A stretch of 64,000 nt of DNA from Polytrichum commune (taxonomy: Eukaryota; Streptophyta; Polytrichopsida; Polytrichales; Polytrichaceae), in NCBI GenBank assembly GCA_950295325.1, contig OX485808.1, forward strand, positions 9,240,501-9,304,500. The letters are read 5' to 3'. Below the pieces are notes generated by a model, which saw only the letters and a program-made list of their open reading frames with translations, searched no databases and was not told the origin of the DNA. The number at the start of each line of letters is the position of its first letter. Position 1 is the stretch's first letter. The position numbers and the translations under genes were made by a program. This document shows positions 1 to 64,000 of the stretch, one piece after another.

Positions 1-1559
1 AGCACCTTGTTTATGATAACCTCTTTGTTTACAATGACAACCAACCAAAGGTTAATAAGGGAGATGGGATTTGCATATGCTAAAGATTAATATCTAAGAG
101 TCCTCAAGAACCTTCCTTAGAATTTTTTTAGTGGAAGGAATGCAATTTGATACGCTGCAAGATATTGGTCTAACCCTATTATCCCACTTTTCATTTTTGC
201 CCATGCATTGTCTCTCAAATGACAATGGAGTATTACAAGATCATTATAAAAAGGTCAATAATGGTTGAGTTCATTATAGCAAGTTTATCAAGGTCATTGT
301 TGTTTAGTGTTTTATAACAAGTTAACAAGGACCCTATGATTTCATGTTAGCAGGCGCTTGCTGTTGTACCCAATTGATGGTCATTGTGGTGTTCAATTTG
401 AATGACATATTTTGCTACTATACCCCTTGTTGCAACAATATGGTAGTTGTCCCCACTTGGATAATGCAAAACCGTGTGTTGGACAAAGTCCCCACCTTGG
501 TGGGGCCCAAGGTTGTCCTCCCTAGACTGGGTTACAAATTGCTATGGGAAAAGGCACAATGTTCCATAACTGCATATGGTCTTCCATGAAAAATCCATTG
601 TCAACCTTGTGGTGGATTGTCTATTCATTGGGATGCCCAAACCTGCAATAGTACTTGGCTAGGAGGAAAATACCAAGTTCGAGGACATTGAAAAATGATG
701 TCACAAACTCTTTCAAGCCACAATTTTAATTTTTTTTAAAGAATTTGCAATCCAAATACTGGTGGCCATCTATATCTTTTGATTATGGGAGGATTATTAC
801 TACAATTTCAAACAATCTTCTTGTAGATGATTGCCTTTTCCAGTTTGTTTGTAATATAAACAAGTGTGGATTGTTTCCCAATCCTTTCACCTATAATAGG
901 GTCTAGGAAGTGGACATGACAGAGGTTCTCCTCCCTTTCTTTGAAACATGTTCTACTCACCAATGTTTGACGCATGTGATTTTTTGTTGAGCCATAGATT
1001 TGGGTAGCATCCAGTCAGGCATACAATGCAATCAAGCTAGCAAATCTGAAATCTAAGAAGTTCTCCAATTGACCCAACGTGGAATCCATAAAGCCTATGT
1101 AGAGATAAGTAGGATTGTATGCCATGTACCACTGTGTATTCTGAGCTATCTTTAGTTTCTTCCTGTTGGATACACACCCTCTAGTTCCACACGCTCTACG
1201 TTCATGTGCTCAACATAGGGGCATTCACGCAGTCCACTCATGGCATAAGAACTTTCATTAGCAAGTCATTGATTGGAGGTTCTAGTTGTCAACGTCACAC
1301 ACTCTAAAGGTCACTTGCACCACTAGTAATCAACTCAAGGGCATACTCTGCGAAATTTTGGTTTTTTCTCACTTGGACAGACATACATTGCAATTTTGTA
1401 AATATTAAAAAAAATTCTTGTAAATAAGTGCTTCAACTCACATTTTGTTTTCAATTCATGCTCATATAATATGAATAGATTTCAATATGTATGAGTAGAT
1501 TGTATATAAATATGAATGGATGTGGATGAATAAAATCATATAATGAAGTAAATTGGAGA
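1..1559. other. Intergenic, no gene recognised
   Basis: AT-rich DNA with stops in all frames. The longest open stretch (344-589, plus) encodes 81 residues with no motif I recognise and no splice or homology support, so I do not call it a gene. I see no RNA gene or bounded mobile element here. Confidence 0.5.
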
Positions 1560-1582
1560 ATGTTTTTCTTTTTGTCACTGTG

Positions 1583-2000
1583 CAAGGTCTTGACCTCAAT
1601 ATGGTCCCCCCGGTGGAAGATTCAACACCTCCTCCTGAAATATTACTCATCGTGCGCCCCACCACTACAGGCGAGTACCAAATATCGCTTCTCGAATCAT
1701 GAGGCCCTAATTCAAGGGGTGTTTGTATGTTGCATGATGGATTGGTTGAAATTGGCAAGACTTATGTCCCTCAACCGGTCACAAGCACTATCACGTCTCC
1801 CCTATTGAACAAGCAGGGTGTTGACCTCAATATGTTCCTTCCATTGGATGGTTCAGCACCTTCATGTGAAACATTAAGCACCACCCACCCCATTGCTACC
1901 CGCAAGTACCAGATTGGTCTTATTGAATAAGGAGGCCACAATTCAAGATGTGCTGGATCGGTTAACCTTGCCAAGACTCTTGTCCTTCAACCAGGTCGGC
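1583..2000 (+). repeat. Two-copy degenerate tandem repeat, ~230-bp period
   Basis: The block starting near 1583 recurs near 1813 with the same landmarks in order: a TTGACCTCAATATG motif, a CACC-rich middle, an 'AGTACCA' motif, GAGGCC..AATTCAAG, a GGTT..TTG(C)CAAGACT motif and CCTCAACC/CTTCAACC. Read in one plus-strand frame, both copies give a similar peptide of the form DLNM..P....P....TT....YQI.L(L/I)E. Each is broken by stops, so this looks like duplicated, decayed coding sequence. The source protein is not recognised. Confidence 0.5.
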
Positions 2001-2389
2001 CCTATAGAAGCCACGAAACATAACTACAAGTTTGATGGAGAATTCTTCCACTTATACCCCAAATATGCTAGAAGTTCAATTGTCCCCTACCAAATGTGTG
2101 GGGACACATTCATATTTGTATTTCATATACTGCATGTTTATAAAAGGTTGCCAAACCTGTCACTACCCACGACATTGACTTCTATCAACACCTGCATATC
2201 TATGCTCCCTATGAATCTCCATTCCTCATGTCTATGTCCAATTCCATGCAATTCTTTGGTGCACAATTATTCACACATGCATGTATGTTTCAAATGTGTC
2301 CTCAGGACAAGACAAAGGTCCCTGGCTATTTTTTTGGAATTCTTCAAGAGAATGCAATTAGTTGATTTGGAGGCCCCTTTAGACCCCCC

Positions 2390-2668
2390 ATGGAAATGAT
2401 TTGTATTGATGACGAGTTTAACTTCTTAGCTAAGGAGATTGACGAGCGCACGGTAAATTTTCTTCGGATCCAACATACTATGACAACTACTTTTGAAAAA
2501 TACTATGGATGCCTTTTGGTTGGAATGCAAGTACACATGCTCGAGGAAGTGGTGCATGATGCTGAACATGTAAGGCTCACAGTCCCCCAATTGGAGTTTG
2601 TCCGACAACATGTCCAAGACTTGTGCTTCATGGAGACAATTATGTGGGAAACAACCCAAGAATATTAA
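2390..2668 (+). other. Unassigned short ORF, possible gene relic
   Basis: A 92-residue reading frame, acidic and leucine-rich, follows directly on another open frame (1893-2399) that overlaps it by a few bases in a different phase. A frameshifted coding relic continuing the 1583-2000 repeat is possible. I see no recognisable motif or splice evidence, and chance cannot be excluded. Confidence 0.2.
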
Positions 2669-5090
2669 CCCTATTTGGAATACCTACTCCATCCTAACAT
2701 AGATATGGTAGTTACCCATGTCAATAACTTATCAATAAATTAGCAATGTGATTTCAAATTCTTTTATCAAACACATGTATAATGATACCATATTAACTAG
2801 AATAGCTTAGAAGTGTGATTTATACTTTAGAGTGTCACAATATTATTCTTTAGTAGAATGTAGCATAGACCTAGGTTCAAATCAATTGCATTGTGGTGCA
2901 TTACCCATTCAGGGTACGACGAATTTATTTTCATTCAAACTTATTGGTACAAAGTTTTTGGTACAAAAACCCCTTTTTTTGGTCCAAAAAACACATGTAT
3001 GGTAGTTGTTCCCCATGAGTTCCATATGAGCTCCCCATGAGCTTCAATATAATCCCAAAATAGTCTAAGTGTCCCAAAATGTTTAATGTAGTGTTTAGGG
3101 TGACCATGCTCTTATGAGCCTCCAAAAAGAAATAGTCCTACAAGTTTTATGTTGCTTAAATTGAACCGAATTATTCCTTGTTGGAAAGAAAGTTTGTCGG
3201 CCATACGGCATACCTACGTGCCTACAAGTTTGACCATTGTTTTTTCAAACAAGAGCAAGGAGTCTCAAATAGACTCGAGATGATGTGAAGAAACTTAACT
3301 TATTTGGAATATCAAACTAGCCTCCGGGAAAAAAACGGATCACTCATATATAAACATATATATTTATATTTATATAGAGTAACCATACTTGAGAGAGAGA
3401 GAGAGACACTATGCCACTTTGAACTTTGAGGAATATTAACATCGCAATGTGGGCCCTTGGTGTTGTGTGGCGGCGTTGGGCAAAAATGTCCAAGAGCGTT
3501 CAACACGAATCGAGAGCACCGTGCTTGAGCCTAGGACACCTATGAGTCTCAACTTTTTGTGGAGGCGGTTTCTTTAAAATAACGCGCAGAACATGCAAAA
3601 CTATTCATGAAGAAAATCATGTGAATATAGTAGGGCCCTCCAGAGTAAACTTGTCTTTTACGGTCCTACTTATTGGGCATCCCCATGCACAGATGTTGTG
3701 TATTTGGGCTACATACATCCATTTGAAATTAAGGTAGATGGGTCTTAAGTGGAAACTCTTTCAATCTAGCCTAGTGCTCCTAGGATATGAAACATGCGAT
3801 TAGTCCGAGATGGTTATTGAACTTAGATCAAGGCCATATCCGTTTTACTCATAATGAATATCTTGATCATTATCAAGGTGGAGAATCTAGTGCTCATTTG
3901 AGTGTAATGTTTTTTCTATATACAACTCAAATGTAGGTGTGCAATTAAGAAGAATGACAACATTATAAAGCCCACATACCTTAGAAGCATGCGTAAGAGG
4001 TAATCCTCTTTCAAGAACGAGGATCCAAATATCACTTGTGTGAACACAAGACAAGCTCACGAACTCAAGGATGCCTTCTTTTGGAGGTGGAAAAAAATAT
4101 CAATCCTCACCTATTTTTGAATGTCATCATGAGGGGCATTCACAACCAACACGTGTCCAAAAATTGTAGATGTAGGAAATAATGGCATTTTTGTGTTTGA
4201 GGTATATGTACAAACTTTACACTCTCCCATAAATGAAATGGAAAATCGTGGGTGGATTACATGTCAAGCGGACAAAGGTGGAAGTCCGTATTTGAAGATT
4301 GTACTATTTTGACTCCACCTTTGTATTGTAGTGCACACTAGACGACGGCTCTTCCTTTCCTTTCATTTCCTTTCCTTTCCTTCCTTCCTTACGGGGTGAT
4401 CCACTAACTATCTTGCACACCACACTAAGTTAGTTGTGACTTTGAAGCGTGACCATATCTTAGTCTCCTTGTGGATGTGTCACCTCCCTACATAAAGTAC
4501 CAAGAAGTTAAAGTTATTTGCCATGAGAAACTTTGTACCAAATATTCCTTGTCATGAGTACTAGTGTACGCTCCATGGATAACATGCATTTAAGGACGAG
4601 GCGTCACTATTTATTTTTTAGTACAAAAATTCGCATTCCACACATTCATACCCGAATTCAAGTATAATTTCATATCTGCCAAAACTACATTGTATATTCT
4701 TCGTTGAATAAGTAGAAATGCAGGTTCTTATTGGCATTTTCATGAATAAAAACCTATTTGTCATCTAGGAGTTGGTAATAATCTACTATGTAGCACTCCG
4801 AAAGAACAATTTTTCAACATTACAAATACATTGAATCAATTCATGAATATATATATATATATATATATAAGTTGCGACTTGTTCGAATGTTGGGGACTCA
4901 CAGTAACTTTCATACAGGTTTGATGTTGATTCATCTTACTTTAATCTCAATAGACTTATTCCAAATCTTTGATCCCATTTGGAGGTGTTGAGTTGGTTAA
5001 AATTAGCAATCCATGGGTTCTAACACAATTGTTGTCACCCAGGCTCCTCTTGGGTAGTAGGTGTTGTGAGCGTTTACCCGAAATTGTGAG
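2669..5090. other. Intergenic with simple repeats only
   Basis: No gene recognised. Simple repeats: a GA run at 3391-3406, a TTTCC/TTCC pyrimidine tract at about 4351-4390, and an AT dinucleotide run at about 4848-4869. The remainder is unique-looking AT-rich sequence. Confidence 0.5.
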
Positions 5091-5098
5091 GGCCCTAG

Positions 5099-5654
5099 CC
5101 CGGGTACGCAACTCCCGTATTATATGGTCCTGATTATAATCACTTATAATGCGTTTTAGTCCAATATTGAGTGATACAATTTGTTTTAATGTAGGAAACC
5201 CTTGTAGCCCTTCTAACAAGGAATCCAAAAATGTAATTATATATATGAAATGAATATATTTTGAAGCATATAATTGCATTAAAAACCTAATTATATGATT
5301 TTTTTAATACAGGTACCATAGGTCAAACTACCCAAATTTTTGGACTTTTTAATAAAATTTTAACATTGTGAATGAATTATAATTTTAATGGGAGGCTTAA
5401 TAAATATGCAACCCAACTTTTTTTTCATCTCATTTATTTAATTTGGTCTTCACCCAACTTTTTTTTCATCTCATTCTATTTAATTTGGTCTTTACCCAAC
5501 TTTTTTTTCATCTCATTTTATTTAATTTGGTCTTCACCCAACTTTTTGATCATTTTAATTTGATTAAATTTGATATAATTTTTACAAAAGCCGTCCTCTA
5601 AGCCGTTTTAAGTATGATGCCCCCTGCGTATAATATGGGAGTTGCGTACCCGGG
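5099..5654. mobile_element. hAT-like MITE with 8-bp target duplication
   Basis: A 556-bp element bounded by perfect inverted ends beginning CCCGGGTACGCAACTCCC. The inverted match continues with one mismatch to about 26 bp. Immediately outside the ends is an exact 8-bp direct repeat, GGCCCTAG (5091-5098 and 5655-5662), read as the target-site duplication. There is no transposase, so it is non-autonomous. An 8-bp duplication is the hAT superfamily hallmark, although these ends are not the classic CAGGG type. The interior is very AT-rich and contains a 41-42-bp tandem repeat. Confidence 0.85.
5411..5555 (+). repeat. 41-42-bp tandem repeat inside the MITE
   Basis: Three full units and a partial fourth start at about 5411, 5452, 5494 and 5536. 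Each opens ACCCAACTTTTTT and ends in TTTAATTTGGTCTT. The array lies wholly inside the MITE at 5099-5654, so it arose within the element or its parent. Confidence 0.85.
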
Positions 5655-5839
5655 GGCCCTAGAAACTCATTGGAAGGTTGTATCATGGAAAATTGACATT
5701 GAAATTTGTCAGATCAGGGGCCTTCAACTATTGTATAATGGGAAGACATATGCAACCAACCCATTAATTGAATGTTGGTTTGTTACCATCGTACTGCATG
5801 TGGACCCTTTTGCACAATAAGTGATTGTAATCAAAGGTT

Positions 5840-6031
5840 GTAGGATTTTGAATTGCCACGGTCTCCCGGGTTTTGAGGTGGGCTTGACGCATAATCTAGT
5901 AGACCATGACACATTATCCATTGCATGCCATGTAGATATCCAAGTAGGGTTTACATCCATCGAGACGTCCTTTTGGTGCATGAGGGCCTCAAGCTCTAGT
6001 GTAAAGTGAAGGGGACGTGGAGTGGGACGGT
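5840..6031 (+). repeat. Dispersed repeat family D, copy 1
   Basis: The order of motifs (GCCACGGTCTCCC, then GACCATGACAC, then GCATGCCATGTAG, then CTAGTGTAAAGTG) recurs at 27478-27670 (minus), 39277-39460 (plus) and 41893-42065 (minus). No terminal repeats or target duplication are visible at this copy. Open frames across it (5724-6047 minus, 5821-6009 plus) are not shared by the other copies and are not credible genes. Confidence 0.6.
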
Positions 6032-6938
6032 CTTGGCCTTTGTACACCGTGAGAGATTTTAGATTTCAAGTGGTCATGGGCCTTGAAACTCTCGTGTTAA
6101 GTACCTCTTGGACTTGTACATGTGGCTCAATCTTAGTTTCAATTGATACTATCGATGTCAATAATAAATCATACCTTGGTCATAACTAAAATAAGATCAA
6201 TGATAGTTTTTTTTTGGGTTATCAATTGTTCTTTTTCTTCTTCATTGAAATCTTTGTCAATAGTTTTATGGTTGCACTTTTTTTGTAGTCAAGTTTGTCA
6301 TGGGTTGTCGCAATTATTCACATTCTCAAATTATTCTAGTTTAAACTTCATGCTACTATACACACAAAGTGGTGTATTAGCAAACCAACTTTTGAAAAAC
6401 TTAATCATAGACTTCATAATATAAGGTAGTTGCACCTATGATTGACCCCTCTCCAATACCAAGCCCCTTGGTTGCCTCATCAATTCCAATCAGAGGGTAC
6501 TTAATGTGGACTAACAATAGGGTCGAAGAGTAAAGAAAATCTAAAATTGAGCAGTTCTATTGGTCAAGATTGCAATTTTGAACCGGAGGAATTTACACTA
6601 AGGTCCGCATTCAAGGTACCAAAAAATGAATTGTATCTTATGTGACATTATTGTCCAATCAAATCTTGGCAGTCTCAACTCAAGAAGATACTCCATCTAT
6701 TATGAGAAACCAAACTTCAAGCTTGAGTCCAATTTTGAGTCCGAATTTAAGGTCTATTTAGGGTTGTTTTGGACTCCAAGTTTGTTGGGACCTAGGCCCT
6801 AAGGTAGACAACCCTTGTTAATGCACAACTATATTTGAGTAGTATGTGGTTAGGCATGCATCCAAGAATGGATGCCAAAATGACAATGTGTGTATAAAGA
6901 GATTGAACTGCATGCTCAAAATATGATAACTACTCTAA
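6032..6938. other. Intergenic, nothing recognised
   Basis: AT-rich sequence with only short open frames. The 93-residue frame at 6143-6424 is low-complexity and unsupported. Confidence 0.5.
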
Positions 6939-7469
6939 TGGGGCATTCCCACCTGACATTAGTTAGAAGTAGTTTTAGTCTAAAAGCGGTTTTAGTTATC
7001 TAGGGTTCACACATACGGCTCTTTTTAGTGCCGAGCCTAGTTGGCAAATGATGTGGCATGGCTTAAAAGTGGAGGTTTTAAGCCTCAACCACCGACCCTC
7101 CCATCGGTACCTAAACATGAGGCAAGAATATAGGAACTTTAAAAGTGTCGCCTCCCACCCTTGTGATTGGTTGCTTTTTAGTCTTAGCTATGAGGGCACG
7201 AGGAGCTTCATTAACAAAAACCGATGGTAAGATAGGTGAGTAGTAAGGCATTTGGGGATGGGACAAAAACTACCCAACATTCATTGCTTGGTAGATAAAA
7301 CCATGAACATGTGTGAAAGCTACTTAACTAAAACCTACTTGAAAATCTCCGGAGCAAGTTCTTGTAGGTGCATTGGGATAGTCGGATGCCTCCGCTATAA
7401 CCGAGGGAGCTTTACCCGGTTTTTAGGAAATACTTTGGGTCTTAACTAAAGTCAGGTGGGAAGGGGGCA
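6939..7469. mobile_element. Inverted-repeat element, family H, uninterrupted copy
   Basis: A 531-bp element with imperfect terminal inverted repeats that share TTCCCACCTGAC followed by (A/T)TTAGTTA. Its reverse complement is closely similar over its whole length to 45804-46102 plus 51443-51663, which together are a second copy split by a CACTA element. This copy supplies the empty site for that insertion. No convincing target duplication is visible around this copy (TACTCTAA against TAAGTTCA), so it may be old. Two open frames inside it (7048-7230, 7252-7449) are not conserved in the second copy. Confidence 0.75.
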
Positions 7470-8052
7470 TAAGTTCAATAGTGTAAACAATTGGGGGACC
7501 TATATGACCGTTTGAAGAGCTAGAGAAATTCACTTTGATAATAAACAAGATTCATATGAGCTCCAACATTTATGAGGGAAGTGGCGACGGCCTTGATTTG
7601 GATTTGCTAACCATCTCGTGCTAATCGCGGGTTTCATATTCTAGGAGAAGTGGGCTAGTCACAAAAAGGAATCATGTAAGACTCGTCTGCCTTTTTGTGT
7701 ACCCACTCTTAGATTGTCACCATTAGCAGGTTAGGCTAGCTATACAGGGTTAATCCTATAAGTGTGGGTTGAAAATTCTTTGTTGGTCAAAGCACTGCTG
7801 CACGCATCTGAGTCTGTTGAAAGGAGAAGGTGCATTTCGATAATTAAAGGCTTCAGTCATCATGCATCCTGACTTTGGAGTACTCTATTCTTCACTTACA
7901 GCAATTTTCATGATCAGCAATAGCTGTTAAGTTGTACAAATCGACCGTGGGAAGGTTAACTTGATACACAAACTTTAGCTCACAGTCCATCAGATGTATT
8001 TGATTGGAGATTGTGACGCCAAAACCTACCGAGGACTTCAAAATAGAGGTCT
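7470..8052. other. Intergenic, 3' of the callose synthase gene
   Basis: No gene or bounded repeat recognised. It separates element H from the duplicated 3' end of the callose synthase gene. Confidence 0.5.
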
Positions 8053-8598
8053 GCCTTGAAGGAGCTCTCTATTATTAAGTATATGATGAATTATGGCCAC
8101 TCAAGTCATATACTTGCGACCCTGACTGCTGGGAGATTTTAGCGCAGCTCAGTTTTGGACACATTGTCTTTATGAAGGACCACTCTAGACATACCTCTTC
8201 AAACATTCCATCGACGTTATATGGTACAAGACGAATGTAGATTTATATTGCTGAGTGGTGGTTGAGTGAACGAACAGTGCTCACCCATTTGATACGGTGG
8301 CCTTCTTTCGTGTGTGGCCTTCTTGCCCACCAGTATTCGTGAAAGTTGAAGGCTTCTGCTGAAGGCCTCGTTGTAAAGGATCCGTGTCTGCATGGATTGG
8401 AAGCCAGGAAATTAACCAAGACAGGAAGGCAACTGGAGCCATGAAGATCAAGCCAATGCCATGGTCGTAGAGGCGTGCAACGTCTTTGACAGTGTCCCCA
8501 AACCTCGGGGTGCTCCGGGAATGGGTGCCTCAACACGAGGCAGAGCTGGATGAGACCCCAGCACGTGGGTAAAAATGCAAGGAGCTTGCAAGGATTTC
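8053..8598 (-). pseudogene. Broken tandem copy of callose synthase terminal exon and 3' flank
   Basis: This ~545-bp block matches 8599-9135, which is the 3' flank plus the last ~100 codons of the active callose synthase gene, as a head-to-tail tandem copy. Minus-strand translation gives the family sequence [19 protein letters not shown] and then loses frame near 8508, where an extra C sits in a run of Cs relative to the active copy. The downstream part (Arg-Leu-Tyr-Asp, Met-Ala-Pro-Val-Ala) is readable only after changing frame. It lacks the RXTG segment and everything upstream. It lies beyond the active stop codon and is most simply read as a non-functional segmental duplicate. Confidence 0.85.
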
Positions 8599-8837
8599 CT
8601 TCAAGGAAGGAACTCTCTATTATTGTGTATATTACAATTAGGGCCACTCGAGTCCTAGACTCGCAAACCAGCTGAGTGCTGTGAGATTTTAGCACAGCTC
8701 AGTTTTGGATTTATTGTTTGTATGAAGGACCACTAGACTAAACTTAGCTGTTCAAACATTCCATCGACATTATATGGTAGATTACTGAGTGATCGAGCAG
8801 TGCTCACCCATTTGATGAGCGCGATCTCGTGGGGCAG

Positions 8838-11800
8838 CTAGTCATCATGCCTGGCCCTCTTGCCCACCAATATTCGTGAAAGTTGAAGGCCTCTACTGAA
8901 AGCCTCGTTGTAAAGAATTCGTGTCTGCATAGACTGGAAGCCAGGTAACCAAGACAGGACGGCGACTGGAGCCATGACGATCAAGCCCATGCCGAGGTCG
9001 TAGAGGCGTGCTACGTTTTTGACAGTATCCCAAACCTTGGATTGTTCCAGAAACGGGCGCCTCAACACGAGGCAGAGCTGGATGAGACCCCAGCCGGTGG
9101 GTAAGAATGCAAGGAAGCTTGCAAGAATGTCCAGGAACCTGAAATTAGTCAGTTTCCATAGCACAACGATCACCGCTGCAAGGACAAGAATTGTCACAAC
9201 TTGGATCGAACGGTAAACACCTTGTCTGTTGGTGGCATAGCGTTCGTTGGCCTTGGAAAGAATGAGATGAAGTATCGCTGCACCAGCCATGTAGGTCCAG
9301 GATGCGAGATAGACATAGATGTTTGTGTTGTTGCCGGTGATTTTGAGATGATACACAATCCCGTACTGGAAAAGGAAGAAACGCAAGGTGAGTATGATCT
9401 CCAACAGCTTGCCCCAGACTCCAGTAGTGCGATAATGCGCCTGTTCCTCTTCCCACCAAACCGCCCAGCTTTGCTCGCCTCTGACAAACACGTCACCCTT
9501 GAACCAAAGCCACTGCAGAAAGTCTTCAAAATCTTCAACTGTCTTTAGCCAATCGAAGCCAGAGGGGTTAAAGACAAATGGGGCCATTATCCATGTCAAT
9601 GCCAAGAACCAGCTCGAGATCATGACTAAAATGTACGTGGCAGTCGAGCTGGCAACACCGTAAGCCAAGTAACAGAAGAGTAGCAACAGAAGCTCGATGC
9701 CTTTAACAAAATGGCTCCTCGAATATAGCCGATAATTATCTGCAAATTTCTCATGCTTGACCACGAAACCACGTCCTGTGGCCCGATACTGCAGACAAAT
9801 ACACAAAATAGTCAATAACCTTGTACCCTATACTGCAAAAACTATGCTGTGAGGGTGAGAACTGGAAGATTTAAGACCCACTTCTTATCAATCTGATTGC
9901 AACACATCACAATTGATAAAAGGTATTGCTACGTCCATATAGCAGAAGTCATCTCATATCCTAGGAAAGTTGGGAAATTGATTCGAGGAGGTTCCGCCCT
10001 TGTACAGATATGAACAACCTAAGATTAAAGGTAACAATACGCATAATCGTGAAATACTCCACAAATCTGATGACGATTCTGCTAATATAACAAGAACGAT
10101 CTCAATATCAGTTTACAATACCCTCTTTAGTCCTAGATGTTTGATAATCTTTACTAATTTGAAACGTTACATGTGACTCGAAATCTTTATTCCTTTATCA
10201 CTTGCAGTTATGTAACACGTGGAGTGCGAACCCGGAAAATGTGATACAATATAGAGAATTGGGTGATTTAAAAAGAGCTGGTTGACACGGAGGGATGGAA
10301 TATCAATCTCCAATCACCTTGCTCAAGTCAGAAACGTGATGGTACTGACAAGAAAGAAAAGCCATACCTTCGCACCACCATGTAGAATGGTGCGGCCAAA
10401 GTAGTGACATCTTGTACCCATTGAAAAGGTGAAGAATACAGAAGCAAGTTGCAGTTGCATAGTAATCATGTTCCACATTGCTGTTGTGAACCCGTGCTCC
10501 AAAGCATCTTCCACAAGCATTGGCAGCGCAGTCAGTAAACCCAACTGGACCACAAGCTGCTGGTTCAAAGCGGCTGTGAGGGCCGCGTTCGCAAGGGCAT
10601 TTGTTCCAGTGGTTAATGATTTCTCTATTCCACTTAAGGCTAGATAAACACGACCCCACAAGAAGGCGTAGACTGTGAGGACAACCAGCATATTGCTCAC
10701 AAAGAAACCGACACTGGTATAATAGAAGGAAAGCATTCGAAAGAAATCTAAGTGGTGACCAAGACGATATACATCCCGGCTGAGCATCTGCTCTCCGTTC
10801 CCGCTCGCCACTTTTGCTTCAAAATTTGCGATTTGGTTCAGTCCAACATCCCTTCCCTTCCCCGCCTATATGCAAACACGATGTCAACCAATCAGACTGC
10901 GATACTGTTGAGTTGCTTCCCAAATACCGTAACTCAAGGCTAGAATCCAATTTCGACATGTGCATTGAAGGTAAGCTGTAGCCATTTCCTCGAAGTCAAT
11001 TGGTCAAGGTAGTTTACCTGGATGTATTCGTGATGAGTCACGGTACCTCCACGTAGGGTACAATTAAATCCTGCAAAAATGTCTTCACTGATATTGATAG
11101 TTTGAGATGCTTTGCTAATACCGCCACGACCCATGAACCACAAGCGATCAAATACATCCGGATGCCCGTAGTGCATCCGAATCTTCAGCGGGTTAGCCAG
11201 GATACGTTGGCTAAGGGTAACAAAGACTGTTTCTTGAGCTGACATGAACCAAGCCAACGATGAAACTGATCCAGTAAAAACATGTTCACGGACACCCAAG
11301 ATTGTGGGTTTTCGAATGCCATGAAAGCGAGTAAATTCTTGTAGCAAGTTTCTGACTTTAATTGCTTCCTCAAAGTACATTTCCTGTCATACATGGGTTA
11401 CAAAGTTAGAACATTGCAACGCAACCATGACATAGCCTTCTAAAAAAGTAATCTATGCACCCTCATATCCCACCAAGAGAGCCTGAAGATTGTAATGTAT
11501 TATTTCTTTCATGCAGAACTACACACCTATACGAACACCCTGTAGCGATAGTACTCTGATCTGGTCACGCAATCATGTGATGACGAGTTCTGACTTCGCG
11601 CTTTGTACTATTATACTGCTGACCTCCAAAATTGTTCACTTGAGTGCAAAGAGGCTAATGAAAGGAAGTTTGAACAGTTTCTACTGAGAAATTTTGAATT
11701 TGCAGTTGAATGAAGGCTCAAGCAAGAAACTTGAAACCCGAACTAGAATTATCAGTACTTTAACTTTGAGAACCTAATTTATAGTAGAATGTGAAATCTA

Positions 11801-14800
11801 GGTCCCAAAATCAAAATGAGGCCTTTTGTGAGGATATAAAAACTTTAAAAGTCGATGACCAGGCTGATGTTCAATAACATCATGACAGTTATTATGGTTA
11901 TCGGTTATTGACCTAGTGCCTCTTTTCTGTGGTCAAAATTCAAGAAACAAGTGTTTGTGTGCATTTGTGTTGAAACTTTGAAAACATGGCGTCTTCTATA
12001 TGGCAATCTCCATCACGACGAAGTAATTTCCTCATTACTCAGCTTAACAGGGAATAATCTAAGCACAATTATTGAATGTTTGGTGCCCAGTCAACATGAT
12101 TTGCAAAGGGCACTTCTCTTTGGCTGTTGAGAAACGTGGTATAGTTATTACTCTTCGAGCTCTACGATCCTTAATTTTTTAGAATGCTCAAATACACTTC
12201 ATCTAAAAGCTCTTTGTTAAGAATCAGACGTGCCCATTATCGGTCATTGGTTGTAGCTTGAAATACCTGGTTCATATCTATAGTTTGCACCCCTTCACCT
12301 CGTGTGAAAATTATGGCATGATTTTGGTTCTCCGGTTTTCCCTCCCCCAACTTCAGACGGCCAGGTAATTGAATTCTATATATTTCCACCTCCTGCTCCA
12401 GCACTGGATCAAATTTAATCAACACAGAGTAATATTCGATTTCGGTTCCTTTCTTTTTTTGATCCACATAGGCGATCCGTAATCCGTTGTAAGTTTTCAT
12501 TAGTTGAAGAATATCCTGTGCGTGGGCTGCTGCAGCGGGGTCATTGGAGTGCTTCTGTTCTCCATAGATCTGACAAGTTACGACATACGTGAACTTCATG
12601 GCAGCATGGGCAAAATTCTGCTGTGTCTGCTGAAATTGATTGACATCTGATTCGGAAATCTCATTCTCAGATTCAATGATATCCCTGCTGGTGCTTGAGC
12701 CTCGCCTCAATAGGTCCTTAATGCCAAACAATTCGACATCCCTTGCGGTATCCAGAAATGCCTGGACTTTCAGCGCCCTGCCAGGTCAAAGAATAAGACA
12801 AGGTAGGAGGTGAGAACACATGGCCATACAACATTGAGGCAACATATCATAAAATTCCTCAAAGTAGCAGCTACGGAAATTGAAGGTAGCATGAAGGAAT
12901 GAAGATATGATGTCTTCAGATGTCCCAAGCCATGTGCAATGCAGAGAACAGTGGCACTGGAAACAGCTGGTTCGCCCATTCACGTGCACCCGAATACAAT
13001 AAAAATTTCTCAACGCCGCAAGTAAGCACCTTTCATAGTACATCATTCCCCGGACAGTGCGTACTAGTGTCTGTCCTCTGTAGGAGGCCCATAGTCGAAG
13101 TTCATAAGCCTCGTCCTTTTCCCACAACTGAGCCTCTGTGAACTCTTGGTCATGTTGTTTCTTCATACGCTCCAGGAAGTGCAGCCAATCGTCTGTATTG
13201 CAATTCAGCGAAGTTATTTGAAACTTTCCTCACTCAAAAATTCAGAACAAGATAATGTTTTGGTCTGCCTTCCGATGACTATGTCGTACCACAGGACCTG
13301 ATAGAAGAGAATGCTCCACAAAGTTCTGGAAATGTGACAAGGTTTGTGAAGTCCATTGCCCGGCAGCTCTAATGCTACGTGATGTCTGCTTCAGATGCAT
13401 CAACAGCGTCCAACGCCCGTCCGACGGTGAAGATTAGCAACAGTAAGAGAGAGTGATGAACTTAATGTTTTCCCAGGTGGCCTCCCTATGGGTCACCCAA
13501 GAAGTCTTCTATAACTGAGCAACTTCTACCCCTCCTTTTCTAGGGATTCATTAAATCTTCCAGCTAACATTTGTAACATCAATCTGCTGTTGCTCCTGCA
13601 GGGGAGCAGCACCAGCAATTTAATCGCCTGTTTCTTCGAGTGGTAAACTCACCCGTCAATGGAGAGGGTCCACCTGGAAGACCACGTGGCAAACCACCCC
13701 AACCTTACTTTTTCCTGGCTTCCTCAACACTACTTTGAAGGTATTATACGATTACGTTCACGCGAACCTCTAAAAATGGTTAATAAATGAAGCTTGCACA
13801 GTCGATATTACCTGGATAAATTTTCTGAAGATAATATAGAATCGATACACCATCTTCAGTTTCTTGTTTTAACTTTTTAGTGCTGAACATAACGTCCTCA
13901 TCGTAGTAAGGCGTCAAGACACTAAAGGCCACCATTCTTTCCACCTGCACATTTTGGCAATAACGAAAATTCACAATATGCGGCATACAGCAACAAAGGC
14001 CTCATTTTCCTTACTGCGGTGAATTTTGAGCAACAGGTGGAGTGCACCTGTATAAAAAAATCCCCACCGACATTAAAATTTCAAGCTCTAATTAAGGGTT
14101 AATCTTCACATGTAACCTGTAAATTTAAGCACCTGCACTTCTACACTATTTAAGGTGAGAGGAAAACCAGTGGTGCCCGTGGCATCGTCATGAAGAGAGA
14201 GTTGCTGAAAAACGAGATTCGCCGTCTGGCCTCTAATCCTTTGGGGACATCGAGTAGAGGATCCTTGGTGGCCAACGTCGTGTGAAGTCGCTTTAGGTTC
14301 TTGAAGAATTTATCGTCACCTATTGCTGGAAGCTCCACAGCCTCCATAAACAGCTGAGTGTCTCGCTCTTCGCCTGTAAACGACATGTGATCCATCGGCA
14401 GTACGGTATCATCTGCTGGAAAGTCTCGCACAAGACCTTCATATAGATTTTGTAAGGCATCTACAACCTGCACAACTATGCAATCGTCAGAACCTTGAAC
14501 TAAGAAAGTCTCTGCGCTAAAGCAGCTCGATCAGAGTACGTACTCGGGACCAACATATGTTGCACCCAACCCAGTCGGTCATGCCTTACAGATGGTTAGT
14601 AGTTTTTTGACCGATTAACTTACCTAATAACCGACTCATCTCACAAAGCGCAAGCTTAGTAACATTTTCCAACCACACATACCAGGCACAGTACAGGTCA
14701 TCTTTTCAGAAAGGAAATTCATCTATCCGTTTGAAAAAAATAGGGAATTCTTTGCTGGCATAAATTTCAACCTAAGAATTAAGTCAAAGTCCTCTCACCT

Positions 14801-17800
14801 TTTGCACTTGTTTTTGATTGGGTTTCGTCAAAAGGACATCAATCAAGTGCAGTACCCGATTATGGATGTTCGCCAACTCTTTGACCTTGAAGGTAGTTGT
14901 AAACCGGCCTTGTTTCCATGAGGCATCGATCTCTTGAAAAATTGATACTTTAAATATATCGTACTCTAGCGAGCCTTCCTTGAGAATTCTGAAGATAACG
15001 TTCTTAATACCTTCGTAGCATTCAATGACTGCACCCCGTCGATACTCACTCTTGCAAATTATATTCCACAAAGATTTGTCATCTCCTATATGGTATCGTA
15101 CACTGTGCAATGTAAGCAGAATCTGCAAAAAAAAAATCTAGAATCAATAAGCCAGTGAGGAAATCCTGATTTATCAAGTCCAAAGTTAAAGTTATATCCA
15201 GATATTTGAGCGAATTCTATTTCCTGCTTAAGATCAATCTTGTCCACCCATAAGGATCCAGCAGATCTGAGACCTGAAAATCTTGAATTCTCCTTCCATA
15301 ACGCAGTTACGACTACTGTGCAGAAAGAACAAACTGCCCCTTATTCAAGGGTCTAGACCATGCAATTGCAAAGCAAAGGTCACAAACTAAAAGAATGAGT
15401 TTCTCCCAGAAATTTAAGAAAAGAAAATCAAAATCCGTCCTTTCTAAGTAAGAGGGAGGGAAAACCTGATTCGACAACAAGGCCGAAGGCCACGGGAAAA
15501 CACTTAACCTCCATGCTCCTTCGGGAAATTCCAGGAGTTCTAATTCCCTGTATCAGTCATTGCCGTGCTAAGCGGTTCAGTAAGATGCAAAAATGAACGT
15601 CAATACAAATGTACTCCATTCATTCAATGAGGAAAAGTTAGAGAAAACGAAATATATAGCCTAGTTAGAGAAAAGGAAATATGTAAACCCTGGTAGTTCA
15701 GAAGCTTTAGTTTTAATTTGGGGCAGAATAGAACGTCAACCTGTCACTTATTAGGTCCTCTTCACGAAAGACTTGCAGAATGTTGTTCCAGACATGTGCA
15801 AACCGATTTCCCTCGATTTGACCCCATTCCACCTAAAGCCTCCAGGTACAGAACAAACCACGTAAGTGTATGCTCTACTTCATCAGAGCGTAAGACTCAT
15901 AGCACCATGAGTACATCTCAAAGATCTCGAACCAATTCTGGATCAGATGAGTGACAAACAAGTAGGCTGTTTATATCTCATACTGAAGTTCTTGTTCATG
16001 CCTTAATTATATTGATGCTTTGTAAACTGTAGACGAGTATAGTAAGTTTTCATCAACATAGATACGTAGATCGGTTTCTCTGCTTCGAATACAGCAGCCC
16101 TGCCTCGAAATTACTCTAATTGTTTCAATATAGTTTTATGCCCTTTGACTAAATTACCTTCTCGTATATAGCGGACCAACCATATCTCAACTTGATTCGA
16201 TGGAAGAGGTCCATTGCACCTTGCCACAAACTGAAGGAGTTTAAATACAAAATAAAAATAATGACATATTCCTGAAAAGCACAGATGTATATGAAAAATG
16301 CCAGAAAATCTGCCTACCAAATCTTCTTATGAAACCATTTTTAGTAAAGTGAAAGAACCGCATCAAAAATGTTTCTGGACACCACCAAGAAATGAACTCT
16401 CTCTTCTGACAAAATAGCATGCCCAAGGGTGTATACGATTCAACTAGACAAGGGTTGCAGGGTCAAACCTCCTCTCTTCAGTATTCTCCACTGGCATGAA
16501 ACTGAATTGAAATGCAGTTGGAAAGATCTTAAATCGCAACCTAAGCTGCTCAACATTTCGGATCTGAACAATCAAAATGAAATATCCTGTAAGATGCAGG
16601 GTGGACTGGAAGACGTTAGCCTCCTGCAGTAGAGTACTTGAGAAATATCGTAATGGTGACAAGATTGATAAGATATGTTGGGTATCCGACATATTATTAT
16701 TTGCTAAATCATGTGCAGTCCCGCAGTTGCTAAAAACATTGAGTAATGGCCGCCCTACGAAGGAGGTAAGTTTCAGGTCCTGGTATGAAATGCAGGAAGA
16801 ATAAATTATTTTGTAGCAGCTAATAGAGCTATCTGATGCAGTAATACTCTATAAAACCAAGTTGTACCTCGGTCAAAGAATGTGGGAAAACACATGATGG
16901 ACGGAACTTTGTGCCTGGTGCTCATAATCAGCATAAATATCATTGTAGGATCTTTTTAAGGCACCACACAACAATCCTTTCGCTGAAATAGGTTTCCATC
17001 AGTCTCATAGCCTCAGAAGCTCGGAGCCAACACCTTCCTTAGCTACTCTTATCATGCTTACAAGGGGATAATGATGAGAAGCCAAACCTCTCCGAGATGC
17101 TGAAGTAGACCCACAAAAGCTCCAACTCCTGATGACCAGATGGAATACCAGATTTGTACATCCATGAAATAAATCTAGACACAAGCATCCAGTTTCAGTT
17201 GTTCATGATGGTTGTAACTTCCTGAGAAATATTTACTAACCCTCATAACTATATTGAATTTCACATACCAACCACTGGAATGGAGTAAAAGAAGATCAAT
17301 CTGTAAGCCTCGATATTCCAGAGGATCATAGGTCTGAAAATTTTCAATTCTTATTTGCTACAGCTGTCCTATCATATGTCCTGAAAATACCAATTAGTCG
17401 GAACAAGATTACTCCTGTTAATACCAACTCACCAGAAGTACAGGAGCCCATAATGCAACTATAGCTGCCCGGCCACCTGCATACATAAGCCTCGTATAAG
17501 AAATGAAGTGATTACGACTGCCAGAAGTTGTTTAATGAAACCCTAATCTGCAGCTGGAGAACTTATAGATATTTAGATGTTAATAGCAACACTTAAGTTC
17601 AATATGGTGAAAGTATATGCAAGATTAGAAAAGGATAATCCAAATCAAGATAAACAATGCTCAACAGCAACAAGATGTACTGCAAGTGGAATCGCCTAAG
17701 CGTCACATCAGGTGAGACCTAGTTGGAAAGAGAAGATGTACACCATTTGGGAAAAATTCATGCCATCTGATCGTGACATTTTTTGCACTGAGGATCTCCT

Positions 17801-20800
17801 TTGTTGGTGCAATTAAAGGCCTGATCTGTGCAGGGCCCACATAGTAAGTGTTTAGAATCTCAAACAAGGTCACCTAAGTGGAAACCTTGCCTTGAAAATA
17901 CGTGATGAAATAATGGCTCACTAAAGCTTCAGGTTTTGACAATGGAAAAGTGCACTAACACAATTCACGATTTAGTTCAAAGATTTTGAAGTACCTGGAG
18001 CCAATAGCTGAAGGCAAATTTTGAGACAAGGATGCACAACCAGAAGAGGGTATACCTGATCGCAACAATGCTTTTGTTAAGATCACCCCTTTCTATTTGC
18101 GGCCTGTTGCAACTTTCATGACTACCAAGTGAACAATGGAACGTTGACATGGACTGGAAATGGTTCGAAGATTGTAGCAACTTTGCAAGGTTGTCGTAGT
18201 TCATCATGGCAGCAATGATGCACATTCTTGAAGAAATTAAGACCGCACAATAGACTGAAAATGATTTATAGGAGTCAAATGAAGCCTTTATACCCAAACA
18301 AATCAGATACTAGGAATTTTTATCAATTACTTACTTCAAGTTATCTGCAACACCCTCACGTAGACCTCGGCCAACATATACACGTGTCTGCATAAACCCA
18401 TGTAGAAGCAAAAAATGTTAATGTTCAAGACTTTATAGCCTCAATATATATTCTACCCTTTTATTTTGCATATCTTATGAGGCATTTCTTTCCCAGTCTG
18501 ATAGATATGCACCTTTGAGGTAGCATCACGTTTTCAAGCCGTCTGTTGCATGGTTCTTTCTTTACATGGAGCAACCGTTCATGATTGAGCGACCCAGCCC
18601 ATACCCAGAGGACATTCTTGTAAACGCTAACAAAATTTAATAAAGAAATGTGTATCAGCCATACAGAAACGGAGCTTGTGTCTTAGAATAACCCATTCAG
18701 AGACTCTTAAGAGCCTTGTCAACAATTAAGTACCAGACCACCACCTCCATAATGTACGAGAAGCTTACTGTTACATCCCAGGATTAAAAAATTCCAAACG
18801 GTGGATGCAGATACAAATATATCGATGCTCATAAGTAGATCACATTCCTCAACTTAAAATTGAGACTGCATTTTGGAAAATTGAATATACTACCATGTTC
18901 ACTGGCAGCAGCCAAGATGAGGCAAAGCTAATTTAAACAATCTCAACTAGACTCGACCACAATGAACTTCTCAAATATTTGCTACACTTATTACTTAAGA
19001 GATATCTGCTACAATGATGCTGTCAGGTTAGAATCACACACTTGTAAGGAGAAAGACCACGCCTATTAGAAAGATCACGTTCCGGTTGTGCTTTGAAGGT
19101 TACTCAAAGCGCTAAATTATATTCTATTTGGCACAGATGGATTTCTATTGCACGAAGAATAATGTACAACCAACATCTGAGCCAACACCCAAGAGCAGTG
19201 CTCAAGATGACTCAACACGAAAAAGGAACCAAAACCAACCATGAAAAAATTGCAAATACCTGAAACCACCAAGTCAGAATGTGGAGTATTTTCCAGTTTG
19301 AAGTTTCAATGAAATTCCGCACCCATGGCAAGATAAAAAGCACAATTGCAAGAACCTCGGGGGAAATAAAGGCTGCAGCAATGTACAGGTATATATGCAA
19401 TCTATTATTTGCATACACTGTCCAGTACCGATCAATGTTACGCTGCCACCACATCCTTCTGCTCCAATACACAATATACGATGTAAGACATCACCATCAA
19501 TAGAGTTTGATTGTGGTGAAACATCACAGTAAGACTTGCAGAACCTTAAGCTTGTGCTAGTAAAGATCTGTAGACACAGCGTGATAGAGTATGCCATCCA
19601 CTTGCATCAGACCCTCAGTTCCAACAGACAACTACAAGACTTTCACATCTGCGTACACCTTATACTTCATAAAAACATTCTTGGAGTCCTAATCATTGAA
19701 TTTTTTAAACAAACCCGCCTTCCCCGAGTTTTCAGTCTTTGTCCAGTTAAGTTGCTCAATTTGAACTTCATTCAAAGCAAACCTCGTGCACTTCTGTGTG
19801 CTCAAGAAGTCGTTACAACAACAGACAAGTGGTTCAGTGATCCTCTATTGGGATGTAATTGGATCAATTTCCTGTTTCAAGTATCGGTATCCACGTTGGG
19901 AGAGGTAACCTAGCCACTAATTTCCTACTTCCATTAATACAGAAGTGACCTGCCCCACAAGATGGTGGATATTGACGTCTTCGTGATTCAAGAATGGAGC
20001 ACCTGAAATTATAGATTGTTATGCACCTGTAAAAGATGATGAAAACAATCGACCAAGCAGCAGCTACCACAAGCTTGAGCACCATACGCACTCCGATGAG
20101 AAATGTTTCCTTTGAGACAAGGCTGTACTGACTTCCAAAATCGAGCATTGCTGCAATAAAATTTCGTAGAAGACCGGAATACATCGTAAGGTCAAGGATA
20201 TTTGATACTTAAATCCAGTGACGAAGCCATTGCTTAGGAACATGCAAAGTGGACAGGTTCATGTAGTCAAAGTCTTGACAAAATTACACATCAGCTGACT
20301 TTGCCCCGGGATAACTTATTGGAAACTATCTACTTGCCCAAGACATAAATTCACATGTGACTATGTATTTCTGTTATGAAATTCAATCCTGAATCAACAC
20401 AAGGAATGCCAAACCCAGATTGATACGAATATAATATGTGAATAGTTGGCAACCCTATCGTTTCAAAATCCCAAGACGAGCACTTTCTCCTCACAAAGTA
20501 TGAAAGGAAATGAAAACTTGGAGATAGTGAAGATGCAACAGTCTGATGAATAGAGGACAGTAGAGTGTATGTAGTAGCACAATCAGATCAAACATTCCTG
20601 TTAAGGAGAAATGCGCTACAGTACCTTGAAGGAAACGCAATAGTGCCCAAGTGATGAAAATGCTTAAAAAGCGTGCCAAGGGATCCGGCTTTTGCAACTC
20701 TATCCAGGGTGGCCCGCCATTGTGCCATAATGTTATAATCGAAGCCTGACAAGAAGTCATTAGGAAGACCTTCCAGCTAGAGAATTGAATATTGGTGCCC

Positions 20801-23800
20801 ATCATTTATTCAGTTTATTCAACGTACCAAGAAAGAACTATTTCTTCCATGCTGTAGCCACTACCCTATCTTAATCAAATTTTGCGGCGAAGTTCATGCA
20901 CTTTACATCAATGCTCAATTACCTGTAGAACCAGAATTAATCCTATCCACAACCGGTCGAAGCTGCGAAAAATGTACCAAAAAGATCGTTGCTCCACGAA
21001 GCCTGTCTTGCCCACCTTTTGATATTGTACTCTTCTTCCGCGATTCTACAAGGCCCACGTTGAATTATCACCCTTTAGTTGATACTTCAACAAATGGATC
21101 TTATTTGGAAAGGCTTGACTGATTCTCACCAATGTCATATTGTGCCTTTTCTATCAGAAATGTTCTTCTCGAAGTCTATCTTACACTTAACAGTCATCAT
21201 CAGGATCACCTTGTGACCACTAGATTGATGAATACAACAATAGAAAGATGACCGCTAGATAGATGAAGATAATTCCTGAAGCTGGAGTCATACCATGTAG
21301 AACTTGATAACCAATCTGGCGGTTAGGAAAACTGGATCACCTCATTCTCTCAAGTACACAAACAGAAAACATGTGATCAATGGAGTACCAGATATAGAGC
21401 AGAACTTACAAGATAACCTTTCTCTTTTTTCGGCTCCATAAGGAAGTTAGACTCCTTTCTCGGAGGCCATTGTAGCTGTGTGAAACAACGAGAAGTCCTG
21501 CAAACCACTCCAGTAATGGTCACGCTCCTTACACGAAACTCTCAAACCAAGATGGGTATCAAGATAACAGAGGCTGAAAATATGTGGATATACATATATG
21601 TATGTAGAAAGTTTATTCATTGTCATGATTTTGAATCCGCGGTACTCTCCTAATCATGTCCTAGGTCAAATTTAAATAATAGCCAGATAGAAAAGTACCA
21701 GAAGTACTCATTCAAGTCATCATAGTTCCTCCATGAAGAATGAGGAGCTTTTCCACCATTGTTTGAGTCCGCCTCCTGAAATTGTCATAGCATTAAATTT
21801 AAAATAAAATCTGCAAAGCCGCCTAAAAGCTTTATCACGAAACGAACTGCGATGCAGCTTAAGAAGTGCACTTCAACCTAATATGATTCAACTTACTTGC
21901 GTATTGAAAGATTCAGGGAATATGTATCGATCAACTAAGGAACCGAAAATCCCATGCAAAGGAAAAACCAGAACCGTACCGCTTTGATAATATTGTAAAG
22001 AGGGACAACAACCAAAGTCAGAAAGCCATTGGGTTGTGCGGTAGCAGGCAGGATAAATTCTTCTTCTCCATATACATCATGCTCATTCCTGTCTAGTGCG
22101 ATATTCATCTCTGCGAGCATCTGCACAGAGAACCACAAGGTCAAGCAGTCAGTCTAGAATAGACATCATCAGATATGGAATGAAGTAGAGAAGGAGGTGA
22201 GAGCGCGACGTAGTTTCTCTAAAATTTGGGAACGATGACGAATATTTGCTTCAAAGGGGCTACGGGTTCTTTCGAATGGCTCTTGAACTCATTGACAGAG
22301 ACGATGGCGATATAAGTAAATATAAAAGTTCATCCTCGTCGTATATCCACCAAGACACAAAGCCCACATCATGCAAAACAGCATTGTTGCGTCAGACACA
22401 AGAATTTCACCTCGTTGGACTTGTAAACCAATACAACAAGGATTCACCACACCTTCACTGAACAAATTGCATCCATAGAAAGTGGCACAGTGTCAACTTC
22501 AGGGTTGCAAGTTTGATCACATAGAGTGGATTGGATATTCTAAGCAAATACCAGATTGCAGATGCAAATCTTAACAGCAAAGGAGATTACAATGAAAGTG
22601 AATCTTGAACGAATTCTATTCTTGCAGCAATTGAATGTTACACATCATCAACAGAGACCTATTTTTCCTAAATTGTCTCCCAGAATAAGATCGTATCCAA
22701 ATCCTGCTGAAGCAAGCGGTTAATTCTGAAGCTTATAAACACTTCAAAAAGAGGTTAATAGAATTACAGTAGAGAAGAGATATACTATGAGAAGCAAGAG
22801 GCCATTACATTGTGATAGATGAAGCACAGACACTCAGGCATAAACCTTAAATTGGCTGCTTCTCCCCATATTAAGAGGAACAAACTTGTGTAAGCCAGCT
22901 CCCGACGCTCCCGCCACGGATCTTTTGGTGCATGCTTTCCCTCAGGCAGCCTTCAACACAACAATAAATTTCACCACTCGGAATGAAGTACCATTTGTGT
23001 CTAAGAGTGCCCCAAAATGCAGAAAGATGCTTCAATACGACACTCACAAGCACTACTGCCCCTAGGATCACATAATTGTGGTACCCTCGTGATATGTAGG
23101 TAACAAGCACAACATTTCTCTTTTCAATGCTTGCAAATTCATGAAACCACTCTCCAAGTAGTACTGCAAAGGAATATATGTTGCCTCTGTGCCTGAAAAA
23201 GGATATGGAAGACGACATTACCTTAGGTGGCTTCCAACACCAATAAATCTGCACCAAGTGACATAATTTCCTGTCACCTTCTTACGAATATTTTTTATTA
23301 CATCATCTCGCAGCTGCAGACGAGACAGAAAATCAATTGAAAAACCTGAAAATCTGAAACTTATGCCCTCAATCCCTTCCAATAAATTTCCAGGATGTTT
23401 TGCTTGAAGTTGCTGAACAAACTTACTGGAATGTTCCAAAACTCAGTCACCTACCAAGTATAGAAACCTCTAATGGCTTAAGTGCCCACAAGTGCACTGT
23501 AACCATAACGAGAACAAACAAAAGATTTTGAAACTGAATGATTGAATCATAACCAACCTGCTCCTTCATTTAGGTTGTAGGACACAATGAGCCAAATGGT
23601 AGTGTCAAAAAGTCATAGCTGTGCTCTTGCGAGAAAGAGGGACCTCAAGAAACATAGATTATTGACATCCCAGTAAAAATCTTCGATATTTCTGTACACA
23701 TAAGAAGGCGTACATGTACCACGCCCCAAACATTTTCAATCCTCTCGAATCACGACCAAGACAATTTGCAGCAGTATGCACCTTATCAGAATTCGGGGGT

Positions 23801-25027
23801 GATGGATGGCTCTCTAATTGCATCATTCCATTAGCAAGGAGGAGAATAAGGTGTTCCCGCTGATTCCTTACGTTGTCTGCCTGTTAAGCAGGAAGAAACA
23901 TTAATTCAAGAAATAAGTAACATGTAAAATTTCCCAGCAAAATGTGTTTGTCTGTTTCTTGGTGGCAGTCTAAGTTTTCTACCTGTACCTCACTGATATT
24001 TCTATAACTTTCTGAAGATGATTACAATTTGAACCGAACTACATCAAAATCTGAATGTCGCACGGAAAGCTATCGATTACTGACTATACTCCAACTTCAA
24101 ACCTAGAATGTCGAACACTTAATTCAATGGTGTCTAGTCACAGAGTACACCTGACACTTTAGGGTACCCCTGTCAGTGGTCGTGGCATCTAGTTTTTAGC
24201 GAGTCGATTGAACCCTCATGTACGAAACTCAAACTCAAGCCTAATTTACGAGATAGGTTTTCTGCAAATATGAGGAGCAAAATTACCTGAAAACCAAACG
24301 AATGTCCAATCCAGTCCAGCAAATCCAATCTGAAATTTCTGATATCCAGATCCGGTGGCACAATGAGGTTGTTTAAAATAGGTGGGTGCCTTAATATCCT
24401 CATTGCTTCTTTCACCTGCAAGAGAACAGACGTAATATTTAAGTGATGACAAGATCTACTAGATCAAAATTTTCAGTCGTCCATTTTTAAATTCAGAAGT
24501 TCAATGAACACTAGGCACCTAGCACATGTTAATTAATAAATTCTGCCATCACACAACTCCTAATTGACCGCTATTGTCGCAAGCATAGTGCCTCAGGTTG
24601 CTCGATCGGCATTTGGGAGAACTAGAGCGTGTTCTTAACCTTACTATGTCAAATCATGCACCATATAAATGATAATTAATGCCGCTGCAAGTTTCAGATT
24701 ACTAACATAGCTTTTTAAAGGAAATAAATCTACGCACATTTATACCAACTACCGATTAGGTCTGGGATGAAGTCCACACACTGTCCTCACATGATCAATG
24801 CTTCACTACGTGATAGAATTTGCAGACATACTACACTAATCTGAACACATGCTGCCACAGAAAGCGAGGCAGGTTGAGCACAATGGAACTTTAAATTTGA
24901 AATGTCAAACCGACACATGAGGTGTGTTTAAAAGGAGGCAAGCAATGCGTACCTCTGGAAAAGACATGCCAGCGTGATACATGTCGTTGTCGACTGGCAA
25001 AATGTTGTACACCGGTAAGTCTCTCAT
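8838..25027 (-). CDS. CALS12-like: Callose synthase (1,3-beta-glucan synthase), CalS11/CalS12 clade, complete
   Basis: Plasma-membrane glycosyltransferase that makes callose from UDP-glucose in cell plates, wounds, pollen and spore walls. I place 29 coding exons, total about 1,794 residues, close to the ~1,780 of Arabidopsis CalS12. Exons in transcript order: 25027-24953, 24415-24287, 23880-23782, 23313-23222, 22950-22809, 22120-21980, 21775-21699, 21497-21410, 21045-20923, 20745-20625, 20150-20027, 19458-19260, 18387-18335, 18055-17995, 17825-17744, 17476-17433, 17174-17088, 16563-16450, 16271-16158, 15832-15741, 15547-15466, 15122-14799, 14467-14168, 13944-13812, 13192-13030, 12777-12267, 11383-11018, 10865-10368, 9788-8838. 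Every junction is in phase. Seen: FKS1-type N-terminal region ([28 protein letters not shown]), N-terminal membrane helices, [64 protein letters not shown], and RATGRGFVV holding the RXTG motif (about residues 1480-1483), then C-terminal membrane helices. No Vta1-like domain is seen at the N-terminus, as expected for this clade. The start follows from a stop upstream in frame and YNI(L)PV near the N-terminus. Exon 16271-16158 is the least certain: an alternative acceptor at 16230 keeps the conserved LKLRYG-like part but breaks phase. Confidence 0.95.
16158..16271 (-). other. Uncertain callose synthase exon with a hydrophobic insert
   Basis: The conserved part of this exon reads HRIKLRYGW, matching HRLKLRYGF in CalS12. 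The upstream exon (16563-16450) ends in phase 0 at CTT|GT. The acceptor at 16231/16230 (CTTCAG) would need phase 2, whereas the stronger acceptor at 16272/16271 (TGCTTTTCAG) keeps phase 0. Using the latter adds about 14 residues beginning [10 protein letters not shown], which have no counterpart in the CalS12 sequence I remember. Either this species has a short hydrophobic insert in the cytosolic loop, or the upstream donor differs from my call. Confidence 0.5.
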
Positions 25028-25136
25028 CTTGCTGCTGTCTCCCCTTTCAGAAACAGCGGAAGTTCAGAGCCCAAATTGATCCACCTGGTTCTATATATAT
25101 GGCTCACATTACTTCGCTGGTTCCAAATCCGAGCAC

Positions 25137-26683
25137 TCAGGAGTTACTGATGGCATGTGTTAGGCTAACCATAAGTTCGCCTGGTTGAAGGTAGCCAATA
25201 CATGTAGTATATGTTGTTAAGAATTGCCGCCTCTCGACCTCCGTGCGGTCCTCAACTACAATGCGCCTCAGCAAGTCTGGAAAGGAGAGCACACCATGGC
25301 AATGAAATAGATTGAAAACTTCGATATCGACGGCTGCCTAGTGATAAGTATTCTCTCCAGAATACTGTAGTTAGTGTGACATCATCAGGAGATCAAAATA
25401 ATAAAAGTATGACAGAAACGTCTAAGAAGGATTGAAGAGAATACCGCTACTAGTGCGGCAATAATAGAGCTGCCTCCATAAACACTGAGAGTGCGAGACT
25501 AATTATTGTCCCTACATATAAAGTTCCCTAACTTCCCTCTTCTCAACCGACCTTAGTAAGCTCCACACTACTTAAGCCTCTCCTGGATTCCATTTCCCGA
25601 TTGAGATCACCCTTATCATCCTTCGGTCGCCACAAGATCGTCAAAGTTCTGAACACGTCACGGGGGGAAGGCGGACACAGCACGATCTCAATATTGAAAA
25701 TATTCTAATTGGGCTTTCAATGAATTGTTTCAAAATTCACAATCACGAGACGGAATCGAGAAACACACAAGCTCCCCTGTCCTGTGAATCAAATCACTTC
25801 CGGGCTCGATTCTTCAAAAACTGGAGCTCAACAGCACAACATGCAGGTTCTTCACGTGCAGGACGACTCAGAGAGCAGAAATAAACGGAATTCTTGTTCA
25901 GAGTACGTAAATATCAAATTACTCAAATGACGAATCCCGCGCAACGCTGCTGACTATGTGAGAACGCATACTGTAGGAGAAACTAAGGATCCGTTACCAA
26001 TCCAGAGTAGAACCAAAACAAAAATTTCAATCATCAGGGAGGCGATTGTCAACTCCCACAAGCTCCCTAGCCAGAGAACCAACTCACTTCTGGACTCAAA
26101 TCTTGGCTAACTGGAGCTCCGCAGCACAAGTTTGTATTTCCTCACGTCCAGAGCCGAATCCGATGGCAGAAACATGCGAATTCTTGTTCAGCATAAGCAA
26201 ATTTGAAGTCACTCCATCTACGAATTTCGCAGGACGTTGCTTACAATATAAGAACGCATACTGTAGGAGGAACTAAGGATCGTTACTTATCCAAAACAGA
26301 AGTATAAATAAATAAATAAATCCAGTTATCAGGGACGCGATTGTCAACTCAAACAAGCTCCCCTGTCCAGAGAATCAACTCGCTTCCGGACTGAATTCCT
26401 GATTATCTGGAGCTCTAAATGGAAAAATTGTCATTTCTTCATGTCCAGACACAAATTAGAGGGGAGAAACAAATTAATTCTCGTTCAGAAGACGTAAGTT
26501 TCAAGTTGTGTTACCTACTAAACTCGCACGACGCTGCTGACTATAAGAACGCATACTGGAAGAGGGACACAGGAGCCATTACTTCTCCGCCAAAAAAATA
26601 ATAATAATAATAATTTACTAGAAACTGGAAGAAACGCGATTTTTCAACTTACCGCAAGCCTTGAGCGCGATCAATTTCGTCAT
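25137..26683 (-). CDS. Candidate spliced upstream ORF in the callose synthase leader
   Basis: A minus-strand open frame from an ATG at 26683 (or an in-frame ATG at 26815) runs to a strong donor at 26653 (GCG|GTAAGT). It joins in phase to an acceptor at 25276 (TTTTCCAG|AC) and stops at TGA 25139-25137. The product is 56 residues (100 from the longer start) with the charged stretch LLRRIVVEDRTEVERRQF. It matches no family I know. Its stop lies 110 nt before the callose synthase ATG (25027) on what would be one continuous exon, so the arrangement fits a 5' leader carrying an upstream ORF. Alternatives are a small independent gene or chance splice-site matches. The frame is separate from callose synthase and cannot be its N-terminus. 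Confidence 0.35.
25748..26634 (-). repeat. Three tandem ~295-bp copies in the leader intron
   Basis: Copies start at about 25748, 26043 and 26338. Shared landmarks in order: CAAGCTCCC(CT), AACTCACTTC-like, CTGGAGCTC, AATTCTTGTTCAG-like, AC(G/A)CTGCTGACTAT-like, AAGAACGCATACTG and an AGGA..(A/C)CTAAGGATC-like end. The array fills most of the proposed intron between 26653 and 25276. It has no transposon ends and no coding frame shared by the three copies. Its effect on leader splicing is unknown. Confidence 0.85.
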
Positions 26684-26815
26684 CTCCAGAAGACAAACAG
26701 CCAAACCGAACGCATTCGACAAGCTCGACGAAGAGCCTCCTCTCTCTGCCTCTCGGAGGAGGCACTGGGAACTAAATCTTCTTCCGAGATAGAATTTGAG
26801 ATCACATTCGTACAT

Positions 26816-27477
26816 GTTAGAATCTACATAACATCCTGAATCTGCTCTCCCAGAAATCTAATACTTTTGTGGATAGTCTACAGGGTCCGACAACGTCCTA
26901 AAGAGTCTTCCCCGACTGTGTTCCCAGAGTTACCAACTCGTTCCCAAGGCACGTTCCCCTGTAGTGATAGAAGCACCCTATCCTACCTTGCACCATTTCA
27001 TAAGGAAGGTACATTCTAGCCAAATTTGAATGTTTCCAAGGCTATCTTGCCATTTGGAGATGAATGATTCCGCCGCATTTTGTTCCACCTCAAAAGTGTA
27101 TATAGTTTAGGTTAAAACACAACACGCCACAAGTATGAATCGATCCCGTACACACTCGTGCCAAAGGATGAAAGTTGGCGCCTCTTTGGTGCCCATCATT
27201 GCATTGGGAGTCGGAAGACGCAAAGTGAATACACGGGAGCCTCTTCTAGCTCGGGAATCGATTATCGGTTGATACGACCTCGTAGTTAACGTCGGAGACC
27301 TCGGACTATTCTAATGACATTAAGTGGGGATGGATGTCTCACAAATGTATGGGGGCATCGTTGTTACCATGTCCCTTTCTTTACATGGATGGCCACCTTG
27401 AACCCCCGAGCCATGAGATTTGGGGGGTATTTCACACAATTCAAAGGTTGTTGAACATTGAAATTCAAAATCTCTCA
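26816..27477. other. Region upstream of callose synthase, no defined element
   Basis: This would hold the minus-strand promoter if the leader begins near 26.8 kb. I see no convincing TATA box or repeated cis-motif, and no gene. Confidence 0.4.
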
Positions 27478-27670
27478 TAGATGGAAATTGTCCAGACAAT
27501 CCCACCTCACTTCACACTAGATCTTGAGGACCAAGAAACCGAAGAAGATAGCATCATGAATGAAGAACCCAAGAGTTCTACATGGCATAAAGTGGGTAAT
27601 GTATCATGGTCTACTGGATTTTATGTCAAAACCCACCTCAAAGAGGTGTGGGTCCAACACCAAAACTAAG
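27478..27670 (-). repeat. Dispersed repeat family D, copy 2
   Basis: Read on the minus strand it shows the same motif order as 5840-6031: GAGGTGGG(T/C)TT, AGTAGACCATGA, ATGCCATGTAG, then CTCAAGATCTAGTGTGAAGTG. No terminal structure is visible. The open frames across it are shadows. Confidence 0.55.
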
Positions 27671-28633
27671 AGACTATGCCACTTCAAAGACTTGACAACC
27701 CTTGATAAGTTATACCATATTCATTCATAAGCTTGTTGTGAGGCAAGATTCATGTGAATAAGATGATAATGACATTGTATCAGGTCAAGATCATGGTTGT
27801 GTATGTCTTTACACCACACGTAAGTCATGTGACACAAAAAAGAAGTTAATGTCATTTTCATGGTATGGCCTTCGGATGAGTTTCAAGAGCCCTCACAAAT
27901 TTCATGGTCACATCCTTGGGCCATAGTTCAAAGTGGCCCTTCGGTGAGCACATTAGAAGGCATGCGGTCCCCTTGTGTGTTCTTCCAACTCCACATACAA
28001 TTTGGAACGGTATGGATGGATTTAGCAGTTGCAAATCACATAGTTTCCATTTCAACTTCCAATGTTGAAGTTGAGATGCAAAAGTTATAATAAATCAAAG
28101 TGAAGGCTGATTTTGTTCACTTGTGAACCTAGAATGATGGTTATATTTTGCACACATACTCCAACCTCATTGTAACACATGTCTTTCTAGTGTCCAATGT
28201 GGACTAACAAGCTTTGTCATACACCACACAAATAAGATGTCCAATGAAATAGAGCGACCGCATGAAGCCCACACACCTTAGACATCGAAACAAGGATTAA
28301 GTTGTTGAGCTAATTCATCGTTGAGAGGAAATCGTCTTATGTGTCTCATCCATCCAACAGAGTCATATGCCCCCTTGTAGTTTGTCGTTGATTCATCTCA
28401 AAGAACTTCAACTAGACTAATTCAAGATCTTTGAGGCTAATTCCACACTACATATTATTTGAGGGCTTCTATGCGGGATGAATGAGAAGAACGCTCCTAT
28501 GTGATAATTTCCTCTTTGCCCAGGCCTCAATTTGTCCAAGTCCATAAGTTAACCTAACATGAAGGACCGGTCCACGTTCTAAGCCGACTCATTGACCCTT
28601 GGGTAGACTAGTCTTCATGGACTAAGTTAAATT
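27671..28633. other. Intergenic, nothing firmly recognised
   Basis: Only short, mutually overlapping open frames (27858-28090, both strands). A short stretch near 28255 (AAGCCCACACACCTTAGA) resembles one near 3979, suggesting another low-copy dispersed repeat that I cannot bound. Confidence 0.4.
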
Positions 28634-29225
28634 ACAATTGTCGGTGGATTTCCGTGCAATGAACTGGTCGAATTTGAGAAATAAACCGGTTGAAGCTCAT
28701 CAAGACTTCAGGACAATCTCCCATCGTTTTAGAGAAATCTATAGAATATACCCCAATTTAATGAAGGAAAACTGAAAGATGACAACATGTACCATAGCTC
28801 TCTAGTAGCTTGGGCAAAAAATCATTTTTTTAGGGATGCCTAAATTTTTGGGAAATTAATTTCGTTCAACGTCAAAAGCAAAAACACATTCAAAGTGTGC
28901 TTAAAATCACAATAATGCAAGTAAATAAGGAATGTTGGTTAAGGGAAGTGTTTAGGTTAATCGTAGCCGCCATAGATGAAACTAGGATAACCATTCATGA
29001 ATTATAAAAATGACTTGGATGAATGTCTAACTTATTTTACATATACTTTTTGAATCTGCCCAATTTTAGAATATTGTTTTTCTGGACTGCCTAACTTACT
29101 TTCGCACTTTAATTAATTATTAAGCATAAAGGTGCGCAAGCTACTAGAGAACTACGGTAACCGGCTGGGCTTGGAAACACACTAAGATTTCGACCGATCG
29201 TTGCCCAAAATCTCCCCGGGCACGG
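28634..29225 (-). mobile_element. CCGGTT-rich element, family C, inverted and interrupted copy
   Basis: The reverse complement of 29488-29720 is recognisable here in two blocks, 28634-28791 and 29158-29225. Shared landmarks are TTTGAGAAATAA(A)CCGG, GTTGAAGCTCA, AGAATATACCCCAA, (C/T)AACCGG(C/T)TGG and AAAATCTCCCCG. The gap is exactly the TA-flanked MITE at 28792-29157. No clear target duplication flanks this copy. With 29488-29720 it forms an inverted pair separated by about 260 bp. Confidence 0.75.
28792..29157. mobile_element. 366-bp TA-flanked MITE (Tc1/mariner-like) nested in family C
   Basis: Terminal inverted repeats of about 25 bp begin CC(A/G)TAG(C/T)TCTCTAGTAGCTTG. The element is flanked on both sides by TA (28790-28791 and 29158-29159). 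The homologous family C copy at 29488-29720, read in reverse, has a single TA at the corresponding point (ACACGTAACCGG against ACATGTA..TAACCGG), so the unoccupied site is visible. The TA duplication fits the Tc1/mariner superfamily. There is no coding capacity. Confidence 0.85.
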
Positions 29226-29487
29226 TTCCCAAGCCATCTTCAACAAATGTGTTTCCCATATGCTTTAGGCCAACCGGGCTCTCATACCAAGGCTTACCGA
29301 TGTTGTACAAGCCTTAGCCATTTCCGCCGATAGATATTAGACTAGGTCTTCATGCAACGACAATGGCTAAGAGCATGATATTAGACCCATAAACCATGCA
29401 TGCGAGCTCCTTCTTATTTACTCCATGAGAGTTTTTACTCCAAAAACGGAACCCACGATCCCATAACCTTGGGTGCATGTTCACAAC

Positions 29488-29720
29488 CCGTGATCGGGGA
29501 GATTTTGGGGCATAATCGGTTGAGATCCTAGTGTTTGCAAGTCCAACCGGTTACGTGTTGTTGACATCCTCCGGTTTTCCCTTATGAATTTGGGGTATAT
29601 TCTTCTAAAGATTCTTCTAAAATGATCGGTAATTATCCTGCAGTCTTGAGCTTCAACCGGTTATTTCTCAAACTCAACCGGTTCATTTGTAACTAACTGC
29701 CGGTTCTCCCTGGTCATTGG
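29488..29720 (+). mobile_element. CCGGTT-rich element, family C, 233-bp bounded copy
   Basis: The inverted ends are imperfect: CCGTGATCGGGGAGA on the left and the complement of CCAATGACCAGGGAGA on the right. The direct flanks TTCACAAC (29480-29487) and TTTACAAC (29721-29728) match at seven of eight positions and are read as an aged 8-bp target duplication. The interior carries repeated AACCGGTT-type motifs. Related copies lie at 28634-29225, 35680-35901 and 42513-43495. Probably a hAT-like non-autonomous family. Confidence 0.75.
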
Positions 29721-29728
29721 TTTACAAC

Positions 29729-32700
29729 ACCTACCATTGGGGAGGGTAAAAAATGATGATCTTTATGTACATCTCGGAGATTGTTAAATTAAGGCGGTTT
29801 AGCACCTCAATCAAGATCAGAGCCCACGTAGGTTGCTTAGTGCATTTTAAGAATGGTGTATGGCCTGAATTCAACACTTAGGGAGGGTTAAAATCCAGTG
29901 TACGTAGGATTTATGAAAGACTTCCACATGATTCAAGGACTATAAAAAACGTATTATCCCATGACAAGTAAGGTAGATAGACCTTTAAATGTGGGCCATT
30001 CAGAAGAAGAAAAATATTAATAATCTAGGGGTTCAAGATAAAGACCTTAGGATTTATGTCGAGTAGGCTTAGTTTTGCACGCATGTTTCATGATATTTGG
30101 ATGAGAATCGCAACATCATATGCCCATAAAAGGGATGGAAATTCCCAATGTTTGTTATTGATCGTCTTCCTCATCTTGCACTCCCGTTTGCCAACACCTA
30201 GGGTTTCAATTCCACTTTGTCGAGACTAGTGTGATGCATGATGGTAATGTGATATTAAACCCTAGATCTGCAATTTGTAAGTAGATTTTTATAAATAACA
30301 AAATCCTAATTTTCTTGTTGCATATTCCATTCAAGTTTTACTCTTAGAATTATTTGCTTCATGTTGTTGTAGTTGTATGATGTGTCTCTCAAAAGTTTTA
30401 CACTAGTATGGTTTTGCAATGGTATGCATGAATCATGCTTTTTGTTGCCATGTTTTTTTGCACCACTTTTCGAATGTGTATACTTCTAAATTCTTATTTT
30501 TTATCATAAGCAAAAGAGACTACCAAAAAACTGCAAAACACATTGGCAATATAACTAGTGGTAAGGTGGAATAAAATAGGCCAACTTGAGCGAATTGAAT
30601 AATTATAGGGAGCTTTACAATCACGTCTTGGAAGCAAACAACCCCCTCAACCACACACGTGGTGCACAAAAATCCTATACAGTGACCCACATGAGGATCA
30701 GAGACCTTGAATCAGTCTATTGAGGTTACTTTAGTATGAATCTATAATAAATTTATAGAGACAGATCTTTATTACACCCCTACTTGTATGTGTTAGGAGA
30801 TGAAGTTACCTAAATGTCACAATAAGCTTAGTAGAATGATGCTATTGAGCCCTTGAAACGTGCCATGGCGTTGATATGTTAGGAAGTGCTTTAGTATGGC
30901 CAATAATATGGGCCACATCATTGGGCTTATTTCCATAGTAAGTTTATTGTGAATAATGTATGTCTATCTGTCTGTCTAGCAGGAACGGAGGAGATCAAGG
31001 GAGGAGGGTTACATCGGTCAAATCCGACGGTCGAGAAAGCACAGGCAACGTGGCCTCACTAGAAGCCAGAAGTTGCTTTCATCGCCCATAGACTTCTTCT
31101 CGATAATGTTGGTATATAATATTTTTTCCAGCCCACAACATTGAATTGAGCACCTAGTGGGGCTAATATTGTGGGCCATATTCTTGATTTGGTATTGACA
31201 TTAGTGTATGTGTGTGTATATATATAGAGAGAGAGATTATGTTAATGATTTTGGGTTCTTTAAATAAAATAATAAGCTTATGCACTGTTTTCCTTCACAA
31301 ATTTTAACAGTGTAGATTACACTATCAAATTCCACATTAGAAACCATATTATAGATCCATTCACATTTCATATCATAATTAGCGTAAAAGGGTAGCAAAA
31401 GTAATTGTTGAAGGGTACACCATAGGTTGCAACAAACTTAAGTTAATAGTTGTATGCAAGAAGTTCCTTGGGGACTTTTCAAGATTTTAAAGGTTACAAG
31501 TTGTTTCATGTTACAAGCATGTCTTGAGGGCACATTGCTAAGTGGAAATTTCGGTGCTATGTTTGTGTAAATTTAGGGTTCAAATGGCCTTAGGTGCCAT
31601 CTTTTAGGTTAGTGGAAACACAAAGTGCTACACTCTTATTGAGATTGTTAACGTTGGGGTTTTTGAGTAAGGGTGGGAGGCATTTTGACAAATGATTAGA
31701 GAATTGGGAACGTTTGGGTTTATGTGTTCAAATGGGGTTGGTTGTGCTACAAATATGGAGGGGAAGGTTGCAAATCTACTGCATGGTTGTTTTTTGGAGC
31801 AGAAATGTGCAATTCTAGAAGTGAGAATGCAATTAGCATGAGGCAAGTAAGGATCAACGTTGGGTGCAGTAGTGGAAATGGTTTGTGTACTTGTGCACTA
31901 ACTTAGTGGCACTCTAACCCCCTCAAGGCCAAAAGCATGGGAGTGTGCACTGCTTGAAGCGGTGACTCTTATCATGTTTGAGGTGTTCAAAACCAAGATG
32001 GTAGAGGAGTGTCGAGGGGTATGAATGTGGAGTGTGTCCAAAGTCACAATGAGAGGCATAGAGTACTATGTCGGCCCCTTACTTGGACCATTTTTTGGGG
32101 GTTTGGCAATGTGTCTCCAAGCCTTTTCATAGAGAAATATGTTACAAGAGAATAAGGCAAAAGCAATTTTGGACTTTCTTGATTAGGTGTGATCATATTG
32201 GATTCAAGCTACAATTCACAATTTTACTTCCATAATTGGATGGAATGTTGATGAGGAACGTGCCAAAAGCTTTGTAGTGGCATTCATTGTTTCTTTGTTG
32301 CTAATGAGTTTCATGCACATTTTTGTAAATACTTCTTGATAATGATGGTTGAGAGATAGCTATGAGTTGCGATGCATAGGTTGGTTGACATCTTGTCGAT
32401 TATGTTGTTAAGGAGTTGGAAGCATGTGGTTGTTGGAAGAAATATTTTTGCCCATTATGTGTCATGTGGATTCCTCCTTTGTCTGGCGGAAGTAGATCCA
32501 CCCACGTTGTGTGATGTTTTTATTTATTAGGAAAATGATTTTTTTTCTCATTTTCCTTTCGATGGCCATGTTGGGATTCAACTGGGTTCTCATGTGACAC
32601 TATATCGTGGGATTTCACATTAAGAGTGAATTTATCATAGCAATATGCAAATTTTATGTGCTATCAATGTTCAACTTGGATGGATTTTGGAGAGTGGGAC

Positions 32701-34664
32701 TTGTCCTAAAAGACCCTTGTTGAGGGTGAGGTTAATCCATAGACGTGTTAGGCATTTGCAATGAGGAGGGGAATCTACTAAGCAAAGGCCAATCTTTGAT
32801 TTTGTGTTGTGTTGGCCAATCTATGGAGGTGTTGCCAGTAACAAAACATTTCCATTTCATGAGGTGGTTGAGAGAAACCATTTTACAAGCAATTAAAAAA
32901 CATATACGAGGTCTTTGTTGTATTGGTCAATATGGAAACCAAGAAGGGATGTGGATGATAACAAGGTGATAGCCTCCAAGTAGGGACCTGCCAAAAGTTG
33001 GGCCGAGAGATATTTTCTAGGGTGTGCAAGGTGGGCAAGTGTGCATGATGTTGTAGGATTTTTTTGGACAAAACGATGTTGTTTGTGGTGGTCACCTTTA
33101 CATTGTACATTGTGGAAATGTAGGGTTCACATGACTTGGGAACAATGATGGGAGAGTCGGTCTATTATGTACTTGAAATATATATGGTTGTCAAGGGATT
33201 TGTTTAGCGACCATTTGCTAAAGACAAGTGGTGGGAGATGAACACTCGTATGATTTGAAGTGGTCCACACTGTTTGTGTGCATTAGGTGCTACCCAACAA
33301 GGCATGAAATGTACTTTTTGTATGCAGCTCCAAAATGAGTTCATTTTGTTTTGGATTTCATATGGTAATAGAAGACAAATGTGCCTTTTAGAAGATAGAT
33401 TTTGATCCTTGGGGATGGGGGGTTGACTTTTTTTTTTAAAAGTTGGAATGGTACAACCAAAGATATGGTATATTCTATTAGTTGTACCTTTTTTTTTGAA
33501 TATTTTAGAGGTAATATATGATGGATAGAATGTTCCATATTGGATTATAACTAATATAAGGTCTTATTTAACATATCCGACTTTTTTTAGATACAACATA
33601 TTATGTAGGATATATTATCTTCATGTTGATAATGAAGCAATTGCATGTTGTTTGTGCCAATGTTTTTGTAATGACAACAATTTTGAAACCTAAGTTATTG
33701 AAGTTTAGAACTTACAATCGTCAATGCCAAAGGAAGTGATATTTTGAACTCAATGTCTTTTAGTGCCATTCTTTGATAAGTTATTCTTAGTTTTGGCACT
33801 CAAATTGTTAGAAATATCTCTATCTTTATTTTTTATATTTCACTATTCTAATTTATTTCAATTCATTATGATAAACTAAGGGGCTAAATAAACACCCTTT
33901 CAAACTTTGTAAGTCATTATATGGACCCTTAAAACACTATGAATTAGATTCTTAAGTAATGAAACGGTTCATTTATTTAATCCAAGCTATCAAAATAACC
34001 CCTACAATAATACCCCTATGTTGCATGTGATGTACAACCCTCCTCAAGGACTCATCTCTATAATTTCAACCAATTATTATTTTTTCTAATTAGAAACGTG
34101 TTAAAATCCCTCTATCAATCAACAAGTATTTCTCACTGACAACTCAATGTAGCGGTGACACAAAACCTTAAGAAGTTCATTCATGAACATTATGATTCAA
34201 AAACTACAATAAATATGATATTTAGTGTCATTTACTATTTGGAATTATGCAATGCTATATTTATTTACTGTATATCTCATATTTTACCAACAGATGTGAA
34301 ATTGGCACTTTGAACATTATAGAAGATCAACAACTTTACTTGATAAAAAGAACATCAACAGTAAAAGATATAACACTATGTGAATCCACATAGTAATGAC
34401 AATAAATATCATATTTAGTGTATTCAAAGAGCAAAACTTATAGGTGGGCTTTTCCATTCATTTATTAATGGAATTTCTTGGGACTTAATAGATTTCAAAG
34501 TAGATTCTATGAAATTCTAGGAGTCCATGCATATTAATAAATTAACTTACTAAGAAGGTTAACTAAAATGTACTCATATTTTTATACCCGGGGGGTGCAC
34601 CTTCATACAAGTGTGTTTTTGTAAAATTATGCAACATGTGTACAATTTCAATTCGCCACAATGC
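29729..34664. other. Long intergenic stretch without recognised genes
   Basis: About 4.9 kb of AT-rich sequence. All open frames are under 80 residues (for example 31628-31906 on both strands, 32745-32969, 32883-33110) and none shows a family motif, splice pattern or conserved frame. A TA/GA simple run lies near 31207-31236. A GC-rich sequence CCCGGGGGGTGCACC at 34587-34601 resembles one MITE end, but no partner end was found. Confidence 0.4.
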
Positions 34665-35223
34665 GGTACACCTCATCACCTAGACATTAGAAGCCAACAA
34701 ACACATCCGATTCTACACATTAACAAATGCAGGCAACCTCAACAACTTGAACCAAGAACAACCGGTCCCATAATGGTTCATAGAATGTACATGCCCACAA
34801 ACAAGTTGCCAATGCCAAGCCAGACTAAGACCATATATCCTATGTATAATCGGAGTCCCAAACCACACTCCAACACCGTTACTACCCTCACCCACCCACA
34901 CAATACAATTCATTGAATTCACATACTGCCATGACAGATTCCCCGAACAAGCCCTCACACAAAAACACGCAAAATACGACCCACTAATTAACACTATACA
35001 AAACAAAGGCTGGAAAACGAACCCCCTTATCACTATTACAGTTGGAGTAAGAGGAGCTATACACGAACAATCTATCAACCAACTAGCCAACCTCAAAATC
35101 CCAAAGACTAGCATCAAAACTCTCATGTAAAATATACATCAAAATGCCATTAAATACCCAACATGCCTCGTACTCAACAAAAGGAAACTTGAAAATAAAC
35201 AAACTACCATCTCACCTCCCTAA
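34665..35223 (+). pseudogene. 3' end of a degenerate retroelement ORF
   Basis: One plus-strand frame reads ILCIIGVPNHTPTPLLPSPT, then EFTYCHDRFPEQALTQKH, KYDPLINTIQ and ITITVGVRGAIHEQSI, and continues to VLNKRKLEN before a stop at 35221-35223. The pattern (E-x-K/T-Y-C-x-D, ~30 residues, G-V-x-G-x-I) is the C-terminal nuclease-like region found downstream of reverse transcriptase in some LINE-type retroelement polyproteins, as I remember them. A stop codon at 35128-35130 interrupts the frame, and the upstream part is frameshifted. No reverse transcriptase core remains. The CA-rich composition differs sharply from neighbouring DNA, consistent with insertion. Confidence 0.6.
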
Positions 35224-35679
35224 AATGGGACTAAATTTTAATATTATTTTATTTTTATTTACTTACTAATAGAGCTCACCTCCCAAAAGAGGCATAACTC
35301 CCCATGCTACAACATGGTCCGCCGTGTTAAGCATTTGGATAACGGGCTCGCATTCATGCCGGTACAATGTGCAGGTGTAATTTTTCTTTTCTTTTCTTTT
35401 CTTTCTTCTGTACAATTTCAATAATAATAATAAAAATAACAGTTTAGAGACATTTAAATTTCACGTCTATGTAACCATTAACATAAGTATATAATATTTT
35501 GGAAAAAAATTAACCCCTGTCATATGTACCCTCCAAAACCTAACTAATAAATTTGTAAAAAAATTTCACCTCTGATATTTGACTCAAAATCATTTAAGTT
35601 TGCAATATGTGTCATCACAACTTATGCAATTATTGCTTCTAACCCCACCATCAAACGATTAATAAGATTGTATGTTCAC
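35224..35679. other. Possible retroelement 3' UTR and AT-rich DNA
   Basis: Directly after the retroelement stop comes a short GC-richer stretch (35273-35375), then a TTTTC microsatellite (35384-35405) and AAT repeats. The microsatellite may mark the 3' terminus of the inserted element. No gene seen. Confidence 0.4.
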
Positions 35680-35901
35680 TTGTTGTTGGTTCTTTTGGGG
35701 CATGATCGGTCAAATTCTTGGTGGTTCCAAGTTCAATTGGTTACATGTTGATTTCCTTTCTAAATGAAGGTATATTCCATAGATTCCTCTAAAATGATGG
35801 GTTGAACCTAATTTTCATGAAGTCTTGAATTTCAACCAGTTATTTCCTTGAACTCAACCGGTTCGTTTGTAACTAGTGGCCAGTTCTCCCCATTCATTGC
35901 T
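35680..35901 (+). repeat. CCGGTT-rich element, family C, degenerate copy
   Basis: Shares with 29488-29720 the ordered motifs TTTTGGGGCATGATCGGT, TTCAATTGGTTACATGTT, TATATTC, CTAAAATGATGGG, AGTCTTGAATTTCAACC, AACTCAACCGGTTCG and TTCTCCCCATTCATTG. The left terminus has decayed and no target duplication is visible. Confidence 0.65.
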
Positions 35902-37059
35902 TTTTGATACCAACATAAGCTAGTCTTTGTGTTTGATGAATAGTCCATCAAGTTAATTGGATCCCTTTACTCCACCCAATGAACACCAAACTTTCTATGC
36001 ATCTACCAACCCTCCCAACAAACGGACTAAATCATTTTTTTAATAATTTTAACTTAAGATGTGTTTAAAAAAAACACACCAGAAGCACAACCAAGATTTA
36101 GCATAGTGGCACTAGAATACAAGTACAAATGTTGTATTGTTTTGAAAGGTCTTCCATACATTAACATAACTATGAGTTATGATTTGTGTAGCATATGTAT
36201 ACATAGTATGACAAAGTTCAAATCAATACCCCTTTTGTGCAGTCACGTGTAGTCATACGTGTTTAGTACAATGCAACCCTTGGGATTTTACAAGTGCCCT
36301 TGGAGGCTCCTTCAAGGATTTGAAAACAATGAAATTCTATATTCATGAATTTCATGGTTTGATTATAATGGTATTGGGCGTATTTCTTTTGGCATTGATT
36401 TTGAAGTAAGATTGACTTAATCCAATACATCACGTTAGTGAACTTGGTAACCGGTGTACCCACGTGAACCTCAATATAATAATCATAATCATAATCATAA
36501 TCATAATCATGCAATCTAACGTAAATTTGAGCCTGTTTGCCCTATCATGTTCAAGAATTTTCTTGTTGCAGGGTGGGCTCTTGGCTTCCTACATACCTAG
36601 CTAGTTTCATTTTTATTTCATTTTTCTTTATTTTTTCTCCCGTCAAGTAGAGAGAAAATTTCACAACTAATAATAGAACCTCCAACCACTCCATTCAAAA
36701 TTGGATACCTCTCTACTATCACCTGGTAGTTTAGGGTCATCTGGGACCAACCTCAATACATATAGAGATACAATAGTGATTCATATGTTACCACGAGTTT
36801 CAGGAAGTATGCTTATGAGGAAAACACTTAATTACTTTCAAATAAGTAATTATCCCACTAGCCACTTGTACCATTAAGTAGCTTCCAAACTCTTTTGTTG
36901 TCATAGTTGCTTAGTAGTGTACTAGGATAATGCACTTAGCCCTAGTGTTCTTTATCACATAAAATAATGCATGTAGCACAATGGGAGCCCCATTGGAACA
37001 CATGCCCTTGTTTTATAAAGTTGTATTACATATTTCTAGAAACAATTGTACAGCCACAA
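35902..37059. other. Intergenic with an AATCAT microsatellite
   Basis: No gene recognised. A hexamer run (AATCAT, about six units) lies at 36475-36510 and accounts for the Asp-Tyr repeat in the minus-strand frame 36263-36514. Confidence 0.5.
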
Positions 37060-37551
37060 GATGGAACAAAGTGCCTACAAGAGAGAGAGCAAAAGAGCGG
37101 AAGCAGGAACAAGAGTGCCGACAAGAGAGAGAGAGCAGCGAAGGGCAGCGGCGGATATCTGACAGCGAGCGAAGGAGCGGAAGACATTTGGCATCCAAGG
37201 AGCAGACCAGGCAAATGAGATGGATTGACCCAGCTTACCCGGTTATATAGGCCACGGGAACAAGCTTGGGTAGCAGAGCGTGACCCTAGGAAGTGGGAAT
37301 AGGGTTAAGTTGAGAACCGAAGAGACACCAATTAAATTAAGCATGTGCACAAATTAAGTGGATGAATGAGGACAAGATGAATACATAACTACTAAACACC
37401 AAGAGTTATGTAAATCATGGAGACATCTTAATGTGATAGATATAGAAAATAAGAAGTGAAGACCCTAAATCCAGGTTTAAAATAGATGACGTACTATATT
37501 TAGCCGCAACTGATATTCAAGGAATTTTGAAGGAAGCTAGATGTTAAAAAC

Positions 37552-37559
37552 TATATAAG
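37552..37559 (+). promoter_or_regulatory. TATA box of LTR-like copy A
   Basis: TATATAAG in the context AAAACTATATAAGAGGCC. It is identical in copy B at 43785-43792 although surrounding positions differ. Position and context resemble plant LTR retrotransposon promoters. Confidence 0.6.
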
Positions 37560-37920
37560 AGGCCAAAGTTAAGGACCCTAATACACTTCATTTCACCACG
37601 AAGACTCTACATGAGTGTCGGGAGTCTTTGGTCTCTCTCTCAAAGCTTGGGTAGCTATCCGAGGCATATTCAAACCCTAACTCGGGGGTATTAGAAATAA
37701 TATTGCGCCAAGGAAATAAAAGATTTCGGTTTGCTTACCCCGGTACTAAGATTCCTCAAAAGGAATTGGGAGCATGAAAGCATCAAGGTAAATTATGGAA
37801 TGGATCACATTGGTGTGGGTGATGGGAGATACCTTGAAGGAAGGTAAAAGTGCATAATTACTCAACGGTCCGTTCGAGGGGATTTCCAAACCACGAACTC
37901 GAGCCGGCCAAACGAGGAAA

Positions 37921-37928
37921 TGACGTCA
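37921..37928. promoter_or_regulatory. TGACGTCA palindrome (bZIP-type site), copy A
   Basis: A perfect 8-bp CRE/TGA-type palindrome, retained at 44157-44164 in copy B. It lies downstream of the TATA box, so any role would be in the transcribed part of the unit. Known as a bZIP (TGA factor) target; function here is inferred. Confidence 0.45.
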
Positions 37929-38376
37929 TTATAGTGAACGTGGCCACTCATCAATAGGAAGGGAGGTTTCGAGGATGTCGGCGATCGGGCAAGTCACGCC
38001 TATTGTGATTAGATCCTTTAATCATCACACAATGCCGAAACCGAACTAAGGTAAATTAAGGGAAAAGAAGGGGAAACACAGGATTTCGAATGAAAGCTCC
38101 GACCATATTTACATTCCTTGAGACATCCCCTTTGACGAAGGAGGTATTTACTCTAAATCCTTGTAATTGGAGAGCTCCTAGGGATAGGCATGCAAGGTAA
38201 GGAGTATCTCTTATACCCGATACTCTTCTAGTCAATTCAATGGGATTTGAATAAAGGAGGACGGGTGAAGTTAACCCCGTTACATGCATGTGCAAAGGTG
38301 TTGGGCATTAAAAGTTGGATTTCCTAAAGATAATTTGAAATTCATAAGAGACCATGGGTGTTATTATAACATAACG

Positions 38377-38388
38377 TGGTATCGAGTT
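38377..38388 (+). other. Primer-binding-site-like sequence, copy A
   Basis: TGGTATCGAGTT follows a short spacer after a CA-ending terminus. The first seven bases match the standard plant tRNA-iMet primer site. Copy B has TGGTATCAAGTT at 44612-44623. The second half of the site has diverged from the consensus in both. Confidence 0.5.
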
Positions 38389-39085
38389 CGTAAATAAATG
38401 TTGGAGAAACTAGAGAATTCTCATGAGTTCCATTTAGTGAGAGAGTATGCTTGAAGCTATAAACTCTCTTAAGGGAACATTCTTGGAATAATTGAGAGAA
38501 TAAGCAAGGTTTTAGTCATTCAAACCATGAAAGAGTTTGGAATAACTCTCTTAGATAGTAGACATAAGAATGGTGTTCCTCTAAGAACACTTAACCTTGA
38601 CATTAGGATTTAGGGGAACGTTAACTTAGAATCCTAGGGCACCTACCCCTCGGAGATTCACTCGACGAGAATACCATATTAAATTAGTATGCATCAATCC
38701 ACCTTCATAATGGAAACATAAAGAGGGCTAATTTGGATAGGAGTAATGTCTGTGTAAACCGGTCAGTAGCGGGTTACACCGTCTAAGGCTGAGGGTTGAA
38801 GGTGACCTCGACAACAATGCGTAGTTTCCACCCAATATAAGATCTAAGGGTAGGTATTCATGGTTGAGATCCTTGTAAAGGCCGAACTTTGGATTTGTGT
38901 TGTGATTTTTGTCTACTATGAGTCCGAAGGTGTTCTACTTGTGGATTGCGTCAAGGTTAGTGCATTACATTGTTTAATGCATCGACAACGGTACATTGTG
39001 TTTGTGATGGTGCATTGGCATACCTTAATGAAAACCCACGTGTGCATTTTGGCACTCAAAAGGCCCACTTGAGTTGTTGTGCTTA

Positions 39086-39962
39086 AGCCCAAAAGAAAGT
39101 GTCCAAAGGCCGTCCCAAGATGCCTCCAAAATCATAGTCAAGGACCCTCAAATGTAGTGTGAAGCCACATGTGACCGGACCCTCAACCAAATGCTATTTC
39201 AATGAATTTCTATTTGTGCGGGTCTTCACACATGACAAAATAGATCAAATTAATGGTTGTGAGCATTCCGAGTGCCACGGTCTCCCAATGGTTTTGTGTT
39301 AGGCCTAACTCCAAGAAGTGGTTTTAGAAAATAATCCAAGTGACCATGAAACATGATCCATTGGATGCCATGTAGGAATCCATGTGGACTTTACATCCAT
39401 CTTGCATTCACATACTCCGTTGGTCCCTCGAGCATAGTGTGAAGCGAACTTGGACCAGCTCCCCCTTTTCCACCAGTGAGAGTGCTTGAAGTCACGGGGA
39501 GGTCACTCCATTGTAAAGTTAACAACCACGTGTGAACACTTTACATGTAAAAGATCCTACTTTTTACATAAAGCATCACCAAAATGGGTCAAACTTTTAT
39601 CAATTTTTTTTTCATGAGTAGATATACACAGTACTTATTACATAGATAAAAAAAATGGTAACTAAATATGATGATTTGTTTTCTTTATAAAACATACCGT
39701 TTCTAACTAGAATGACATAGAATTGAACTAAAAATTTCATCAAAAAAATTAAGATGACTAAAAATTTCAAAAATATATACAAAAGATACCATCAATGGTT
39801 ATGTATATGTAGAAAAATATCATAAATTTTAAAATTTATCTATGACATGTAATATAGGGGTGGCAAACTTTGTTCGCCAGTGGTGTTCAACTTGACAATG
39901 GAGTGACCTCCCCGTGCTTGAAGTGTATTGGCTCTCAGTCTCGTGTGTGAAGTGGCCCTTAT
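39086..39962 (+). repeat. Left arm of a long inverted repeat (family D), MITE-containing
   Basis: Apart from the MITE at 39493-39916 and its duplicated flank, this ~445-bp arm is the reverse complement of 41833-42248. Shared landmarks are CCCAAAAGAAAGTGTCCAAA, AAGGCCGTCCCAA, CATGTGACCGG/TATGTGACCGG, ATGAATTTCTAT, GAGTGCCA(C/T)GGTCTCCC and GAAGCGAACTTGGACC. Transcription across both arms would form a hairpin with a ~1.87-kb loop. Confidence 0.8.
39493..39916. mobile_element. 424-bp hAT-like MITE with an in-window empty site
   Basis: The left end is CACGGGGAGGTCACTCCATT and the right end is its complement, with perfect inverted ends for at least 20 bp. Exact 8-bp duplications CTTGAAGT lie at 39485-39492 and 39917-39924. 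The opposite arm of the enclosing inverted repeat (near 41877-41887, minus strand) has a single CTTGACGT followed by GTAATGG and no insert. The ends resemble those of the element at 62283-62568 (C(A/T)CGGGG(A/G)G(G/T)TCACTCC), so both belong to one family. No transposase frame. Confidence 0.9.
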
Positions 39963-40099
39963 ATTTGCCAAGTCATATTCCCTTGACGCTCTCTGATGTT
40001 CCCCATCACATATTCTTGAATGTTCAGCCAACCTCCATTTCACTCTTTCTCAAAAAAATAAAAAAAATTCAATATTCTAATATTTTTGGTTTCATCTTA

Positions 40100-40282
40100 A
40101 ACCATCATAACATTATTCAGTTCCATAACAATGTTATGTGGGACTAAAAATATTCCACGGAATATTCCCTCATATGCCCACATTCAGGCTAAATGTGGGA
40201 AATACCAAAGAATTATATGTGGAATATTGTCAGTCCCACAAAACACTGTTATGGATTTGAATAATGTTATGATGATGGGGTT
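40100..40282. mobile_element. 183-bp near-perfect hairpin (TA-flanked foldback MITE or miRNA-like precursor)
   Basis: Two arms of about 88-92 bp are inverted with almost no loop. Left-arm landmarks AACCATCATAACATTATTCA, TCCATAACA.TGTT.TGTGGGACT and CCCACATT.AG all return in reverse on the right arm. TA flanks both ends (40098-40099 and 40283-40284), suggesting a Tc1/mariner-type foldback element. The fold is long and well matched enough to feed small-RNA processing. Open frames on both strands here are palindrome artefacts. Confidence 0.8.
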
Positions 40283-41832
40283 TATAAAGGGTTCCCGTAA
40301 GCCCCAATTGTGCTTCATCCCGCCCAAAGCGCATGCCCCACCACCCTTCTCCTTCCCCAAACCATGTGGACCCTTCAAGCGGAGCAGTACAATCCAAAGA
40401 TTTTGCATCAAATGAGATTGTCCTTTATATTGTGAGATTGCATGATGTAGATAATCTTTATGTGGAAAAATACATGACATGTTTATAAAAGTATCTCAAA
40501 TGCTACCTTCGAGTCCATTCTTGAGACTTAGAGGATGTAGAAAGGGTTATGCGGCTTAACCTCTAAGCATCTAAGGCCCTGATTGGGTCTCTCAAAGCAA
40601 AAAGTAGCGTATTTGAGCTACATACTTTCATTTTCAGCTAATCGTATAGAAAAAAAATGACCTTATCTAAACTCAACATACTCTTCAAATGTAATATCTG
40701 AATAAATGAAACGCTTTGATGTTACTAAAGATTTAAGTTAAGATACCTAGCATGATTGCCTTGTATGCAAATACATATGTTATTTTGATCATCAATGTCT
40801 AGTATGAGTATATTTTTATTTTCTCCTTGACATAAGACAATGTACGTATCTAATAACATTCCAAACACATATATAAATAATATACAAACATATATATATA
40901 TATATATAGAAAATATGATTTCGGAACTTGGTAGAGCTCTTATGAATTATGTATATGGGAGTATATTGAGACCCGACGTCCTTTAGGGTTAAAGAATACA
41001 TGAATAAAATAACATCATACATACCTTGGGTATATCATCATGTTGAGATCATGCTTCATAGTTGAACTAACTAATGTGTTACATGCCTTTCACATGATGC
41101 CCAACTTCTCAACACACTCTTCACACTAGATTCTTTCTTCATCAACTCATACAAATTTCAAGCAAATGTGATTTTATGTTGCATTGAAAGTCTTTGTGAC
41201 TTGGTCAAGGTTTTGTGTCGAGTTTTAAAACAAATTTTGTGTCAAACCTCACGTCGAAACAACATTGAGAACAAGTATTGCTTGATGTCCTTTACCTTCA
41301 AAGCATGTGTTGCTCACTATTTACGTTGAGATATATAAAGTTGTGACAATTTGATGTCGCGTCAATGTTGACACATCGATCCATTCAAACATTGGTGCGC
41401 CAACGATGAGTATGTTTTACAAAAACATATCAACATTAGGCTACCATTTCAATATTGTAAAATGACACTTGGAATTTTGTGAAGTTCTCTTTTTGACTTT
41501 GCAAAATCCTACATTATTCATGCAAAAACAAGTCATGAGCATAATTTCGAACATTCAAAAGAAATTGTGAATGTTTTCCAAGTATTTTAGGGGCACTCCA
41601 TAGTTGAAAATGGCCCATGATTGGTGCTTGTACCTCAAACTAGCATTTCCACAAAGAATCGGAACCGAAAATGTAATGTCATTAAGAATCTATCACACAA
41701 CACTTTCTCCATGACAATGATTTTGAATACACTTTTCCATCACTTTCACCTTGCAATATAAAATTTAGAAAGCGGAAACATGAAAGTTCGGCTACATACA
41801 AGCTGCCACAAAATACACTAAAGTATGTGGGA
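40283..41832. other. Loop of the long inverted repeat, no gene
   Basis: AT-rich sequence with a TA run at about 40888-40908. No open frame over 70 residues, and no bounded element beyond the hairpin. Confidence 0.5.
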
Positions 41833-42248
41833 ATAAAGGGCCACATCACACACGGGACTGAGAGCCCGTGACCATTACACGTCAAGCACTCTCATTCGTG
41901 GAAAGGGCGGAGCCGGTCCAAGTTCGCTTCACACTACGCTTGAGGGACCAACATAGTACATGGCATCAAATGGATCATGTTTCGTGGTCACTTGGACTAT
42001 TTTCAAAAACCATTTCTTGGAGATGGGCCTAACACAAAACCGGGAGACCATGGCACTCCGAATGCTCACAATTGTTGGTTTATTCTATTGTATCATGTGT
42101 GAGGACCCGCATGGATAGAAATTCATCGAAATGGCATTTGGTTGAGGGCCCGGTCACATATGACTTCACACTACACTTGAGGGTCCGTGACCACATTGCA
42201 TGATTTGGAGGTGCTTTGGGACGGCCTTTGGACACTTTCTTTTGGGCT
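41833..42248 (-). repeat. Right arm of the long inverted repeat (family D), empty-site copy
   Basis: Reverse complement of 39086-39962 without the MITE. It has a ~35-base deletion relative to the left arm in the segment after ATGCCATGTA. It retains the unoccupied target of the 39493-39916 insertion. Open frames across it are not conserved in the other arm. Confidence 0.8.
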
Positions 42249-42349
42249 CTCTCAATCTCATGTGCACTCGCCCAGGAGCCATGAAGAGAAAGATGAGGAC
42301 CGAGGAAGCAAGCTGCCGGATAGGAGCTAAAGCCTGCTAAGGTGAGCAG

Positions 42350-45040
42350 CACAAAAAGAGAGAGAGGACGAGAGCCGGGTATCAGAGAAGCCGAAGGAGC
42401 GGCAAAGGACCACCTCCTAAACCCTAAATGCAGCAGACGGTTAGCAGGCCAAGGAGATGGTCCGAGAACCGGCCTACCCGGTTAAGTAGGTAGCGGGAAC
42501 GGGCTCTGGGTACAGGGTTCGGGAGATTTTTGAGCTCAACCGGCTAAAATCCGTCCCTTCATAATTTCTACCGGTTTTTTGAGGATTTTATCGGTTGCAA
42601 ACTTGTTGTCATTAATTTGGATCGGCCAATATCCTATATTTTCTTTCAAGTGTTGGTTAATTTCCTCTTCATTGTAATGACAACCGGCCAAAAACTCGGG
42701 CATTGATAAGTAAGTTGGTTTTCCAATTATATCTACAAATAACATACACTATTCAACAACAATGTCCAGAGAACATATCAACATACAACAATAATATGTA
42801 ATGATATCAACATCCAACAAGAATGATCAACAATTTATCCGTAGCAGGAGTTGAACCTAAAATAAGCCATCAACCGGTTGATGGTCATGGATAAACTCTT
42901 CTATCATACCTAGGTCTTAAAACCTCATATTAGATTTGAGGCCACAACATGATAAAAGAGTAACCTAACATACCATACTATATACAAAAATGAAATTCAC
43001 GAACTATTAGAGTCAAAATCAACAATATCATCTTCACCTTCAAGAGGAAAACGCCCTGAAAGGTATCTTTGTGGATGTGAAAACAACCATCTAAACTTTG
43101 TAGAGTTCCTTCATAAAGCTATGGCTTCCATTAGTACATTATCAAGATCACCACAAAGATCTTCCATAGACACACTCATAATACATTCTAAACGCTAGCT
43201 GTCAACAATGAAATGCAATAATGAAGCAAAAGCATCGTTAAGTTTCATGTGACCTACACGGCTGAGAACCTCCCTCATTCAATATCCGCCCATACCCTCG
43301 GGAGACCCAACTCATTTCCGCCATTTTCTGAGCCTGAGGGGTTAAATTTCCTACATTATCTCATATTGGTCGGTTGATTTCCTATACTCTTCATATTTAA
43401 CTCAGTTATGCAGCCGAAATCTCCCAAAAAAATCGGTAATATTGCAATTTCACTCGGCTAATTTACAACTAGCTGCCGGATCTCCCCAATCATTGCCTGG
43501 GTAGCAAGGCTTAATCTTTCAGTAGTGAGAATAGGGTTGAAGCCGGGAACCAAAGAGGCACCATTTAATTAGAACATGTGCATAAATTAAATGGATGAAT
43601 GAGTATGAGATGAATACATAACTACTAAACACCAAGAATTATGTAAACCATGGAGACATCTTAAGGTGATAGATATAGAAAATAAGAAGTGAAGACCCTA
43701 AATCCATGTTAGAAATAGACGACGTACTATATTTAGCCACAGCTGATATTAAGCGAATTTTGAAGGAAGCTAGATGTTAAAAACTATATAAGAGGCCAAA
43801 GTTAAGGGCCCTAATACACTTCATTTCACCACGAAGACTCTACATGAGTGTCGGGAGTCTTTGGTCTCTCTCTCTCAAAGCTTGGGTAGCTATCCGAGGC
43901 ATATTCGAACCCTAACTCGGGGGGTATTAGAAATAATATTGCGCCAAGGAAATAAAAGATTTTGGTTTGCTTACCCCGGTACTAAGATTCCTCAAAAGGA
44001 ATTGTGAGCATGAAAGCATCGAGGTAAATTATGGAATGGATCACATTGGTGTGGGTGATGGGAGATACCTTGAAGGAAGGTAAAAGTGCATAATTACTCA
44101 ACGGTCCGTTCGAGGGGATTTCCAAACCACGAACTCGAGCCGGCCGAACGAGGAAATGACGTCATTATAGTGAACGTGGCCACTCATCAATAGGAAGGGA
44201 GGTTTTGAGCATGTCGGCAACCGGGCAAGTTACACTTGTCATACTTAGATCTTTAATCATCACGCAATGCCGAAGCCAAACTAAGGTAAATTAAGGGCAT
44301 GAAGGGGAACGTTGGATCCCAAATGAAAGCTTCGCCCATGTGCATATTCTTTGAGACATCCCCTTGGAATGAAGGAGGTATTTACTCTAAATCCTTATGA
44401 TTGGAGAGTTCCTAGGAATGGATCCGCAAGGTATGGAAATATCACTTATGAACGAAATTCTTCTAGTCAATTCAATGGGATTTGATTAAAGGAGGACATG
44501 TCAAGTCAACCCCGTTACATGCATGTGCAAAGGTGTTGGGCATTAAAAGTTGGATTTCCTAAAGACAATTTGAAATTCATAAGAGACCAAAGGTGTTATT
44601 ACAACATAACATGGTATCAAGTTTGTAAATAAATGTTGGAGAAACTAGAGAATTCTCATGAGTTCCATTTAGTGAGAGAGTATGCTTGAAGCTATAAACT
44701 CTCTTAATGGAACATTCTTGGAATAATTGAGAGAATAAGGAAGGTTTTAATCATGCAAACCATGAAAGATATTGTATACAAGAATGGGGTGTTCCCTCTA
44801 AAACACTTCACCTCGACATTAGGATTTAGGGGAACATAAGCTTGAAAACTTAGCTAGGGCACTTTCTCCTTAGAGATTCACCAAGAGAAAACATCATGTT
44901 AACTATTAGGAACATTGTGCATAAGACCACCTTCAAGATTAGAAGTTTTATAAGCAAGCTAATTTGGATAGTAGTGTTTGTGTAAACCGGTCAGCAGCGG
45001 GTTACACCGTCTAAGGCTGAGGGTTGAAGGTGACCTCGAC
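42350..45040 (+). repeat. LTR-like repeat unit, copy B, interrupted
   Basis: Same unit and orientation as 37060-38814. Blocks 42350-42512 and 43496-45040 together match copy A; the gap is the family C element at 42513-43495. It keeps the TATA box (43785-43792), the TGACGTCA site (44157-44164), the primer-site-like sequence (44612-44623) and the same abrupt end (GGTGACCTCGACA). Small indels and many substitutions against copy A show the two are not recent duplicates. No coding capacity. Confidence 0.65.
42513..43495 (+). mobile_element. 983-bp long member of family C, inserted in LTR-like copy B
   Basis: Left end CAGGGTTCGGGAGATTTT and right end complement CAATGATTGGGGAGATCCGG form imperfect inverted repeats. 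The flanks TCTGGGTA (42505-42512) and CCTGGGTA (43496-43503) match at seven of eight. Copy A has a single CTTGGGTA there, giving the empty site. The interior again carries CCGGTT/CCGGCT motifs. No transposase frame was recognised; the minus-strand 69-residue frame at 42536-42745 is unassigned. Confidence 0.75.
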
Positions 45041-45795
45041 ATCTCATGGTCACGGCTCTTGGCTCGTGTGTGAAGTGGCCCTAAGTGGCTCATTTTCCTT
45101 GTACTCCATTTTATGTGGATCATATATGCGTCTTTGTATGCATGTTGCATTAGCAAATCTATGATGAAATATCCACAAAAATTTGGTTGAGAATTGGACC
45201 TCATTGGATTTAGTTATGATTATTGGAAGTGCATGTTTGTTGATTCTTTAAGTGATTTCATAGGTCCCTCCCAATTGCGTTCATTATTAAGTGTAGCATA
45301 GTTAACATAATTTGAAAAGGTAATCCAATCTCTATTAAGTATGTGTCCTTATGGTGTTTGTTCTTTGATCTCTCACCTAATCACACACCAATCAAACATA
45401 GTTGTATGATTAAGAAAAGTCGCATTGAATAACACCCACATAAGACACATGATGAGGGTACTTAGAACCATGTTAGTGTGTAATTAGCTCATTAGGTGTC
45501 GTTTCCAAGACACATGATGAGTGTGTAAAGATAAACTTAAAGGCAATAAGTAAACATGATGTGATTCTATGATAGGAGTTATGCAATTCTAAAATGAGAC
45601 CTCTTGAATCCATCATAGCACACTCCAACATAATACTTAATAATTCATAGCTAATTATAAAATGATAAATTAAATTCCAAAAAATTGACCAACTTTTATT
45701 CAGTTCCTCTACAAAGGAAACAAATTGCATGCCAAATTACATGTGTACATAAATATCAAAATTGCTCAAGTTGTAGTTTTTTATAATAGGGCAAC
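45041..45795. other. Intergenic, partly family D-like
   Basis: The first ~60 bases (CATGGTCACGGCTCTTGG, CTCGTGTGTGAAGTGGCCCT) match the outer end of the inverted-repeat arms at 39925-39962 and 41833-41880. So LTR-like copy B sits next to, or inside, another family D fragment. The rest holds no recognised feature. Confidence 0.45.
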
Positions 45796-46309
45796 TTACC
45801 TTATGACCCCATCCCACTTGACTTTACCATATAACCAAAGTCTTTCCTAAAAATCGGGTAAAGCTCTCTCACTTATAGTGGAAGCATCCGGCTATCCCAA
45901 TGCACCTACAAGAACTTGCTCCAAAGATTTTCGAGTAGCTTTTAGTTAAGTAGTTTTCACACATGTTCATTGTTTTATCTACCAAGCAATGAATGTTGGC
46001 TAGTTTTTGTCCCATCCCCAAATGCCATACCACTCATCTATCTTACCATCAGTTTTTGTTAATGAAGTTCCTCGTGCCCTTATAGCTAAGACTAAAAACA
46101 ACCACTACAAGGAAAACACGAAAAAATGATTGGGATTTATGACTAATATAGGTAAGAAAGTGCATTGATAACTAGCATTATTTTTAGTCCTCAACCTGGT
46201 CATGTCGGACCAGTCGCTCCAGACAAAATGACTATGGTCATATGGGATAATTTTTGTTCCCCATGGGGTTTTGGGACCTCGTTTTGGGCTGCCCCTCGAC
46301 ACTTCGTCA

Positions 46310-46890
46310 TTTTTTATTATATTTAGTCATACCTATGTAATTATATTTAGTCATGTGTAGTTCTATCTTTTGACTAGAATTAGTCATGTTTTGTATTTAT
46401 ATGACAACATAATTTTCACTACGTGTAGTTATATGACATGTACATTCGTTCATTAACAACTACTATTAGTCATATTGTGACTTAAAATAATTATATGATA
46501 CATGAATGTTTGTTAAAATGAGTCATCTTTGGTGTTTTGTGTTATGAGGGGTTAGTCATTATTTTTGGTCTAGTAATAAGCATTTCAATTTTGATGACTA
46601 AATGTAGTCATTTCATATAACTATAAATAGTATATTAAAAAATTGAAAGTTATATTCATGACAATTATACTATTAGTATGAACAAGATAACTAAGTATAG
46701 TCATCATTTCAAATATTTTACTCCATAATATGATCAAATGTAGTCATTATATTTAAATAATTTACAATAAAATATGACTGAGCATAGTCATCATATTCAA
46801 ATAGTGTACTACAAAAGATGAATCTGTATAGTCAATATATTGAAATATTTTACTACAATAGATGACAAAGCATAGTCAATGTCTACATAG
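46310..46890. repeat. Subterminal AGTCAT repeats, left end of the CACTA element
   Basis: TTTAGTCAT, TAGTCAT and variants recur many times at short spacing in both orientations. Matching clusters occur at about 47484-47655, 48760-48945 and 51180-51420. In En/Spm elements, short subterminal repeats bind the element-encoded protein; the same role is inferred here. Confidence 0.65.
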
Positions 46891-49800
46891 ACTTTACTAT
46901 GAGACATCTCACGTATATATGTCATCCACTAAATATATTCAAACTACTTATTATATATGCTATACACTACTACCCATTATCTGTCCAAAATATGTTTATT
47001 ACATTCACCTACGACTTTATACATGCATGGCGTAGAAATTCGGTGGACTACAACTTCTCCAATCTTCTTGATATGAGGGTTATCGAATTCTACAATCCTA
47101 AAGAGGTTATATTCATCATCGTTGCTCCTCTGCACCTCTAGAGATACACAATCTTTATATATTATACTTTCATGCAATGTATCCCCTTTTACATTTGTTG
47201 TTTTCAGGGTGCAAACATCTTTCTATAGTCTCCTTTTTTATAACCCATCACTTGCATAACATCCCATGTTGAAAATGTGGAGGGTGGTGGAGCTTCTTCA
47301 TCCGCTGCGACTATCTGCAGTTCCAATGATTACGTACATCAAAACCTCATGAAAAAATCATGTAAGTAAACATGCGATTGTTGACATCGTTTAGGGTCAT
47401 CTTCTTATCTCCTAAATTTGAGGTTTTGTATTTGGCGTTTTTCTTATACACATGGATGATTCACAAGTGAGTACACAACCACTAGTGATGACTAACTACA
47501 TAACTAGTGTTTCTAGACTAATGACTATGACTTAGATGACTATTCTTAGTCACCTTTTCTATTAAAATGACTAGTCTTAATCATGTTTTCTAAAGTAATA
47601 ATTAGTCTTAATCATATTGTTTAAACTAATGACTAACGTTAGTCATATTTTCTAAAAAAATTGGGTTTAGGGTTACGCACCTTTGCTGCAGGTCGTTGAT
47701 TCGGCGGCGGTGTGTGCTTTTCGTCCCATTTTGTCATCTCGTTGTTGTCGTCGTCCCCATTCCCTCTAATGCAAAGGTCTTCTTTCTTTGGTCTAGTATT
47801 AGATCAAACATGGAATATCAAGTAGAAGTAGGTCCACAACTTGGTTTAAAACAACCACTATGAAGAGTTCACCTTCTTTTACCTAGAATAGGGATGTTTT
47901 TGGAGTCTTCAAACATGTCAAACAACAACATTGACATTCAATCCAAAACAACACTCGACATTTATGGCATTCTAGCAATTCCTTAGAATACCTCTTCTAC
48001 ATGCTCACCCATTTAATTGGCTACGGACCTCAATATCACATGTACAAAGGAAGACGGCAAGAGTAGAGGTATTTGAGCCATTTTCCTTGCAATGGAAGAC
48101 CAATGTTGAAACAATAATTGATTCAAAGGTTAGAGACACCTAGAAGCAAACTTCACACCTCAATGTAGTAACAAAACTTCAACTAAAGAGATGAAGGAGA
48201 GGACCAAGCACGCTAAACCAAAAGGAAGAACGCCGAAGAACAAATGAAGGTCAAAGAACAACACACTCGAGCAAAGAGGGAAGCGGACACGGAAATAGGT
48301 ACTCGACCACGAAATTATAAGGAAATTGCGCGGTAATAGAGTAGGTAACCCACGGGGATAGGGTAGGCAGTGGTTTTAATGAAAAAGATCTCCAATGTGC
48401 AAGGGAGATTATAAATATTATTGTCAACAATTAAAGGGACAATTTGTAAGGACATTATAGGAGAATATAGGACTAGTAATTAGCATCCAACGTGAAATTT
48501 CCTTTGCCAACTTAAATCATTTTGATTTTGTCATTTGTGCCCAATCTTCACAAGAGTAGATTAGACACAACCCTCCAATTATAAGCAATTAAGGCAAGAA
48601 CTTGCGGACAAGCCAATGTCGTAATGACTGGCAATGACAACTTAAATGGCGGTTTTAAATTTATAGTTTAGGTGTTTAATAGGTGGCGGATGTATTAGGG
48701 TTTAGGGTTTCTTTTACATGTCATCCATGTTGCATGTAGGTTTTAAGTTGTTTATTCTTGATGACTACATGTAGTCATCAGTTTATAAAGAGAATGACTT
48801 ATTTAGACATGGTTGTCCTACATGTATGACTAGTCTTAGTCACAAATCCTCGGATAGGTTTAGGTATTTCTCTATTGCTTATTACATTGATTATTATTGA
48901 TAGTCATCTATTTGCTTATTGAGCACTACAACTAGTCATAAGTTGACTAGGCATAGACGTGATCAAATTCATTTATTGTAAAATTCTAAATAATCCAACC
49001 GTCGTCGCTAGACTTGTATATGTCCTTCGCAAGATTGTCGTGTACAAAAAAGAAATTGGACCCCTTTCAATTGCATGGAAACATTTGGAAATGGATCCGA
49101 GATCACAAGAGGATCTTCTGCAGTTTAATTATGGGACATAGAGGAGAAGAAAGCAAATAAAGAACAACTCACAAGTTACGCATGCCCATATTAAAAAATG
49201 CATGGGTGCAAAAATGTTGTCAAAGAAAACCATCCGTAAGCATCTTCGAGAGTACAAGCGAGATCTCGAATTCAAGAAATCAACCATAATATGTTTGCTA
49301 GACATCATTGATGTTTGTCTTCTAAGGAGTGTCTAGGTGGGATGGTGTGTAGTTTGTTATGTTGCATTCAAACATGTATGAAATGCAGAGACCTTATGTG
49401 CAGGCTGCAACAATTGCTGCTTTACAATCTATAATTTCAGCTATTCTACTACTTCAAAGGATTGGAGAGCCTAATTCATTTAGCAACCAAAAAAGGTTGG
49501 CGCGTAGTTTGGGATGGATACTTTTCATAGGCAATGGGACCCATGAGCAATTCCAAAGCTCGCTCTCTTTACACATTGGAATAAGAAGTAAGAGGTTAAA
49601 GTGTTAGCGCATTCATACATGAAATGGGTGTATTTGCATTGCAAGCAACAATGGTCAAGGATGAATTATTGTCATTTGTAGGGTAATTATTTTTTAGAAC
49701 GGAATGCAAAAGTATGTAAAAAAAAAACCCATGGTTTATAAAATATATGCTACAACTAAAGAAAATTATCTACCAAAATGAGGATGTTTTGAATGTAAAC

Positions 49801-50295
49801 ATCGCATGTTTCATTTATAACTCTACTGGGAGGGAGGAGATTGCCAATGTGCAATGGGACTGTATGTCGTTGTCTACACCATGGAACCTAAAGCCTAAGA
49901 ATATGCTATGTTGTAGCAACATGAGAGATTTAAGAAGGATATGAACTATTCACATATTACCCAATAAATTGAACCACTATAGTCGCATTGAGTGAGGCAT
50001 GGATCCACTCCTTCATTTGGCATAGTTTAGCAAGAGTTAGCAATCCCATATTTTAGATGTCATCTCTAAAACGAACTGTTGTAGCCGACTTCCATACGGA
50101 TGACAAAATGTAGTCATTGTTTTGGACTCTAGGACTATAAACTTTGAAACCATGTGGATAATTAAATGTAGACCTTATATTTGACTCTATGACTACAAAA
50201 TTTGAACATAGTTACTGGAATATCCAAATACTGAAAGCAAACATGAAGAATTCAAAATTATACGAATGACAACATAGTGCCTAGGCAGGTACAAC

Positions 50296-50403
50296 AACAA
50301 CCCTACCGCAATTAATGATGGACTCGAGGATGACGAAGATGCCACTGCCATGGAAGAAGAAGAGTTCGAGGAGGTAGAGTTATTGAAGGTCCTAGAGGAA
50401 TAA
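50296..50403 (+). other. Acidic coding-like fragment inside the CACTA element
   Basis: The open frame reads NDGLEDDEDATAMEEEEFEE and continues to a TAA at 50401-50403. The Glu/Asp density looks like a protein C-terminus rather than random AT-rich DNA. No splice acceptor or partner exon could be placed with confidence, and I do not recognise the family. It may be the tail of the element's lost or captured gene. Confidence 0.3.
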
Positions 50404-51935
50404 ATTAATCCATTATATGAGGGTTATCGAACAACGCATTTAATTGCAGTGCTTCTTCTTTTAAATTGCTTTACGTTTTTTTGAGTATCAAATGCATGTG
50501 CAGATGATTCATACTCTTCAAATTTGATCAATTGATCCCTTATTCAGCAAATTCATTTGCATTTCCCCTTCATATGCAACAATTGTTTTTTTTATAAATG
50601 ACAAAAAAAGGTGGAAGATTATTTAACAAAGAGATCCACAAAGCTCAAGAATATCATCAAAGGTAGATAGAAGACCTGAAATGCATAGTCTGTAGTAAGG
50701 CAAATCTGAAGAGCATCATGGCCTAAGGCCCATATCCACTTCCATTGACACGGCACATGGTACCCATGTATTGAGGGGATGCAGGGTTCTAACTATGGAA
50801 GATGTTGAACCGAACATTGGACGTTGTGAAAGAACATCCAAATTTGGAAGATGATGTTGTCTGACATTAGGAAGGGAGGTCGCATGACAAAGATAGTAGG
50901 TATCGGTGCATATCATTTTTTGTGACTGTATAGACTGTGTATTTGCATATTGCAAAGCCAAGAAATAAAGTATAATGTTGTGTAAAAGTAATAGAACTCA
51001 AAAGCATTGCAAATAAGTAAAATATGATTGTATTGTCAAAATACAATATACAACCCACAAAAATGTCATTGTCATAAAACATTTGCTGAATTGATCAAAG
51101 ACCCCAGACTCACGACTTGAATAAGTACGAAGGAAGTCCAAATGCAATATAAAAACCATTCACTATTAGGACCTGAAAATCATAGTTAGCCAAGTACTAA
51201 TCTTAGTGATGTGGTCCGTTATGACTATCATGAAAATTAAAAAATCTTGAGAGAACATGTTCCCAATATGTTCTCTACACGGTTCACATCTAGGTCATGT
51301 CCAATATGACAAAAAACCTAGTCATATGATGACTACAGTCACTTCTAGCCATCACTTTGGTTCAACATGACTGCCCTAAAACTGATAGTCATATCTGGTC
51401 ATATGGTCGTAGTCATTTTTTCGTGTTTTCCTTGTGATAAACCAATTACAAAGGCGGGAGGTGACACTTTTAAAAGTCCTACATTCTTACCTCATGTCTA
51501 GGTACCGATGGGAGGGTCAGTGCTTGAGGCTTAAAACCTCCACTTTTAAACCTTGCCACATCATTTGCCAACTAAGCTCGGGACTAGATAGTGTCGATGG
51601 TGTGAAGGCCGTGTTTTTAGAACCAACTTTTAGGCTTAGGTAAAGTCAAGTGGGAAAGGGGCATTACCTTAATATTGCTTGTTTGGTTTCGGGTTCTCTA
51701 CGCAAACGTACCCTTTACACAGCGCATCATTCTGCCTACTTTCATGCTTTATTGATGTTGATATTTTTCACCAGCCCTTTACGCAATTTTCGTTTCTGTA
51801 GCTGAACGGCTCAGATGGATCATTACTTCGACAGGGCACTATCTCAGCCGTTCATTTAGTAAGCCTAAACGCCCTCGCCCACTGACAGGCAGCGTACGCC
51901 AGGCCATAAGTCCTAGGGCACGTAGCGTCCTCGAG

Positions 51936-51943
51936 ACACGTGG
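51936..51943 (+). promoter_or_regulatory. ABRE/G-box ACACGTGG
   Basis: CACGTG core with the flanking bases preferred by abscisic-acid-responsive bZIP factors, about 300 bp before the start codon. Paired with a second copy 23 bp downstream; pairs are typical of ABA-inducible promoters. Function is inferred. Confidence 0.55.
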
Positions 51944-51958
51944 TTACACGAAATGTCA

Positions 51959-51968
51959 GCACGTGGCA
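51959..51968 (+). promoter_or_regulatory. ABRE/G-box GCACGTGGCA
   Basis: Second CACGTG core close to the first, in strong bZIP context (ACGTGGC). Supports stress or ABA control of the downstream gene; not proof of it. Confidence 0.55.
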
Positions 51969-52243
51969 ATGCCAAATGGCACTGGCCCACAAAACCTCTG
52001 GCGTCATAAAGCTCCTTTCTCGATCACCGTCGCTTGCTTTGAACTCGGATCTCCCAACTCATCAGGTTGTCTTCACCAACTCTTGGACGTGGAATTATTT
52101 TCTTCGATTGTGTGTCGTGTTCGAAGAATTGCAGTCGCGGGAGCTTTAGAGTGTTTGTTTTTTTTTGCTTCATCTTTCCCATCTCTGTTTCTGTAGTTCC
52201 GGGCGTTCGTCGTTTCTGGAGTTGAAGAAATTGTTGAAGAATC

Positions 52244-55200
52244 ATGGCGACGGCAGTGCGACCGCAACCGCCTCCTGTTGCAGTCGGCCATCCGGAGCCG
52301 GCTGCAGCGCCGGTTGAAGGAACCACACAGACGCACACAAATGTGGCTCAGGATGTTAATAGTAAGTGGTTCACCTTTACATTTGGTGCGAGTGCTTGCA
52401 AGTAATGGAGGTCACTACATCTGTGCACTTCGGTAGACATTAGAGGCATCCTCTAAATCAACACGAGTTTTGGTTGGAAATTCGTTGTTTTTCATACAAC
52501 ACTTCTTATGTTTTCTAAGTTTCCGTCCATTATCGGAGGTAGTGTGTGTGGTGGTTTGCACAAAGAACATTATATATCTTGAGGGTCAGACTCATTTTGG
52601 CATGCCAAGAGGGTGCTAAAATGACTTCTGGCATCAATGAATTGAAATAGCTGGCTCTTCATTCAAATCCCAACACTACCTCCGATCTTTCATGCATTTC
52701 GGTAGACATTGGGGTTATCGTTTACCTCAACATGTGGGTTGGTTGTTTTGCATAAAGCACTTTCCATGTTTGGTAAGTTTTCGGTGCATGCTTCAGTAAG
52801 TTTAGGGTGGAGGTTTAGACGAACAACATTCTATAACCTTCTCTCTGGTTCATTAAGGTTCAAGCTCATTTTGGCATTACCAAGAGGTGGTAAAATGAGT
52901 TTGGTACTAAATGAACCAAAGTAGGTTGGTCTTTATTCAAATCCACACACTACCTTCAAGCATGCAGCAAAAGTGGTAAGAAATATTTAACATTGTGTTT
53001 ACAACCAACGGGAGATCATAGGGGACTAGCTCTGACGAAAGACATTAGACATGAAAGTTGTTTGCATGCAAGCTCAGTTTCAACATAGCCGTGGATGACC
53101 ATCAGTTTGCATCTGGCAACTGCGTTCAACCTCGCCATTGTTAACGTATGGCAATTCAATTATGCGTGATCTTTAAATTGGGATTAGATTTCATGTTTGA
53201 AAATGTGTGTCGAGCATATTGGAGGTTTAGGAGCATATCTGATTTTTTTTTCCGAGCTTGAATGTTTTGATTTCACATGCAGGCCCCATTTCACCAAAGC
53301 CAAGGAACGAGAAGGCAGAGGCGTTCGCGGGTGCGCAGAGGCAGAGGGTGGAGGCCGAGTGTAACGCTTACTTGCTCTCTGAAACTCGCAAGGCAGAAGC
53401 TCGGGCTGCGACCGCACAGGTTCGAGACGCTCTTTCCATGGACTATTTCATTAGCACTAAGTTGGTATTTTTTTCTCATTTCAAAAAGGTTCAGCAAATT
53501 TAAGAATTAGGAGGAGTCCATGTCATGACAATGTGAAGTGTTCTCCAGCCAAATGGATCAAGTGCACACTTGTGATTGCACTAGTACAATGGAGAACAAA
53601 GGTCCTTGTGAAGAAGGTTGCTCACTTACATGTGTGCACATACCTGCATTCTTCCATTTCTCAACAAATGAAGTGTTGCAGTGACTAACCTACTTCGGAG
53701 TCATTTCCTAAGCTCTTCCTTCCCATAGTTTCGACTGCCATGAGTTGTCTGTTGGGTCCCCTATTGGAACTTGATTCACCAACACTAGTACCTATAGTGA
53801 AAGGAAAAAAAATTCAAGGGATGCACGTCCACATGACAACAATGAAGCATTCTATATCTACATGCCTTAAGTGCAAAGGAGAAGTCCCTCTTGAAGAATG
53901 TTGCTCTATGATATGTGTGCACACATCTGCTTACTTCCGTTTCTCAAGCATCTAAGCGTTGCGGTGACAAATCTTACTTGGGAGTTGGGAGTTGTTTGCT
54001 CTACTCAATACTCGCTACGGGCAATAACTGAATGAACTTGAACTGACATGTCAGTGGTGAATCACATGGTTAAATGAACTGACGACCATTTGGAGATTTG
54101 TCTATTTCCCATTTTTCCCCTCCCACTTCTAGCGTGACCATCTAAAAACAAAAGAAATCATCACATTGGGACCACTAAAGGTTTAGATACTCTTTGACCA
54201 TTTTGCTAATCACAATCGTACGGGATTGTGCAGTCAAAGGTAGAGCAGAAAAGGGTGAGGGATGCAAACCGGGTTGTTGAGCATAGGAAGAAAGAGGAGC
54301 TAAAGGCCGATCAAATTGTCCACAACGCAGAGGTAAGACCACCATAATTCCTTTTCCATATTTGCTTGTTGTGGCATCGAATATTTTGCGTAATTTGATA
54401 ATGCTAGATTTAGTGCAAGGATGAGAGTCATTTTGCACACCCACCTTCATGGATATGTGGAATAATGAAATTCTGATCAAATGTGGCTATGTGCTTGCCA
54501 TGTGGCAGTTGAAAGCGCAAAAGGTGATCGCGAATGCAAAAGATGAGGCTGTGAGGATGAAAGCTCATGCGAATGAGGAGTGCGAAAAACTTATTGCAGA
54601 TGCCCATGCACAGTCTGAGCGGGTATGTCATAGATTTTTTGAACTGAAGTTTACTGAAATTGTGTCTAAATGTAATTCTTTGGAGTAATATTTTCCATGC
54701 CATTGTCACAATGATTTGTTGCCTGCTGGAGTGCACAGGCAGTTTCTACAACAGGGTGTCAAACAATTAATATTTATTTGAAAGATCGAATAATGATGTA
54801 AATAATACCCCACAAATTCTTAAACATTTCCTTCACAAAAATCACAAACCTCACCCAAATACTCTTCAGAAATCTGAAAACTCTCCTAGATGCAGTAATT
54901 ACCCACTTGAATCTCGAACTGTACTGTAATATGGACTATTGCTTATTGATGCTGCATTAACTTCTTGTAATCAATAGGAAGTCAGGAAATATTAGACTCC
55001 TAGGTTTGCATTTCTCCCCTTGAGAACAATTGCCTCTAAATCGTTTCAAATCCTTCTAATGAATTGATGAGTTATTTATTTCACAGAGACGAGGAACATT
55101 TTTCAGGAAAAGGACGTTGAGAGGAATTTATTGTTTCTATTTGTGTCTGAACCAGAAAAGATTTGGAAAATGAAATGTCAGATTTAGAGCAAATTACAAC

Positions 55201-55555
55201 ATTTGTTCTTCTAAAGCAAGAGTCATCATTCAGACCCCCTAAGTCTTGTTTTTTTACTTCTGATATAGTTTATCAGACTTTATAGTCTACAGCATGTATA
55301 CAATACAAAAGCACTTCAAATTATCGTTCCTTACAAAATGCCTTAGCAGCTCCAAAGCAGGTTTCAAATAGTGCGAATAGCTAACTTTGTGTATTGTGGG
55401 TGTAGGAAAAAGCTGCGCTGGAGCAGAGCAAGAAAAATGAGCTTAGTGAGTTGACGGACCGAGTTGAAAGCATGAAAGCTGGTGGTGAGTTTCCAATTGT
55501 TGCCAAGAAGGGCATGATTGGTCGCATGAAAGATAAAGTATCTGTGCATCATTGA
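52244..55555 (+). CDS. Small charged coiled-coil protein, 205 residues, five exons
   Basis: Exons 52244-52361, 53283-53419, 54234-54332, 54509-54622 and 55406-55555 join in phase with GT-AG introns. The start is ATCATGGCG, the first ATG of an open frame after an apparently untranslated leader. Residues 1-40 are Pro/Ala-rich (RPQPPPVAV, PEPAAAPVEG). About residues 45-180 are a long Ala/Glu/Lys/Arg-rich helix with coiled-coil spacing (RQRVEAECNAYLLSETRKAE, EQKRVRDANRVVEHRKKEEL, VIANAKDEAVRMKAHANEEC). The C-terminus is basic (KKGMIGRMKDKVSVHH). No signal peptide, membrane segment or catalytic motif. Family not recognised; a late-embryogenesis-abundant-like stress protein or a structural coiled-coil protein are both possible. 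The upstream ABRE pair favours the former. Introns 1 and 2 each contain an internal tandem duplication. Confidence 0.88.
52423..52965 (+). repeat. ~269-bp tandem duplication in intron 1
   Basis: Copies begin at about 52423 and 52692 with TGCA(C/T)TTCGGTAGACATT and share CTCATTTTGGCAT, CCAAGAGG(G/T), TAAAATGA, TCTTCATTCAAATCC/TCTTTATTCAAATCC and CACTACCT. Each copy also folds on itself (CTCATTTTGG against TAAAATGAG; ATCGGAGGTAGTGT at 52533 against ACACTACCTCCGAT at 52673), so the unit may derive from a foldback element. Confidence 0.75.
53521..53995 (+). repeat. Diverged duplication in intron 2, ~308-bp offset
   Basis: 53521-53710 and 53829-53995 share ordered motifs: CATGACAA..ATG, GAA..TTGCTC, TGTGTGCACA(T/C)A, TTCC(A/G)TTTCTCAA and GTTGC(A/G)GTGAC. 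Well diverged. Together with intron 1 it makes this gene unusually rich in intronic duplications. Confidence 0.6.
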
Positions 55556-57293
55556 GCATGGCTTTGGATGGACTTATCGATCCAATGTATATATACACAC
55601 AACAAGGTTCAAATTTCCTTTTGAAAGATTTGTAGAGGCAAGAGACGCAAAAGATGGAATGTTAGGATAGGTTACTTGCTCCAAATTAGTTTCTCTCTGT
55701 ACTTTGCTATATCATCTTCTTTACAAAATCATGTCGTTTAAACTTTGGCTATTGGAATTTGTGTTGCAGAGGGCTTTTTGCTCAACAATCTCTTGCCTAA
55801 CATTTTCTAAATGCATCTGCAATTATTAATTGTAGGTATGGCTTTCTTGTATTAGACGTGTTTTAGAATCAATGTGTCATTTTGATTTGCTGTGAAGACT
55901 TGTAGTGCTCCTCTGCATACAAAAAATGTCAAAGCTCCATGGGAGTAATGATTTCTGGACACCTGATGTGTGAGTATATTTCATGAACTTTGTGTTTACT
56001 TAGGTACTACAGACCCATTTCCGTTTAAGTCTAGTAGAGGTGTGATATTGGAGGCATTTTCACAGGTCTGGAAATTGACATCACAATGTTTAACGCAAAA
56101 AAAGTCCACTAACTGTACTTTCAAGTTTTGAAATCACCTTAAAATTTGAAGAGCAAGACTCTCTCTCGATCCATATTCATAGCATATCTCCATATCCATA
56201 ATTAGGACACAAAAACTTTGTGCCCTTTTCAAGGAACTCAAATCCGTGCCCTTTTAACTTACTTTTTCATCATGGTAGATGTGATGGTGGCATGTGTGAA
56301 ACTTCATGGCTTTTTCCACTATGGTAGAAAATGATGGCTACATGTGTGCAATTTCATGACTTTAGAGGACTCTATGTTGGGGGAGTTACTGGAAATGGGT
56401 CTGTCTACTCCAAGCATACATCCTACATATTTCTATACCACATACACAACATGCATATTGAGAATCGATACTGATTGAGTAAGGATTATGGATTATTCAC
56501 CACCAATTTATCATTTTATCAATTATCACCTCCCTTACAAGTCATTAAGTCTTCATTTGACATATATGGTCAATTAACTATCCCTTTCAATATTCTAGCT
56601 TTGAACACTTATTTGCAGTGTTTTGTGGCATCTCTCAAACAATAAATGAAATAGGTGTTTGTTGAAAAAATACAATATTATAAGTTTGAACAATAAGTAG
56701 CATTTCAATAACCTAGTGTTTAATTAAAAAGCAATTTACATGTAAACTGATGATCAAATAAGTATGGTATCATGCCTATGACTGAGAGCTACACTTCAGT
56801 GAATTATCACAATGATCTCTTCTATGGTATCAACGATTTTTGTATTTTCTAATAGAAAGTAAAATGAAATATTTATCTATTTCAAAATTTAGTAATCTTT
56901 AAATTTAATTTTGAATTAGATATAATTTTTTTAAAGATGTTCCCTAGGGTGTTTGATGATAGACCTATGGATGCTTGACATCAATGCCAATATGACTTAT
57001 GAGCATTCAATAATTATTCACAAGCAAACAAGAAGTTGTAAAAATTCCAACATTAGTAAGTCCAGTAGTGGAGCTTGATTTGTGAAAATATAAATTTTGG
57101 GAGACAACAATGCCATTAGGAGTGGGTGAATAAACAACTAGTGAGGACAATATTTTCATTGACATCATCCAATAATGCATGTACGAAATGATAATCTATG
57201 GTTAAAAAGTTGGTTTAAATGAGATTCATGTCAATCATGTCAATATTTTGACCATTTCATTAGTACATATCTCATATTATTAAACATATATAG
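55556..57293. other. 3' flank of the coiled-coil gene and intergenic DNA
   Basis: The first few hundred bases probably contain the 3' UTR (AT-rich, CTTTGC...TTGTGTTGCAG stretches). A short ~50-bp tandem duplication (CATGGTAGA..TGATGG...CATGTGTG.AA.TTCATG) sits at about 56271-56362. No further gene seen. Confidence 0.45.
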
Positions 57294-57575
57294 TGAGTGA
57301 ATGCGCCTTGAACCGAGACCCCTCTTCCTCCCTCTCCCCCTTCCACCCTCTAGTTGCCCACTCATGTTCTTGTTGCCCTGTGCTATGATTGCTCTTGGAC
57401 ACAACAAACCCCTTCTTTCCCCACTGGATCTATCCTCGACATAATGAGAGAGAATGTGCCTTGAACGGAGACCCCTCTTCCTCCCTCCACTTGCAGACTC
57501 CTCTTCTTGATGCCCCGTGCACTAATTGCTCTTGCCCTAATAGATCCCTCCCTACCCAAAGTGCTCTAGATTCGT
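57294..57575 (+). repeat. ~150-bp tandem duplication
   Basis: Units at about 57294 and 57443 both contain GAATG(C/T)GCCTTGAAC, GGAGACCCCTCTTCCTCCCT-like sequence, TTCTTG(T/A)TGCCC and ATTGCTCTTG. Pyrimidine-rich. The 63-residue open frame at 57389-57580 lies in it and is not a credible gene. Confidence 0.7.
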
Positions 57576-58844
57576 CATGAGCTTTTGAGGATGTTTTGTG
57601 TTATTAAAGGATGTGTTTTGGACCGTGACGAGGTTTCACGTGCCTTGCCTTTGGACCTCGCAAGCATATTTGCTCAAGATTGAGACGAAGACTAATCAGG
57701 TGAATTGACGAACATGATGGCCATGTTTGCAATGTTCACTTCCACAAGTCGCAACCCATGTTTGTTTTTGGAGGTCAAACTTTGTTTGCCCTATTTTTTC
57801 ATTTAACTCTTTGTGTTAAGTTCCTCAGCTCGAAGTAGAGCTACAATGGTATGTCCCCCCACTCTCACCTTCCTTCTATTCACTTTCATGTCCATCTATA
57901 TGCATTCCGTAGAGCTAGCTTCTGAGTTATAATGGACTACTGACAAGTAAACATTTGTAGATTCATGAAAGAAGGTTGTAACAATGTATGGAATTAAAAA
58001 AAATCTCTACCTTATACATTTGTAGATTCAAGCTTGTCTATTTGTTGCCAAATAAAATAAAATAAAATGTGTTGAAGGTTGTCACATTGCATGCAAACTT
58101 ATGACACTATATTAATTCCCTGTCTACATCCATGAAACTTGCTACCGGGTTATGTACTTTAGAGTAAGTTGACATGCAATGGTTCAAGGATTTTTGAATT
58201 TTGAATTTTGAATTTTTTTAATCTCCCTGCATAAAAACAAAGACATGAGGAAGTTCGTTGCAATGTACGCAAGTTGTTGCGCATGCCCAAGCAACAGAAA
58301 CCAAAATTTGTGTCAGACATTGCACAATTGGCATTCATATTGTTCTTAAAAAAACCCATAATGATTTGACAAGTGGAGGACTTCATCATTGCGTATTTTC
58401 TTATTCTTTTCCAAAGATGACACCTATAAACTCAAAGCTTGTAAGACCCACTTTAACTCCACCAATGACATTGCCCCAATTAAACCTTGTGTAAGCAACA
58501 CCATAGAGTGAGTATTTATAACATGAATTGTGGATGTTATTTGGTTGATGACAATGTGTTGAACAAACTTGGCAAGAACATGTAAATTAACAAGTTGAAT
58601 TTTGGATATGATATATAGATATGCTAGTCTTTGATTTCCTATAAAAGAAATTAGTGGTTCTAAGATAATATCTAGTAAGCCATAACATAATTAGAGGTCT
58701 AGGGTTAGATTATTCACTCATCAATACCATTATCAGGTCCAACTTTGTATATATATGTTGATTGGTCCAACAATTTTGGCAATTATAACAAATCTAATAC
58801 ATTAGTCAAGTACTTACCCACAATAAGGGGCTTTATACCTTTGC
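57576..58844. other. Intergenic, no gene recognised
   Basis: Short overlapping frames only (58159-58389 minus, 58258-58494 plus). A repeated TGAATTTTGAATTTT motif lies near 58195. No bounded element. Confidence 0.45.
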
Positions 58845-60110
58845 AAATTGTCGGTGTGTGCAACATTTTTGATAGTAGCTTGAAGTTGATCACCCATGGC
58901 TCTCATATGTTTTGAAGACCATTACTCTTAGAAAGCATATTTAAGAACCTCTTTGGCAACTTTTCTTTCTTTCTTGCTTTCGAGCAAATTGTTTTGCTTA
59001 TTTAATTGTTGCAATTTGTAATTTTTTCATGTAACTTTTTTCTTTGTCTTCTTAACAACAAGCTCTTTGCGTTTAGCCTCCTCATCTTTTGGTCAATATC
59101 CCTGATGTTATTACTTTGTTGAAGTTCAGTTGGCCATGAATATTCATCATTTGTAACATCATGATCTGAAGTGTTTTGTTAATTTTATCATTTCCATAAA
59201 ATTTGCTTCCACTATTAATTTCGGCACCTACATCATTTTTGTTGTTGTGTGAGTTATAAAGTATGTAACACTTCTCCACAACCTTATCATGTAATGGCCA
59301 AACTACTGTTGTAAAGAATTATTTCTTGATGTTTTATGCAATCATTGAAGTTTTCAATGCTTTGCTAACCCACTCTACAAGGTCTTCTTTTTCCAAGAGC
59401 TTGATGATTGTTGGCCAAACCTCAAGAGTCTCTAATATTTTTGAATGCAACTTTGAAATGATTAGAACATGTGACATCCAAAGGTTGTAAGGCGTGGCTT
59501 GTGTAGTCGCCATATCTAAATGTTGACTTTTGGCTTTTATGTTTGCTTCTTGTGAGATGTGAAATCCATGACCATCCAAAATTAATAGATGTTTGTGTGT
59601 AAGAGTAATATCTTGAACACGCTTAAAAACTTGGTCTAGCCAAGCAATGAATAAAACCTAGTTCATCCATGCTTTATTTTGGTTCATGTAACTGCTCTGT
59701 ATTCACATATATCAATGTAATTTCTTTCTTTTCCTAGTATAAAAGATTGGAAACTTGGAAAGACATTCCTAGCTACATTTACACACACCCTAATAGACAT
59801 TCCATAAATATAATGAATACATATCTTTGCCAATATACATGCTCCATTGGTTCACCGGCTTGTACACCCATCTCATTGCAATTCCATATTTGATTGGCTA
59901 GATATTTATGTGTTCGTACATCACTTGCAATTCGTTTTAGAAAATCTCACAATCTTGGGGAGTCAATATTTTGGCGCAACTCACTTCCAATTCTTATGCT
60001 ATACGTAATGTCCCATGTAGACGGCGAAGTTTAAACCTCCACCAAGAAGTCCCATGTATGTTATTTGTAAAAGATGTTGTTATTTCTTCAATTCGACTTG
60101 GGGGGTCAAA
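58845..60110 (-). pseudogene. Degenerate pogo/Tigger-type DDE transposase
   Basis: Minus-strand fragments read in order: IASDVRTHKYLANQIWNCNE (near 59880; family NCDETG), VARNVFPSFQSFI (family FYIFKGK region), AWMN followed by a stop, FIAWLDQVFKRVQDITL, HLLILDGHGFHIS (near 59570; family ILDGHGSH), LDMATTQATP and KEDLVEWVSKAL. Then a Lys/Glu-rich tail with stops follows (58930-59100). This is the DDE_1 superfamily endonuclease of pogo-like transposons. The first catalytic Asp is replaced (NCNE for NCDE) and several stops and frameshifts are present, so it is inactive. The N-terminal DNA-binding domain was not found. Confidence 0.8.
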
Positions 60111-60399
60111 GGCCTCACTGCGACCCACAATAACTTAGTTGTCATGTGGAAGGTTAGGCCGCATATGGATATTATTTCTTGATTTCCATTGGGGTTGCGA
60201 TGATTCGCTTGTGTTGGTTGTATTTTAGTTTCTTTCTTGCAATTGATTTTTCAATTTGTCCAAAAAGAAAGAAAGAAGATGTTGCTATTTCTTGTATGAG
60301 TTGTTGAACATTCTTTTTGCATTTGTTGTAAGTTGATACCTTGTTCGAATTTTTGACATTCAAATATCCATTGAACTAATATTGATTGCTCTTCTGATG

Positions 60400-61188
60400 T
60401 TAGGACCGGGGCAACTTATATTTTGCGACTTGTGGTGCAACCGAAGAAGTGATCATGAACCGAAGTTGGTGGTATTCACCAACGACGTACAACAATGTTG
60501 ATAGGCATTCCTTCTTGAATAGCCTCAATTGCATCTTTCAAAGACTCGTTGGATCATTATTATTATTTTATTATTTTCTCTTGTAAGTTTTGAGGATATT
60601 GTATTTGGAATGTATAATGGCCTTGAGTTGGGTTCGGTAGGAGAATATAAGAGATGTTGTGAACTTAAGATATGAAAAGATGCAAAATTTTGGAAAGATG
60701 GATTATGAGTTTCAGGATTGGTGAAATAACTTGTTTGGGGTTGGTCTTGAATCTGAGGTCTATGAGAGAGAGGAGATTGGGCATTTACATAAGAAGGAAT
60801 AAGAAGAATGGGTAGACTACATTTATTGTTAGGTGGTAATGGAACAACATGTCTAAAAGGAGACGTTGGTGGAGAGTTTTGTGCAGTTGTTTGTGCAATG
60901 TAAGGGTTGTATAGAAATGGATGCGGGGGTTGTATAGATGTGAGTGACTATAACAATGATGAAAGTACAACAACAACATGGTTTGGTGATGAAGGTTGCG
61001 TTTGATAAATGTGAGGTAAAGAAAATTGTTGATTTGTGATATCTTGGAGAGGTGTAAGGCAATGTTCTTGAATTTAAGCAAATTGGAAGGTTTCAATATC
61101 GACCGGTTGACTATCTTCTATGATGGTTTGTGGTAATGAAGATGTGGGTGTTTTGAGAAATACCAAGAGACCAAGTAGGAGATGCCAT
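60400..61188 (-). pseudogene. Degenerate Pro/Ser/Gln-rich coding relic
   Basis: From an ATG at 61188 (MASPTWSLGISQNTHIF) the minus strand shows long open stretches in shifting frames. The composition is strikingly biased, for example QNSPPTSPF, HVVPLPPNN, YVNAQSPLSHRPQIQDQPQT. It is broken by stops and frame changes. Adjacent to and in the same orientation as the DDE transposase relic, it could be part of the same dead element or a captured gene fragment. Family not recognised. Confidence 0.4.
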
Positions 61189-62274
61189 GTTGGAAGAAGA
61201 GGATATTGAATTCTCTACAAACGAAAGAAACATATATCAAAACATGATATACAAAGCATGCATTAGAAATTGCAATTTCTCTACACTACAACTATATTTG
61301 TATGCCAATTATACTTGTGCAAGTCATAACAATGACTAGTCAAGTTTTTAAAGCATTTAAAAGAAATCCAAAACAATGGTTCTCAAATGAGAGATTGAAG
61401 ACTTACAAATGTCAATTAGATGTTGGTTTTAATATGTATGAGAGGTGTTGCATTGGCCGGGGATTCGTGACACTCAAGTAAAGTCATCTTGTAACCAAAA
61501 TCGGATGAGTCCATCAAGAAGCTCGGATGGAGCTTACTTTAGTGAAACACCTCCGAGTTGGCATGTAAGACCTATTTTCTCCCTCATCGTTATTTTATAA
61601 ATATTAATTAGTTGGCAAGGGGCAATGATATGGCCTTGGATGCTCTAAGCCTATTTTCTAACCTCCCATGAGTTGTTTCCAAGGCCATGGTGTGGCTTTG
61701 AATTCCACATGGTTATTTTGATAAATATTGCAAGATATCAACGTGTGCAATATATAATTATGACGTGTTGTCATAGACATTTTTTTTTGTTCATAATTCA
61801 TTTATTTTGCACGGGTGTGATTGCTCAAACATTTGTAATATGTCAAAATAATATATATCACCTTATGATAAATTGGTGAACTAAAAAAAATAAAAAAAAA
61901 TGATATTTATTTAAAAATAACTAATATACACCATGTGATTTTAAAGATAATACAATATGTGATGAGGATAAATTATTACAATAATTTAGATAGGCTATAG
62001 TCAGAAACTTATGATTTTCTGAGTATACCCCATCCATAACGTTGTCCCACAAGTCTAATTCCAAATAACATATCATTTATTTATACCTTATATTATATTA
62101 TCTATTTTTTTTATATGTTTTATATTCTATCTTCATTGTTTCATTTTGGTCATCTTATGAACACTTGCACTAATCTATCATTTGAATGACAAAGATAATT
62201 TTAAATGGTAAGTCACAAAATTATAACCTCAATGTTAATGAGGATTTTGTAATGTTTTTGACCTCCAAGTTAAT
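61189..62274. other. Intergenic AT-rich DNA
   Basis: No gene recognised. It contains the 20-base sequence near 61453-61472 that recurs inverted near 63129. Otherwise low-complexity AT-rich stretches (61860-62150). Confidence 0.45.
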
Positions 62275-62282
62275 TACGTGCT

Positions 62283-62568
62283 CTCGGGGGGTTCACTCCC
62301 TCTTATATTTTGCATACACGTGCGTTCGGGACCTATTTATTGGGGGGGTTATTTACCTTGCAGAAAAGATTATAAGGTGATGGTATTTTACATGTAAAAA
62401 GCCTGGAAATATTATATGTGATGGTATTTTACATGTAAATATGTTTCACTATTTTAAAATCCCCTATTTTACATGTACATTTTTTACAAAATTTATCTAC
62501 AATGAATATATTGGACCCTATTTTTTATCGCACGTTGTTCTACGATTTTTGCCAGTGAACCCCCCGAG
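62283..62568. mobile_element. 286-bp hAT-like MITE with exact 8-bp target duplication
   Basis: Perfect 15-bp inverted ends CTCGGGGGGTTCACT with exact direct flanks TACGTGCT (62275-62282, 62569-62576). The ends match those of 39493-39916 at most positions, and both interiors contain TTTACATGTAAA, so they are one family. Inside, a ~41-bp unit (GTGATGGTATTTTACATGTA) occurs twice (about 62377 and 62418). No coding capacity; the plus-strand frame at 62441-62698 runs across the right end and is spurious. Confidence 0.9.
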
Positions 62569-62576
62569 TACGTGCT

Positions 62577-64000
62577 TCATTGATGGTTTCACTTCCGGAA
62601 TGAAATCCCAATCAATTGCTTATTTACTAATTGGAAGTGCACATATATATTGGATTTTAGACCTTGAAGGTGAAGTGCACTCAATATGGGATTTGTAGTC
62701 AAGCGGCCTTCAAGAATGCAAGGGCAATGTTTTTTTCGAAGTTGGCCAAGGCGGACAACAATTTTCGGTCGGGTTTAGAAAATTTCTCTAGAAGGTTGCC
62801 CCAACCCGGATTTGATACCTCCGAAAGTTTGTGAGGGGGTATTTAACATCCGCCCATGTTATTTTTTCTTAAAAATAACCGGATTAGTAGTGATAGGTTG
62901 GTAACACAAGATGCCCCCACTTTCTTCTATATGAGGCATTATTTATTTTTTATATCTATACCCCTTTATATTGGTGCCTTAAGTATTAGATTAGACTAGG
63001 ATTTTTAAAACTACTAAAACTTGATATTTTTGAAACCCTTGAGACAAGGAGCCGACGATGTATGGAAATGTCTAAAGTGGTTCATCTCATCTGCAAAGAT
63101 GAATGAACTCTCACTAATGAGAATACATGAGTGCCACGAATCCCCGGCCTGTTGCATTTATGAAATACACCGTAGAAGTTTGTGTGTGTATGGTTGTAAG
63201 AAGGAGACTCTTCAAATCAACATCCCGCCCAATTCAAGGTCTAGAACGTTTTGGAGCTTAATTCACATCAAATTGATTAGATGCATTAAGGTGAGGTTGG
63301 TTGATCTAATTAATTTTTTCATTGGTCCATCAATCGAGAGTGTTATTTGCATAAATACAACATCTTTATCATTTAATGACATATAACATGGTGTTTATGA
63401 TTGCCGCTAGAATTTATTGAACTGCTATCCAAACTATCTTTGTTGTGTTATATTGCATCCATTTGCAGAGTCACTTTCACCTAAATCTGTCATCCAAAAA
63501 CATCATTCATTGTGATACGTCATTTGCCTAGGGAACATTTTTCCTAATTTGTTCCTTAGAGCTTGGTTTGAGGTCACATATTGGTAATAGGCTAGGATAC
63601 CACAACAATGAAAGTGATGGACCTTGGGCTAGTATCACGGTTGGTAGACATTTGCATTATCTGTGTTTTGATTGGGTTTGAACTTAAATTTTTTTTGACA
63701 TATGATAAGATGTGAAATAAATACATAACATCAATTGTGGGCCAACATGGATAAGAAACATTTGTCAGTAGGAGTGACTAAGCCTACCCTATGAACAATA
63801 GGCAATTTTCCATATGATTCAGGATCCTACTTACTATGATGACACATCCTTTTGTTTCTTCTTCTTTTCCTATATTGTTTTCTCTTCTAAAGAGGATTTA
63901 GTTGGAATCAACATTTTCAAGTTAGTAGAGATTCATTCACATAGATCAAATGAATTATGCCGGTGATAGATGCATTTGAATCCTTCCTGAGATTTACAAA
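62577..64000. other. Intergenic; one unassigned open frame
   Basis: The 121-residue plus-strand frame 63021-63386 (containing IHECHESPACCIYEIHR and CVYGCKKE) is the longest here. It has no recognised family, and its start lacks support. A short nucleotide match to 61453-61472 in inverted orientation spans the ECHESPA codons. I cannot tell a small gene from a transposon fragment. The rest of the stretch shows nothing. Confidence 0.25.

Follow-up and report, generated by a model that had tools for sequence, protein, structure and literature searches.

The segment 46103-51439 of the window, the whole 64,000-nucleotide stretch of Polytrichum commune DNA that was analysed, is very probably a non-autonomous DNA transposon of the CACTA (En/Spm) type that relied on proteins supplied in trans for its movement. 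The segment has inverted ends, a target-site duplication, a related empty site and arrays of a palindromic motif, and recognisable coding sequence is absent from it. Its CACTA identity, as read from the ends, and its insertion by transposition are both supported. The element into which it landed, a member of family H, is an older and smaller mobile element. In the mechanism we propose, a transposase and an accessory DNA-binding protein would be supplied by a relative elsewhere in the genome, and these proteins would bind the terminal repeats and the palindrome arrays. They would then cut the element from its donor site, and insertion would proceed via a 3-bp staggered cut at AAC within the family H element. 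The features are listed in Table 1.

Table 1 Features of the CACTA-like element, its insertion site and the related family H copy (window coordinates).
Feature	Position	Strand	Basis or remark
Non-autonomous CACTA-like element, 5,337 bp	46103..51439	.	Inverted ends, AAC duplication, related empty site
Left terminal inverted repeat, starts CACTACAAGG	46103..46129	+	Terminal alignment
Right terminal inverted repeat, outer four + strand bases GATA	51413..51439	-	Terminal alignment
AAC target-site duplication, left copy	46100..46102	.	Adjoins left end
AAC target-site duplication, right copy	51440..51442	.	Adjoins right end
Interrupted family H copy, left part, ends in left AAC	45804..46102	.	89.4% over 311 columns to 6939-7469
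Interrupted family H copy, right part	51443..51663	.	86.8% over 167 columns to 6939-7469; far end aligns poorly
Uninterrupted family H copy, paralogous empty site with single AAC	6939..7469	-	Alignment to joined flanks
Left palindrome array, 11 units, ≤3/14 mismatches	46313..46879	.	43-44-bp spacing from 46687 on
Internal palindrome array, 4 units	47536..47646	.	31-bp spacing
Internal palindrome array, 5 units	48759..48960	.	Includes perfect 22-bp palindrome 48759-48780
Isolated palindrome unit, 1 mismatch	50100..50117	.	Palindrome scan
Right subterminal region	51193..51439	.	One weak palindrome at 51193 plus half-sites

The left terminus of the element reads CACTACAAGGAAAACACGAAAAAATGA, and the right terminus, as its reverse complement, reads TATCACAAGGAAAACACGAAAAAATGA. 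Terminal positions 5-27 of the two ends match in 23 of 23 bases (self-blastn E 3.8e-7), as the original prediction had counted, and the mismatches between the two 27-base termini are at positions 1, 3 and 4. On the + strand, the right end has GATA in place of the AGTG that would complete a perfect inverted repeat with the left end. The ends had been called canonical, which holds for the left terminus, where the start expected of the CACTA superfamily is found at 46103, and does not hold for the right terminus, where the inverted CACTA is missing and the reverse strand reads TATCA. The element is CACTA-like by descent, rather than an intact CACTA element, because its right terminus is TATCA while the 23 bases next to it match the left end in full. 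The 3-bp target-site duplication typical of the superfamily is present, with AAC on each side of the element and only one AAC in the paralogous empty site. PIF/Harbinger elements have TTA or TAA as their target-site duplication, and membership in that group was rejected, as the duplication here is AAC. No second copy of the element or of its 200-bp termini was found within the window. The exact 23-bp repeat had no match in viral contigs and prokaryote genomes, neither of which is a plant collection. Judged by titles, the only match of a literature search with CACTACAAGGAAA was on an unrelated subject, and a search with CACTACAAGG and "transposon" gave no match titled on CACTA elements.

To put the ends against chance, we note that the + strand of the window contains 72 CACTA and 75 TAGTG sites. 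A strict scan of the window for CACTA...TAGTG pairs, with a separation of 200-20,000 bp, identical trinucleotides outside the two ends and no more than 4 mismatches in 14, returned none, which counts against the CACTA reading. When the right end is left free, an exact inverted 10-mer partner at a distance of 0.2-20 kb is found for six CACTA starts, counted over both strands. Two of these six, the 46103-51439 element and 34207-34420, have 3 mismatches of 27, and the 46103-51439 element is the only one with a 3-bp repeat. Among the 367 such partners produced by 100 mononucleotide shuffles, none combined at most 6 mismatches of 27 with a 3-bp repeat. A second CACTA element nested between the internal arrays was also considered and rejected, as the window holds no qualifying CACTA/TAGTG pair.

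The two flanks were joined by script, and the insertion site was examined by aligning the joined sequence to 6920-7490 in reverse complement. The empty site in the family H paralogue (reverse complement of 6939-7469) reads AAAAAGCAACCAATCAC, and the joined flanks read AAAAA-CAACCAATTAC. The joined flanks contain one AAC and no extra bases relative to the paralogue, and a single G is missing two bases to the left of AAC. This alignment had been proposed as a check in the original prediction, and it leaves no unmatched sequence at the junction; both the AAC duplication and the interruption of a family H copy were recovered. The empty site had further been described as preserved. The unsplit copy does carry a single AAC, but it is paralogous, not orthologous. 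As the other H copy is a paralogue, 6939-7469 is a related empty site and not the ancestral locus. Its weight as evidence is limited by this paralogy and by the one-base difference beside the junction. Over the whole copy, the H alignment has 443 identical columns among 520 ungapped ones and 11 gap columns, and one 50-column block near the far right end contains 27 differences.

The match of the left H arm includes 10 columns, of its 311, that fall inside the CACTA-like element, because the first bases of the element resemble the next bases of H itself. This resemblance between the H bases past AAC and the left end of the element also makes the left 46100-46112 and the right 51440-51454 look like an imperfect longer direct repeat, and the reading of a 3-bp duplication rests on where CACTA starts. 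A resemblance that scores as high is found at 21 of 2,110 AAC sites, the empty site included. Since the unaltered left end also resembles H there, the insertion site was already somewhat similar to the end of the element beforehand, by chance or by preference.

According to the original prediction, the right end had decayed to GATA and the element was probably immobile for that reason. The right end does differ. The 23 adjacent bases are perfect, however, and the changed bases follow H inversely, so that a local event, a failed excision or a prior variant compete with ageing as the origin of GATA. All three terminal mismatches lie in the outer four of the 27 paired positions (conditional P = 0.0014 for 3/3, in a test chosen post hoc), and the altered right end CCTTGTGAT exactly inverts ATCACAAGG, the sequence that adjoins AAC in the unsplit H copy. 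Because of this clustering and this inverse match, the GATA at the right end is probably more than plain decay. The element is likely immobile at present through its altered right terminus, as CACTA is a highly conserved end motif according to the excerpted text of PMC8978399.

Four origins of the altered right end were weighed. Tentatively, the altered bases may have been copied from the neighbouring H strand. The CCTTGT end and the ACAAGG of H past AAC form a near-palindrome, and a template switch during replication or repair would have rewritten the end toward a perfect one. A neighbour that is the exact inverse of the altered end occurs at 1 of the 2,110 AAC sites that lie outside the element, counted over both strands; this set includes the empty site itself. 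Copying would explain two of the three differences by one event and would keep the length, but it does not predict the third, at the last base. It also needs the state of the unsplit copy to be ancestral, since the split copy currently reads ATTACAAAGG beside AAC. Moreover, the match was spotted post hoc, and the similarity between H and the element end is itself an event of about 1% (the 21 sites above).

It is rather doubtful that the element inserted with a right terminus that was already variant and typical of its family, in which case it may stay mobile given the proteins. Both ends, in the state they had at insertion, functioned once, as the AAC duplication shows, and imperfect repeats are described for LsC1 and Tgmt*, which are active or putatively autonomous, in the excerpts compared. 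That comparison covers the presence of mismatches. A variant terminus would run against the conservation of the CACTA motif, and it would leave the agreement between the changed bases and H to coincidence. Simple ageing by independent substitutions is doubtful to the same degree. It agrees with the unaltered length and with the nature of the changes: each of the three is a transition, and two go from C to T when read on the right-end strand, a change frequent in methylated transposon DNA. Independent substitutions do not account for the clustering of the changes in 4 of 27 positions, measured by the post hoc test above, with the other 23 unchanged. A later failed excision, in which the end would have been cut, nibbled and refilled to give GATA, is unlikely: incomplete excision did produce lettuce LsC2 from LsC1, with one end lost and a partial duplication (PMC8195511, in the part compared), but here the canonical length is exact and the adjacent AAC is intact.

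The element was also assessed for coding capacity. The arrays had been ascribed to binding by "its lost protein", a wording that presumes that the element once encoded one. Pfam contains CACTA transposase models, and no Pfam domain matched the element at E up to 1 when all six frames were searched with X at stops. PDB sequences gave no match from the three forward frames of the element. Remnants of a transposase or of a captured gene were rejected on these two results, and a TNP2-type transposase gene, which is expected of autonomous members of the superfamily only, was not found. As a control for the Pfam method, a 5.3-kb stretch of the window in which glucan synthase exons are split was searched in three frames and gave matches in two of them (best E 1.4e-132). 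Stops and introns by themselves thus leave the method working, although heavy decay could defeat it. The longest open frame of the element has 93 aa, a length reached by 109 of 200 mononucleotide shuffles. There is no sign that the 46103-51439 copy ever had protein-coding sequence. Rfam gave no match at gathering scores over the whole window. Elsewhere in the window, glucan synthase (callose synthase-like) exons lie on the minus strand at 8.8-12.8 kb (3 of 10 open frames searched); together with the kind of transposon, they point to a land-plant host.

Subterminal AGTCAT arrays, as originally described, are present; they are built from an 18-bp palindromic unit, and 10 of its 22 occurrences are internal, more than 1.2 kb from both ends. 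TAGTCA is the 6-mer most enriched in the element relative to the rest of the window (36 vs 2.77 expected), and AGTCAT/ATGACT occurs 36 times where 3.5 are expected from the rest of the window. The candidate binding unit is ATGACTA-N4-TAGTCAT, with 14 palindromic bases around a 4-bp spacer. Allowing up to 3 mismatches of 14, we counted 22 units within the element against a single one in the remaining 58.7 kb of the window; dinucleotide shuffling of the element, repeated 50 times, gave a mean of 0.7 units and a maximum of 3. The pattern was picked after inspection, so its counts are more fairly judged against those for other spacer lengths and those in the remainder of the window. Among spacers of 0-8 bp, 4 bp stands out, and the runner-up, 7 bp, has 11 units in the element and 6 outside, most of which overlap the 4-bp places.

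The units form an 11-unit left array, two internal arrays of 4 and 5 units, and two singletons. Within 800 bp of the left end there are 11 of the 22 palindromes, and within 800 bp of the right end there is 1. RGTCAT half-sites on either strand number 8 in the last 230 bp and 5 in the first 230 bp of the element. The palindromes and half-sites near the ends provide the subterminal direct and inverted repeats of the CACTA superfamily. The CACTAC strings inside the arrays appear, by eye, to be mutated palindrome units. By analogy with VANC targets, of which they would be the CACTA counterpart, the internal arrays might, over the full length of the element, bind an anti-silencing factor encoded by a transposon and not serve end-pairing, which we consider improbable. 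Spm TnpA is reportedly linked with demethylation (PMC10398659, in the part compared), so a gene-less element could recruit the demethylating protein of a relative via its internal arrays.

It is highly improbable that a rearrangement, or two unrelated insertions, joined the two ends inside family H: the base missing beside the junction, an imperfect direct repeat that could reflect end-joining at short homology and internal arrays that could mark a composite history would fit such an origin, but AAC lies exactly at both ends, the inverted repeat extends over 23 bp and H is collinear across the junction. The ends, the AAC duplication, the related empty site and the shuffle controls instead support transposition, as had been proposed. 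The 46103-51439 segment is an ordinary, well delimited element of a well-known transposon type and leaves the general picture of transposition unchanged. For a CACTA-like family, it supplies exact ends, the target-site duplication and an empty site in a paralogue, and its explicit 18-bp palindromic motif is a handle for finding relatives of the element and the putative binding protein. The altered right end is a small test case for the loss of transposon ends.

Comparisons with known systems were made with excerpts of the cited papers. The presumed common scheme is that of maize En/Spm with TNPA, in which an accessory protein occupies subterminal repeats and the transposase cuts; En/Spm itself differs in its 8.3-kb length, its genes and its 12-bp motif (PMC2613891). 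Most CACTA transposons have neither gene, and lettuce LsC1 is an active 3.9-kb element without transposase that has 28-nt imperfect repeats and an ACC duplication, as described in the excerpt of PMC8195511. The 46103-51439 element is like LsC1 in its kilobase scale, absence of transposase, imperfect terminal repeats and 3-bp duplication. Unlike it, LsC1 has been observed to excise, and the end sequence of LsC1 (published query CACTACTNGAAA) differs; palindrome arrays are not mentioned for LsC1 in the text compared (PMC8195511). A radish element has CACTACAAGAAAA, according to the part of PMC7210773 compared. VANDAL elements with VANC target arrays (excerpt of PMC10398659) resemble the present element in having short tandem motifs in non-coding transposon DNA. 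They belong to a different kind of element, whose terminal repeats are degenerate, and the 46103-51439 element is without a Pfam-recognisable gene.

Soybean Tgmt*, in the excerpt of PMC2613891, has 13-bp terminal repeats that differ at three positions, a 3-bp duplication and subterminal repeats that form stem-loops. The present element shares the 3-bp duplication, the three mismatches in imperfect terminal repeats and the asymmetric subterminal repeats capable of stem-loops. Tgmt* differs in its length of 20.5 kb, its transposase genes, its shorter terminal repeats and its motif TTGGCAG, and its arrays, as described, lie no more than 159 and 732 bp from the ends. Because Tgmt* has such asymmetric, stem-loop-forming repeats, palindromic arrays are already known; as far as the compared text goes, their spread into the interior of the element is the less usual part.

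To the left of the copy of family H (an older, smaller mobile element) that is split by the CACTA-like element, two direct repeats of ~1.5 kb each are found, and they are possibly the two LTRs of a candidate 7.75-kb retrotransposon, which stops ~760 bp ahead of the family H copy. The direct repeats flank a pair of inverted repeats that contain a 33-bp perfect inverted match. A further stretch of 214 bp has inverted ends of 27 bp with 3 mismatches, its minus-strand start reads CACTA, and no 3-bp duplication is found at its ends; it may be an inverted-repeat element of small size. The glucan synthase gene has a tandem direct repeat at its 3′ end, and the outer copy of this repeat appears degraded by eye.

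Inside the CACTA-like element, one perfect palindrome lies no more than 2 bp from the exact midpoint, which is probably a coincidence. The element also contains an exact direct repeat, ATATGAGGGTTATCGAA, with its two copies spaced 3,344 bp apart.

Features accompanying the two mobile elements and the glucan synthase gene
Feature	Coordinates	Property
Direct repeats	37292-38813; 43524-45041	87.5% identity
Inverted repeats	39086-39492; 41879-42248	77% over 413 columns
Small candidate	34207-34420	
Tandem repeat	8058-8599; 8606-9132	77%
Palindrome	48759-48780	22 bp
ATATGAGGGTTATCGAA	47071-47087; 50415-50431	17 bp
TTACCTTA	45796-45803; 51664-51671	8 bp
Other family H copy	6939-7469	

The interrupted family H copy is flanked on both sides by TTACCTTA, an apparent 8-bp duplication, whereas the flanks of the other copy have only TAA in common. 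By general classification rules, family H could be either hAT-like or Tourist-like.
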